Source: Dysidea avara
Lineage: Eukaryota > Porifera > Demospongiae > Dictyoceratida > Dysideidae
Assembly (NCBI RefSeq): GCF_963678975.1
Contig: NC_089272.1
Span: 43,653,391-43,717,390 of the forward strand
Length of the DNA: 64,000 nucleotides
Direction of reading: 5' to 3'
The notes below the pieces were generated by a model. The model did no database searches, was not told the origin of the DNA, and worked only from the letters and a program-made list of their open reading frames with translations. The number at the start of each line of letters is the position of its first letter. Position 1 is the first letter of the stretch. The translations under genes were made by a program, and so were the position numbers. Of this stretch, positions 1 through 64,000 are shown one piece after another.

Positions 1-60
1 TTTTTTTTTTTTTTTTTTGCTCCTGTGGTTATTGTAGGTGGGAGAGTTATCCAGATTAAA

Positions 61-105
61 TACTCTAATAGAGCAGTCATGTAAATACTCTAATAATGCA
101 GTCAA
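61..105 (+). repeat. Two copies of the dispersed ~20-bp ACTCTAATAGARCAGTCA motif
   Basis: Two adjacent copies, roughly 61-80 and 84-105, of a short motif that recurs in both orientations at about eleven places in the window. The window itself opens with an 18-base poly(T) run. Nothing else is recognisable from 106 to 290. Confidence 0.75.
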
Positions 106-290
106 GCGTATAATAACAATCCTTGCACTGAATTTGACAGCTATTAAAGGCACCAGTAATGTAAATTGTAGCTCATATTAGGAGACTCTCAGTCTGTATG
201 CACATTGCAATTTGATCAGTTTCATGTGTGTACTGAAACGATGGTGTTACTATGCAGAATGCAAAATTACACTATTCACCACAGTCTTCA

Positions 291-637
291 TCATGACCTC
301 ATTAATAAGACCACCTCATTATAGTGACCATGTCAAGTAGGTCCCAAACATAGCTAAGGTGTACTTCATGACCTCATTAATAAGACCACCTCATTATAGT
401 GACCATGTCAAGTAGGTCCCAAACATAGCTAAGGTGTACTTCATGACCTCATTAACAAGACTACCTCATTATAGTGACCATGTCAAGTAGGTCCCAAACA
501 TAGCTAAGGTGTACTTCATGACCTCATTAATAAGACCACCTCATTATAGTGACCATGTCAAGTAGGTCCCAAACATTGCTAAGGTGTACTTCATGACCTC
601 ATTAATAAGACCAGCTGACCATGTCAAGTAGGTCCCA
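291..637 (+). repeat. 75-bp tandem repeat, about 4.6 copies
   Basis: Units beginning TCATGACCTCATTAA start at 291, 366, 441, 516 and 591, exactly 75 bp apart and nearly identical; the last copy is truncated. An inverted fragment of the same unit lies at about 1571-1622, where it forms a short hairpin. Confidence 0.92.
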
Positions 638-665
638 AGGTTCCTCACCAGAGATACTCTCCCTA

Positions 666-1299
666 ATATGTGACCGTCTCAGCAAAAACCCGACTAGTTC
701 GCACAATTAAAAAAAAATTTCAGCAATATCTGCAGTGGACCACCAAAGTTTTAGCCTTCTGTGGTGTGTAGTTTTGGAATTATAGTGCTAGACAGTATGA
801 AGAGCAAGACAATCGATTTGTACAGCGACTATACTGAAAATAAACTACAGGTGCTTACATTCGCAGCCATAACTTCTGTTTGGATTAGTCTACAACGTTG
901 CAATTTGGCTTAACATGTTCACCATGGATCAGTACATCTGCCAAGGTATAGTATTAGCCCTGTAGATACTTGCGTATATGGATATGATGGCAGTTTGGTA
1001 GAAGAAACAATGACAATCTTGTTTACGTTTACCGCATCGTAAACAAACACACGTGACACGCATACCGTTGGAGCTAGAGAAACTAAACAAAGATTTTCAA
1101 ACTCTCCATGAACAGGTGAATAAGATGATGTATAGTTTTAATCGATTTGAGTCTTCCTTCTTCGAGTCCTGGCCCGATAAAAACTTGCATAATTTTTCTT
1201 GTAGCATGCATAATTTTATGAACTATTTTTAAATTTCAATTTTCTCAATACACATGCTTGTGCAAACTAGACAAGTTTTCGCTGAGACGGTCACATATA
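666..1299. mobile_element. Non-autonomous TIR element (~634 bp)
   Basis: The left end (TATGTGACCGTCTCAGC, then AAAACCCGACTAGTTCGC) is repeated in inverted orientation at 1264-1299, giving terminal inverted repeats of about 36 bp. The interior has no convincing coding capacity. Single related ends occur near 34687-34725 and 38650-38690, so this is a dispersed family. No clear target-site duplication longer than TA is visible. Confidence 0.7.
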
Positions 1300-2865
1300 A
1301 CAGCCATGAACAGCCACAAACTAAACAAACTAGTGTATTTAAAACTTATTAGTTTAAAAATAAAGCAGCGATCTAATTATTTCTTCAATGCCAAATGTAG
1401 GAACTTCCTAGTGAGCTATGCTGTAACACCATCATTTATCTTTGTTTCACTACTTTTTATTGCTTGGATCCCTACTTCATTTTTAAATTTAATAATTTTT
1501 AAATACACTATAGAAATAATCACCGAATTATGTATTTCATAAGGCAGCTGCTTAAATTATTTATTAGTAAACCTCGTTAATAGGGTCAACAAGCCTCAGT
1601 GGTCTTATTAACGAGGTCATGAATACACTAGCCAATATAATAGGGTCATGTCTACTGGTCTACTGGTCTTTCCATTGTGTTACCAGTAAGAGGTGACTAG
1701 ATCAGTAAGGGGCGTGTCACAGTGCTCAATTATTATTGGTGTTGTTAGATCATGAAAAGGTGTGGTAAATCCTAACATGTAGCGACAAGTACCATAGATA
1801 GAGAAATACAGTGTGTACACAGGATGCATTATATTACCTATACTAGTACAGTGTCTATACAGTGCTTTAAATAATTTTGTGTTGTCTGAATACAGATACG
1901 GAAAACTATGCCTCAATATGTGACTAGATTTTGGAAAACAATCTAAATCGCACATTAGAAATCTAGATAAACGGTTTTAAAGAATTCAAGTCAGTCAGCA
2001 TAACTTGCCAAGGATAGCAAGCACGTGTATGAAATTTACACAAAAGATGCATCAATCTACTGTATAGCGGGTTATTTTTGAAGGTTTTTATTTTCGGGTG
2101 TTTCGAAGAGGCCCTTCTCTTCGAAAATAAATTCCCAAGTCCTGTTGCTATTCGAAAATAAATTCCCACAAGTAAAAATAACGCAATCAAGCAACAAGTA
2201 TTCGCTCGTGTATTCTTTACAAGTTTAAGCTCAGTATTATTAACAAACAAGTACACAGAAAAATTTGGAATTTTCAACTAGAGTAGGGACCATAGCACAT
2301 CGATAAAAAGTACTGAAACAAGCTGAGTAGTGCATGATATTAAATCACAGTAAAACAATAAGAAGTGTTATATCCCTACTGTGCATTTCTTGAGCACAGT
2401 ATTTCTGTGTACTTGTGTGTTAACTTTTTTTGTAAAATAGAATTATTATGATTGGTGTACCACGCATACCACATCAAAATAAAGAAATGGTGCCGCGCAC
2501 CCCAGCTATCAATTATTGTCTGAAAAGTGAAATATCCATTACGTTTCGTTGTCAGCTATGTTCAACCCGTTACACAGCATTACGAGTCAAGAACTGTTTG
2601 AAAGGCACCTCTACAATCAAAGTAGCCACTATGAAAAATACGGACAATTTCCATTACAAAGGAAGCCATCATGTGCTACCGCCAAATCGACACCTTTTGC
2701 CATCAGCAAAGATGAATGGGACACAAAGGAGGACACTGGTAAGTCCATGAAGAATGCATTGTACATACTGTGGTATGCCAAAAGGCACCTCTCGGGCTGA
2801 AGCGACGTCGAACAGTGAAAAAATCAAGCCTTAGCGTTATCGAGTTACACTTGTCTGAAGGAATC
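1300..2865. other. Unassigned region
   Basis: No gene is recognisable. It contains the hairpin made from part of the 75-bp unit (1571-1622) and a short duplicated TTCGAAAATAAATTCCC segment near 2120-2170. Short open frames here have no family resemblance and no supporting splice context. Confidence 0.5.
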
Positions 2866-3095
2866 AGGTAGTAGAAAATTCCGTTAAATAAATTATTTTT
2901 AAAATTCCGTAGCAACTTGTTGAAAACGTTTCGGGTCAATCTGAAAGCTTGGTTAGTTTTACCTAACCAATACTGCCTCATCGTCGTCAGGAAAAATTGA
3001 GGCTGGTTTTTGGGTGATGTTATGTTGTGGGCCACGCCTACTCCTTTGTGGTCCCTACTATACAGTACCATTGTACTGTATGATAATTGAACAGT
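2866..3095 (+). repeat. Dispersed repeat, copy 1
   Basis: The segment from GTAGAAAATTCCG to GTACTGTATGATAA aligns by eye with 4247-4460: the same order of AATTYCGTAGCA, TCATCGTCGTC / CTTCGTCGTCC and TACAGTACYATYGTACTGT blocks. The copies are diverged and non-coding, as expected of an old interspersed element. Confidence 0.6.
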
Positions 3096-3979
3096 ATCAT
3101 TACTAAGGCATCAATAGCCAGTAAACTATCCAGAATGGCCATTGTTGGGAATCCATGCCATCTGCTGCTGTATCCTGATCAAGCCGATCGCCTCACCAGT
3201 GGCTGCTATCTACTCCACTTATAACTCAATCTTATTTCCAGTGTGCAAAAGTGGGGCGGGTTTATTCCATCCTCGATTCCATAAGTTAAGTAAGGTGAGC
3301 ACATATAGACTCTACGTATTATTGTAATTTGTGACACAAATTTCTATTTGCTTGAAATCCAAAATATGTATTCTTCAAAATTAAAACCTCAGATTTTACT
3401 GTTTCTACGAAAATTTCTGGTTCGAAAATAACCAGCTATATGGCTTTCAGACCACTTCCAGTACTTGTAGTTGCTTGTAGAGTTTCCTGCCAAATAAGAT
3501 AGACAATCTGAGCAGTTGGACAAGCGAAGTAGTATCACGAGTGCTCACAAGGGGTGGAGGGGAGGGCAAGAGATAGACTTCAAAATGGAGGCAGACCACA
3601 ATTGGAGTCCAGACACAAGGTTACAAGGCTGTGCTGGCTCGTTAGTGGCTGGTATGTAGCAAACTCCACAGAAAAACGTCTGGCCAACATTATCAAGCTG
3701 TCCACCAGTAAACTAGTGATTCTTGCCAAGCCAGGTCCTTCACAAGGCCAGAAACCGCCACTCGAGCTCTCCACATCACCCAGAAAAGACGTCTGTTAAA
3801 ACCAGCCTCGAGTAGCTTGACTAGTACTGAGTGTCAAAACTAGTAGTACGATAGTGTAGCTATCCACTGGTGTTAGTTTGATTTTGCCTGATGTGCGATT
3901 TGGATCAGTTTTGTAAAACCTGGTCACATATGGTTTTGTTGCATGAAGATGACAACCACCCTGATTAAAGATAAAAAGT
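3096..3979. other. Unassigned region
   Basis: Unique-looking sequence between the dispersed repeat and the (AGGC)n tract. Short open frames are present but none resembles a known protein. No repeat structure stands out. Confidence 0.4.
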
Positions 3980-4246
<267 letters not shown>

Positions 4247-4490
4247 TAGAAAATTCGCGAAAATATATTTTTTTTTAAATTTCGTAGCACCTAATCGAAA
4301 ATGCTTCTGGTCGTTCTGAAGGCATGTTTGGGCTTGGTTATACTGTCAAGTGGCCGTGAAGGGTTTGCAAAGATGATTTGGCTTGATTTATCTTCATATA
4401 CCACGCCCACATCTTCGTCGTCCCTACCATACAGTACTATCGTACTGTATGATAACCAACCAGGGTTCAATCCCCGCCTACATAGGTCAT
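4247..4490 (+). repeat. Dispersed repeat, copy 2
   Basis: Diverged homologue of 2866-3095 directly abutting the (AGGC)n tract, which suggests the microsatellite grew at the edge of this repeat. The tail carries GGGTTCAATCCCC, similar to a tRNA/SINE B box, but no tRNA cloverleaf can be folded around it. Confidence 0.55.
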
Positions 4491-5194
4491 AACTTTTTTT
4501 CACTTTTGGGACATTTTTGATGCACGTTTTTGTTCTATCTGTTCCATGCAATTCTTCATCTACAAACTTTTATGCTCAGTTTTTCAACACTGGCACATAA
4601 CTGTCTTACGTCATAGGGACTCTTATAGCATTTTTGGGATAGGGCGGGCAAATTGACAACATATTTTGTCTATCTGTATGTTGGTCCAGTGTGTTGTATT
4701 AGAGTAGGTAAAAGCTTCTTTCACATTTACACTATGCAGATACTGTAGACTATAAAGCACACAGCAAATATAGGACACTAATATTTATGCTTGGTCCCAA
4801 TATATTAATTATTATCGCATTAGTTGCTCTGTATGTAAAACAGCTAGGTACCAATGCTTTTGTTTGCTTCTTACAGCACGGTGAAGTCATTGGTAGAGAA
4901 GACGCACTGAATAATTGAACTACATTCCTCACAACAATAAACTTGAGCGTTTTGCATCATGAACTTCAGCAGGATGACATAAGGAAACCTCATGCTCTTT
5001 AAAATGTGACATTACCATGTACTCTACATAGCTACATGAGCAGTGCTGGTGTTTAATGCTTGATCCCTCTTCCTGGCATTAAAATGTTTAATGTGGAGAT
5101 GGTCCTGCACGTAGGGCAGGTACCAATGCTAGTTTCAGATAAACGAGGGTCGGGTAACCGAGAGTCTAGATTACAAGACTGAAGCATGCTCATC
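4491..5194. other. Unassigned region
   Basis: No gene, tandem repeat or inverted repeat recognised. Confidence 0.4.
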
Positions 5195-5290
5195 CCTACT
5201 AAGCCTGTCATGATTAATCGATTAAAGTGATTAATCAGTGAAAAATATAATCAATTAATCATTTTGTAATCGATTAATAATCGCGTAGTA
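5195..5290. repeat. AT-rich ATTAATCGATTAA cluster
   Basis: Several copies of ATTAATCGATTAA-like palindromes within 100 bp. A similar cluster in inverted orientation sits at about 16995-17056, on the far side of the minisatellite and satellite complex. They may be the two ends of one old element enclosing the whole 5.2-17.06 kb block, but this is inference. Confidence 0.4.
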
Positions 5291-5629
5291 TACATAAACA
5301 GTGAGTAGCTTGAAGGGAACAATATTTATTGTGAAGGGAACAATATTTATTGTTTCCATATATATAATCTCAACATGAGTATCACGTACATATTACAATT
5401 ATTGGCGATTGCAAACAATAGTAAGAGAATGAAGCATTACCATCACTAAGGGTTGGCTCACCATTTATTAACAAGCAGATCCTGAGCTTTAAAGCCATAT
5501 TGCAGCCTGTAAGTGCTGACAATGATAGCTAGTGTTTCCAGCTAAACTACTAATTGCAACCTAGCTACTTATCAACTGTTGCCATTCGCTCAACTCTCCT
5601 TTTACCCACTATAACATTATGTTAGGAGA

Positions 5630-6027
5630 CTACCACTACAATACTGTGTACAGTATTGATCAAGTGTAGCTGATACTACTATACTGTGTACAGTATTGAT
5701 CAAGTGTAGCTGATACTACTATACTGTGTACAGTATTGATCAAGTGTAGTTGATACTACTATACTGTGTACAGTATTGATCAAGTGTAGCTGATGCTACT
5801 ATACTGTGTACAGTATTGATCAAGTGTAGCTGATACTACTATACTGTGTATAGTATTGATCAAGTGTAGCTGATACTACTATACTGTGTACAGTATTGAT
5901 CAAGTGTAGCTGATACTACTATACTGTGTATAGTATTGATCAAGTGTAGCTGATACTACTATACTGTGTACAGTATTGATCAAGTGTAGCTGATGCTACT
6001 ATACTGTGTACAGTATTGATCAAGTGT
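5630..6027 (+). repeat. 40-bp minisatellite array, left part (~10 copies)
   Basis: Units starting ATACTGTGTACAGTATTGAT recur every 40 bp from 5641 to 6001 with only a few substitutions. The unit contains the palindrome TTGATCAA. The array is cut mid-unit at 6027 by the BEL/Pao retrotransposon and resumes at 11928. The stretch 5291-5629 before it holds only a 20-bp direct duplication (5310-5355). Confidence 0.95.
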
Positions 6028-6211
6028 TGTGGCGTATAGTGGTTTGATAGGGTAGAACGACCGATTCTAGCCCCAGATAGAGGAGACGAAAACTACAAGC
6101 TACAACACGTGTTCGCGCCTAATACCAACCTAATATATTAGAGTCACACATGTGCAGTAATTACAATAGCTAATAATAGTAACAGTATTAAGTGTCAGTC
6201 AATCTAAGACA
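6028..6211 (-). repeat. 3' LTR of the BEL/Pao element
   Basis: 184 bp; in element orientation it begins TGTCTTAG and ends CGCCACA (TG...CA). It matches the other LTR except for one additional A. Immediately inside it, at about 6212-6232 on the minus strand, is a short GGAGGA purine run behind a C run, a weak polypurine-tract candidate. Confidence 0.97.
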
Positions 6212-6347
6212 TCCTCCGGGGGGGGGCACAAAGAGCACCAGTCCATTGCTGTACCCTCTGGCGTCCCTTCACTGCTGCTCGACGAACTGGTCTTGACATC
6301 TCTTCCACAGTGGGCTGTTTGTTTTGAACATTATCCTGACGTGTTGA

Positions 6348-9300
6348 TCATGGCAACTCTGCTGCTGTGACCTCAAGAGGATAGAGCTTAGTTATTGGTC
6401 GATTTGTCTGACCAGTGGATGTCCTGACATTTGCAGAACGAGCGAATCCATCGTTGCCCTTGTTAAGATGTTCAACAACACCTAGTCTCCACTGAATCCG
6501 GGGAGCATCATCGTGGATGAGGACAACATCACCAACTCCTATCATCTGTGTGTTATTGCCTGTTGAGCGATGGAATTCTCGAAGCGAGGTCAGATACTCC
6601 TTCTGCCATCTGGTCCAAAAATGCTTGAAGAGCAGTGCTTGAGTCTTAGTCCTCTTCCTAATGTCTGCATCATCACCGTATGTTGGGTCATCTATCTCAT
6701 CATCTTCTACTCTCTGATAAGGCAGGGAGATAATGGGTCGGCCATATAGGAGGTGGGATGGTGTTATGGGGTCTATGTCATTGACATCAGCAGAAACATG
6801 GGTTAGCGGACGGTTGTTCAGCACAGCTTCTACCTCCACCACTATGGTCTGGAGACTGTCCAATGTGACATGACTGCGGCCCAATATCTTCTTCAGAACT
6901 GACTTCGTGAGCCCAATGAGTCTTTCCCAAAATCCCCCAAACCAGGGGGCACGTTTGGGGATAAAACGCCAATCAACACCTCTCCTTGAAAGACTCTCAG
7001 CTAGTTCCTCAGATGATAATAGGCTCTTGAGCTCCTCGGCCGCAGCCAAGTATGTGGAGGCATTGTCAGAGAGCATTAATCTTGGCAGGGATCTTCTGCT
7101 GGCGAAGCGACGGAATGCCTGTAAGAAACACGCAACAGTTAGATCAACAACTATTTCCAGATGGATTGCTCTGGAAACAGCGCAGGTGAAGAGGCAAATG
7201 TAGGCCTTGCATTCACCTTCACTGCTCCGGACGTACAGCGCACCAGTGAAATCCACTCCGGTGACTTCGAACGGATTAGCCATATTGACTCGGCATTTCA
7301 CAAGTGGTGGAGGGTCTGGCGCTGAATATGGTCTACATGAAACCTTTCTGCAGATTACACACTTCCGGAGCAGTGAGCGGATGCGCTGTCTTCCTGATGG
7401 TATCCAGTACTGCTGCCGGATAACCGTCAGGGTGGAGTTCACGCCACCGTGACGTTGTGTTATGTGTGCTTGTATGATCACAAGGTTTGTGTAATGGTGT
7501 TTAGATGGCAGCAAGTAGGGAAACCTTGTAAGCTCTGAAAGTGGGGCATTGTGGATGCGCCCACCACATCTAATCAGCTGGTTCTGATCCAAGAATAGCC
7601 TGAGCTGTCTTACCAGTGGGAGCCGTCGAGATTTTGAAGTCAAGTTAGAGATCTCTCTGGGAAATTCTGCATGTTGAACAGCTTCAAGGACCTTCAGGTT
7701 TGCCGTAGACATCTCTGCTGGGGTTAGATACCTTGTGCTGACAGTTAGGAGATGTCTTGTATTGTTGACAAAGCACAACACATAGGCAGTTACTGCAAGC
7801 AATCTCTTTAAGCTACTGTACCTCTTGATATCTATGATGTTTAGGAGGGTAACTGATGGGTCGCTTTCATCTTGTTCGGTGTGCGAGCTTTGATCTGCTT
7901 CTTCTAAGTCAATTTCTGATTGTGATAGGAGCACTCCTGTAGGGTCCCAGACTGGCCAACGTTGTTGAGATGACAACCATGGTGGTCCCTGTAGCCACAT
8001 GGTAGATGAGCTGAGCTGTTGAAAGGTTATCCCTCTTGTCAGGAGATCTGCTGGATTTTCTGCAGATGGACAGTACTTCCACCTATTGGAAACAGAGTGA
8101 ATCTCAGCAACCCTATGACTTACATATGGCTTCAATGTTTTCTGGCTATTAATCCAATGCAGAACTATCTGACTATCTGACCACAAATGAACAGTCACAT
8201 TGATTGTCAGGGATTTCATAATAAAGTGAGCTAGCCTGGCCGCAAGTACAGCTGTATTTAATTCCAATTTGGGCAGGGTTAGCTGCTTCAATGGTGCAGC
8301 TCTAGTCTTGGACATCAGTATTGAGGCTGGTCCTTGCCCTTGTTGGATAAAGGCAACTGCGCCGTAGGCCTTTAAGCTTGCGTCAGCAAACACATGCAGA
8401 CTAGTGGAAACACCCTGAGGTACTGGAAAAATAATATTGTACTTGCGGGAGAAGGACAGAGTTGTGGCTTGTGCAATGTTCGCAGCAATGGTGATCCATT
8501 GAGTGCATAGATTGGGGTCAAGTGTAGTGTCCCACTCTAAATGCTCTTGCCATAGCTGTTGTAGGAAGAGCTTTGCGGAGATCGTGACAGGTGATAGTAG
8601 TCCCAATGGATCAAAAATGCTTGATGACCACTTGAGAACCTCTCGCTTAGTCATTGTAGGTGGAAATTTTGTGTCTAGGTTGGGGGAGACATAGAGCATA
8701 TCACTCTCAGTGTTCCAGTACATTCCTAGTACTTTGACTGGGTTGCTTGGTTCAACAACCTTGTGCTGTGATGCTACCTGCTGAAGGAAATCACAGTTCG
8801 AGGACCAGGAGCGTAGGTTGAAACCTGCACTACCAAGTACTGAACGAGACTCAATGAAATATTTGTGTGCAGCTTCCTCACTATGGCAACCAGACACAAC
8901 ATTGTCTACGTAAAGATTGTGAAGTAGATCCTGTGATATTGCTGAGGAATTCCGAATTAGGTGGAAGCTAAGTGCTGCATACAGCATGAAAGGAGAACTA
9001 GTAGCTCCAAATAGCACAACTCGGAATCTATAGATCACAAAGGGGCTGTTCTCATCAGTGGGATCTGACAGCCATAAAAAACGTGTACTGTCCCTGTCTG
9101 ATTCGTCTAAATACACATGGAGAAAGGCTTTCTCGATGTCAGCTGAAAGCGCAATTGTATGTAGCCGGAAACGGAGAAGAATGGTGCAAAGATCTGTGAG
9201 GAACGGGGGGCCTGCTGAAAGGCAGTCATTAAGGCTAGGATTGTTGCGAGACTGTTTGCAACTGCAGTCGTACACTATTCGGATAGGTGTGGTGGCCGAG

Positions 9301-10976
9301 TCTTTTCTGACTGGGTGATGGGGAATGTAGTGTACATTATGTGTGTGACTGCCACTCTCTACTCTTTCTATGAAGCCTTTTTGTTCTTGATCTTTAATGA
9401 TGGTTCCATATGTTTTCAGTAGCTCTGGTGTTTTGGACAATCGATGTGCTAGGGACCTAGTTCGTTTCGAGCAGATAAAATAATTAGATGGGAGAGGAGG
9501 GTGATCCTCTCTCCAGGGAAAGCGCAAGCTATAGGCACCATCTGATCGTATAGTGATATGGCTTTTCATGTATTGCTGGAGGAACACATTGTTATCTGGA
9601 GTGTCTGCAGTGGGTGACGAGCTTGCAGACTCTGAATTCCAGAATTGGAATAGGTCACTGGTTTCTGTGGTACACGATAGTATAGCTATGTGTAAGTTAG
9701 TTGAATTAATGGGTTGAGGTAAGGGGAGTGGGCCAGACAATAGGTAGCCTAGTCGTGATTGAACTGCTGTGGGACCATCACCCCGAATTACCTCATCTTG
9801 CACGAAACGCCAGTAGTGGTCAGCCCCAATGAGAATTGAGATTTGGAAGTTCTCATCCCCGGTTACTGGATGAGCCAATGTGAGGCCCTTCAGATATGGA
9901 ACTTCACTCAGGTGGGTACGCACTGAGTTTCGGATGGGGGCTGCCAACTGCTGAACAATGAGGACCGAAATTGGGATACGAGCAGAGTTCAGGGTGTGTA
10001 CAAAGAGTGTTGCTACCACAAGGCTTCTGGACGAGGACACCTGCCCTCCAAAGGATGATACTGAGATAGTCTCACGGTGGGTTGGATGAAGACACAGTTC
10101 ATCAGCCAGTGCTTGTGTGATGAAAGAGCGCTGCGCTCCCTCATCAAACAGAATGTTGCCTTCTGTAGTGGTGGTTGCTGATGACACTTCAGCAATGGCT
10201 GTCTTCAATAAGCATACACTGGTATATAATGCTGAGAGAGGAGCAGGTGTCATTGTGGTAAATGCAGCATTGTCAGTTGCAGGTGCTTGTGCAGTGGGTA
10301 ATGCTGAGGTCTGTTGGTCAGGTTGTGATTGTGTGGTTTCTGTAAGGAAGGCGTGGCAAAGGCTGGTGTGGTGTCGCTTCTTGCACTCTCTACATGTGAA
10401 CTTAGAGGTGCATTGTGTCACCTTGTGCCTGGCAAGACAGTTGAAGCACAAATTGTCTCGCTTCACAATTGATAACCTCTCCTTAGGGTCTGTTACACTG
10501 TTACATACACCAGCCTTGTGACCTCCCTTACAGAAGACACATACAGGTTCCTTCCTCTGTTGACCATCACGATGGTGGTGGCCCTTGTGTGTAGCTGTGT
10601 GGAAGGAACTGGTGGATGGTGGGAAGCTGTCGTAATTGCTGGGTTTACCGCCATGTTGATAACTCATTTCAAAAATTTGGACTTCCTTGCGAATGGCAGC
10701 CATCACATCCTTAATGGACCATTCTGTCTCATAGTGCTCACGTGCCATATGCCGTTTGGTTTTAACAGGTAGTTTACTAAGTATGGATGAGGTCAATAGC
10801 ATACCATAAGATTCAGGAGACTTGCCAAGTGCTGATAGTGACCTCATGTGCCTTTCTATGGTATCATGAAAGCCCTGTAAACTAGCCAAGTTGTTAGATG
10901 GCTTTGTGAGGTTGAGTAATGCCTCCATGTGGGCATTGATAATCTTATATGGCTGCCCAAATCTATCCTTCAACAA
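6348..10976 (-). CDS. BEL/Pao gag-pol polyprotein, main open part (1542 aa)
   Basis: Encodes, in order: the C-terminal part of the gag-like DUF1759 domain (residues ~1-110); cysteine-rich zinc knuckles starting CVFCKGGHKAGVC (~145-210); a DUF1758-type aspartic protease with FDEGAQRSFI (~275-285); reverse transcriptase with SADIEKAFLHV and the active-site segment YVDN (near 8900 in the window; most relatives have YVDD); RNase H of the Peptidase_A17 region with FADASLKAYGA; an H2C2 integrase zinc finger and the catalytic core with VDFTG, LSDNAST and the FWERLIG segment; and a C-terminal DUF5641-like domain. The listed start is simply the first Met after a stop: the frame continues upstream through TGA at 11055-11057 and 11184-11186 into the gag start at 11720. 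The product would copy and integrate the element. Confidence 0.93.
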   Translation of the reverse strand: MLKDRFGQPYKIINAHMEALLNLTKPSNNLASLQGFHDTIERHMRSLSALGKSPESYGMLLTSSILSKLPVKTKRHMAREHYETEWSIKDVMAAIRKEVQIFEMSYQHGGKPSNYDSFPPSTSSFHTATHKGHHHRDGQQRKEPVCVFCKGGHKAGVCNSVTDPKERLSIVKRDNLCFNCLARHKVTQCTSKFTCRECKKRHHTSLCHAFLTETTQSQPDQQTSALPTAQAPATDNAAFTTMTPAPLSALYTSVCLLKTAIAEVSSATTTTEGNILFDEGAQRSFITQALADELCLHPTHRETISVSSFGGQVSSSRSLVVATLFVHTLNSARIPISVLIVQQLAAPIRNSVRTHLSEVPYLKGLTLAHPVTGDENFQISILIGADHYWRFVQDEVIRGDGPTAVQSRLGYLLSGPLPLPQPINSTNLHIAILSCTTETSDLFQFWNSESASSSPTADTPDNNVFLQQYMKSHITIRSDGAYSLRFPWREDHPPLPSNYFICSKRTRSLAHRLSKTPELLKTYGTIIKDQEQKGFIERVESGSHTHNVHYIPHHPVRKDSATTPIRIVYDCSCKQSRNNPSLNDCLSAGPPFLTDLCTILLRFRLHTIALSADIEKAFLHVYLDESDRDSTRFLWLSDPTDENSPFVIYRFRVVLFGATSSPFMLYAALSFHLIRNSSAISQDLLHNLYVDNVVSGCHSEEAAHKYFIESRSVLGSAGFNLRSWSSNCDFLQQVASQHKVVEPSNPVKVLGMYWNTESDMLYVSPNLDTKFPPTMTKREVLKWSSSIFDPLGLLSPVTISAKLFLQQLWQEHLEWDTTLDPNLCTQWITIAANIAQATTLSFSRKYNIIFPVPQGVSTSLHVFADASLKAYGAVAFIQQGQGPASILMSKTRAAPLKQLTLPKLELNTAVLAARLAHFIMKSLTINVTVHLWSDSQIVLHWINSQKTLKPYVSHRVAEIHSVSNRWKYCPSAENPADLLTRGITFQQLSSSTMWLQGPPWLSSQQRWPVWDPTGVLLSQSEIDLEEADQSSHTEQDESDPSVTLLNIIDIKRYSSLKRLLAVTAYVLCFVNNTRHLLTVSTRYLTPAEMSTANLKVLEAVQHAEFPREISNLTSKSRRLPLVRQLRLFLDQNQLIRCGGRIHNAPLSELTRFPYLLPSKHHYTNLVIIQAHITQRHGGVNSTLTVIRQQYWIPSGRQRIRSLLRKCVICRKVSCRPYSAPDPPPLVKCRVNMANPFEVTGVDFTGALYVRSSEGECKAYICLFTCAVSRAIHLEIVVDLTVACFLQAFRRFASRRSLPRLMLSDNASTYLAAAEELKSLLSSEELAESLSRRGVDWRFIPKRAPWFGGFWERLIGLTKSVLKKILGRSHVTLDSLQTIVVEVEAVLNNRPLTHVSADVNDIDPITPSHLLYGRPIISLPYQRVEDDEIDDPTYGDDADIRKRTKTQALLFKHFWTRWQKEYLTSLREFHRSTGNNTQMIGVGDVVLIHDDAPRIQWRLGVVEHLNKGNDGFARSANVRTSTGQTNRPITKLYPLEVTAAELP

Positions 10977-11720
10977 CTCAAGTGATTGTGTGTAATTCCT
11001 TTCAGTGAGGGTAAACCCAGCAATAACACGAGCAGCATCCCCATGTAGTTGTGCTCACAAGTAATTAAATTTTTGCACATCATTAAGACCAACATTCGAG
11101 TGTACAGCAGCGTCAAACGAATCCCAAAACGTCTGCCATTGAATTGGATCCCCACTAAAGGTAGGCAGGATCAGTTTTGGGAGTCAGCTGACGTTATGGT
11201 GTGTGTCTGCAACTATTAATCGCTTATGTGATTTACTCACGGTATCCTCTGTCGGCTTCACAACTGGCGATGAGGTTAGTGAATCAGTTGTCACTGGGAG
11301 CTGAGTATCAGAATGCACAGCTGAGGAGTCCGTGGGCGGCGGTGAGGTTGGTAGTATGGTATGAGCATCAGTAGGCTTAGCAGGTGGCGCTTGGCTAGCT
11401 TTCCGTAGAAACTCGGTGAGAAAGGCTATACGCTCATCTAAATCAAATTGGTAAGCATCAGCTTTCGAAATGTCCTCTTCCAACTCTGTCTCGTCATCAA
11501 TCTTTTCGGCGATTACATTGTTCAGCTCGACCAGCTGGCCTTGCTTAGCCTTGAGTTGGCAAAGTGTAGTATCGGCCATCAGCTTCGCTGCTTCCTTGAC
11601 CGATTGTGAGTTGACGCCTTCAAGATCAGCGGAAAGGATGCCATCGACTTTCCCTAGAAGTTTAGTCACACTGGATTTGGTAGCGCGTCGTCTGGTCCGG
11701 AGACGTTGGATGTTTTCCAT
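10977..11720 (-). pseudogene. BEL/Pao gag N-terminal part, interrupted by two TGA codons
   Basis: Starts MENIQRLRTRRR at 11720, 25 bp after the 5' LTR, the usual place for a BEL/Pao gag start. 178 codons are open to TGA at 11184-11186, and a second TGA lies at 11055-11057. All three segments and the downstream pol frame are in the same phase (separations 129 and 81 nt), so this is one frame with two nonsense changes and no frameshift. The N-terminal part is rich in K, E and D and probably helical. Both stops are TGA, which a C-to-T change at a CpG can produce. Without readthrough the full polyprotein is not made. Confidence 0.85.
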
Positions 11721-11726
11721 CTCGAT

Positions 11727-11744
11727 GTTTCGTCACAGCACCAA
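11727..11744 (-). other. Primer-binding site of the BEL/Pao element
   Basis: On the minus strand the sequence directly after the 5' LTR is TTGGTGCTGTGACGAAAC; TGG complements a tRNA CCA end one base from the LTR. The tRNA species was not determined. Confidence 0.7.
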
Positions 11745-11927
11745 TGTGGCGTATAGTGGTTTGATAGGGTAGAACGACCGATTCTAGCCCCAGATAGAGG
11801 AGACGAAACTACAAGCTACAACACGTGTTCGCGCCTAATACCAACCTAATATATTAGAGTCACACATGTGCAGTAATTACAATAGCTAATAATAGTAACA
11901 GTATTAAGTGTCAGTCAATCTAAGACA
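11745..11927 (-). repeat. 5' LTR of the BEL/Pao element
   Basis: 183 bp, identical to 6028-6211 apart from one missing A near position 62. It ends at the TSD AGTGT, after which the 40-bp minisatellite resumes. Confidence 0.97.
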
Positions 11928-12027
11928 AGTGTAGCTGATACTACTATACTGTGTACAGTATTGATCAAGTGTAGCTGATACTACTATACTGTGTACAGTA
12001 TTGATCAAGTGTAGCTGATACTACTAT
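11928..12027 (+). repeat. 40-bp minisatellite array, right part (~2.5 copies)
   Basis: Same 40-bp unit and phase as 5630-6027; removing the BEL/Pao element and one TSD copy joins the unit exactly. A lone further copy survives at 16948-16987. Confidence 0.95.
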
Positions 12028-12345
12028 CTAATCCAAAACAGCCAAGCTGTAAAAAAAGTGTGCGGCCCTCAGAAAGGCTATGGTGAAAAAAGATGTGAAA
12101 TCCAAGGTGGCGGCCAAGAAATGGCTGTGATGGTAGGTTAATGGTAAAAATTTTAATAATGACAATTCAGGTAAATTTTGTGAAGCGGCACAAAAATTCA
12201 CCTGAATTGTCGTTATTAAAATTTTTACCATTAACCTACCATCACAGCCATTTCTTGGCCGCCACCTTGGATTTCACATCTTTTTTCACCATAGCCTTTC
12301 TGAGGGCCGCACACTTTTTTTACAGCTTGGCTGTTTTGGATTAGA
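12028..12345. mobile_element. Foldback MITE (~318 bp)
   Basis: An almost perfect inverted repeat. The left arm 12028-12179 (starting TAATCCAAAACAGCC) is matched by the right arm 12195-12345 with about 15 bp between. Ends ATCCAAAACAG...CTGTTTTGGAT are flanked by TA on both sides, as for Tc1/mariner-type MITEs. A diverged relative with the same AAATGGCTGT and GGTGGCC blocks lies at 44697-44810. Confidence 0.88.
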
Positions 12346-12491
12346 TTTCATTTCTTTTTGTATTTGTATACCAGCTTTGGGACTTTTTTAACCTACGTTT
12401 TTTTCTTTACTACAGGAAGAAGAAAAGATGAAGTAGATGTGCTTTAAATATTTTATCAGAAAATGTACAAAATATATATATAGTATAATAC

Positions 12492-12736
12492 ATATTTGAC
12501 CGCATTTGCGAAAAGGGGTCTTCCACACACATCCAATTTGCCAACTTTGACAATTGATAACTTCGGATTGGAAAGAGCTATTGCCTTGATATTTGGGCAG
12601 TGGTGAGCACCACTATAGCTGAATACATGGTGAAATTTTCAGGTTAATATGTTACTTGAACACTGAGTTATGGTCTCCAACGTTTACGGAATTGGATGTG
12701 TGTGGAAGACCCCTTTTCGCAAATCCGGTCACATAT
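12492..12736. mobile_element. Short TIR element (~245 bp)
   Basis: Terminal inverted repeats of about 45 bp: the left end contains GCGAAAAGGGGTCTTCC, the right end GGAAGACCCCTTTTCGC, with 2-3 mismatches. The 155-bp interior is non-coding. Class not assigned. Confidence 0.85.
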
Positions 12737-12759
12737 ATTGATTACAGAAATCTCCATGG

Positions 12760-15700
12760 TGGTTTCTTTGTAACTGGACACTCTACAAGGTGACTTCTTC
12801 TAATTGCTCTCTCTACAGGGTGAATTGTTTGTAGCTGAACGATCTACAAGGTAACTTCTTCTAGCTGATCTCTCTACAGGGTGATGTGTTTGTAGCTGAA
12901 TTTTGTATAGGTGATTTGTTTGCAGCTGAGCTCTTTACAGAATGGTTTCTTTGTAGCTGAACTCTCTAAAAGGTAACTTCTTCTAACTGATCTTTCTACA
13001 GGGCAATTTGTTTCTGGCAGAATTTTCTACAGGGTGATTTCTTTGCAGTTGAACTCTCTACATGGTGGTTTCTTTGTAGCTGAACTCTCTACAAGGTAAT
13101 TTCTTCTAGCTGATCTCTCTACAGGGAGATTTGTTCGTAGTTGAATTCTGTACAGGTGATTTGTTTGCAGCTGAGCTCTTTACAAAATGGTTTCTTTGTA
13201 GCTGAACTTTCTCCAAGGTAACTTCTTCTAACTGATCTTTCTACAGGGTGATTTGTTTGTAACTGAACTATCTACAAGGTAATTTCTTCTTACTGATCTC
13301 TCTACAGGGTGATTTGTTTGTAGCTGAATTCTGTACAAGTGATTTGTTTGCAGCTGAGCTCTTTACAGAATGGTTTCTTTGTAGCTGAACTCTCTACAGG
13401 GTGATTTGTTTGTAGCTGAAATCCCTACAAGGTAACTTCTTCTAGCTGATCTCTCTACAGGGTGATTTGTTTGTAGCTGAACTCTCTACAGGTGGTTTCT
13501 TTGTAGCTGAACTCTCTACAATGTGACTTCTTCTAGCTGAACTCTCTACAAGGTGACTTGTTTCTAGCTGATCTCTCTACAGGGTGACTTGTTTGTAGCT
13601 GAACTCTCTACAGGTGATTTGTTTGTAGCTGAACTCTCTACATGGTGGTTTCGTTGTAGCTGAACTCTCTACAAGGTAACTTATTCTAGCTGATCTTTTT
13701 ACACTGCATATTTGTTTGTAGCTGAGTTCTCTACAGGGTGATTTGTTTGCAGCTGAACTCTCTACATGGAAGTTTCATTGTAGCTGAACTCTCTACAATG
13801 TGACTTCTTCTAGCTGAACTCTCCACAGGGTGACTTGTTTCTAGCTGAACTCTCTACAGGTGATTTGTTTGCAGCTGAACTCTCTACATGGTGGTTTCTT
13901 TGTAGCTGAACTCTCTACAAGGTAACTTCTTCTAGCCGATCTTTCTACAAGGTGATTGAGTTTTTTGCAGCTGAACTCTTTACATGGTGGTTGCTTTGTA
14001 GCTGAACTCTCTAAAAGGTGACTTCTTCTAGCTGAACTCTCTACAGGATGATTTGTTTGCAGCTGAACTCTCTACATGGTAGTTTCTTTGTAGCTGAACT
14101 CTCTACAATGTGACTTCTTCTAGCTGAACTCTCTACAGGGTGACTTGTTTTTAGCTGATCTCTCTACAGGGTGACTTGTTTCTAGCTGAACTCTCTACAG
14201 GTGATTTGTTTGCAGCTGAACTCTCTACATGGTGGTTTCTTTGTAGCTGAACTCTCTACAAGGTAACTTCTTCTAGCTGATCTTTCTACAGGGTGATTTG
14301 TTTGTAGCTGAATTCTCTACAGGGTGATTTATTTGCAGCTTAACTCTCTACAAGGTGACTTCTTCTAGCTGAACTCTCTACAGAGTGATTGATTTTTTTT
14401 GCAGCTGAACTCTCTACATGGTGGTTTCTTTGTAACTGAACTCTCTACAGGGTGATTTGTTTGTAGCTGAACTCTCTACAGGGTGATCTGTTCATAGCTG
14501 AACTCCCTATAAGGTAACTTCTTCTAGCTGATCTCTCTACAGGGTGATTTGTTTGCAGCTGAACTCTACATGGTAGTTTCTTTGTAGCTCTACAATGTGA
14601 CTTCTTCTAGCTGAACTCTCTATAAGGTGACTTGTTTCTAGCTGATCTCTCTACAGGGTGACTTGTTTCTAGCTGAACTCTCTACAGGTGATTTGTTTGC
14701 AGCTGAACTCTCTACATGGTTTATTTCTTTGTAACTGAACTCCCTGCAAGGTGACTTCTTCTAGCTGATCTCTCTACAGGGAGATTTGTTTGTAGCTTAA
14801 CTCTCTACAGGTGATTTGTTTGCAGCTGAACTCTCTACATGATGGTTTCTTTGTAGCTGAACTCTCTACAAGGTAATTTCTTCTAGCTGATCTCTCTACA
14901 GGCCGATTTGTTTGTAGCTGAACTCTCTACATGATGGTTTCTTTGTAGCTGAACTCTCTACAAGGTGATTTCTTCTATAGCTGATCTTTCTACAGGGTGA
15001 TTTGTTTGTAGTTGAACTCTCTACATGATAGATTCTTTGTAGCTGAACTCTCTACAAGGTGATTTCTTCTATAGCTGATCTTTCTACAGGGTGATTTGTT
15101 TGTACCTGAACTATCTACATGATGGTTTCTTTGTAGCTGAACTCTCTACAAGGTAACTTCTTCTAGCTGATCTCTCTACAGGACAATTTGTTTGTACCTG
15201 AACTCTCACATGATTGTTTCTTTGAAGCTGAACTCTCTATAAGGTGATTTCTTCTAGCTGATCTTTCTACAGGGTGATTTGTTTGTAGCAGAACTCTCTA
15301 CAAGGAAACTTCTTCTAGCTGATCTCTCTACAGGGAGATTTATTTGTAGCTGAACTCTCTATACATGATTTGTTTGCAGCTGAATTCTCTACATGATGGT
15401 TTCTTTGTAGCTGAACGCTTTACAAGGTAACTTCTTCTAGCTGATCTCTTTACAGGGTGAATTGTTTGTAGCTGAACGATCTACAAGGTAACTTCTTCTT
15501 ACTTATCTCTCTACAGGGTGATTTGTTTGTAGCTGAACTTTCTACAAGGAAACCTCTTTTAACTGAGCTCTGTACAGGGTGAATTGTTTGTAGCTGAACT
15601 ATCTACAAGGTAACTTCTTCTAGCTGATCTCTCTACAGGATGATTTGTTTGTAGCTGAACTATCTACAAGGTAACTTCTTCTAGCTGATCTCTCTACAGG

Positions 15701-16075
15701 GTGATTTGTTTGTAGCTGAATTCTGTATAGGTGATTTGTTTGCAGCTGAGCTCTTTACAGAATGGTTTCTTTGTAGCTGAACTCTCTACAAGGTAACTTC
15801 TTCTAGCTGATGTATCTACAGGGTCACTAGTTTGTAGCTGAATTCTCTACATGGTGGTTTCTTTGTAACTGAACTATCTACAAGGTGACATCTTCTAGCT
15901 GATCTTTCAACAGGGTGATTTGTTTGTAACTGAACTCTCTACAAGAAAACTTCTTCTAACTGATGTCTGAACAGGGTGAATTGTTTGTAGCTGAACTCTC
16001 TACAGGGTGATTTGTTTGTAGCTGATCTCTATACAGGTTACTTATTTCTAACTGATCTCTTGAATTCTGTTCAGG
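12760..16075 (+). repeat. 3.3-kb satellite array of ~30-bp monomers
   Basis: More than one hundred diverged copies of a monomer close to TAGCTGAACTCTCTACARGG followed by TGATTTGTTTG or TAACTTCTTC. Two monomer types (GAACTCTCTACA... / GATCTCTCTACA...) tend to alternate, giving a ~60-bp higher-order period, with local runs of other spacing. Every frame is full of TAG/TGA stops, so it is not a coding repeat. Monomer divergence suggests an old array. Confidence 0.93.
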
Positions 16076-16947
16076 GTGACTGCTCTATTAGGATGACTGC
16101 TCTATTAGAGTATCTCGATCTCGCACTTGCTACACCAAGTTGGATTTCGTGTTATAACTCTGTAGCTTTAAGTCTGATTTTTCTACACCATTGAAGAGCC
16201 TTTCTAAGATGATAACTCCATCTGTACAGCGATTTCCAAAGCATTACCCCAAGCGGTTTATCTGGTAGGCGTGGCAAGCATAATAATAATAATAAAATTA
16301 AAAAATTATAAACTAGCTAATCTCGATTGCGTAATTGTTACACACTGTTGATTTTTTCGCTGTATCTTCCTGGTTTTTAGCTCGATTACTTTCAAACCAC
16401 AAAAGGTTTGAGGTTCAATAGTTAACCTATTCACCCACCGATTTTCAGCTTCTTCCCATACGTGGTTTACCCTGTAGGCGTGACAACATATTGGTGTTAT
16501 TTTTCGTGCATAATCGCTCATAACTCTTTGCCTGTTTATGGTATTCCAGCCAAAGTTGGTACCGAGATGCGCCTTTATACTCCCCTTGCCTTTATACTCC
16601 CCTTCTGTGTGCCAAATTTCAAGGCAATCGGATAACGCGTTCGCGTTTTATAGCAGTTTTTGTAAGTGTGCGAAAAGAGGAAGAAAAATAAGAAGAAGAA
16701 GAAAAAACGAAGAAACTAAGCCAATTTTTGAAGTCGCATATCTCAGGAATGCCTGAAGCGATTTCGCTCAAATTTGGAATGTGGAGTGCTGAAGGTGGAG
16801 AGAATCTACACAGCAAAATTTGTCTTGTTGCATCAAGGCAGCACAGAGCTACGGAGGTGCGAAAATTGCGTTTTCTTTCTTCCTGTCAATATACTCACGG
16901 GGTTGCGCGCCGGCTTCTTGGGCCGCACGACACACTACCGTGTGTCT
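16076..16947 (+). repeat. Dispersed repeat-like region next to the satellite
   Basis: Begins with two tandem copies of the GACTGCTCTATTAG motif (16076-16113) fused to the last satellite monomer. It continues with a purine-rich AAGAAGAAG stretch (~16675-16710), and ends in GC-rich GCGCGCCGGCTTCTTGGGCC (~16908-16927). No coding sequence is evident; it behaves like an interspersed repeat whose autonomous partner is not in the window. Confidence 0.45.
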
Positions 16948-17066
16948 TGATACTGTGTACAGTATTGATCAAGTATAGCTGATGCTATATGCATGGCATA
17001 CAGATTAATCGAATAATTTATGACTAATCAATTTATAAATTAATCGAAACTGATAGCCCTAACCAT
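16948..17066. repeat. Stray 40-bp minisatellite copy and AT-rich cluster
   Basis: 16948-16987 is a single copy of the unit arrayed at 5630-6027. It is followed by AATCGA/ATTAATCG motifs resembling those at 5195-5290 in inverted orientation. Confidence 0.6.
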
Positions 17067-17075
17067 ACTATGTCA

Positions 17076-17619
17076 TAGTCTGGCGTAGCCGACCCGCGCG
17101 TAGCGTGAGGGTCTGGTGAAAGTCGCATTCAATACCTGTGCAGATGGAATGCAATTAAATATGCACGCGAAACACGTGTACAATATTCTTATTAATTAAT
17201 GCACCCGATCTTTCATTATCTGTCAGTGGAGTTACAACAACAACTATAGAAGAAGTCGCATCTAACAAGCAGTTATATACTCGGGGACGACAAGCATAGT
17301 ACAAACTTTTCCCATAGCCTGTGGGAAGAATGGCGAATACATCACTCCCCAAAACGAATTCCACTATAATGTCTCTTTGTCCCTGTTTCAAGGAAGAATA
17401 CCCTAGTGATAACGCTGCAGATTCAGCAGCAGCTGGAATTCGATCTGTACAAACGGAAGTCATAGTGGCCTAAATTGGAAGTCACGTCATAGAATGTTGT
17501 TAATTGGTCGCTAAGCGATCTGATTGGACGCACCAATTTTCCATAAGGCTGGCGCAGGTGCTGAATGCAGCTGTCACCAGACCCTCGCGCTATGCGCGCG
17601 GGTCGGCTACGCCAGACTA
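17076..17619 (-). mobile_element. Deletion derivative of a RecQ-bearing TIR transposon (544 bp)
   Basis: Both ends carry TAGTCTGGCGTAGCCGACCC in inverted orientation and the TIRs extend about 48 bp, containing GAGGGTCTGGTGA. The element is flanked by a perfect 9-bp duplication ACTATGTCA (17067-17075 and 17620-17628). Its interior retains the 5' part of a RecQ-like helicase gene on the minus strand. Termini and gene orientation match those of the 6-kb element at 25691-31660, so this is a non-autonomous relative. Confidence 0.9.
17155..17463 (-). pseudogene. RecQ-like helicase, N-terminal fragment inside the 544-bp TIR element
   Basis: A 102-aa frame. Residues ~18-55 resemble the start of a RecQ helicase core (ALSLGYSSLKQGQRDIIVEF) and include Walker A (LPTGYGKS, motif I) and the VVVTPL motif Ia. 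Similarity stops abruptly after VVVTPL, where the interior deletion joins. The start lies 156 bp from the right terminus, comparable to 241 bp for the helicase in the larger element. It lacks the DEAH box and the second RecA lobe, so it cannot be a working helicase. Confidence 0.85.
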
Positions 17620-17689
17620 ACTATGTCATAAACCTAAACGATTTCACCGTGTAAACCATACTGATGCATTGCTACTAAGAGAGTAAAAC

Positions 17690-18260
17690 TTGATGCTTAT
17701 AAGATATGTTGAACCAATTTTGAAATATGAAGCAACAGTTATGGTCTCCCCATACTCAATATTGTATTAACAAACTTGAAAGAATTCAAAAACGAGTAGC
17801 TCGTTTTATTTTTAAAGACTACCAAAGGACAAGTAGTGTCGCATATGCTCAACTCTCTGGGTCTAAAATAAATTTTGTACGTGCATACAAAGAGTACGGA
17901 CAGTGTATAGTGCTGCGGACATTACGTACCAGCTTGTTTCTTACTGCAGCACTATACACTATCCCTACTCTAATTTAAAATTCCTAATTTTTTCTTATAC
18001 TTGTTGATGTTATACAAGATTGTACACAACTCTCCTTACCCAGCTACATCTCCAATAACAACAGATCGGGTACATGAGGAAATGACCATAAGCTATTCTA
18101 CCCCACTTCACTGTTGATTCTTACAAATTTAGCTTCTTTCCTAGATCGATAAATTTGTAGAACAAATTTCCAACTACTAATGATTGTACACTAACAAAAT
18201 TTGAACAAATCTTCGGACTACATTTTACGAACAGTAATTACCAATCCTAAGATATTGTAT
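17690..18260 (+). pseudogene. Fragment of a non-LTR retrotransposon RT C-terminus
   Basis: The segment SPHTQYCINKLERIQKRVAR followed by FIFKDYQRTSSV (17740-17835) is the typical thumb/C-terminal part of CR1/Jockey-type reverse transcriptases. Further weak matches (LYKIVHNSPYPATSP) appear to ~18080 in another frame. Frameshifts and stops interrupt it and no RT catalytic domain remains. Confidence 0.65.
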
Positions 18261-18293
18261 TTAGATTCAAAATTTTGAATTATTAGTATATGT

Positions 18294-19190
18294 AATAGGA
18301 CGGATGGCTGTGGTATTTGGGATTAATAGTGCGAGCATTGTAAACAGGAAGGAGTAAAATAGTGCGAGGCAAAGCCGAGCACTATTTCCTTCCTGTTTAC
18401 AATGCGAGAACTATTAAGGTTACGGGGTACTGTAAACCCCACATGTACACTATCAATCATTTTTCATGATTAGGGGTTTGATTTTTCTTAATGCATTGTT
18501 ATCAAATATTTATGCATTCTTAACTTCTCATTAATTGACATGAAATTCAAATGTTGTTATGGAAACATGAATTGTCCCCATGCCAATTAGTGAAAACTAT
18601 AAACCAAAAATCAGACCAATGAAGAGCCATGAGAACTTACTAACAATTCTAAGATTTGAAGAACATCACTTGTGAGGGACTGACAAGAGGATTTGTGAAT
18701 AATGCGTATAGTTGTTGAAATGTGACTACAATATGGTCTAAAGCAAGACACTGTGGTCACAGAATTTATTTTTAAATTGATATCAAAAGCACTAGAAACA
18801 TTATTTCTAACAAAAGGCTCCATCAGGACCTAGACAAGAAGCCAAACTAGTAGTCTGTTTATACAAAATGTTAACAACTAGTTTGACAGTCCTGATTTTT
18901 GGTTCAGGAAAATATCGCTATTAGTCAGCAAAACTACGCATGCGCTTACAGGTGCGCCAGTTGCTAAGTGTGTTGTTTCTATGTTATCTTGTACTGTTAT
19001 GTGTGTTTTCTTGTACCTTGTACCTGTCCAGTCAGCACGCTATGATTCTCCCAACAATTTAAGCCTGTTACCAGCTGATACACAACACAACAACACCAAG
19101 CCCACCTTAATTACGTAATAAAATTTTTGTTTGACATTCGCTCAGTATCCCGTAACCTTAATCCCGAATACCACAGCCATCTGTCCTATT
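18294..19190. mobile_element. TIR element (~0.9 kb) with a nested MITE
   Basis: The left end AATAGGACGGATGGCTGTGG and the right end CCACAGCCATCTGTCCTATT are inverted repeats; the match continues as GTATTYGGGATTAA and then, beyond the nested insert, GGTTACGGG. TIR length is about 45 bp once the insert is removed. The interior has no coding similarity. Confidence 0.8.
18327..18413. mobile_element. Nested 87-bp hairpin MITE with TTAA target duplication
   Basis: TAGTGCGAGCATTGTAAACAGG and CCTGTTTACAATGCGAG form the arms of a hairpin, flanked on both sides by TTAA (18323-18326, 18414-18417). TTAA duplication is characteristic of piggyBac- and Kolobok-type transposition. It interrupts the left TIR of the enclosing element, so it is the younger insertion. 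Confidence 0.82.
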
Positions 19191-19218
19191 GCAAATTAAT
19201 CCGACAACCATAGCTACT

Positions 19219-19344
19219 GTTACTAGGCAACAGAAATTCAAAAATAACCACTGCAAAAGACCAATCACACTTAGCAACCGTTGCCTGGCAACCGTTGCTA
19301 TGGTCACAAAATGAGTTTTGCCTTAACAACGGTTACCTAGCAAC
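19219..19344 (+). promoter_or_regulatory. Cluster of RFX X-box-like sites
   Basis: GTTGCCTGGCAAC (19280-19292) and GTTACCTAGCAAC (19332-19344) fit the RFX consensus GTNRCC-N(0-3)-RGYAAC perfectly. GTTACTAGGCAAC (19219-19231) misses by one base. RFX factors activate ciliary and other genes in animals. No gene start is identified next to the cluster, so a regulatory role is conjecture. Confidence 0.4.
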
Positions 19345-19614
19345 CGTTGCTAAGCAAGCATATTGTGTTATACCTTGGGGCATCTATCACTATGGTAAAA
19401 ATAGTTGTCAAGTTGGACATTTACTTCTAATAGAAACACACCACACTATTCTAGCCAATCAAATTAGTATTATAGATTTTTGTCATGGGACCTTGACAAA
19501 CAAGTGTAATACTAATTCTATTGGCTAATCGCTTGACGTATATCAATATAATATGTCAAGCTGCTATTGAGAGTATTATACAGTAACACATTCAGTTGTT
19601 GGATTAGTACTAGT

Positions 19615-19704
19615 AATAGCATGGGTAGCAGTGAAATTTGGGATAAATATCACGAGTGTTGTATTGGAAATGGAGATAAATTTCCAATACGACAAGAGTG
19701 GTAT
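19615..19704. mobile_element. Hairpin MITE, left part (split by the gypsy element)
   Basis: The arm AGCATGGGTAGCAGTGAAAT, then TTGGGATAAATA, is matched in inverted orientation by 24967-24996. If the LTR element and one GTAT copy are removed, the two parts form one hairpin of about 120 bp with inner arms ATTGGAAAT/ATTTCCAAT. Confidence 0.85.
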
Positions 19705-19877
19705 TGTAACAGACCTCTGTAGTAACATATGTTTAATTATATATCTTTGTACAATTAACACTTTGGATGTTAAGTAGTTATGTTAAGGTTTCCTTTTGTT
19801 GTACAAGTCAGTCTGTGTTAAGAATAATACTGGTGGTAGCTAAGTATAATTGTTCTCGACAAAGTCCCAGCGTTACA
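19705..19877 (+). repeat. 5' LTR of the gypsy element
   Basis: 173 bp, TG...CA ends, one substitution relative to 24790-24962. Confidence 0.97.
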
Positions 19878-20072
19878 TTGGCGTAGTCGGCAGGATTGGT
19901 CATCGCCGCCACTCTGAACCCAAGGAGAGAAAGCTGTTGTACCATGGCCACCCTTAACGGTACCTGATAAGGTGGAGTCTAATTGAACCGAGACACTGTT
20001 GTGTTGCTTAAACATTTTCAGAGCTGAGGAGCACCGCCCCACAAGCCTGACCCGAGAGGCACTGATTCTGGA

Positions 20073-23000
20073 ATGTCCGACAAGAACCCGGTGGAGCGAG
20101 GACCAGTACGTCAAATGACAACTCAAAGGCCAGTGATTCTTCCTGATGTGTTTTCTGGGGAAGGGGAATTTAGCGACTGGGTCCAGCACTTTGATAATGT
20201 AGCCATACTCAACGGGTGGGACGAGGTACAGAAGACACTTTGGTTGCACGTGCGATTGACTGGTAAAGCTCACGTGGCGCTTACTCGAATTAAGGACACA
20301 GGGTACAAACACACTATAGAGGCGCTTCGAGAACGCTTTGAGCCGTCAGTAACCAAGAATCTGTACAAAGCTGAGTTACACTCTCGTGAGAGGCAAGAGG
20401 GCGAGAGCTGGGGTGATTTTGCTGACGCACTGTCTGTACTAGCAGACAAGGCTTATCCAGACTTGGAAGAAGCAGCTAGGGAACACATCGCACTCAATAG
20501 ATACCTCGACCAACTGGACAACTCCCAGGTGGCATTTGGCGTGAGACAAAAACGCCCTTCAACGATGGTAGCAGCACTTGCAGCTACTCTGGAACTCGAG
20601 TCGTATTTGATACAGTGCAGCGCTCAAGGTGATGGCGCAGGTGTGCAACCCGGAACGACTCAAGGGAACGCTGTAGCATCCGTTGAACCGGACCTGACAT
20701 TGATGATAGAAAATTTGTTGGAGAAGCTAAGCAGACTGGAGAAGAAAGTGGAAGATGCAGAGAGCAGTCGATATCAACCACGGAGACAAAGAAAGAGAAG
20801 GAGGCAGCCCCAAGCAATTATGTGCCATGTCTGTAAGCAACCAGGGCATTATGCTCGGGGATGTGCTAGCAGTATACCTGTGGACCCAGAAAATAAGGCA
20901 ATGACTACAAGTGAGATGCAGACACAAAGGAACAAGGATGCTAGCAATGCTGACCCCACAGTAGATAATGATGTCACACCCACAATTTCTATTAATAGTG
21001 TATCTAAATATTCCGTGCCTGCGCATGTGTATGGCCATCAGGTATCATTCCTGATTGATACGGGAGCAGCTGTGTCCCTCATAAGTAGTGAGGTGTGGGA
21101 TCGAATCAAGCCGAGTAATTCTCCCAAGTTAAACCATGCTAGTATGCGGCTGGTTGGTGTAGATGGCTCACCAATGCGAGTACAGGGATCTGTGATGGTC
21201 AATCTACAGCTGTTAGGGCAAATTTTCCAACAGGAGGTGATTGTAGCTGATGCATTAACATCAGAGGGTATACTAGGGCTAAACTTTCTTGAGGCTCATG
21301 AATGTGTTTTGGACCTTGGTCATGGTGAGTTGCGCACTCGTACTATTAAAATACCCTTGTGTGCTCATACATTACCTGGCCCATCGGTCACACAAGTTGA
21401 TGTCACCGTGCAAGACACCATTACTATTGGGGCTCTTAGTGAAATTGAAGTAATGGGGATGATGCCAGTCACCTGTCAGGGGAATTGGATTGTGGAGAAT
21501 AAGAAGTCTAAGAAAGCAGAAGTACTTGTTGCTAGTGCTGTTGTGATACCACGAAAAGGGTTTGTTCCTATGCGTCTGCTTAACATGGAGTCCCACCCCG
21601 TCACTGTACATAAAGGGACCAAAGTTGCAGATGCCACAGCGATAGAGCCATTGGATGAGGTATCGGGGGTAACCAAATCTGACGTCCTGATGCAGCAGGG
21701 AGATTGGGAAGCTATCTTGAGCAGTATTTTGGGTGCAATGCCAAATAGTTTAACTGAACACCAGCTGAGACAATTCAGTGCACTGCTCACCTCATATGCT
21801 CACCTGTTTGCCCTGAAACCAGATGACTTGGGTAGGACAAATGTGCTTAGCCATCGAATTGAGACCACAGGAAATCCAGTCCGGCAAGCTGTGAGGAGGG
21901 TACCGCTACCTCAAAGGGATCAGATAAAGAAAATGATAGCAGAGATGCAAGAAAAGGAAATTATCGCACCATCTAAGAGTCCGTGGGCATCACCAATCAT
22001 TTTAGTGCCAAAGAAAGATGGTTCTTTGCGGTTTTGTGTTGATTACCGGAAGGTTAACGAAATAACACATAAGGATGCTTACCCAATTCCAAGGATAGAC
22101 GACACTCTGGATACTTTAGCTGGTTCAAAATGTTTTTCTACATTGGACTTGAAGAGCGGGTACTGGCAAGTAGAGGTAGATGAGAAGCACCGGGAGAAAA
22201 CTGCCTTTTGTACCCATGAAGGTCTATTTCACTTTAATGTTATGCCGTTTGGGCTGTGTAATGCCCCAGCAACCTTTCAAAGGTTAATGGATATGGTATT
22301 GTCAGGGTTACAATGGAGCAGTTGCATTGTCTATATAGATGATATTATTATTGTAGGTAAAACATTTGAGGCACATCTGAGCAACCTTAGGCAAGTCTTT
22401 GAACGATTAGACAGAGCAGGACTAAAATTACAACCCCACAAGTGCCAGTTCATGCAACCTAAAGTGCAATTCTTGGGGCATGTTGTTTCTGCAGATGGGA
22501 TCTTACCTGATCCAGACAAAACATGTCGTGTACGAGAATGGCCTATACCTACTACCATTAAAGAAACACAACAATTTCTAGGCTTAGCCAGCTATTATAG
22601 AAGATTTATCAAAAACTTTGCTTCAGTAGCTTCACCATTGCACAAGCTTACAGAGAAGAAGTCTGAATTCAAATGGACTACCCAGTGCCAGGAAGCCTTT
22701 GATTGCTTAAAGACTCGCTTAGTTTCTGCACCTATACTTGCTTTACCAGACTGGTCACAGCCTTTCATTTTGGACACTGACGCCAGTGACATGGGCATTG
22801 GAGCAGTGTTATCCCAGATCCAAGAGGGCAGAGAGTGTGCTGTTGCATATGCCAGCAGAAGTTTGACTAAGGCTGAGCGCAATTACTGCGTGACGAGAAG
22901 AGAACTATTGGCTGTGGTGACCTTTCTTCAGCACTTCCGCCCTTACCTTCTAGGATCACATTTCACAATTCGGACTGACCATGGTGCCCTGGCGTGGTTA

Positions 23001-23624
23001 CAGAAGTTTAAAGACCCAGAAGGCCAAGTTGCACGTTGGGTACAGAAGCTACAAGAGTATCACTTCACAGTTAAGCATAGGCCAGGTAAAAGTCACAACA
23101 ATGCTGATGCCATGTCAAGAATCCCTTGTAAACAATGTGGAATCATTCCAGCTGATGAGGCTCTTGCACTAGCAGCAGTAGTCCCTACTGATCTGGCTTC
23201 ACTGAGTGCTCACTCCCCAGAGGAACTTCGAACTGCCCAGATAGATGATCCCCGTATTTCATCAGTACTGGCTGCTAAGGAAACTAATCAGAAACCGGCT
23301 GTTCTGAGCAATAACAGTCCCGAGGACCGCAGACTCTGGCAGTTGTGGGACCAGTTGATAGTCATCAACGGAGTGTTGTATAGGCAGTTCTCTGAACCTC
23401 AGAGGGATCAGAAGTGGCTACAGTTTGTAGTCCCTAAGAATCATCGGTCAGACATTCTGGCATCACTGCATGATGGAGTAACAGGTGGTCACCTGGGACA
23501 GGAGAAGACCTTTGGAAGGGTTAAAGAATGTTTTTATTGGCCTGGATATTGGAATGACACTTGCAGCTGGTGTCAAACCTGTGCAAGTTGTGCTACTAGG
23601 AAATCACCTCCTGTTTCCAAATGA
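20073..23624 (+). CDS. Gypsy gag-pro-RT-RNaseH-integrase N-terminus (1183 aa)
   Basis: One frame holds a retrotransposon gag domain (~residues 25-190, with FSDWVQHFDNVAILNGWDEV), a CCHC zinc knuckle CHVCKQPGHYARGC (251-264), an aspartic protease with DTGAA (~329-333), reverse transcriptase with LDLKSGYWQV and YIDD (754-757), RNase H with DTDASDMGIGAVLSQ (from ~899) and DHGALAWL, and the H2C2 zinc-binding part of integrase with HLGQEKTFGRV and CQTCASCATR. It stops at TGA 23622-23624, inside the integrase, between zinc finger and catalytic core. Gag and pol are fused without a frameshift. Start chosen as the first Met in frame, ~195 bp after the LTR. Confidence 0.95.
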   Translation: MSDKNPVERGPVRQMTTQRPVILPDVFSGEGEFSDWVQHFDNVAILNGWDEVQKTLWLHVRLTGKAHVALTRIKDTGYKHTIEALRERFEPSVTKNLYKAELHSRERQEGESWGDFADALSVLADKAYPDLEEAAREHIALNRYLDQLDNSQVAFGVRQKRPSTMVAALAATLELESYLIQCSAQGDGAGVQPGTTQGNAVASVEPDLTLMIENLLEKLSRLEKKVEDAESSRYQPRRQRKRRRQPQAIMCHVCKQPGHYARGCASSIPVDPENKAMTTSEMQTQRNKDASNADPTVDNDVTPTISINSVSKYSVPAHVYGHQVSFLIDTGAAVSLISSEVWDRIKPSNSPKLNHASMRLVGVDGSPMRVQGSVMVNLQLLGQIFQQEVIVADALTSEGILGLNFLEAHECVLDLGHGELRTRTIKIPLCAHTLPGPSVTQVDVTVQDTITIGALSEIEVMGMMPVTCQGNWIVENKKSKKAEVLVASAVVIPRKGFVPMRLLNMESHPVTVHKGTKVADATAIEPLDEVSGVTKSDVLMQQGDWEAILSSILGAMPNSLTEHQLRQFSALLTSYAHLFALKPDDLGRTNVLSHRIETTGNPVRQAVRRVPLPQRDQIKKMIAEMQEKEIIAPSKSPWASPIILVPKKDGSLRFCVDYRKVNEITHKDAYPIPRIDDTLDTLAGSKCFSTLDLKSGYWQVEVDEKHREKTAFCTHEGLFHFNVMPFGLCNAPATFQRLMDMVLSGLQWSSCIVYIDDIIIVGKTFEAHLSNLRQVFERLDRAGLKLQPHKCQFMQPKVQFLGHVVSADGILPDPDKTCRVREWPIPTTIKETQQFLGLASYYRRFIKNFASVASPLHKLTEKKSEFKWTTQCQEAFDCLKTRLVSAPILALPDWSQPFILDTDASDMGIGAVLSQIQEGRECAVAYASRSLTKAERNYCVTRRELLAVVTFLQHFRPYLLGSHFTIRTDHGALAWLQKFKDPEGQVARWVQKLQEYHFTVKHRPGKSHNNADAMSRIPCKQCGIIPADEALALAAVVPTDLASLSAHSPEELRTAQIDDPRISSVLAAKETNQKPAVLSNNSPEDRRLWQLWDQLIVINGVLYRQFSEPQRDQKWLQFVVPKNHRSDILASLHDGVTGGHLGQEKTFGRVKECFYWPGYWNDTCSWCQTCASCATRKSPPVSK

Positions 23625-23657
23625 GCGCCACTAGGTACAATAACAGCAAGCTATCCT

Positions 23658-24776
23658 ATGCAAGTTATGGCCATGGATATCTTGGGACCATTCCCTGAGA
23701 GCCAAGCTGGCAACAGTTACATACTGGTTGTGGCTGATTATTTTAGTAGATGGATGGAGGCTTTTGCAATCCCGAATCAAGAGGCTAAGACTGTTGCCAT
23801 TCGCCTGGTAGATGAGGTGTTCATGCGTTTTGGAGTACCTAGCCAGCTTCACTCAGATCAGGGGAAACAGTTTGAGTCACAGCTGATGTCAGAGGTATGC
23901 AAGCTTTTAGGTATTCAAAAGAGTAGAACTTCCCCATACCATCCACAATGTGATGGCATGGTGGAGAGATTTAACAGGACACTACTAAGCATGTTAGCTA
24001 CCCACTGCAAAGACAATCCGTGGGATTGGGAAAATCACATTCGCAAGGTATGCTTTGCTTATAACACCAGTACTCATGCCTCGACCAGTTATGCACCATT
24101 TTATTTAATGTATGGCCGTCAGGCAGTTCTACCCATAGACATCCTATATGGCACTGCAATAGATAACAAGACACAATCCATCAATGAATATGCAGCAGAC
24201 CTTGAGAAGCAACTGACAGCTGCATTTGAAGTAGCAAAGAAGACTGCTGGAGTGCAGCATCAAAGGCAGAAAGCATATTATGACCAGAGGGAAAATGGTT
24301 CACCGTTTAAGACTGGTGACATGGTATGGGTGTTAAACCCAAAAGTCCCAAAGAACACTAGTAGGAAGCTTTTCCACCCTTGGACTGGACCTTTCAAAGT
24401 CATGAAAAAGCTGTCCGAGTGCACCTATAGAGTACAGTGTCAAAGGGGACGGAGGCAGCGACAGGTGGTGCATTTTAACCGATTAAAGCCATGTCCACAG
24501 GACATTCAACTAGATGGTGACTTGCCTTCCACTTCTGCCAGTAGTGATCAACCAGCCGCAGCAAGTGAGGAACATGTACCTACCCCTCGAGCTCCACCTG
24601 TGGGAACAGATTTGGAGTTGGTAGATTATGATGATGAATGCTACTCCAGTGATCAACCTACATCAAGACAACCTACAAATGTTGGAACTGATCAACCCCC
24701 AAGTGAGACAAGACGTTACCCAACCAGACAGCACCGGCCTCCTGTGAGACTGCAGGATTATGTGAGAACGTCTTAG
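23658..24776 (+). CDS. Gypsy integrase catalytic core and C-terminus, separated by one TGA (372 aa)
   Basis: Same reading frame as 20073-23624, separated only by TGA at 23622-23624 and 33 further nt before the next Met. It carries the integrase triad D7 (MDILGPF), D67 (SDQGKQF) and E103 (DGMVERFNR) with the canonical 35-residue D-E spacing. A chromodomain-free C-terminal domain follows (GDMVWVLNPKVPK...GPFKVMKKL, ~205-250), then a Ser/Thr/Pro-rich tail. The upstream stop severs it from the zinc finger. The initiating Met given is nominal; no independent translation signal is evident. Confidence 0.92.
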   Translation: MQVMAMDILGPFPESQAGNSYILVVADYFSRWMEAFAIPNQEAKTVAIRLVDEVFMRFGVPSQLHSDQGKQFESQLMSEVCKLLGIQKSRTSPYHPQCDGMVERFNRTLLSMLATHCKDNPWDWENHIRKVCFAYNTSTHASTSYAPFYLMYGRQAVLPIDILYGTAIDNKTQSINEYAADLEKQLTAAFEVAKKTAGVQHQRQKAYYDQRENGSPFKTGDMVWVLNPKVPKNTSRKLFHPWTGPFKVMKKLSECTYRVQCQRGRRQRQVVHFNRLKPCPQDIQLDGDLPSTSASSDQPAAASEEHVPTPRAPPVGTDLELVDYDDECYSSDQPTSRQPTNVGTDQPPSETRRYPTRQHRPPVRLQDYVRTS

Positions 24777-24789
24777 TGGAGGGGGATAG

Positions 24790-24962
24790 TGTAACAGACC
24801 TCTGTAGTAACATATGTTTAATTATATATCTTTGTACAATTAACACTTTGGATGTTAAGTAGTTATGTTAAGGTTTTCTTTTGTTGTACAAGTCAGTCTG
24901 TGTTAAGAATAATACTGGTGGTAGCTAAGTATAATTGTTCTCGACAAAGTCCCAGCGTTACA
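24790..24962 (+). repeat. 3' LTR of the gypsy element
   Basis: 173 bp; differs from the 5' LTR by one C/T change (GGTTTTCTTT versus GGTTTCCTTT). Confidence 0.97.
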
Positions 24963-24966
24963 GTAT

Positions 24967-24996
24967 TTATCCCAAATTTCACTGCTACCCATGCTA
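24967..24996. mobile_element. Hairpin MITE, right part
   Basis: Inverted counterpart of 19615-19650, ending CCATGCTATT, displaced by the gypsy insertion. The following 24997-25377 contains only a short relative (25166-25206, GTGAAATACGGGATAAATTTCAC) and no gene. Confidence 0.85.
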
Positions 24997-25377
24997 TTCC
25001 CAGTTAATACCATACTCGCTGCATATACGCATGCTGTGCATTAGCATTGCTATGTACGCAATTTGTCACTATGTACTAAACACACTAAACACGCGTCGAC
25101 ACTAATTGGCGCTACATTGTTAACATAAATTCTAGCCAATGAAATTACAATTACAACTTTTTCACTGCTGTCAGTGAAATACGGGATAAATTTCACTGCT
25201 ACTATTGAGACTTTTGTATGGGCAGTGAAACAGGTATGGTATTAATATATATATATAGGACCAGTTACCCAGATGTGTCATACTTGAAACTAAGATTGTC
25301 TACAGTGACGTCACCATTAAAAATCCCCAGTGGTACTAATTTATTATCCACACAGAAACAACCCCCATGTCACTCAC

Positions 25378-25691
25378 TTCTTAAACTGGGAATGTCCAAA
25401 CATTTGTTTCAACTTGCCGATGTGTTGTTGTGATGGTAATGGGATATCTGCTAAGACCGATAGCACGTGATATAGTAAACCACACCCCTCACCCGCCCCC
25501 ACATCATCATCTTGTTCCACTGGTTGACTAGTTGCCATCTGAAACTGTTCATCGTCCATCTCGCACAATAACGAGTCGAACTCGTCAATATTATCATCCA
25601 CGGGTCCATCTTCAGCCAAGTCTATCGCCTTACTGGCCGAATAAGTACTCAAATCATTTGTAGGAGTACTCGCGCTAATCAGTCTAGCCAT
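25378..25691 (-). CDS. Probable first coding exon of a RecQ-family (WRN-like) helicase gene
   Basis: An open frame of 105 aa starts with ATG at 25691. After an acidic stretch (DNIDEFDSLLCEMDDEQFQ) it ends in GKLKQMFGHSQFKK, matching the conserved start of RecQ helicase cores (compare the LKxYFGHSSF motif of WRN). A good 5' splice site GTGAGT follows at 25377, so the helicase domain would continue in exons further left, which I cannot find in the window. The ATG overlaps by one base the terminus of the TIR element at 25691, so the true 5' end may lie beyond that element. An internal GTGAGG donor near 25490 is an alternative. Host gene versus transposon-derived is unresolved. Confidence 0.45.
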
Positions 25692-25911
25692 AGTCTCGCG
25701 TGGCCAGACCCTTTCCGCGCGGCCGCTTATCGATTAGAGATTATAAGCGGCGCGCTACAAGGGTCTGGACTAGTTCGTGATTTAAAAAGTAACTGCTCTC
25801 ACCAGTGGTTGGTGAGTGTTAATTGACTCACGCGATCTCTTAAGCGCCCAAGAAGTGGAATTACTGTACCGAGCTCAGGCTGACGAAAACAAGGACGAAA
25901 GCGTCTAGAAA

Positions 25912-28900
25912 ATGCCTGCTAGGGACCCGTGTGGGTTTTGCCTAATAAGGTAAATGCGGGTATTTCCGGACAGCGCACAATTCCGGACACTTCGTGTATA
26001 GCACCCAAGAATGAATCAACTAGAACACACTTTTCGATTTTTATAATCCCTATAAGAATAGCTATTCACAGCAGAAATTTCAAGGCAATCCGTTGTTTCG
26101 TTCCTCGGCTAGCTTGATAAAGGTACCAAAGTGTCCGGAATTGTACGCTGTCCGGAAATACCCGCATTTACCTTACCTACCAGTGAACCTTCGACAAGTA
26201 ATTGTTTGGTAGATAAAGAAGCTTAGTTCATCTTCATTTTACACAGGAAAAATAAGCGGAAGATTTTGAGCGGAGTTGCTTGTGAAGAAGAAGCAGCACT
26301 TTTAAAGAAGGTATTATCGCAGTTCCGTGGAGGAAGCGATTTTGGATTGTTCTGGAACTTGTTCATAAGTTCATCCCCTTGCCTCTGTGATAAATGCCAA
26401 AGTCTCTTGAAAAAGCAGCGATCTCAGGAAGCAGAACTCGCCAAAACTAATGCAGACATTACTGCAAATTGTGCAGCTTTGTTTAATGCCAGAAGGAATG
26501 TACCTCTATGCCTCCACCGCCACCTGAAAGGGTTTCAACAGGAAACAAGAGATCTCGAGAAACTTCACGCAGTGCCAGCTATCACACCAACCAGATCTTC
26601 ATCTCAATCGGATTCTGTAGATGTATCGGTACTGGCAGACTACAAATATCTTGTGTAAACTTACTGATCTACCCATAGGTAATTATCAAGCAACGGGCAC
26701 AACCAGGCTGTGTACCAAAGCAAGCCAAGCACATCATCACTCCGAGGAGGAAGGGTGCAGTAGTATCACTCGCCACCGGACGTTACAGATTAGCAGCTAC
26801 AAGTGTTTTTTTCTTTACGAAGACACATGACTATGTCATCACTTGTATGGCGAGACAAATCCGCGTTGAGATGAAGGCGATCTGTGGTTTGAAGAATGCT
26901 TCACTATTGAGAAATGGTAATGAAGGCCTGCAAAATTTTAGCTGGACTGCAATCTGGGAAGAATTTAGTCAGAGAGTTCCCACCCTTCTCAAGTTGTTGC
27001 AGAAGATATTGCCCCGGAGTAGCAATATGTTTTTGACATATTTGATTTGTGTTATGCTTAAGGAGAGGTGCAAACACATGTCCCTACTCCAAAGAGTGAT
27101 ATCTGTTTTGTTGTATGGTCATGGAACTAGTCAGCAGGTACGTCTGACATGTAACCTAGCTACATATTATGTATGACATCCTTATTAAAGGTTTATAGGT
27201 ACCTTCAGCCTTTGATGGTGTGCATGTCACCCTCTTCTACTGTGGATATAATAACCAAGTTATCTAAGCAGTTTGATGCAACAGTTTTGCACTGGGCTAG
27301 TGAATTAAAGAAGGTATATTGATTTATTTGTGTTCCCTTTTATTTATTTTTCCATTGTTTGTATAGAGGCTGGTACCAATACAGCCACCACAGCACCGTG
27401 AGTACAGTGTAGTGACAGATATACCCACAGATGAAGTAGAACCATCACAACACTGTGAATACCACTTGGCAGATGTATCCACAGATGAAGAGAGTGATTA
27501 CTCCATTGGTGAAGTATCACTGATATCAGAATGTGAAAGTGTACATTTAGACAATGATGATAATGTTGATGTAGATGATGATGGAGAAGATGCAACAGAA
27601 GTTGACGTTTTCCAGATTGACCCTAATGGTCTCATAGGTGGCGAAGTAGAGCTTGTGTCTCAGGATACTGGCAATCCCAACGATATTAGAATGCAGTTGT
27701 TTGAACCTGTAGATGGTCATCAGAGATATGAATGTGATGTACCTGTGCCAGATACTAGTTCTGCTAATAGTTTGATGCATGGGTCACCACTACTTGATAC
27801 TCGAATGGAAGTGGAAGCCACCCAGGGGAGCTCAAGTGAGGTTTGCCAAACTGAGACTACTGTAGCCAGCAACATGTGCAATGCACCCATGGATGACAAT
27901 GGCTATGTTTTGGTAATAGACAACCTGGACATGAATGTGCAACGCAGCTTTCAGAGAATCAATCGATCCACAGAGTCTATGCATTTTTGTCATGCATATG
28001 CAGTCTTGAACAGATTCGATACATCGGGGTTAGAAGATGGGCCACTTTCAGGAGTCCTGTCCTATGAAGTTGTACTGCCAAATATGACGGACCTGCAACA
28101 GATTTTGAATGATTTCAAGGTGCTTGTATCAAGGTAGGCAATATGATGTCCTATAGACACATAGAATACCATGTTGATTTACACTTCAAACAGAATGCTT
28201 GTCAGACATATGCCAGAATTTGGAGGTCATGAAGTCTTTGTTGATTGGCAAATTCAACATGAGTACAGTGAAAATATGTCTAAGAAATCTACTGTGGTAC
28301 GTTGAATATAGTATAATGTGATAATCCATGATAATAATCTGCTTTATTAGGTGCCATTAGGTGTGCAATTGCACAATGAAAACGTTTTAACTGAAGTGAC
28401 ACAGATTTTACTTGCTCTCAACAAATACATTCCTGCAGAAAGTACAGAAGTATCAGTGGAGGTCAATGGAACTCCACATGTACAGCAGGAAACAAGAGTG
28501 TGGCCTTGTCTGATTTTTGGGGACCAACTGACATCAGCCCGTGTACGAGGAGCTATAGCTTTGCGTTGTTTTCACAAGACAAGCTTAGCTCGCTTGGATG
28601 GATATGTACCAGCTACCAGTGACTGGCATGCAAGACTTTGTCTTGTTACTGTAAGTTTTTACACTGTTTTATACTGAATAATTATGTGTATTATATTAAT
28701 GAATTTTAGGTTTTGCAAAACCGATTTTACTCTGTAACACCTCATGACAAGGGCATTTTGTTTCAACTAAAGCAGGTGATAAATCGTACTTCATTTGGAA
28801 AAGTTCCACAGCATAATATGAAGGCAGCAGAGGACTTTTTGAATGTTGTAATGTGCGCCCATGTAACTACAGCAGCAGAGCAAGTGATGGATGAATCTAG

Positions 28901-29906
28901 AAATTCATCGCCTGACTGTAAGGCCATTGCAGAATCTATTGTCAATAAATTTGTAAACATATCCATCCCTGACAGTGCAGTTTCTGGTAATGTGACAAAT
29001 GTTAATGATTCTGTATATGTATATGCCACTGATTTCTTAACAATGGCACTGCTATGGCACGGATTTCATGATGCCACCAAGATGGGTGATGGCAACCGAA
29101 TGCTGAGTTACTGGAAATTTTTAACTGCAATTTTCAAAGACACAGGACATAGCAACTATCACTGTGAAAAAGGTGGGATATAAGATGGTATTTCCAGTGG
29201 CTTATTGAATACAAATAAGCCTTAATATAAATCCTGTATTATACTCATGTTATACTTTAGTATAATGCATACTATACTATTGCATGTATGGTTTCAGTTT
29301 AATTACCACAATACTTGGAATAGCTTATATCTGATATAATGCCCACACTATACTATCACATATATGGTTTCAGTATGTTTAACACATTTACTAAAGCCTT
29401 ATAGGGATTGTTAGTATAACACAGGTTATACCAAGCTTTTTTGTATTCAATAAGCCACTGGAAATATCATCTTATATCCCTCTTTTTTCACAGTGTATGC
29501 CAAAGAGGGGTTTCTCTTGTTGGCCCAGTCTTCTTTACTCTCGCCTAGAAAGATTGCTGAGATAAAGTGGTCTAGGACAGTCAACACTCATGGCAGACCT
29601 GGGAAGAATATTCCAGTAGACCTTCATTTGGAACATTTGAACAAAAGATTGAAGGGAATGTTGCGTGGCTTAGGATCTAACATTTCTCCTGAGAGTGTTC
29701 AGCGTGCCTCAAAGGTGTTGGGGCTGGTTGAGACGGTATGCACAAACTTTGAAAATGTTTCCAATATTACACCAACCAAAGACTATCACTCAATGCCATC
29801 CTTTGACAAGGATTTACAAAAATTACATGAACAGTTAGTGGCAGAGAAGGTGTTTCAGATCACAAATGGGCGGTCTCATAAGGGATTTCGTAAGCACAAC
29901 AATTAA
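25912..29906 (+). CDS. DUF6589-type putative DDE transposase, nine exons (1015 aa)
   Basis: Manual exon model: 25912-25949, 26247-26628, 26679-27137, 27191-27313, 27367-28133, 28194-28296, 28351-28650, 28710-29172, 29494-29906. All introns are GT-AG, most about 50 bp, and the sum is 3048 nt, exactly divisible by three. The N-terminus has a CxxC...CxxC module (CGFC; CLCDKC) resembling a ZAD-type zinc finger. The body matches what I know of DUF6589: VIDNLDMNVQ (D519, D522), GDQLTSARVRGA (D682), YATDFLTMALLWHGF, and WSRTVNTHGRPGKNIPVDLH followed by LEHLNKRLK (E925). Asp, Asp and Glu at these places would fit a DDE triad (inference). An acidic linker lies around residues 345-460. Exon 8/9 is interrupted by a MITE that probably acts as an intron. 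Confidence 0.8.
25946..26175. mobile_element. MITE (~230 bp) in intron 1 of the DUF6589 gene
   Basis: TAAGGTAAATGCGGGTATTT then CCGGACAG (25946-25973), continuing to 25992, is repeated inverted at 26129-26175, TIRs of ~47 bp. The exon 1 donor AAG|GTAAAT falls on the first bases of the left TIR; the acceptor (ACACAG, 26246) lies 71 bp beyond the right TIR. No clear TSD. Confidence 0.8.
29160..29495. mobile_element. MITE in DUF6589 coding sequence with splice sites in its TIRs (candidate introner)
   Basis: A 336-bp element with ~58-bp TIRs: left CACTGTGAAAAAGGTGGGAT, right ATCCCTCTTTTTTCACAGTG. It is flanked by TAT on both sides (29157-29159, 29496-29498). The left TIR supplies donor AAG|GTGGGA (29173). 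The right TIR supplies a pyrimidine tract and acceptor TTTTTTCACAG (29493). Splicing leaves 18 extra nt in frame (His-Cys-Glu-Lys-Val-Tyr). Removing the element and one TAT would restore an uninterrupted, conserved-looking DUF6589 segment. Read through unspliced, it gives TAA within a few codons. Confidence 0.82.
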
Positions 29907-30076
29907 TGGCCTCAATTGACTGGAAAAATACAAAGGAATGGGCTAAGAAGCAAGTACTGAATTATGATACATATTGATCAATATTATAATTATTAAATCT
30001 TTAACATGATTTCTGTAATACATTTTGATGTGGTATTTGCAATTACTATCAATTAGTTTACCAAACACCACAGTCT

Positions 30077-31419
30077 TCAAGTACACCATATGGTACACAA
30101 ATTGCAACAATTACATCCACTAAGACTACTCTCTTTATTAAAGAAAAGAAAGTCCTTAAAAAGCAGTTCCCTGTGGCAAACACTAATGTTTTCTCCATAC
30201 AGTTTTTCCTGCTCACTTACATCGTCACCAATTGCTTTGTGATACAAAATGGCTTGAGCCTGGTTACCATTCTTTCCTGCCCGCCCCATTTCTTGTACTA
30301 ACTCCTCTAGAGTATTTGGTGTTCCATAATTAATAACCCGGACTATGTCTTTACAGTCGATTCCCAGACCAAATGCTGTGGAGGCTATTATTAGCCTTAG
30401 TTTAGTCTCATTTTTGCAAAATTCAGTGATAATTTCTTCTCGCATATCATTATCAGATGCTGCCGTGAAAACGTCAATAAACATCAATAAGGTGGAACTG
30501 TAGGAATTGATCAGGAAGTTTTGGAGGCTCTGTAATATCTTTACCCAACAATTTCTTCATCTTACACATTTTTCCATAGTCCTTATGACCTACAGAATAC
30601 AACAGTTTTAGTGGTCTTTGTGTGATTTTCACGCAGGTCCTTGGCTAATTCTTCACACAATTCACTTAAATCTGGGCATGGCTCCACAATCATTTTAATG
30701 TTAGATCTATCAGGAGGTAGACCAACTATCACAGGATCCTCCATCGCAAGTCTGGACTTCACACTGGACAGAGTAGTCTTGATTGCTGTGGCTGTCAGTG
30801 CCATAACATTGATATTTTTTGGCAATAACCTTCTGTTTCCAATATCAGCAAAAGCAGTTCGAAATTTATGACTTACCAGAACTTAACACAATGAGCTTCA
30901 TCAACAACAAGAGCCTTCAATTTCTGCTGGTATGTAGGTGTTGTTAGCATATTGCGATATCTCCGATTAAGCAATAAAGACTCAGGACTAATGTATACTA
31001 ACTGAACATCTCCATTCAACACATCCATGGTAGCATTTTCATCAGTTTGGGCTTCACCAACAAATTCTACTTTCAAACCCCTCTGCAAAAATTTCCCCTT
31101 TTGATCAATCATTAAAGATATCAAAGGTGTGACAACCACAGCAATGCTTCCCTGGGCACCTTTTAGAAACAAAAGCAATATGAGATAATAATATTGTATG
31201 CACGAGTATAATTGCTTAGCCCCAGTACACCTTACCAAATAAGAAATCAAACAGTAGAGGGAGCATTGCAAATATTATAGATTTGCCATAACCAGTTGGC
31301 AAGGAAACAAACGTGTCTTTTCCTGAAACAAATGCCTCTATAGCTTCTAACTGTTTAGGTTTTAATCCTTGGATACCCATTCGCTGAGACGCGTGATTCA
31401 GGGCAGACGGCAGATCCAT
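30077..31419 (-). pseudogene. RecQ-like helicase gene of the 6-kb transposon, frameshifted
   Basis: Exon 1 (31236-31419, donor GTAAGG) starts MDLPSALNHASQRMGIQGLK and carries motif I SLPTGYGKS. Exon 2 (31159 downwards) has VVVTPLISLMIDQ, YISPESLLL and the DEAH box VVDEAHCV. Later parts have MALTATA (motif III), KTVVFCRS, STAFGLGIDCKD (motif V), QEMGRAGKNG (motif VI), and a Cys-rich end GCNCCNLC like a RecQ zinc-binding region. The frame is broken just after DEAH at ~30875 (TAA), after FCRS at ~30586, and near 30475 where a 10-bp tandem duplication occurs. Conserved residues continue in shifted frames across each break. A 47-bp intron with donor GTAAGT could bypass the first break but would remove conserved sequence. 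Probably inactive, unless the breaks are sequencing errors. Confidence 0.8.
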
Positions 31420-31660
31420 TTCGCCGGTACACCTCGTGTCTTCAACTACTTGTCACATGCGACTACTTCCAGTACACAAGTTTGATCTTTTACTAGCGCA
31501 GGATGCTTGTTACCCAGTCAAGGAATCGTCACCAATAACGTGTTGAAAACTTTTTAGTGCATGAACTAGTCCAGACCCTTGTAGCGCGCCGCTTATAATC
31601 TCTAATCGATAAGCGGCCGCGCGGAAAGGGTCTAGCCCGAGGTCTAGCCACGCGAGACTA

Positions 31661-33299
31661 GAGTATCACCGCTTAAGTGGGAGGGATAGCTATCACAGAC
31701 GTCGATCACAGACACACATACAGCACACAAAGCATTTAGCCACAAGTTATTGGCAAGCTAGGTTACGAGCTGAACTAGAGTATGATCCGGTCTTTCTTGC
31801 TTATTACCTAAACACCACTTCCGCACAAACACGTGCAACCGGGCTAAAACTGGGTCTTCCAGCACGTGCTAAAGCCATGTATATGCTACTCTGAATGTTA
31901 ATAAAAGAATTCTTGATTCCGTTTATAACATTAATCACCGGTGTTTTCATCGCTAAGTTGTTGCTGCCTTCTCTTGAAACCTGAAACTGATCATTCTGAT
32001 AGAAATAACAAGCAGGAAGGTATTCTGATAGAAATAACAAGCAGGAAGGTATGTGTGTACAGTACCTGAATGGTAAAGCGGCCATTCGTGGCGTACGTAT
32101 GAAGCACCCGTTGAGAACGAGAATGAGAATTAATGGCGCGGTGTAGTCAAGAAGTTTTTTGAAGTCCCTAGCCTTGTTATATCGGTATATTGTAGCACAC
32201 GTCTTGGTAAAGCCATGGCCTGCCTGAATACTTAATGGCCAGTACCATTTGTTTCAATGAAACCTATAGCTACATGATAATTATTATTGTGTGTTATGCA
32301 CCCCCCACCCCCTCGGGCAGGTGGAAGGAATCGACACAAAGCTTTTGTCCCACTATGGGGCATTTGACAATCATTCATTAAGTGCCCAAGTATCTTCTTG
32401 TAATGTTCTATGCTATGTCAAATCTCTGCATTACAACTAGAGCCAACGGTGGGGATTTTCCACTATAGGTTTGTCCTACTATGGGGCATTTAACATTTGG
32501 CTGTGTGAAATCCCTACTATAGCCCCATGTATGCCTGGGGGGGTGGTGGGAAATACATTGATAGGTGCATTAGTTGGTATTGTTTACGTGCCTGTACAAT
32601 GATTGGCCTTTTAGCATAAGGTGCATAGCTACACACTCAGGGCAGATAGTGTTGAAGTGCCACAAATCATTGGGTAGTTAAGGAGCAAGTCAGTTTAGTA
32701 AATCTAAACAGAACTTTTAAGAAAGTTTTTGTCTGTTAATAGTGATGATTTTTAAAATCCAAAATCAAGGTCAGTGTCCGTTGATCAAAATGTCTTTATA
32801 ACATATTGCATGTGCTAATGCAAATTGACTGGAAGATTTCTGTAGCAAATTTTATAACATTTTGGTCCATGGTGTTGATTTTAAATTGCTATATGCAAGC
32901 AGTCAAACAGTAACCTGCTTTGTTTTACTGTTATATGAAAAGGATCAATGAACATGCATATTGTTTGCTAAGAGTGTGTGTGTTTGTGTGTGTGTTTGTG
33001 TGTGTGTGGGGGGGGGGGATAACACCATGCCTGTCAACATTGGCATTTTCCTAAAATGAATCCTGGACAATAGCTATTGACAATCTAATGTTGACAGTGT
33101 GGCCAAGTTCAAGATCTGCATGAGAGAGAAAGAGATCACTTGCGCAGTGTACATATACTTGTGCACCTTTGTGTGTGCTCATGCATGTGTGCACCTTACA
33201 GCATGTAATGTTATCATTCTGTGCTACAGAATGAACATGTAACATCCTGTATAGTTATGATGTGCTTTTTAATTTCATTTCTGTAGGAAAAGAAAAATA
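31661..33299. other. Region between the 6-kb transposon and receptor gene A
   Basis: Mostly unassigned. A tandem duplication of 29 bp lies at 31993-32051. A possible minus-strand exon 31808-31995 (acceptor TTTCTATCAG, donor GTAATAAG, 62 codons including MKTPVINVINGIKNSF) ends in a phase compatible with the RecQ/WRN-like exon left of the transposon, but it matches no family I know. A (TG)n-G(10) tract is at 32970-33019. A 3' splice site TTTCTGTAG at 33286 just before the ATG of gene A suggests an upstream 5' UTR exon. Confidence 0.35.
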
Positions 33300-36200
33300 A
33301 TGAAGATCCAAACTTTCATGGTAATTGTATATCTCAGTGAAGTGATACTAGCAGGTAACAATGATGAATGTGCATATCATGTATTTGGTCCATTGAACAC
33401 CATATATGGTTACTGATAAAACCTGCAAGCGTACCGTGTGTATGTGTTGTGGGTGTATTTCTACTTTGAACTAGACCTGAACAAATTGAGTATTCAAATA
33501 GTTTGAACAGCACAATGAGCAAAAAATTTTAATGGTTTAATTGTGTTATTTGATTTGTAGTTCTCTATTTAAAATTCCACAGTAGTACTTCAAATACGAT
33601 AGATTCGCTAGAAGAATTAACAACTTTCCCACAATGCTATGCAATTAATAGCTTAGTTGCAAATATCTGAGCGATTTTTTTGTTCTACTTCAAATACCAA
33701 GGATCTTTGTCACGTATAAATTCTGTGTATTATAATTAAGTTATACATCATGAGTTTTGACTTTTAGCTCACCTTAAACTTGTGAGAATCATCTTGACCT
33801 TGTACTGTACAAAGGTTGACTTTAACAAAATAGGAACCGCTGATTTGAGTCCTTGATAGGTACAGAGACAACTGTCAACATGACTTATTCATGTTTTCGT
33901 ATGTTCATTTCAGCCTTGTATATTGCTTTATGTACAAGTTACCACTTGCTACAGGGCTGTATGTAAAGTACATTACATTGCACATGGAACCAGTCACCTT
34001 TACACCAAATACTCTTGGCCTTAATAGGCGGGTGACTGCTTTTGACAGTGTATAAATGTCTGTTTTGAGGAATGTATGCAGTTTGCCCTTATAGAGGTGG
34101 CCTTTCTGTAAGCGCTGTGTAACAGTCTGAACATAGCTGAAAGCGAAGCGTAATGGCCACTGCACTTTTGGAGTAGTATTTAATAGGTGGGGTGCGCGTT
34201 CAGACGAAACATTAATTCTGGCACCATCCTTTGTTTTGATGCGGTATGCGTGGGTTTACCAGTCATAATAATGTTACAAAAAAAATAAACAAACAAAAGG
34301 AATTCCAAGTTCAACCAGGCATCGTTGAAAAAAAAGGAAAGAAAAAGGGAGGTCGCCTACACCTGCAGATATACTAGTGAACATTTAATCCCTAATTCAG
34401 TCTTGGTCTTGGGGCTGAATTAGGGATTAAATGTTCACTGGTATATCTGCAGGTGTAGGCGACCTCCCTTGTTTCCCTACTTTTTTTCTATGATCTCTAA
34501 TCGAACTTAAAATTCCTAATTTTTCCTTAAACTTGCAATCCTGTACAAATTGATTTCCTTGCTGTTCCTACTGCCTAACACAATTATATAATTCACCATC
34601 ATAAGCTGAAATTTTGGTGATACATTCTTTGGACACTGTAAATAATGCTGAGAAAATGAAAAGAAATTAAGAAATTTGTAAGTTGTAAGAGCTAGACAAG
34701 TTTTTGCTGAGATGGTCACATATTACTCTTTACTTCAATGTAATATTACTTTTAGAAAGTAACATTATATCGAATATAGCCAGTTACAGTAAATGTCCCC
34801 TCATACTTCCATACTTTACCTCGGTGATGTATGTCATTCTAAATATAGTCCATAGACAAATTTGGTCTTACTAATTCATCAGTCTAATGCAGCCAAAAGG
34901 CTAGAAATTTGGCCCAAAGATGACAGGCAGGTTCCACTACCATAGCTGTATGAACCACAAGCAAGTGTTGCATGTAATTCTACATGTGATTTGCATTCCA
35001 GGTGTATGACCAGATGTTGTTGAAACATGACCACAGCATGCCTGTTTGCTTGCCCTTATAGAGAGATGGCCTTTCTGTACAGGTGACTGCCAACACAGGT
35101 TCTACTGTACAGTAAACCTGTCTAGCCTCTGTAATGTGTAAATATGTCATTTGTATACAAAGTGACCTGCCTGATGTAACACCTGCTAAATTAGGTCACT
35201 ATGTATTACACCTGTCCAAATTGCTAGTGTGTTGTTCATGTACAAAGTGACGTGCCTATAGTGTAGCTGCCTGCTGAACAAGGTCAGGAAATTTTGGTCC
35301 CAAGGTGAAGGGAATTAACCCACAGTTATGTCACACATTAAATGGCCCGAGCAGTGGCATAGCCAGCCCTTCAGGGATGGGTGGGCACACTTACCTACAT
35401 ATTTCACCCCATGCGATTAACTAGCACAAAATGCAAGTCCATACTTAGTGGACTCTACATTAAAAAGTGTTTCAAAAGTGCATAAATATATCTAGCTAGC
35501 TAATAATATGTTATGCTACTATTCCTGCAGCTTATTTCACTAGTCTAATGCTACTGCATGAATGATATAGAAGCTAGAAATGAAAAATAACTTATTGCAC
35601 CTCCTCTTCTTGTTCTCTTTTAGTTCATCTGCACTTATACACAACTCATTCTACTCCAGCCTGACTCTTAAGATGTATGGCTTAATCCAGTCACCACTGC
35701 ATGAATCTTTCATCTCCAACCGACTTGTCTAGCTAACATGGTAACACCAGAGAATTTAATTTTTGTTTATCACTTTAGGTCATTTATAACCTCGCCAACA
35801 GAATTTGTGCTGCTCCTCACAGCTCAGTATCCCAGATGTGAAAAAAAAAACTGGATTCCCTCCTTCCTCGTGCTCCTCTTTTCTACCTAAAATTTGGATC
35901 ACGTGATGCTGTGCATTAAATAGAAACCATTGAAACTACTCGGATCACATGATGTAATTATTGAACTGATCCGATATCAGCTGTTGATTTATAATGAAAG
36001 TATGGCGCTGCCAAGGTGTACACTACTCATTTCTTGTTCGCAATATCATTAGCAAGCGAGGCCCACCCTTGGCTACACCACTGGGCCCGAGGTGTTTATT
36101 AATCAACTAAGAAGAAAGATATTGCACTTAAAAAAAATAGTTAGTGCTTGCTAATTCATCTGTCTAATGTAGCCAAAAAGGCTAGAAATTTGGCCCAAAG

Positions 36201-39200
36201 ATGACAGACAGGTTCCACTACTATAGCTGTATGAATCACAAGAAAGTGTTGCATATAATTCTACACGTGATATGCATTCCAGGTGTATGACCAGTTGTTG
36301 TTGAAACATGACCACAACGTGCATGTGACATACATGTTTCCCTTACTGTTTTAATGTGCCAGGACATGACTAAAACATGGAACAGATTGAAACTTACCTA
36401 AGATGTTTATTTGCCATAAAAACTCACTGCAGAGTTGTTAGAAAGAATACAAAACACAACAACTGCCTGAAACAAACCCCTGAACACAACCTTGAAGTAG
36501 TCTTATGTAGCCAGACCCTATTTCTCCATATGGCGCATTGATTGGAAATTATAAGTGCCTGTTCCAAAAGGTGATTCTGGAGCAGGCACTATCGATAAGC
36601 ACTGTGCAGAGAAATAGGGTCTGGCTACGTGAGACTAACCTCAAAGCATGTGTAAGCTCTTTGCTTAAACATAGTATTAAATAGTTTTGTGATTTAATTA
36701 AAAGACCACTCTGTTTTGCATGTAAACAAAACGACACAAACAAGACAAGATACGAGCTTCAAGGCTGTGTGTTCTGGTTGATTGCTGAAATCAGTTCAGC
36801 CCCTGCTCTTCAGTTTTACAGGTGACGGGTGAAGGCAGTTAGGCTTCTTGGTGAGACCACATTGTGTTTAATCACTGAGCATTAAAATTAAACACTGGCA
36901 AGGCTCGTTAATCTGTTTATTTTAACTTGTTTACAGCACTAACAGAGACCACTTGGCTATCAGAGGCGCTCACCACTAGGGGTGGGCGGTATCTCGGTTA
37001 TATCGTAAAACCGCAATATTCTGATGTAACGATACCAGTATTGTCAAAAATTCTTGGTAACGATATTATCGTGATATCATGATTACCGCGTTGCTCTCTA
37101 ATAATAGTTGTATTAGCTAACTACTGTAAACATAGTGCTACTGTTTAGCTCCAGGAAAGATCGAAATACTCTAATTGAGTAGTCACCTATATACTCTAAT
37201 AGAACAGTCAAGTAACTCTATAGAGCATTCATGCGAAAATGAAACACTTAAGTAGCTACTAAAGGGGACTTTATTATATTGGATTTTTATTGAAGAAGGA
37301 ATATTTCTGCACATTGTGGCATTATAGCTAATAAAATGTGCATGGGTGAATGAGGTTTTGTTGCTATAGTTAGCAGTCCTATAGTCATGCATGGGAATCT
37401 GTAGAACTTCTGAATTCATGTCATGCACTTGAGTGTGTAAGTCCATGCTTAATTGTAGGTCTAGCTAATGTCTATATCTCCGTGTATAGTTCAATAAATG
37501 GTTAATGCCATGTATATACATGTATTTTTACACATCCATTCATGTTGCTGCAGGTTATATTACTTGTGTAGGTACACTGTAGGTGTAGTTTCATAGTAGA
37601 GCATCTGTCAAAATATGGAAAAAAATATCATGATATATAGTAATATCGTGATATTTTTCTCATGATATATTGTGATAGCAAAATTTCGATACCGTCCAGC
37701 TCTATTTATGATATTAAGTTAATACCAGTAAGTGCATACCAGAATGTCAATCATGTCATATCATTGAGTAGTGCTGCTTGTAAAATGGTGATCACATGCC
37801 CTGCCCTGAATATACTCTGTGGTTGCCTATGTTGTGGTCACCCATAATACATACAGTAAACAAATTCTGTAGTTAAAATGCGATACCAGCCTACTGGTAG
37901 CAATTTGTGACTATGTTTTTATGACCTGTTGACCATTAGTGTTTTTCTTGTGAGATGACACCTTACCACCCTTATTTGCACCTTACATACTGTATGTGTA
38001 AGTAATACTGGTACCTTATTGTTACCTGTGTTTTAATTATATTGTCAATTCAGCTGTGATCATCACTAATGGTCCGCAAGACACTACAGTGTGTGTAAAT
38101 CAGTTTGTTAACTTTACATGTGGATTTACTGAGGCTGATCCTAACCTGGTAGTGCCCAACTGGCATATCATTGAGAGGAATAGAAATGGAGTAATAGTTA
38201 GTGATGAGACCATCAGTGGAACTGAGATTAATAGAGACACTAATGATGGACTGGAATGGATAGCTGATCCACTTAATGGAAACAACAGTGTATTAAGAGT
38301 TGGTCCAGTGAGTGAGACTGATGACCAGTCATCATATCAGTGTATCTTTGCTGTACTGAATGATAATGTTGAGAGTGATATGGGAACATTGACTGTGTTA
38401 GGTGAGCTGTAGATATGTATTTGACTATATCACGCATAATATGCTGCAAAGAATGAGTTATTTTAGACACTATGTAAGCACTAGGAAGCCATCATTAACC
38501 CAGCAGCCAAAGCTTCACAAACATAATCTAAAATATTCATTATGCATATCTATGCTAATTAGTGACCACTGGTATGGCTACCTCTGGCTTCTTCCCGAGT
38601 GATTATTGTACCATTTCTCAGGCCTCTAAAATAGCTTAGATACTCATATATGTGACCTGCTGACCGAAAACCTGACTTGTTTGCATAATTGTATTTTTGA
38701 GATAAATCCTGTTGAAATGCATTGGGTAAAAAATGCTGCTACAAAAATAGTTTTATGCACATTTTAATCTCTTCAGTAATCTAAATCATGAATGAAGATA
38801 CGAATTGAGGTCTCTAGTGCACTACCGGATTTGCCTCTTCATGGAGAGTAAGAATATTGTTGCTTCGTTTCTCTACCATGAAACAAATGTGGTTATGTGT
38901 GTTTGCGGTAAAGTTAATGTGACTTCATCATTGCCGTTTCTCAGCTTGAACAACCTTCTTGCTAAATTGCATGGGTGGATACATGAATATCCCAGTTCAT
39001 GGTGAGCACAATAGCACAAGTACTAACTCCATAACTTATGATGATTAAACAAGCACCTGTAATTTATTTACTGTATTTATAGGCACTGTGCAAATCAATT
39101 GTTTTGATCTTCCTGCTATCTATCACCGTAACCAAGAGTATACAATGGGGAGGGAGAGTGTCAAACTGCACTGTAGGGTGTGAAAAATGAACCTGTAAAG

Positions 39201-42200
39201 TCCTATGGCACCGTTAAAATGGCTCAGTGATTTGTGTTGATTTGTGACTAATTATATAAGTACAGTGGGTGCACTTTGTACACGAGTGAAAGAATGGTGT
39301 ACTCAAGAAAAGTATAGCACTTTTCAGCTACTTATAAAATAATTGCGATACTCTAATAGAGCAGTCATTGCAATATACTCTAATAGAACGGTCATCATGA
39401 TACTCTAATAGAACATTTAGTATAGATTTATAGCCACTGTTCTCATTACACTGCTTGGTATAAATCATTACAAAGTCTTCACAATTCAAAAGTTCCAGTG
39501 AGTCATCTGTGTGGCATTTCAAAGCATAAAGGCATGCCCCCAGACCCCATGCTTAGCACATATATTGAGTAATGTGAAGAGGTAATCTCTGACCTAAATA
39601 TCACACCAGATTAATAAAAAGTAGTGGCATGACTATGACCTCCATTGCAGTCCATGGATGACCTGACAACTCGGCTCTGGCCCTGGCCTCACCACCTTCG
39701 GAGGACAGAGCAGGCTGGGCAGAACTGCTGTACATGTCTTTAACTGCATAGTTTGGAAATGCCAAGATGGCATGAGAAATATAATTCTGCATCTGCCTTG
39801 CTTTAGTAACATTTGAGGCATTAATTGGAATGATTTTTGTACAATTATTCAGGTTAAGTTGACGAGAACTATATGTGCTTACATGCATATATCTAACCTT
39901 TGCCTGACCATGCCCAAGCATACTACGAGTACAAGGAATTCTAAGTTCAATTAGGGACCAAAGATATAGTGAAACAAGAGAGACCTACAATTTCTAAACA
40001 CATCACACAATTTTTGTAGTTTTGTAAGGTTTCATTTTTAAAGGGCTTCCATTACCACTATTTCCAGGTAACTGCCACCTTAACTGGTATGTCTAGATCA
40101 AGCCAATTATTGCTTTAAACCAGTTTTGCCCACCCACTTGGTAAACTGTAAATTACTCTGCTGACAAGTGTTAACACCATAACCTCAAAGCATGTGTAAA
40201 TATGTGATTGTAATAACTGTTATTGTAAGGCAGGATGTTGATGGCACCCAAAGGCTTCCAACAGGCATGTTGAGTACGGCCTAATGTATTTCGAGGACTG
40301 GACTCACGGACTGGACTCGCGGACTGGACTCACGCACTGAGCTGGAAACAGCTTTTAGACAATAATCCAGGCATTATCCATCTCTTGCAACACAGGAGAC
40401 ACCACTATCGAGCTACAACTGCTGATACTGCTCTTCCTTACAAGTCAACAAACTAGCACGTGCACTAATTAATTAGAATGCACTTATGATACACTAGTAC
40501 TAGCAGTGATAAAGCGTGATAGAGGCTATTGTTGTAGCGCAGATGTTTTCCTTTATTGCTTTAGCACTAGTGCTAGGGTTGTAGAGATGAGCCAGTAATA
40601 AGTTAGCAGGGTAGCTAGTATAGGTGGCACCGCCCAGCGAAGTGATGGGGCTAAGCAAATAAACTGGCTCATCACTACAGGCCTAACACTAGTGGTAAGT
40701 ACTGGAGCAACAAAAGAAAAACACCTAAGCTACAACGATAGCCTCTATCACGCCTTGTCACTGCTAGTACTCGTGTATCGTAAGTGTATTCTAATTAATT
40801 AGTGCACACGCTAGTTTGTTGACTTGTAAGGAAGAGCAGTATCAGCAGTTGTAGCTCGATAGTGGTGTCTCCAGTGTTGCAAGAGATGGATAAGGCCTGG
40901 ATTATTGTTTAATAGCTGTTTCCAGCTCAGTCCGCGAGTCCAGTCCGTGAGTCCAGTCCGCAAAATACATTAGGTTGTTGAGTACCATTGTATCTGCTAA
41001 TTTACAATCAGATAATAACCAGTCAGTATCCAATTATTCACCTTCCAATATCCAGCTTTAGTAAACTCTACAGGTTCACAACACTATATGTAAGCAAATA
41101 TGTAGATCAGGTCTTCAATTTTATTGACACATAACAATGTGCATCTTGTAGCTCATAGTTAATGTTGGAAAGTTGACACAATACCGGAGACTTTTCCATC
41201 ATCATGTATACTGTATGCTAATAGTTACTATATATGAGAGTTACAATACTTGGATACTCTGGCATGTGAAAGTTTGAAGGTTAAAGTATTTATATGGTGT
41301 ATTCACAGTTGTGAATGTTGTGTACAAATACGAGTACAATATATTGGTATTAAATTCATACAATAAATAAAAGTATCAACATTTATTATATGTTTACAGG
41401 TACTCCATCAATTGACAATATTGCAGTAGACTTCATAAGAGTCACTGTCATAGCTATATCATGGACTAGTACATCATCAGTATCCTATGGTATACTATTG
41501 ACTGCAGCTGGTGCTATAATATCATCAACCAGTACTAATGATACTCAGTATTCCTTTAATGGACTAACTAACGGAACATCATACATGATCAGTGTTATCC
41601 CTAGAAACCAAATATGTCAAGGAGAAGGAGTTGATCTGATGGTGATAGCTGGTGTCATGCCAACAGGTATGTAGAATAAGCTTAGGAGATTGTGATCATG
41701 AAGTGTTATATGTGTGTTGTAGACCATACCATCTAGTACCTCTTTTGTTTGCTGCTGGGCAGTACGTAGGACATCAGAGTTCATATTGCCAAGATGACTG
41801 ATATGTTAGAGTAACTTGAGCTTCTAAGTTAGCATTCTTTCTTTTATTGCTACAGCAGTATTGTCACCAAAGGTATTAACTTTTAGTAAAGAAGCCAAAC
41901 ATCAGGTCTTTGGCATTTAATTAAGTTACAGTATGTGTTGATGGTTTGGTGGTGACCACACAAATGCAAAATGCATTATAGTCAGTTAGCCATGAGTAAC
42001 TTGTATCCAACTTTGGATAGTAACTACAAATTAACAGTTGACTGTTTTTATCAGCTTGATTAGAATGTAGTTGATACCAGGATCCCGTGAAATACCAGAT
42101 ACCAAGATATTTTCTCAATACCAGATACTGGGAGAAAAAATGCAATACCACCCAGCATGTATCCACCAATACTCCCATGACCTGTACGTGAAGGTACAGG

Positions 42201-45200
42201 TATCTCCGATACACAATGCATGCTGTGTATGATGTATACTAGTTCAAATATCTTAATAAAATTATTTTTAATAAGTTAATTACTATACCAGTGACAACGA
42301 CGACTACCACCACAATGAGAACAACTTCAACACACATGGTATCACCAACTAGGACAATAGATGCACAGGGTGAGAATGTGATGTGTATATGCAATAGTTT
42401 CATCGTTGTTACTGTACATGATAAATATGTGTATTGTGATGAAATGTGTGCATGCGTAGTAGGTGTATAGTGTGTGTGTGTGTGTGCACGCGCACGTGGG
42501 TGTGGGTGTTGAAAACCATGAAAATTTGGACTAGTTACCTTGCTGTGCTACTCTATAGGAGTCCAGTTTAGTAACAATTATAATCTCAATTATCAGGACC
42601 CCAAAATTCAGTTTCAACACTATATAGCAGATATATTTTTTTTTGTGGGGGAAGTTTTCACAATTTGCATACACTTTGCTGAAAGGAGTAGGTTCAATTT
42701 CCCAATGGGACAATTTTTCTAAACCAGGAATGTGCCCATAGCTGGAGCTGTGGGCGTACAGTTTCCTGAAATCGGTTTGGCAAAAACCACATGTCTGCGT
42801 GTTGGTATGTCTGTCCAACACCCATGTGAGCAAACAGTTTTGACCTATAGTAATTAACCTTTATTCAATGAATAAAGACTGTTTATGTACTGTATTAAAG
42901 GTTGACTTCTGTTTTTGTCATGTTTACTTGAAGGGGGTGTTTCCGGTCACTGGAACCGCATAGGGGCTACAGTGCTTGAAATAATGGTTGGCCATCTGAC
43001 ATTTCCGACCAAAATTGGTGTTTGTCAAAGAATGTTTCATTTTGGTTGGTCATAATGTCCCATCATGATATGTTCACTATTGGTAGAAAATTTACCTAGG
43101 CAAAATATGTATCAGACTTGACAATGTTTCAAAGCAAAAAAATGTTTGATGTTCGGGAAAGTTTGTACAAATGTCTGATCAAATATGCTTTTGTTCAGAC
43201 ACTATGTCTTAATGTTTCTGCCTACTTATTTCAAACATGCTGTAACAGGCGTGTGAAAACAATGTAACAGCTACGAAGAATGGCATATCCTTTTGACTTG
43301 AAAGGGGGTATGTCACCTTTGTAATTAAGATCAGCCATGAGGCCTTGTGTAGAGAATTTGTGTATGAAAACATGTTAGACAAACTGAACTATAAAGCAGT
43401 TGAGAAGAATTTCTATGCATAATATGTGGTCTAAAGTAGTTTGCTGGAGTTATACTTCCTTAGCGGTACATACCAATGTACGTATAGTTGATGGATTATG
43501 AAATATTTGGTGAATTACAAAATATGTTCAATTTTGATGTACTGCATGTATTATTGTTACAAAACAAGGTGAGAAACAAAGCTACGATTATTAATAGCAT
43601 GCTGTGTGTTAATTTACAAAGAGGTGATTGATTTAAGAGATAGTATTCACTGGGCACTTGGTTTTTTAGAGGTAGCACTGTTCATTTAAAAGATGTTTGG
43701 AATGCAGCTTGCTCTATTAAAGTAGCTGAATGTTCTATTAGAGTATATTGATCTCGTTTAGTGGGAAGTAGTCAACGGCCCTCCTTGACTGGTTTAGGCA
43801 ATCTTTGAGCTAGTTGGTTGGTAATCAACTGTTATAGTCTGCTTTGTATTTCCAAATTATTTCCCATCATACACACGTGTCAAGTGTTATAGACATTTTA
43901 CAAAACAAAATTTGCCTTTACAGAATAATACATAGCAGATCATTAACTAAAGCAATTTGTTAAAAGTATTCCTTGAAAAGTTAGAATAGTAACAATTTGT
44001 GAACTTCTACCCTGTTGAGGCTGGACACCAAAAGATTGTCCTATAACAGTAACTGAATGTTCTATTAGAGTAGTTGACTTATTATTACTGCTATTCAATT
44101 CCTGGGTACTCTATTTAATAATTTGATATTTGAATGTGTGTGTACCTTGTACTTTGTGTAAGTAGTGATGTGTGTTTGTGTGTATGACGTATTCCTGCAC
44201 CTTGCACATGTCAAGTAGTGAAATTCAGTGTGGTGATTTTGAGTACATGTGGTTTAGTACGTACTACATGTAATAGCGTGTTTAATAAAGCTTAACCTTA
44301 ACGATAAAGTTTATTTGTAGTTTTATATTTATGCACATAATATGTATAACAATATCTCATAATTAGGAGTGCTCTGTTAGAATGTATTGTGCATATGCTC
44401 AGTTACGTAGTTGGTTGTCCAGAAGTGATTCTCTTGATATAGACATCCACCAAGTACAACACCAGTCTATCCTGGGTGTTGTGGACAAATCATTTAATAC
44501 CTTATACAGGGGTTGTAGTGGATTACCTTTCACCCACTGTAATTTAACTACGTAAGTTGTGAAGGTGTCTATAATGTAACTGTATGAAAGTGTTATTGTG
44601 TGATTGTTCTTGTAGGTGGGGTAGTTAATATGCTCTGTGTTAATCTATGTGCTAAGCTAAAAATGACATGTCCATAAGCAATGGCTAAAATGTTTTGAAA
44701 TTAAAGGTGAAATGGCTGTAATGATATTAATATTAACAATGACAATGTCAGCACATCATTGTTGAAAATTATCCCTACAGCCATTTGTTAGTGGCCACCT
44801 TTAATTTCACAACTCAGCTAATACACAGTCAACTTAGAAAGTAAATTTTTGATGACGAGGTAGAACTAGGTGATTGGATTATACCCACCCATGAAAAGTG
44901 TAAACTACATCACTACCATGTTTTGCTTACTGTAAAAACTACCTGTCATAGTGTTGCTTTGTGTACTAGGTGGCAGTGACTCTGACGATCAGCAAAGGAC
45001 GGCAATCATCATTGTAATTGTTTGTGTGGTAGTAATAATAATAATAGCTGTTGCTATCATCACCTGGGCCTGTGTTAAACATCGCTACAAGATAACATTT
45101 GGCACATGTGGGGCATGTGGTAAGCTGTACAGATGTACATATACCCTATATTAAACCATTAATCGTTTTGTAGAACTTAAACACCCTGCCGATCAGAAGC

Positions 45201-45262
45201 ATACTACTCCAGACACTGTAACTTCACCACCATATGTTCCTATTAGCAACCCTGCAGTATGA
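33300..45262 (+). CDS. Receptor gene A: signal peptide, Ig, FN3, Thr-rich stalk, TM helix, short tail (328 aa)
   Basis: Manual model, all introns phase 1: 33300-33354 (signal peptide MKIQTFMVIVYLSEVILA), 38054-38401 (Ig-like domain, residues ~19-134, with NFTCGF, a Trp, DDQSSYQC), 41400-41666 (FN3, ~135-223, with AISWTSTSS and NGTSYMISV), 42292-42369 (Thr-rich stalk, likely O-glycosylated), 44970-45119 (TM helix, ~260-285, then basic KHRYK), 45174-45262 (tail). The sum, 987 nt, is divisible by three. NxS/T sites fit an ectodomain. The tail ends YVPISNPAV, cognate to the NPAY of gene B with the Tyr lost. Symmetric phase-1 exons are typical of shuffled extracellular modules. An AATAAA at ~45309 lies 47 bp after the stop. 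No catalytic domain, so likely an adhesion or recognition receptor. Confidence 0.8.
33900..34560 (+). repeat. Dispersed repeat with internal hairpin
   Basis: The core 34347-34470 is a strong hairpin: GGGAGGTCGCCTACACCTGC...GCAGGTGTAGGCGACCTCCC. Related, more degraded copies are at ~51830-52320 (hairpin GGGAGGTCATTTACACCTGC / CCAGGTGTAGATGACCTC) and ~39600-40000. Confidence 0.65.
34869..35042 (+). repeat. Direct repeat, copy 1 of 2
   Basis: About 90 percent identical by eye to 36148-36322: blocks AGGCTAGAAATTTGGCCCAA, GACAGGCAGGTTCCACTAC and CATTCCAGGTGTATGACCAG in the same order. Either a local tandem duplication later split by the hAT element or two insertions of one dispersed repeat. Confidence 0.8.
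35352..36083. mobile_element. Non-autonomous hAT-type element (732 bp)
   Basis: Ends CAGTGGCATAGCCAG and (inverted) CAGTGGTGTAGCCAAG, a familiar hAT terminus, with a perfect 8-bp duplication GGCCCGAG (35344-35351, 36084-36091). No transposase frame remains. Confidence 0.9.
36148..36322 (+). repeat. Direct repeat, copy 2 of 2
   Basis: Partner of 34869-35042, with scattered substitutions. Confidence 0.8.
36498..36637. mobile_element. 140-bp MITE of the TAGTCT family
   Basis: Left TAGTCTTATGTAGCCAGACC, right (inverted) TAGTCTCACGTAGCCAGACC, both continuing CTATTTCTC. The flanks ACCTTGAAG and ACCTCAAAG are a 9-bp target duplication with two differences. Same terminus and TSD length as the RecQ-bearing elements at 17076 and (terminus only) 25691, so probably mobilised by the same machinery. 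Confidence 0.82.
36976..37704. mobile_element. Possible TIR element (~730 bp)
   Basis: The left edge CTAGGGGTGGGCGGTATC and right edge GATACCGTCCAGCTCTA are imperfect inverted repeats. Both subterminal regions carry ATATCGTGATAT-type motifs. GGTGGGC termini are common in hAT elements. No clear TSD; three copies of the 20-bp motif lie inside. Confidence 0.45.
38402..41399 (+). other. Intron 2 of gene A (3.0 kb)
   Basis: Contains one end of the GTGACC..CTGACTTGTTTGC family (~38650-38690), three copies of the 20-bp motif (39347-39420), a degraded copy of the 33.9-kb repeat (~39600-40000) and the large foldback element (40278-40975). No coding exon is evident in 38800-39330 or 40986-41390. Confidence 0.5.
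40278..40975. mobile_element. Foldback element with ~285-bp inverted arms (698 bp)
   Basis: Ends GGCCTAATGTATTT and (inverted) ACCTAATGTATTTT lead into tandem GGACTGGACTCRCG subrepeats and then ~240 bp of unique arm, repeated inverted from ~40690. A 10-bp duplication TGTTGAGTAC flanks it (40268-40277, 40976-40985). Long TIRs with 9-10 bp duplication fit Mutator-like elements. Confidence 0.85.
41667..42291 (+). other. Intron 3 of gene A
   Basis: 625 bp with no recognisable repeat or gene. Confidence 0.4.
42370..44969 (+). other. Intron 4 of gene A (2.6 kb)
   Basis: Contains a short GT-rich microsatellite (~42470-42510), copies of the 20-bp motif (43711-43750, 44053-44078), a segment at ~44130-44600 homologous to ~56520-57130, and a diverged foldback MITE (44697-44810) related to 12028-12345. 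Nothing coding seen. Confidence 0.5.
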
Positions 45263-47158
45263 CAGCCTGTTGGTGGTGGTGTACATGGGGACTAATTCAA
45301 TTCATAAAAATAAATTATATGTAAAGTATAGTGCATATTGCTTGTACAGTTTATTGTTTAGTACTTTGTGTGTTTCTCAACTAAATATTGTCAGTGTTTT
45401 ATATGCATATCATCATGTAATTAAAACTAAACTAATGATAATTGTCATAATTTTAGTGTGAAGTATAGCAGTATGATTGTTCATAGTCTGTGGTATAGCT
45501 GTGTGGGACAAATTGTCATATGATGATGTTTAAGAGATTCAGAGGTGTTGTATGTGTAACACACACATGCAAGATAGACTAAATAGGATCAGCAAGCAGC
45601 TACGTACTACAAGTTTTTTAAGCCAGGCATACGTTAATCATACGTTCTCTGGTTGGCTGTGACGCATGCCTGCATAGTTCCCTGAATTGCTTTCCAAAAA
45701 TGTTTATATACAACTACATTTTGTCTTCTGTATTTATGTAAGCAAAATGTTTTACACTAGATGCAGCCTGTATGGAGGCTGTATAGAGTCAGTATTAGCC
45801 ATCCAAGTGGGAATGATGTCTTATTATTAGTGCATGGATATTGGTGGGTACAGTACTAGTGGGGTACCTAGGTATGTGTGGTTTGGTGAGAAGGGCTATG
45901 GCCTTAGGTTAGGTAATCCTAAGGCTGCAGCACATGTTGCTGTCAGACCTTCAGTGCTGGTCACTGTAAAGGGCTAATAATCATAGTAATAAATCCTGGT
46001 TTCAAAGTCAGGAACCCCAGGTATTTACCCCCAAGCCTCATGCAATTGGGAATCACAGCTTTGTGGTTTATCATAATTATTGCCAGTCATATAATCATAG
46101 GAGAACCATGAAATCCTATACATCTACCAAAGTAACCACCATCATTGGACGGCGGTTGAAACGTAAACAATGTTGGCTTGAGACAAACAGCTAATTGTGG
46201 TTCTATACTTCTATTAATTATAATTTTACTGACCAACATAGCAAATGTCTCTAACATGGTTTTGGCACATGAGCTAGTATATAGGTAGTCCTCTTTTCTG
46301 CACCTCTAAGAGCAGCCTTGTTATTCTGGTGGTTAGGAACCTATACACAGCAAAAATAGTGTTCCAATACTACCTATACGAACTCCGTCTTTAGTCATTA
46401 TTGAAACAACTAATTCAAAAAACTCCCTATAACGAGACAGAATGGACCACAAATCTATAAATGACACCAATACTATTCAGTATTGGGGCCTGTGGTCTGA
46501 TTTTGTCTGAGCATAGGTAAAATTAATTCCAACACCAAAACATAGATGGAATAAATACAGGCAGTATTTCTATAATTATGTTGTGCTAATTAAGGAAACC
46601 CACTGAACAATTTTAGGCTTCTTATTTAGTGGGCTCTATATAGCTAAGGCATTGTATTGGCATCAAAATACCATATTTATTTCAGCCATAAGCTATCCCA
46701 TGCCAGGTTCAGAAAAATGTGATGGAGTAGATAATTCAATGTCAAATTTTCTAAGAGAGGAGGGTATACATACCTCTATGTCCCACCCCTGGATTTCTGA
46801 TTTGTGCAGGTTATATAATTATATTCCTAACCAGTTCAGTAATAAAATATTTAATTACAAAGTTTTAAATAATATAAATGGGCTTTACAGAATAAGCTGT
46901 TAAGTTGATGCAAGTATCAATTTGTTTCTTAGATAAAGACCCAGTTTGAACAATAATTTCATTTAGTGTTGGCATGGGTGGCTCCACATCTCTCACTATT
47001 TGGAGAGTTTCCTACTTTTATTGCAAAGTGGAGATTTTTCATGAGCGTGCTATATACTACTTCCACCAAAAAATACTTATAGCCAAGTGAATGTGGAAGG
47101 AATTTTACATGTCTACACTGGGGAGCCAATTTACTAATGTATTGGATGTTGTGTGAGA
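45263..47158. other. Intergenic region downstream of gene A
   Basis: A ~80-bp segment at 45901-45980 reappears inverted at 47643-47719 (GCAGCACATGTTGCTGTCAG). Otherwise no gene or repeat recognised. Confidence 0.4.
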
Positions 47159-47159
47159 A

Positions 47160-48291
47160 GGGTGTCTGGATTCAGTGGAATGGTGGAATGGAATGGTACT
47201 TTGGTAATTTCAATTTTTGTCACCTCTTTATAAAGACCACCTTCTAACAAAGACCACCTCTTTATAAAGACCGTTTTACTTTAAATTTCAAGTTTAAAAT
47301 GCTGCTATCTTGTTGTTTTAGAGTGTATCCCCATAGAATGGTCTTAATGATCAGTTGTGTGTCACATGCCTAGAAAAATAGACTGACAGTGACAGAAAAA
47401 TAGAGTGACATCTGATTTGTAATACAGCAATATACCCCATGCAAAAACAGTTTAGCTGTATAAAAGTGACGTTCCCATCAAACTAAAAATAACTGACAAC
47501 TAAAGAAACTATTATTTGGGTGAGGCCAAGAAATACTGACAAATAACTTGCTATAATTTATAAAAATTTGGTCCTTTATCATTGACTTGTGCTGCATTCC
47601 TAATTAATTCCCTGTAACTCTAATTGGCTAGTAATTTAATATATTATTAGCACTTTACAGTGACCAGCACTGAAGGTCTGACAGCAACATGTGCTGCAGC
47701 CTTAGGATTACCTAACCTAATTTCAAGGACTTAGAACTAGCTGCCTTTTTTCTCCTCTACAACACCGGACTATTGGGAAAGGTACCAATTTACTAGCCAA
47801 TTGGATTTACAGGGAATTAATACAGTCAGACTGCACAAGTCAATGATAAAGGACCAAGGTTATTGTAAATTATACTTAGTTGCCAGTATATATTGACATT
47901 CATTTCTAGATATTAGCTCCTTTCAGTAGTTGCCAGCTGCTTTTAGTTTTGTGGACACACATTTTTTTTGTATAGCTAAACTGCTTTTGTATGGGGTATA
48001 TAGCTATTACTGTATTGCATCATAATCAGATATCACTGGCTTTTCTAGGGGACATAACATGTGGCACACAATTCATCAATAAGACTGTCTTATAGGGCTC
48101 TAAAGCAACAATTCAGATATTAAAGTAAAACGGTCTTTGTAAAGAGATGGTCTTTGTTAGAAGGTGGTCTTTTTAAAGAGGTGACCACTAAATGAAATTA
48201 CCTAAGTGCTGTTCCATTCCATTCCATTCCACTATTCTATTCCATTCCACCATTCCAGTCCACCATTCCATTCCACTGAATCCAGACGCCC
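47160..48291. mobile_element. Mutator-like non-autonomous element (1.13 kb) with GGAAT-rich TIRs
   Basis: Ends GGGTGTCTGGATTCAG and (inverted) GGGCGTCTGGATTCAG run into GGAATGG repeats and then AAAGACCACCTTCTAACAAA, ~120-bp TIRs in all. A 9-bp duplication GTGTGAGAA flanks it (47151-47159, 48292-48300). The interior is non-coding and holds another TIR element. Confidence 0.85.
47568..47857. mobile_element. Nested TIR element (~290 bp)
   Basis: TTGGTCCTTTATCATTGACT at 47568 pairs with AGTCAATGATAAAGGACCAA at the right end; the match continues through AATTAATTCCCTGTAA and TTGGCTAGTAA. It lies wholly within the Mutator-like element, so it is younger or was carried with it. Confidence 0.82.
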
Positions 48292-48564
48292 GTGTGAGAA
48301 GCCTGGTTGATTCTTAAGCCATTAACTGTAATAATATTTAACAGAAGTGTTGATGAACTTTCCATAATGATATAAACAACCATACATGGCAAGTTTCACA
48401 GGTTGTTTATATTTCCTTATAAAGTACCTTTTATGTTGCACTAACTACATCATCATTCTTGGACCAACAACATAACATATATATTTTTATAACTGCAATA
48501 CGTAGATGTATAAGTTAGTCTGTATAGAACAGTAATATAAGCTTTGATGCTATCTTAGAAAACT

Positions 48565-51500
48565 ATGGATAATAAACAACTGCTCACTATAATTATTTGT
48601 CTTGCAACAACAGCAGGTTAGCAGAATATTCTGCACTATATATCAATAGCTAGTACAAATATGTGAGCCTACATGCTATATCAGTGTTACCAATATAGCT
48701 GTATACTGTGGAGTCTATATTATACTAACAATCAGCCCATAAATTTACCTTTGGAGTTTTAAGTGTAGATTTACAACTTTGAAATTGTATGGACAATTTT
48801 TTGGAGGTGCCCAGAAGTTAATTATAAGTAATGAACTTCAGATCTAGATACATATGCATGGAGTAATGAAATGTATCTGTAGCTCTCACTATCACTAATG
48901 GTCCACAAGACACAACAGTGTGTATCAATCAAGTGGCAAATTGTACATGTGGATTTACTGGAGTTGATCCTAACATTGTAGTACCAGATTGGAGAATAAT
49001 CAAGAGAAGAAATGGTGTAGTTGTCAGTGATGACATTATCATGTACCACGGTAGTGGTATCATGTACCACGGTAGTGGTACATAATAGGGATCAGGCAGA
49101 AATTTTTCAAAACACTCTAATAGAACGCACGCCAAAAGCAGCCTTCCGGGCTTTAAATTTTATTTCTAAAACATTCTAGACCTTTCTTTTGTGTTTACAA
49201 CACTAGCCAACAAGTATTAAAAGTAAGGGAAATGGTTTTAGGTGTTTTTTAAAATTTTGAAAATGGTTAGATTCTCCATCTTCTTCTTTCTTTCTTCTTT
49301 CTTCTTTCTTTCTTGTTTCGCGCGCCTACAGCTCGTAGGAAGTAGATATCAGCCCTAAAAACGTATGGCGTATTTAAAAAACATTCGTACCCAGGTCTGT
49401 GTGGTATTAAAATCTTCCCTCTCTAATGCGATTGCGAGATATAGAGCAAGAATCACTCTTCGAGACGCCATTCGATCGAGAAGCCATACAGATGATAATA
49501 TAGAATTGTTTAAAATTCCATTGCTTTAGCTCACAGGACTAAAATGCATCAAGTTGTATCACACTAAACATTAAACATAACTATTGTTCACTGAAACTCG
49601 GGTTTTAGACTTCCTTCATTACGAGACAGTGAAGGGGGTGTGGCCCGCACCTCGTCACTTAAACTATTACTGTACGCCTTTCGTGTATACTTTCTATTAT
49701 ATTCTTCAGCTGTTTACCAGCTAAGAGTCGACATAACAAGGCTTGTAAGCTATTGGAACACACTGGTAAATTTCGAATTGAAAAGGGGTGTGTCCCTTCC
49801 GTACGCGATTGAAAAATAAAAAGCGGGATACTCCGTATACTCAGCACTTTAATTGGAGTCGACCACGTTTTGTCAAGCGTGTGTTTTACTCGTGTTGAGA
49901 TTTCGCACCGCTTCGTTGCAGTAAACGGTCACACTAGTGGATTTATCTACTCGTCAAAGGAAAGTGGTATTGTTTACTGTATTGTTAACTGTATTGTTAA
50001 CTAATTGTTTATTAAACTTATTTATGTAATTGTTTATTGCCAGTTGATATTACAATGGGTTTCTTTATTAAACAATCATGTACTGTTGAACGTATATTTA
50101 AGAAGTAGTCCATGTGCATGGACATGAAAAAAATCATGAAACTAGTGGGGCAAAAAAAATTATTAATTTTCAACAAGTAGAATAGGGATCAAAGATTTGA
50201 TTTTGAAAAAAACTGCGTAAACAAGAAGTAATAGGGATGATAATCCACAAAATTCTATGCATCATCAGTTCAAAGCAAGTTATTTGAATAGTGTACACTC
50301 AATTTGCGATTCCTATTTCAACTTGTGGTTAAATTTTGTTAAAATGTTGAAATAGGAATCGCAAATTGAGTGTACACTATTCAAATAACTTGCTTTGAAC
50401 TGATGATGCATAGAATTTTGTGGATTATCATCCCTATTACTTCTTGTTTACGCAGTTTTTTTCAAAATCAAATCTTTGATCCCTATTCTACTTGTTGAAA
50501 ATTAATAATTTTTTTTGCCCCACTAGTTAGTGGAAGAGATATTGTCAGAAACACTATTGGTGGACTGGAGTGGATAGCTGATCCATTTAATGGAAACAAT
50601 AGTGTGTTAAGAGTTGGTCCAGTGGATGGGACTGATGACCAGTCACCATTTCAGTGTAGTTTTATACTACTGAGAGGAGGTAGTGTTTTAAGTACAATGG
50701 GAACATTAACTGTGTTAGGTGGGTTAGATTCCAGCATTGACTGGTATGCACAGCCATTTACACAATTTTTGTCTTTGGAAAGAAAACACAACCGTTTACA
50801 TGTACACAGGATCAGGGGCAGTAGAACAGGTTAATTAAGGAGCTTAGGCAATGAAAGTTACAGTTAACTGTGTTTGAAATGTACAACAGATGTTCTGGGG
50901 GGCACGTACACTACTAAAACTACTTTCACTGTGTTGCTGCAGTAGCTCCTATATTGTATGTATGCATTTGTAAGTTTTACTATAAACTCCGTAATCAATG
51001 AGATAGTGGGAAAATGTATAGCCATTTTCCAAAAAACTTTATTTTTCTGGTAAATGGACAAGGTAATATGACTTTGCACACTCCCTTGGTTGCTTGGAAA
51101 ATAGGTTCCCTGCATGCAGACTACAATTTTCTCTCTGCACTGTGTACGTACTGCTTTATTATTATGAGTATTAAAAGCTGCAAAATATGATTACAAAAAA
51201 ATATAGCACAGGTAAACATACAGAGACAAAAGGTGCAGCTGAAGGTCAGTTAATATCCAGTACCAGCTGCCATGTAGGAAAAATATTTCTGAGAAAGTAA
51301 TATTAACATAACTACTTAATATTATTTTTCTTAGTGCATGCTCTTGTATAAAAATTCTATTATTAACTATTACTGTAATGCTTTACCATACACTCTCTTT
51401 TTTCATTACAATTCCACTTCTAAACTTAGGGATCATGGAGGTATGGGCTTTCTTGCCCAAAAATATCACCTAAAAACCAAAAGCTTTGGTTAGGTATAGT

Positions 51501-54072
51501 CCATAGAGGCATAGACGTCTTCAGAGTGACCTCAAATCTTTCCAACAAGCAAAGTTTCTATAAAACTTTTTATTTAACCAAATTTTCTACTAACTGACTA
51601 GTAACTAATTGATGTCTTTAGCCAAGCATAGGCTGTAACTAGGCTACAGGCGTAATCTTTTCACTGTTCACCCTGGCCTAAGAAAATGTGCCTTTCACCA
51701 ACCACAGCAGCTACAATGGGCTTACCCTTTGCATCCCATTTCTTTGTGCAGATATTGATGCATGTGTGGTGTGACTGGATTGATCACAGAGGAACTTCTG
51801 TTCATAAACTGTTTGTTTATAATGCTGTAGAACATAGCTGAAACTGAAGCAGAATTACTACTTTGCTCTTCAGTATTTCCATATTGATTGGATTGTAGAG
51901 GTGCTTCTCATATTGTTCTTCACTTTTATTAGATACATTTAATACACCAGTAGCTGAAAACAAAGTGGAATGACCACTTTACATTATTTTGAGTAATTGA
52001 TAGTAGGGGTGCATGTTCAGTTGTGACTAACTTTTATGATTCTAGGTCATTCTTTCCTTTGATGTGGTATGTGATGGCTCAGATCACCAGAAATGAATTA
52101 TGTTATTTCACATAAACTAGTACAAGGAAAAATCATAATTGAATATAGAAAATGAAGCAAGGGAGGTCATTTACACCTGCAGCTATGCTAGTGGGACTGG
52201 AGAAGTTCTCCAGGTGTAGATGACCTCTCTTGCTTTTTGTTTCTATGATTCCTATATTTCAAATGTAAGATTTCCGATGTTTCCTTACACTTAGCTAGTC
52301 TAACTCTTGTAATGAAGCAAAAAAATATATTCACCATGAATAATTTATTGAACCTCGGTACATAGTATAGGATGTCATGTGATGCAAACTGTGCAATATA
52401 TAGCAGTGAGTGGATGATAAGACACTTAACAGCCAGAAGGTGTTCTTGGATGGACATGCACAATGGTGAATCTGTTGATGTTGGATTTCATGACTACTAT
52501 ATTATACACTTCAGTTTTAAATTGATGTTGTTTACCTCTTAAAGCATCACCGGGCTTGTGATATAATACAAGAAATATAGCACTCAACAAACATACGTAT
52601 ATTAAACATTGACTCATCTGTACATGCATAATACACTGAAGGCATATATGCACACACTGTGACCTACAGCATAACACATGAATTGTGTATATACTTTGTT
52701 ACAGATCCACCATCACTCACCAATATCATAGTGGAGGATACTGGTACCACCTTCATCACTATATCATGGATCAGTACATCAGTTGGTAGTGTGAATTATA
52801 TTATATCATTATCATCTTCAACTGATGATGTGATAATGTCACACATCACTAATAATACTCAGTACACTATTAATGGACTAACCAGTAATACATCATATAG
52901 GATCAGTGTTGTCCGTAGTGTAGGAATGTGTCAGGGAGAAGGAAAGGAAGTGATGGTGAATACAACCAGAGTGTCACCTAACATACCAATAGGTAAGCTA
53001 TATTATTCACATCACTTGTGGGAAATATTAACATACGGTACGGTCTGTACTCTATGTTAACAGATATATTATATGCTTTCTATACTGAATGCTGCTATAT
53101 ACTTTACTCTATTGTATCTAACTTGTGTTATCACAATTAAGTTGGTTTAGTGCAGTGACTAAGTGCACTTCCTACTAATTAGTTAATGGTACTACTGGTA
53201 TAGCCCTTACAATATCTTATTCACAATAGACATTTTTACATGCTAATTAAACACGCAATGGAATTTGTAAGTAGTTGTTATGAATTTTTGTTTTGTACAG
53301 TTCAACCTTCCAGAAGCAAAACAATTGTTTTACAAGCTACCACTTTAGTTAAAGATTTGTTCACTGATTATGTAGCCGTTGTCTAAACATGCAACCCTAC
53401 AAGTCAATACCTAAATACCACTGAGTACCACCGAGTATATTTACAACTTGATATACATAACAACAAGGATTGATAATAATTATTATAATATCTTGATAAC
53501 AGCTTGTACATCAGTACAAACTCTCTAGTATATAGCTTATTTAACTCCTATTTCATTGGTGATAGACATACGTACATACAGTGTACCACACATACACCCA
53601 TAAATACTGTAGTATAGCTACTAGCCATGCCACTATCCTCATCTTTTTAACAGGTGACAGTGAATCAGATGATGATGAGAACACAACTTTGATCATTGTA
53701 TTTACCATTGTCATTGTCCTCCTCATAATATCATTAGTAATAACTGTTGCTATTATTGTTTGGTTGTGTGTTGAGCGTTACCACAAACTGGCCATGGTGT
53801 GCAGCACTTGTGGTAAGGTGTATAAACGGAGTAAATATTTTAATTATCCATGACTTTTGTGTTTACTAGAAGTTAAAACTCCTGTGAACCAGCAGCAGTT
53901 AAACACAGACACAATCAAGATGCAGTCATCTCCAGCTTATGTTCCAGTAGGTCAAGACACTTATCCAACTTCTTCCATAGTACCACAATATGATACTGTA
54001 CAAGTCCCTTCTGATCATCAAGATGTACCAATGATGGCTAATCCAGCTTATCTGACCCATAAGAACATCTGA
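48565..54072 (+). CDS. Receptor gene B: signal peptide, Ig (split exon), FN3, TM helix, tail with NPAY (353 aa)
   Basis: Paralogue of gene A in tandem. Manual model: 48565-48616 (signal peptide MDNKQLLTIIICLATTA), 48883-49050 and 50527-50718 (Ig-like domain), 52705-52992 (FN3 with TISWISTSVGS and TSYRISVV), 53654-53812 (acidic SESDDDE then TM helix), 53870-54072 (tail). The sum, 1062 nt, is divisible by three. The two Ig pieces together give 120 residues versus 116 in gene A, with ALTITNGPQDTTVC and GGLEWIADPFNGNNS almost as in gene A (AVIITNGPQDTTVC, DGLEWIADPLNGNNS). The exon is split by a ~1.5-kb insertion with usable splice sites; if these are not used the gene is broken. The tail has YVPV, YDTV and NPAY, candidate SH2/PTB docking motifs. 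There is no Thr-rich stalk exon as in gene A. Confidence 0.75.
49051..50526 (+). other. Insertion splitting the Ig exon of gene B, probably spliced as an intron
   Basis: Sequence absent from the homologous exon of gene A. It starts with a tandem 21-bp unit containing ATGTACCACGGTAGTGG, giving two alternative donors (GTAGTG at 49051 and 49072), both phase 1. It ends with TTTTTTTTGCCCCACTAG as acceptor. The middle (49090-50140) has one 20-bp motif copy (49111-49130) and a TTCTT-rich run (49270-49320), and no gene; the last 385 bp are the perfect palindrome. Confidence 0.65.
50142..50527. mobile_element. Perfect 181-bp-arm palindrome (foldback MITE)
   Basis: The arms 50142-50322 and 50347-50527 appear identical in inverted orientation, separated by about 24 bp. 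Ends are ACTAGTGGGGC / GCCCCACTAGT, consistent with a TA target duplication. Being error-free, it is recent or recently gene-converted. Its right end forms the pyrimidine tract and acceptor of the gene B Ig exon. Confidence 0.9.
50719..52704 (+). other. Intron 3 of gene B (2.0 kb)
   Basis: Contains a degraded copy of the hairpin repeat (51830-52320, compare 33900-34560). No exon or other repeat recognised in 50740-51820 or 52330-52700. Confidence 0.45.
52993..53653 (+). other. Intron 4 of gene B
   Basis: 660 bp, AT-rich. Neither a Thr-rich stalk exon like that of gene A nor any repeat is visible. Confidence 0.4.
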
Positions 54073-56567
54073 TGTGTTACCTCAATGAAACACATGTACA
54101 TCACACCTATCACAAAATGCAATGTGTCACCTCATCATGTTGTAATACTCAATATTGCAGTATAATAATACATGTAACTGTTGAGCTTGTGTACTTATGT
54201 GAATGACATGTACTACATAAAGTATAATGAAGATGTGTACACATCTGTGATTGTGCTAAATCGACACATTTCATCATTGTAAACTAGCATCGTATGTGTA
54301 GATTATATCATGTATTTTAACACACCAGCAAAATGTATAGAGTAATATATGTACAGCATGCATGTATGGGCATCCATCTTATAGTTTAGTAGTAGTGCAC
54401 ACAAATTCAGCACCTAATATGGTCAATCTCATGAATTGGTTGTTGTTCAATATACTCTAATAGAACAGTCATGTTAGAATGTCTTTCAGCCCATTATGTA
54501 ATTATACCAGGAAATGTGTTCTATATGATTGTATGTTCCAAGAAATGTGCCCATCAGATTGTAACATGCACAAGTGTGTTTAATTCATCAGAACACACAG
54601 TGTTATAAATCTTGAAGGAATGTATATAAAGTGCATGCCATTGGGCTGTAACAATTCATTGGCAATCCTGGCACCAATATTGTGCATATTAAGAATGATT
54701 TGGCACCTTTGGGTAGTCCATTAGTGTAGGTACAGGTATCTGTTAAATATTATTATACGTACACGCTGAGCAATGTGAACATATACACTAGTTTGAATAT
54801 CTTGTGCAGTATGATGTTAAAAAAATTTACATCGTTAATAAATCAATGTATATACACCCTGTATGTCAACACCAGTGACCATAAAACTACAGCAATCAGA
54901 GGTGTGGGGAGGGAGTTTCCAAGGGTTTCAGGAAACACTCTTTGAAATTTAGATTTTAATCTTACAGCAGTAACCTAACACACCACTGTGCAAACGTGAG
55001 TAGGTAGCAGCGCTAGCATGCAGTACAGCACAATAAGATTCACCTCTCAGGGCCAATGGATCTACAGATTTTTTGTTTAAAGGATGGAGATACTCTAATA
55101 GAGCATTCACACAAATACCCATGTATTATTACCTTGAGAAGTAACTTTATTGCATTAATGTTGTATAATCCTACAATGTCAGGTTCTTCCTCAATAAAAA
55201 ATACTAAATATCTCCACTCTACCTCATTTCCAACAAGGTAATACAAAACTGAATGTGACTAGTTTCACCCCGTTACATATTTATAGTCTGAAGTTTTCAG
55301 TCATGGACCTCCTGTAGTTCTATAATGCACTCGGGTGTACAAGACACGTCCTCAATAAATGTGCTCAAGCATAGTAAGAAGTTTAAAATGATACTTAGTT
55401 ATTCCATTTTGGTCAGTGGATTCAAGGAGTATACAGATATATAACTGATTCACTATCTAATCACATTGTTATATAACTCAGTATCCATAACCTGTGAATT
55501 AGAAAGATATTAAAGGGTTATTATGAAGTGGCAATGACGTTTTTAAAAATTTCCCTATGAAGCTAGTCAATTTCAGATAGTGGAGATCAGCAATAAGCTG
55601 CAACAGTGTGCAAAACCTTGCTACCACTTGCATGACTGTTCTATTAGAATAGTTTATATTTCCTATGTATTCTTCATAGCATATTTGATTCATTAGTCTA
55701 TAAAATAATTTTTATTACCAGTTATATCATGAGAGTATCATAAGTACTTTATATACGGTGATGGGCTGTGAATTAGTGTCATTGATTATTTATGTGTAAG
55801 TTTCTGTTTCATACGTAGGTAGCTACATTTTATGATTATAATTTTTGTTATATAGCTAGTGAGTTACTAATGTAGTGTACTGATTCATCCATGAAACACA
55901 GCAGTTGGTATATTATGTAACAATATTCAAGCTCTGGAGCTGTCCCTGCTGCTGGTGACTTAGTGGAATCCCCTTCCCTTGAAAAATTGGCTTATGCCAC
56001 TAACAAAGGTGACAACAACTTCAAGATAACTGGTGACACTAGTTGCTAAACACTTGATAATACTATACTTTTCCACTTTCTACTGCATTTATAAGATCAA
56101 GACACTCTAATAGAGCAGTCAAGTAACTTATATGTATAGAACAATCATATAACTACAGATTATAGCAAGAGTTTATAATAAGATTATAGTGACAACCTTT
56201 ACCTTGCGGTAAGTTTGTTTATTTCATATAGTTCAAACCATTGTGATTATTAACTAAAGTATAAAATCTAAGAGCTAGCTAATTAGCTCAAAATTTTCTG
56301 GAGGCATGACCTCAGATGCCTTATAGCTGTATTTAATTCCTTGCATTGGCAATAATACACTTTAAAATTAATTTTCAGAAGCCCCCTTTTAAAAATCATA
56401 GATATGCCACTGCATTTCCACATGCAAACTATCATAGATTTTCAATTATCTGAATGCCAGCAGGGGAAGTGGGGACTACAATTAGGCAACTGAGGTTTCA
56501 TTGTGCTCTGTGAGGTTGTTATTTTGTAAGTACATGGTTGTGTATGGTGTGTACCTGCACCTTGCAC

Positions 56568-56632
56568 TAGTCTCACTTTGTGTGGAGCCAGTTTTTTGCT
56601 GCCCCCACACAAACCATCTAGCTGGCACGTGA
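56568..56632. mobile_element. Possible minimal TAGTCT-family element (65 bp)
   Basis: It interrupts a sequence that is continuous at ~44205 (CACCTTGCACATGTCAA). The left end TAGTCTCAC and right part CTGGCACGTGA recall the TAGTCTCACGTAGCCAG terminus, and the flanks ACCTTGCAC / AACTTGCAC form a 9-bp duplication with one difference. The right terminal GACTA is missing. Confidence 0.4.
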
Positions 56633-57469
56633 AACTTGCACATGTCAAATAGTCAAGTTCAGTTTGGTGGGTATGCATGTTTTATTATTAGTACATAGTA
56701 CAAGATTTAACAATACCAAAATTAAATGTATTGTATAATACCATATCTATATTTGGGATACTTTAGGATATTGACTAAGAAGCTGGTCATTTATTTAATG
56801 ATGATAAGACTCCCTTATTAACTAAACAAGAATATACTGCTTATTAGTGTCTTGGTTATGCCATGACATTTTAAAATATATTTCTATTCACCAAAAAGTG
56901 TGTGTATAGCTTCTGGACTCTGCTACATTATTATACTCACTTACAAACGTAATTACAAAAGGGTTATCATAATTATGTTGATGTTGTTTTGTGCATGACA
57001 CGTATTCATGCTCAATTACCTAGCGAGTTGTCCAGAAGCAATTCTCATAGCTAAACATCCACCATGTAGCTACAATACCAATCTTTCCCAGGTGTTGTGC
57101 TTGAATAAAGTCACTGCAAATTGTATAAGGTGCTTATTAATAATTTATGAATGAAGTGTATCACTGTTCATGGCATAGCCAATTTTTGAGATATGTACAT
57201 AGTAGTGCTAAAAATAATCTATTGCTAAGGAATGTAAGCAGTGAAGCCTATTGTTAGCGTGTGTCAATGCAATGTCTATTTATGGAAGTTGTGCTGTTGT
57301 TTTGGCTACACTGAGCTAACTATTTTACAGCCTGATGTCTGTAATCAGTACATATATGACATGGTGGTGTACATGTAGTGGTGAATTGTCAGTTATTATT
57401 ATTATAGCTAGCTAGCTACTGTCTGTATAACAAGGAGCATTTTTAACATGTATTTTGGATGTTAGAAAT

Positions 57470-57524
57470 ATAACATTGAACACATACTTGAAGTACAGTA
57501 CTTCAAGTATGTGTTCAATGTTAT
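57470..57524. repeat. Perfect 55-bp hairpin
   Basis: ATAACATTGAACACATACTT, then GAAGTA, CAG loop, TACTTC, AAGTATGTGTTCAATGTTAT: 26-bp perfect arms and a 3-nt loop. Too tight a loop for a standard miRNA precursor; may be a tiny foldback element. Confidence 0.85.
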
Positions 57525-57902
57525 TATCGTATCAAATTTCAAGCATCGCCCACCACTAGAGTAGCCTACTCTCCGCACATGCGCTTGTAAATAGATAAGC
57601 GCTAGCTAAAATCTAAGCATAAATAATCAATGTCTGAGCTGCTGAGTATGGAAGTCGAGACTAGTGTACAAAACAACGTAGGTGAGAAAATTACTTGTTA
57701 TATAAAAGTATTTTGCATCAAAAATCTCGCTGGACCATATTTCCGGATTCTCCCGTTTTACTTTTAACGTGCCCGGATGAAACTGCATCCCTATCAGTTT
57801 AACTAGTATAAGTATAATAGGTAGCTGGTCAGAGAAGTAGTTATGTGATAAACTGCAGTTGTCTTCAACTGATTCAATCCAGACTAGTAACAACACTTAA
57901 TT

Positions 57903-64000
<6,098 letters not shown>

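Follow-up and report, generated by a model that had tools for sequence, protein, structure and literature searches.

Kolobok transposons leave TTAA target duplications. AcademH transposons were reportedly described by Kojima in 2020 (Mob DNA 11:15). Academ is one of the DDD/E superfamilies (PMC9587614; PMC10294476). Within it, AcademH is described as encoding a helicase and making duplications of 9 or 10 bp, and AcademX as encoding a nuclease and making duplications of 3 or 4 bp; a relation between duplication length and the encoded helicase or nuclease is already in print (PMC10045372). AcademH is reported at low copy number in three fungal phyla (PMC10799480). A RecQ gene is also described in Kolobok elements, downstream of the transposase in KolobokH and on the complementary strand in Kolobok-1_CCri (PMC9587614).

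The window analysed here is a stretch of 64,000 nucleotides from the sponge Dysidea avara, in which inverted repeats flank two convergent genes, one for a DUF6589 protein and one for a RecQ-like helicase. Our preferred reading, to which we assign a probability of about 0.92, is that this is a decayed DNA transposon of the AcademH lineage of the Academ superfamily, with DUF6589 as an RNase H-fold D-D-E transposase and the helicase as a regular accessory. We file the element by published descriptions, because its helicase, its 9-bp duplications and its size (5970 bp, two MITEs counted in, against a mean of 5565 bp for bivalve Academ, PMC10294476) agree with published features. The likeness to AcademH, a helicase-encoding DNA transposon with 9-bp duplications in a DDD/E superfamily, is thus one of description. 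We found no feature that distinguishes the element from AcademH; the copy in the window carries two MITEs and no duplication of its own. The original prediction could name no established superfamily with this combination, but AcademH combines these features (PMC10045372), and the element is not novel in this respect.

A new superfamily, in which a DUF6589 transposase and a RecQ helicase were paired independently, is very unlikely: no paper in the collection searched names DUF6589 and the comparison with Academ is by description, but the helicase, the 9-bp duplications and the size are all AcademH-like and would have to be coincidence. We therefore keep to AcademH. As such, this is an ordinary family of a kind already known, with the window copy one of many related copies, and its added value is likely to be a function for DUF6589, a Pfam family of "unknown" label that is probably the core of the Academ transposase.

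Ends and genes of the element

The features of the element are given in Table 1. Complex terminal inverted repeats of about 90 bp had been predicted, and the ends indeed consist of 89-nt arms that are 94% alike (25702-25790 and 31549-31637) and 20-nt outer arms that are 95% alike (25691-25710 and 31641-31660). The two convergent genes predicted between them were likewise confirmed. Pfam matched DUF6589 (PF20231) in three consecutive frames of the + strand, with E values of 8e-8, 3e-12 and 1.5e-10, and DEAD and Helicase_C on the - strand; among 10 frames scanned within the element, DUF6589 and helicase domains were the only ones over the Pfam cut-off. Just outside it, two flanking frames had no Pfam match.

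Table 1. Coordinates of the element and its parts in the window.
Feature	Position	Strand	Remarks
Left terminal inverted repeat	25691..25790	+	Starts TAGTCTCGCG
MITE insertion	25948..26173	.	TA target duplication; missing in sibling L078; foreign to the original element
Transposase exon frame	27367..28137	+	IDNLDMN motif in 3' part; candidate first D 27919-27921
Transposase exon, DUF6589 part 1	28351..28659	+	GDQLT, candidate second D 28522-28524; DWH, D 28621-28623
Transposase exon, DUF6589 part 2	28710..29159	+	Interrupted by MITE at 29160
336-bp CACTG-ended MITE within DUF6589 exon	29160..29495	.	TAT duplication; missing in siblings L077 and L078
Transposase exon, DUF6589 part 3	29496..29906	+	LHLEHLN; candidate E 29631-29633
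RecQ-like helicase gene	30077..31452	-	DEAD in 30873-31452, Helicase_C in 30077-30556; last exon over two frames
Right terminal inverted repeat	31549..31660	-	Finishes CGCGAGACTA; 12 bases longer than left repeat, near outer end

The assignment of the helicase as RecQ-like was also upheld. In addition to the Pfam domains, the NCBIfam model for the RecQ family, TIGR00614, matched two exon fragments with E values of 6e-16 and 3e-16, which as fragments lie below the model's whole-protein cut-off. Among solved structures, the best sequence match was WRN for a helicase exon of the window (E 3e-10); the equivalent exon of L079, a member of a second subfamily, matched BLM best (E 3.5e-20).

Target duplications and gene pairing in the genome

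Target duplications of 9 bp were predicted for the element, and this is true of the family but not of the copy in the window. A genome search with the left end gave 879 candidates, of which 40 were scored. Both ends could be placed in 17 copies, drawn from 30 fetched loci, two sibling regions and the window, with one copy masked at its right end. Among the 16 readable copies, the 9-bp duplication was exact in 10 and agreed in 8 of 9 bases in a further 3, where the chance of at least 8 matches in 9 is 1e-4 per copy. The remaining three had no 9-bp duplication, namely L012, the sibling on C4 (L078) and the window copy. Ten of the 13 duplication-bearing copies are only 537-547 bp long, too short for both genes. 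The subfamily of L079 has ends of 218 nt that are 99% alike, and here the duplication flanking a gene-bearing copy on C15, judged by eye, was exact over 9 bp; of its other gene-bearing copies, the one on C3 matched in at best 7 of 8 bases and L079 itself had no duplication, while a C2 copy showed one end only. Overall, three of the five gene-bearing copies with both ends read (window, L078 and L079) are without a 9-bp duplication.

Pairing of the two genes was assessed across the whole genome search space of 551 Mb in 108 contigs. PF20231 gave 111 listed matches, all over the family cut-off (two only jointly with their frame neighbours), which merge into 95 places. The window's helicase exon, used as query, gave 148 listed matches in 143 merged places. 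A convergent helicase match was found within 5 kb at 82 of the 95 DUF6589 places, against a random expectation with a mean of 0.33; a same-strand match was found at 3, and none within this distance at the other 10. These 10 places stand against a strict pairing, as do the helicase places without DUF6589 described below. Since pairing of the helicase with this DUF6589 type is so regular, it argues for a need for the helicase. Fifty-nine of the 143 helicase places lack a listed DUF6589 and include strong matches, one of which (C15:2585842, 91% identity) adjoins a family end at C15:2586506; the other, weak matches may be ordinary host helicases. The sibling on C4 encodes both proteins, though its DUF6589 is missing from the listed PF20231 matches. 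One helicase-paired DUF6589 exon found no match when searched against phage records.

DUF6589 as the probable transposase, with and without a helicase

The motifs predicted as hallmarks of DUF6589 are present in the window copy, with DN at 27919, GDQLT at 28522 and LEH at 29631. In aligned helicase-paired copies, DNxD is common to 2 sequences, GDQ(L/V)T and DWH to 5, and EHLN to 6. The conserved acids therein occur in the order D (DN), D (GDQLT) and E (LEH), as in the triad originally predicted. We infer a D-D-E triad from these conserved motifs. There is good support for reading DUF6589 as the putative transposase and the RecQ-like helicase as its partner, because the convergent pairing, the shared ends with 9-bp duplications and the conserved D/D/E motifs all point to it; in this the original prediction seems to have been correct.

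The same domain occurs in a second type of protein. A 1745-amino-acid protein in a single frame (L081) matches PF20231 over positions 63-366 of 410 (E 4.6e-14), and DNFD, GDGKT, GDWH and DEAHEM are invariant in three aligned sequences of this type. The D, D, DWH and E motifs are conserved in helicase-paired and helicase-free DUF6589 proteins alike. A profile comparison between the two gave E values of 0.057 and 0.39, a weak result from small alignments. The 80 matches listed for the 1745-aa type merge into 50 places, and 49 of these lack a helicase match within 5 kb; the sole exception, at C6:32477940, adjoins a listed helicase-DUF6589 pair. Because 49 of 50 places are without a helicase match, this type shows that DUF6589 proteins can, as judged from their genomic context, spread without a helicase. 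A PDB sequence search with the 1745-aa protein gave no match, and no relatives were confirmed among viral contigs with the helicase-free core as query.

It is possible that the helicase-free protein represents AcademX, which may then have the same transposase domain. The element described here differs from AcademX, which encodes a nuclease and duplicates 3 or 4 bp of target (PMC10045372), in its helicase and its 9-bp duplications. A Pfam scan of the 1745-aa protein did not find an XPG domain, and none of the four XPG_I places found in the genome was near a listed DUF6589 place, the nearest being >1 Mb away, a search that a divergent nuclease could escape. The helicase-free state of the 1745-aa type fits expectations for the other Academ lineage. 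One genome thus holds helicase-paired and helicase-free DUF6589 proteins, each in many copies, and the coexistence of the two types is suited to asking whether the partner enzyme tracks duplication length, an idea already published (PMC10045372).

AlphaFold models were of low confidence for both types, with a pLDDT of 36 for the helicase-free core (L081 residues 480-1150, 3 sequences) and of 39 for the helicase-paired core without the first-D exon (10 rows). In the model with a pLDDT of 36, the order of strands and helices near GDGKT resembles that of RNase H, an observation that is left out of the argument.

That DUF6589 is an accessory only, with the helicase or another protein doing the moving, is a reading to which we attach very little weight. 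In its favour is the low confidence of the structure models for the triad, but among the element's 10 scanned frames no other domain passed its cut-off, and single-frame DUF6589 proteins are repeated at 50 places, of which 49 lack a helicase match within 5 kb. Nor do we give any more credence to a place in KolobokH or among the relatives of Kolobok-1_CCri, which share a RecQ gene on a DNA transposon and, in Kolobok-1_CCri, its position on the opposite strand, as here, but have a different transposase family and TTAA rather than 9-bp duplications, while the transposase frames of our element, among the 10 frames scanned, exceed the cut-off for DUF6589 alone and this domain recurs in a helicase-free protein of other layout.

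For an AcademH element, we envisage that the DUF6589 protein, as an RNase H-fold D-D-E transposase, would bind the long ends, cut at TAGTCT and insert the ends into the target through cuts staggered by 9 bp. The convergently encoded RecQ-like helicase would be a regular accessory factor, probably unwinding the ends or the target while the element transposes or the gap is repaired. The short copies that share these ends would presumably be mobilised by proteins from other copies.

Two MITEs in the window copy

The condition of the window copy was judged against its siblings on C8 (L077) and C4 (L078). The C8 sibling is 98% identical over 28336-29159, and the stretch fetched has no match to the 5' part; the C4 sibling is 91-92% identical and lacks about 390 bp between 28166 and 28557. 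The segment 29160-29495 is missing in both siblings, which have one TAT at this position versus two in the window. It is a CACTG-ended MITE, and a 3-bp duplication accompanied 28 of 28 copies read of this MITE, including the one in the window. The insertion lies inside a DUF6589 exon and interrupts the transposase domain with a stop in frame; the description of the gene as intact across nine exons was thus not confirmed. The predicted spacing of 243 residues between D682 and E925 matches exactly if a GT-AG intron corresponding to the MITE is removed (counted by hand); the gene model behind the prediction had therefore treated the MITE as an intron. Nor is the helicase gene of the window intact, since its last exon is spread over two frames. 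In the C8 sibling, this exon aligns to that of L079 in one frame, with 3 stops there. Given the in-frame stop and the two-frame helicase exon, the window copy can probably no longer supply helicase, nor transposase unless splicing removes the MITE.

The second MITE, at 25948-26173 near the 5' end of the DUF6589 gene, is missing in the C4 sibling, which keeps one TA. The 40 copies scored of this MITE, the window's included, are about 100% identical. An intron role was considered for it and dropped, as a donor-like GT is present and there is no acceptor-like AG at the opposite end.

The CACTG-ended MITE has a GT 13 bases in from one end and an AG 2 bases in from the other; among the 28 copies that were read, 23 have this GT in place and all 28 have this AG. 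Splicing at these sites would add 18 bases and keep the reading frame. That this MITE acts as a ready-made intron in the transposase exon is an unlikely proposal, drawn from these dinucleotides and the reading frame. If it were spliced, the insertion would be nearly silent and new introns could arise from the MITE family.

Target duplications and a helicase-free DUF6589 protein

Among the gene-bearing copies with both ends read, the 9-bp duplication was absent from three of five (the window copy, its sibling L078 and L079, from a second subfamily), a number too small to establish a pattern; most short copies have it. A distinct type of DUF6589 protein, found at L081 in a single frame and Cys-rich at its C-terminal end, occurs at 50 merged places in the genome, at 49 of which there is no helicase match within 5 kb. 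It is possible that the L081 protein represents AcademX, the nuclease-bearing Academ lineage.

Coordinates of features in the window and at other loci of the genome
Feature	Locus	Position
TA-flanked MITE	window	25948-26173
CACTG-ended MITE, inside coding exon	window	29160-29495
Gene-bearing copy without 9-bp duplication	window	25691
Gene-bearing copy without 9-bp duplication	L078	386
Gene-bearing copy without 9-bp duplication	L079	623
1745-aa DUF6589 protein, single frame	L081	952-6189

MITEs inside the window element

The TA-flanked MITE is very young: identity is approximately 100% across 40 scored copies, including that in the window, and 22 of these match the full 230-base query with the highest score. 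Members of the CACTG-ended family carry 3-bp duplications (28/28 copies read), and the GT just inside the MITE end is kept in 23 of the 28. In the window copy, a GT lies a short way inside one end and an AG a short way inside the other, an arrangement that would allow the MITE to be spliced out with 18 bases left in frame.

Neighboring frames and repeats

Two long window frames, at 6348-11054 (-) and 20028-24776 (+), were judged by eye to be retrotransposon-like from reverse transcriptase and integrase-like stretches. At L080, a 688-aa frame (5514-7580), hAT transposase-like by eye, adjoins another DUF6589-helicase pair. A GT/CA dinucleotide repeat of approximately 1.2 kb (window 60400-61600) shows up in translation as extended open frames made of dipeptide repeats.
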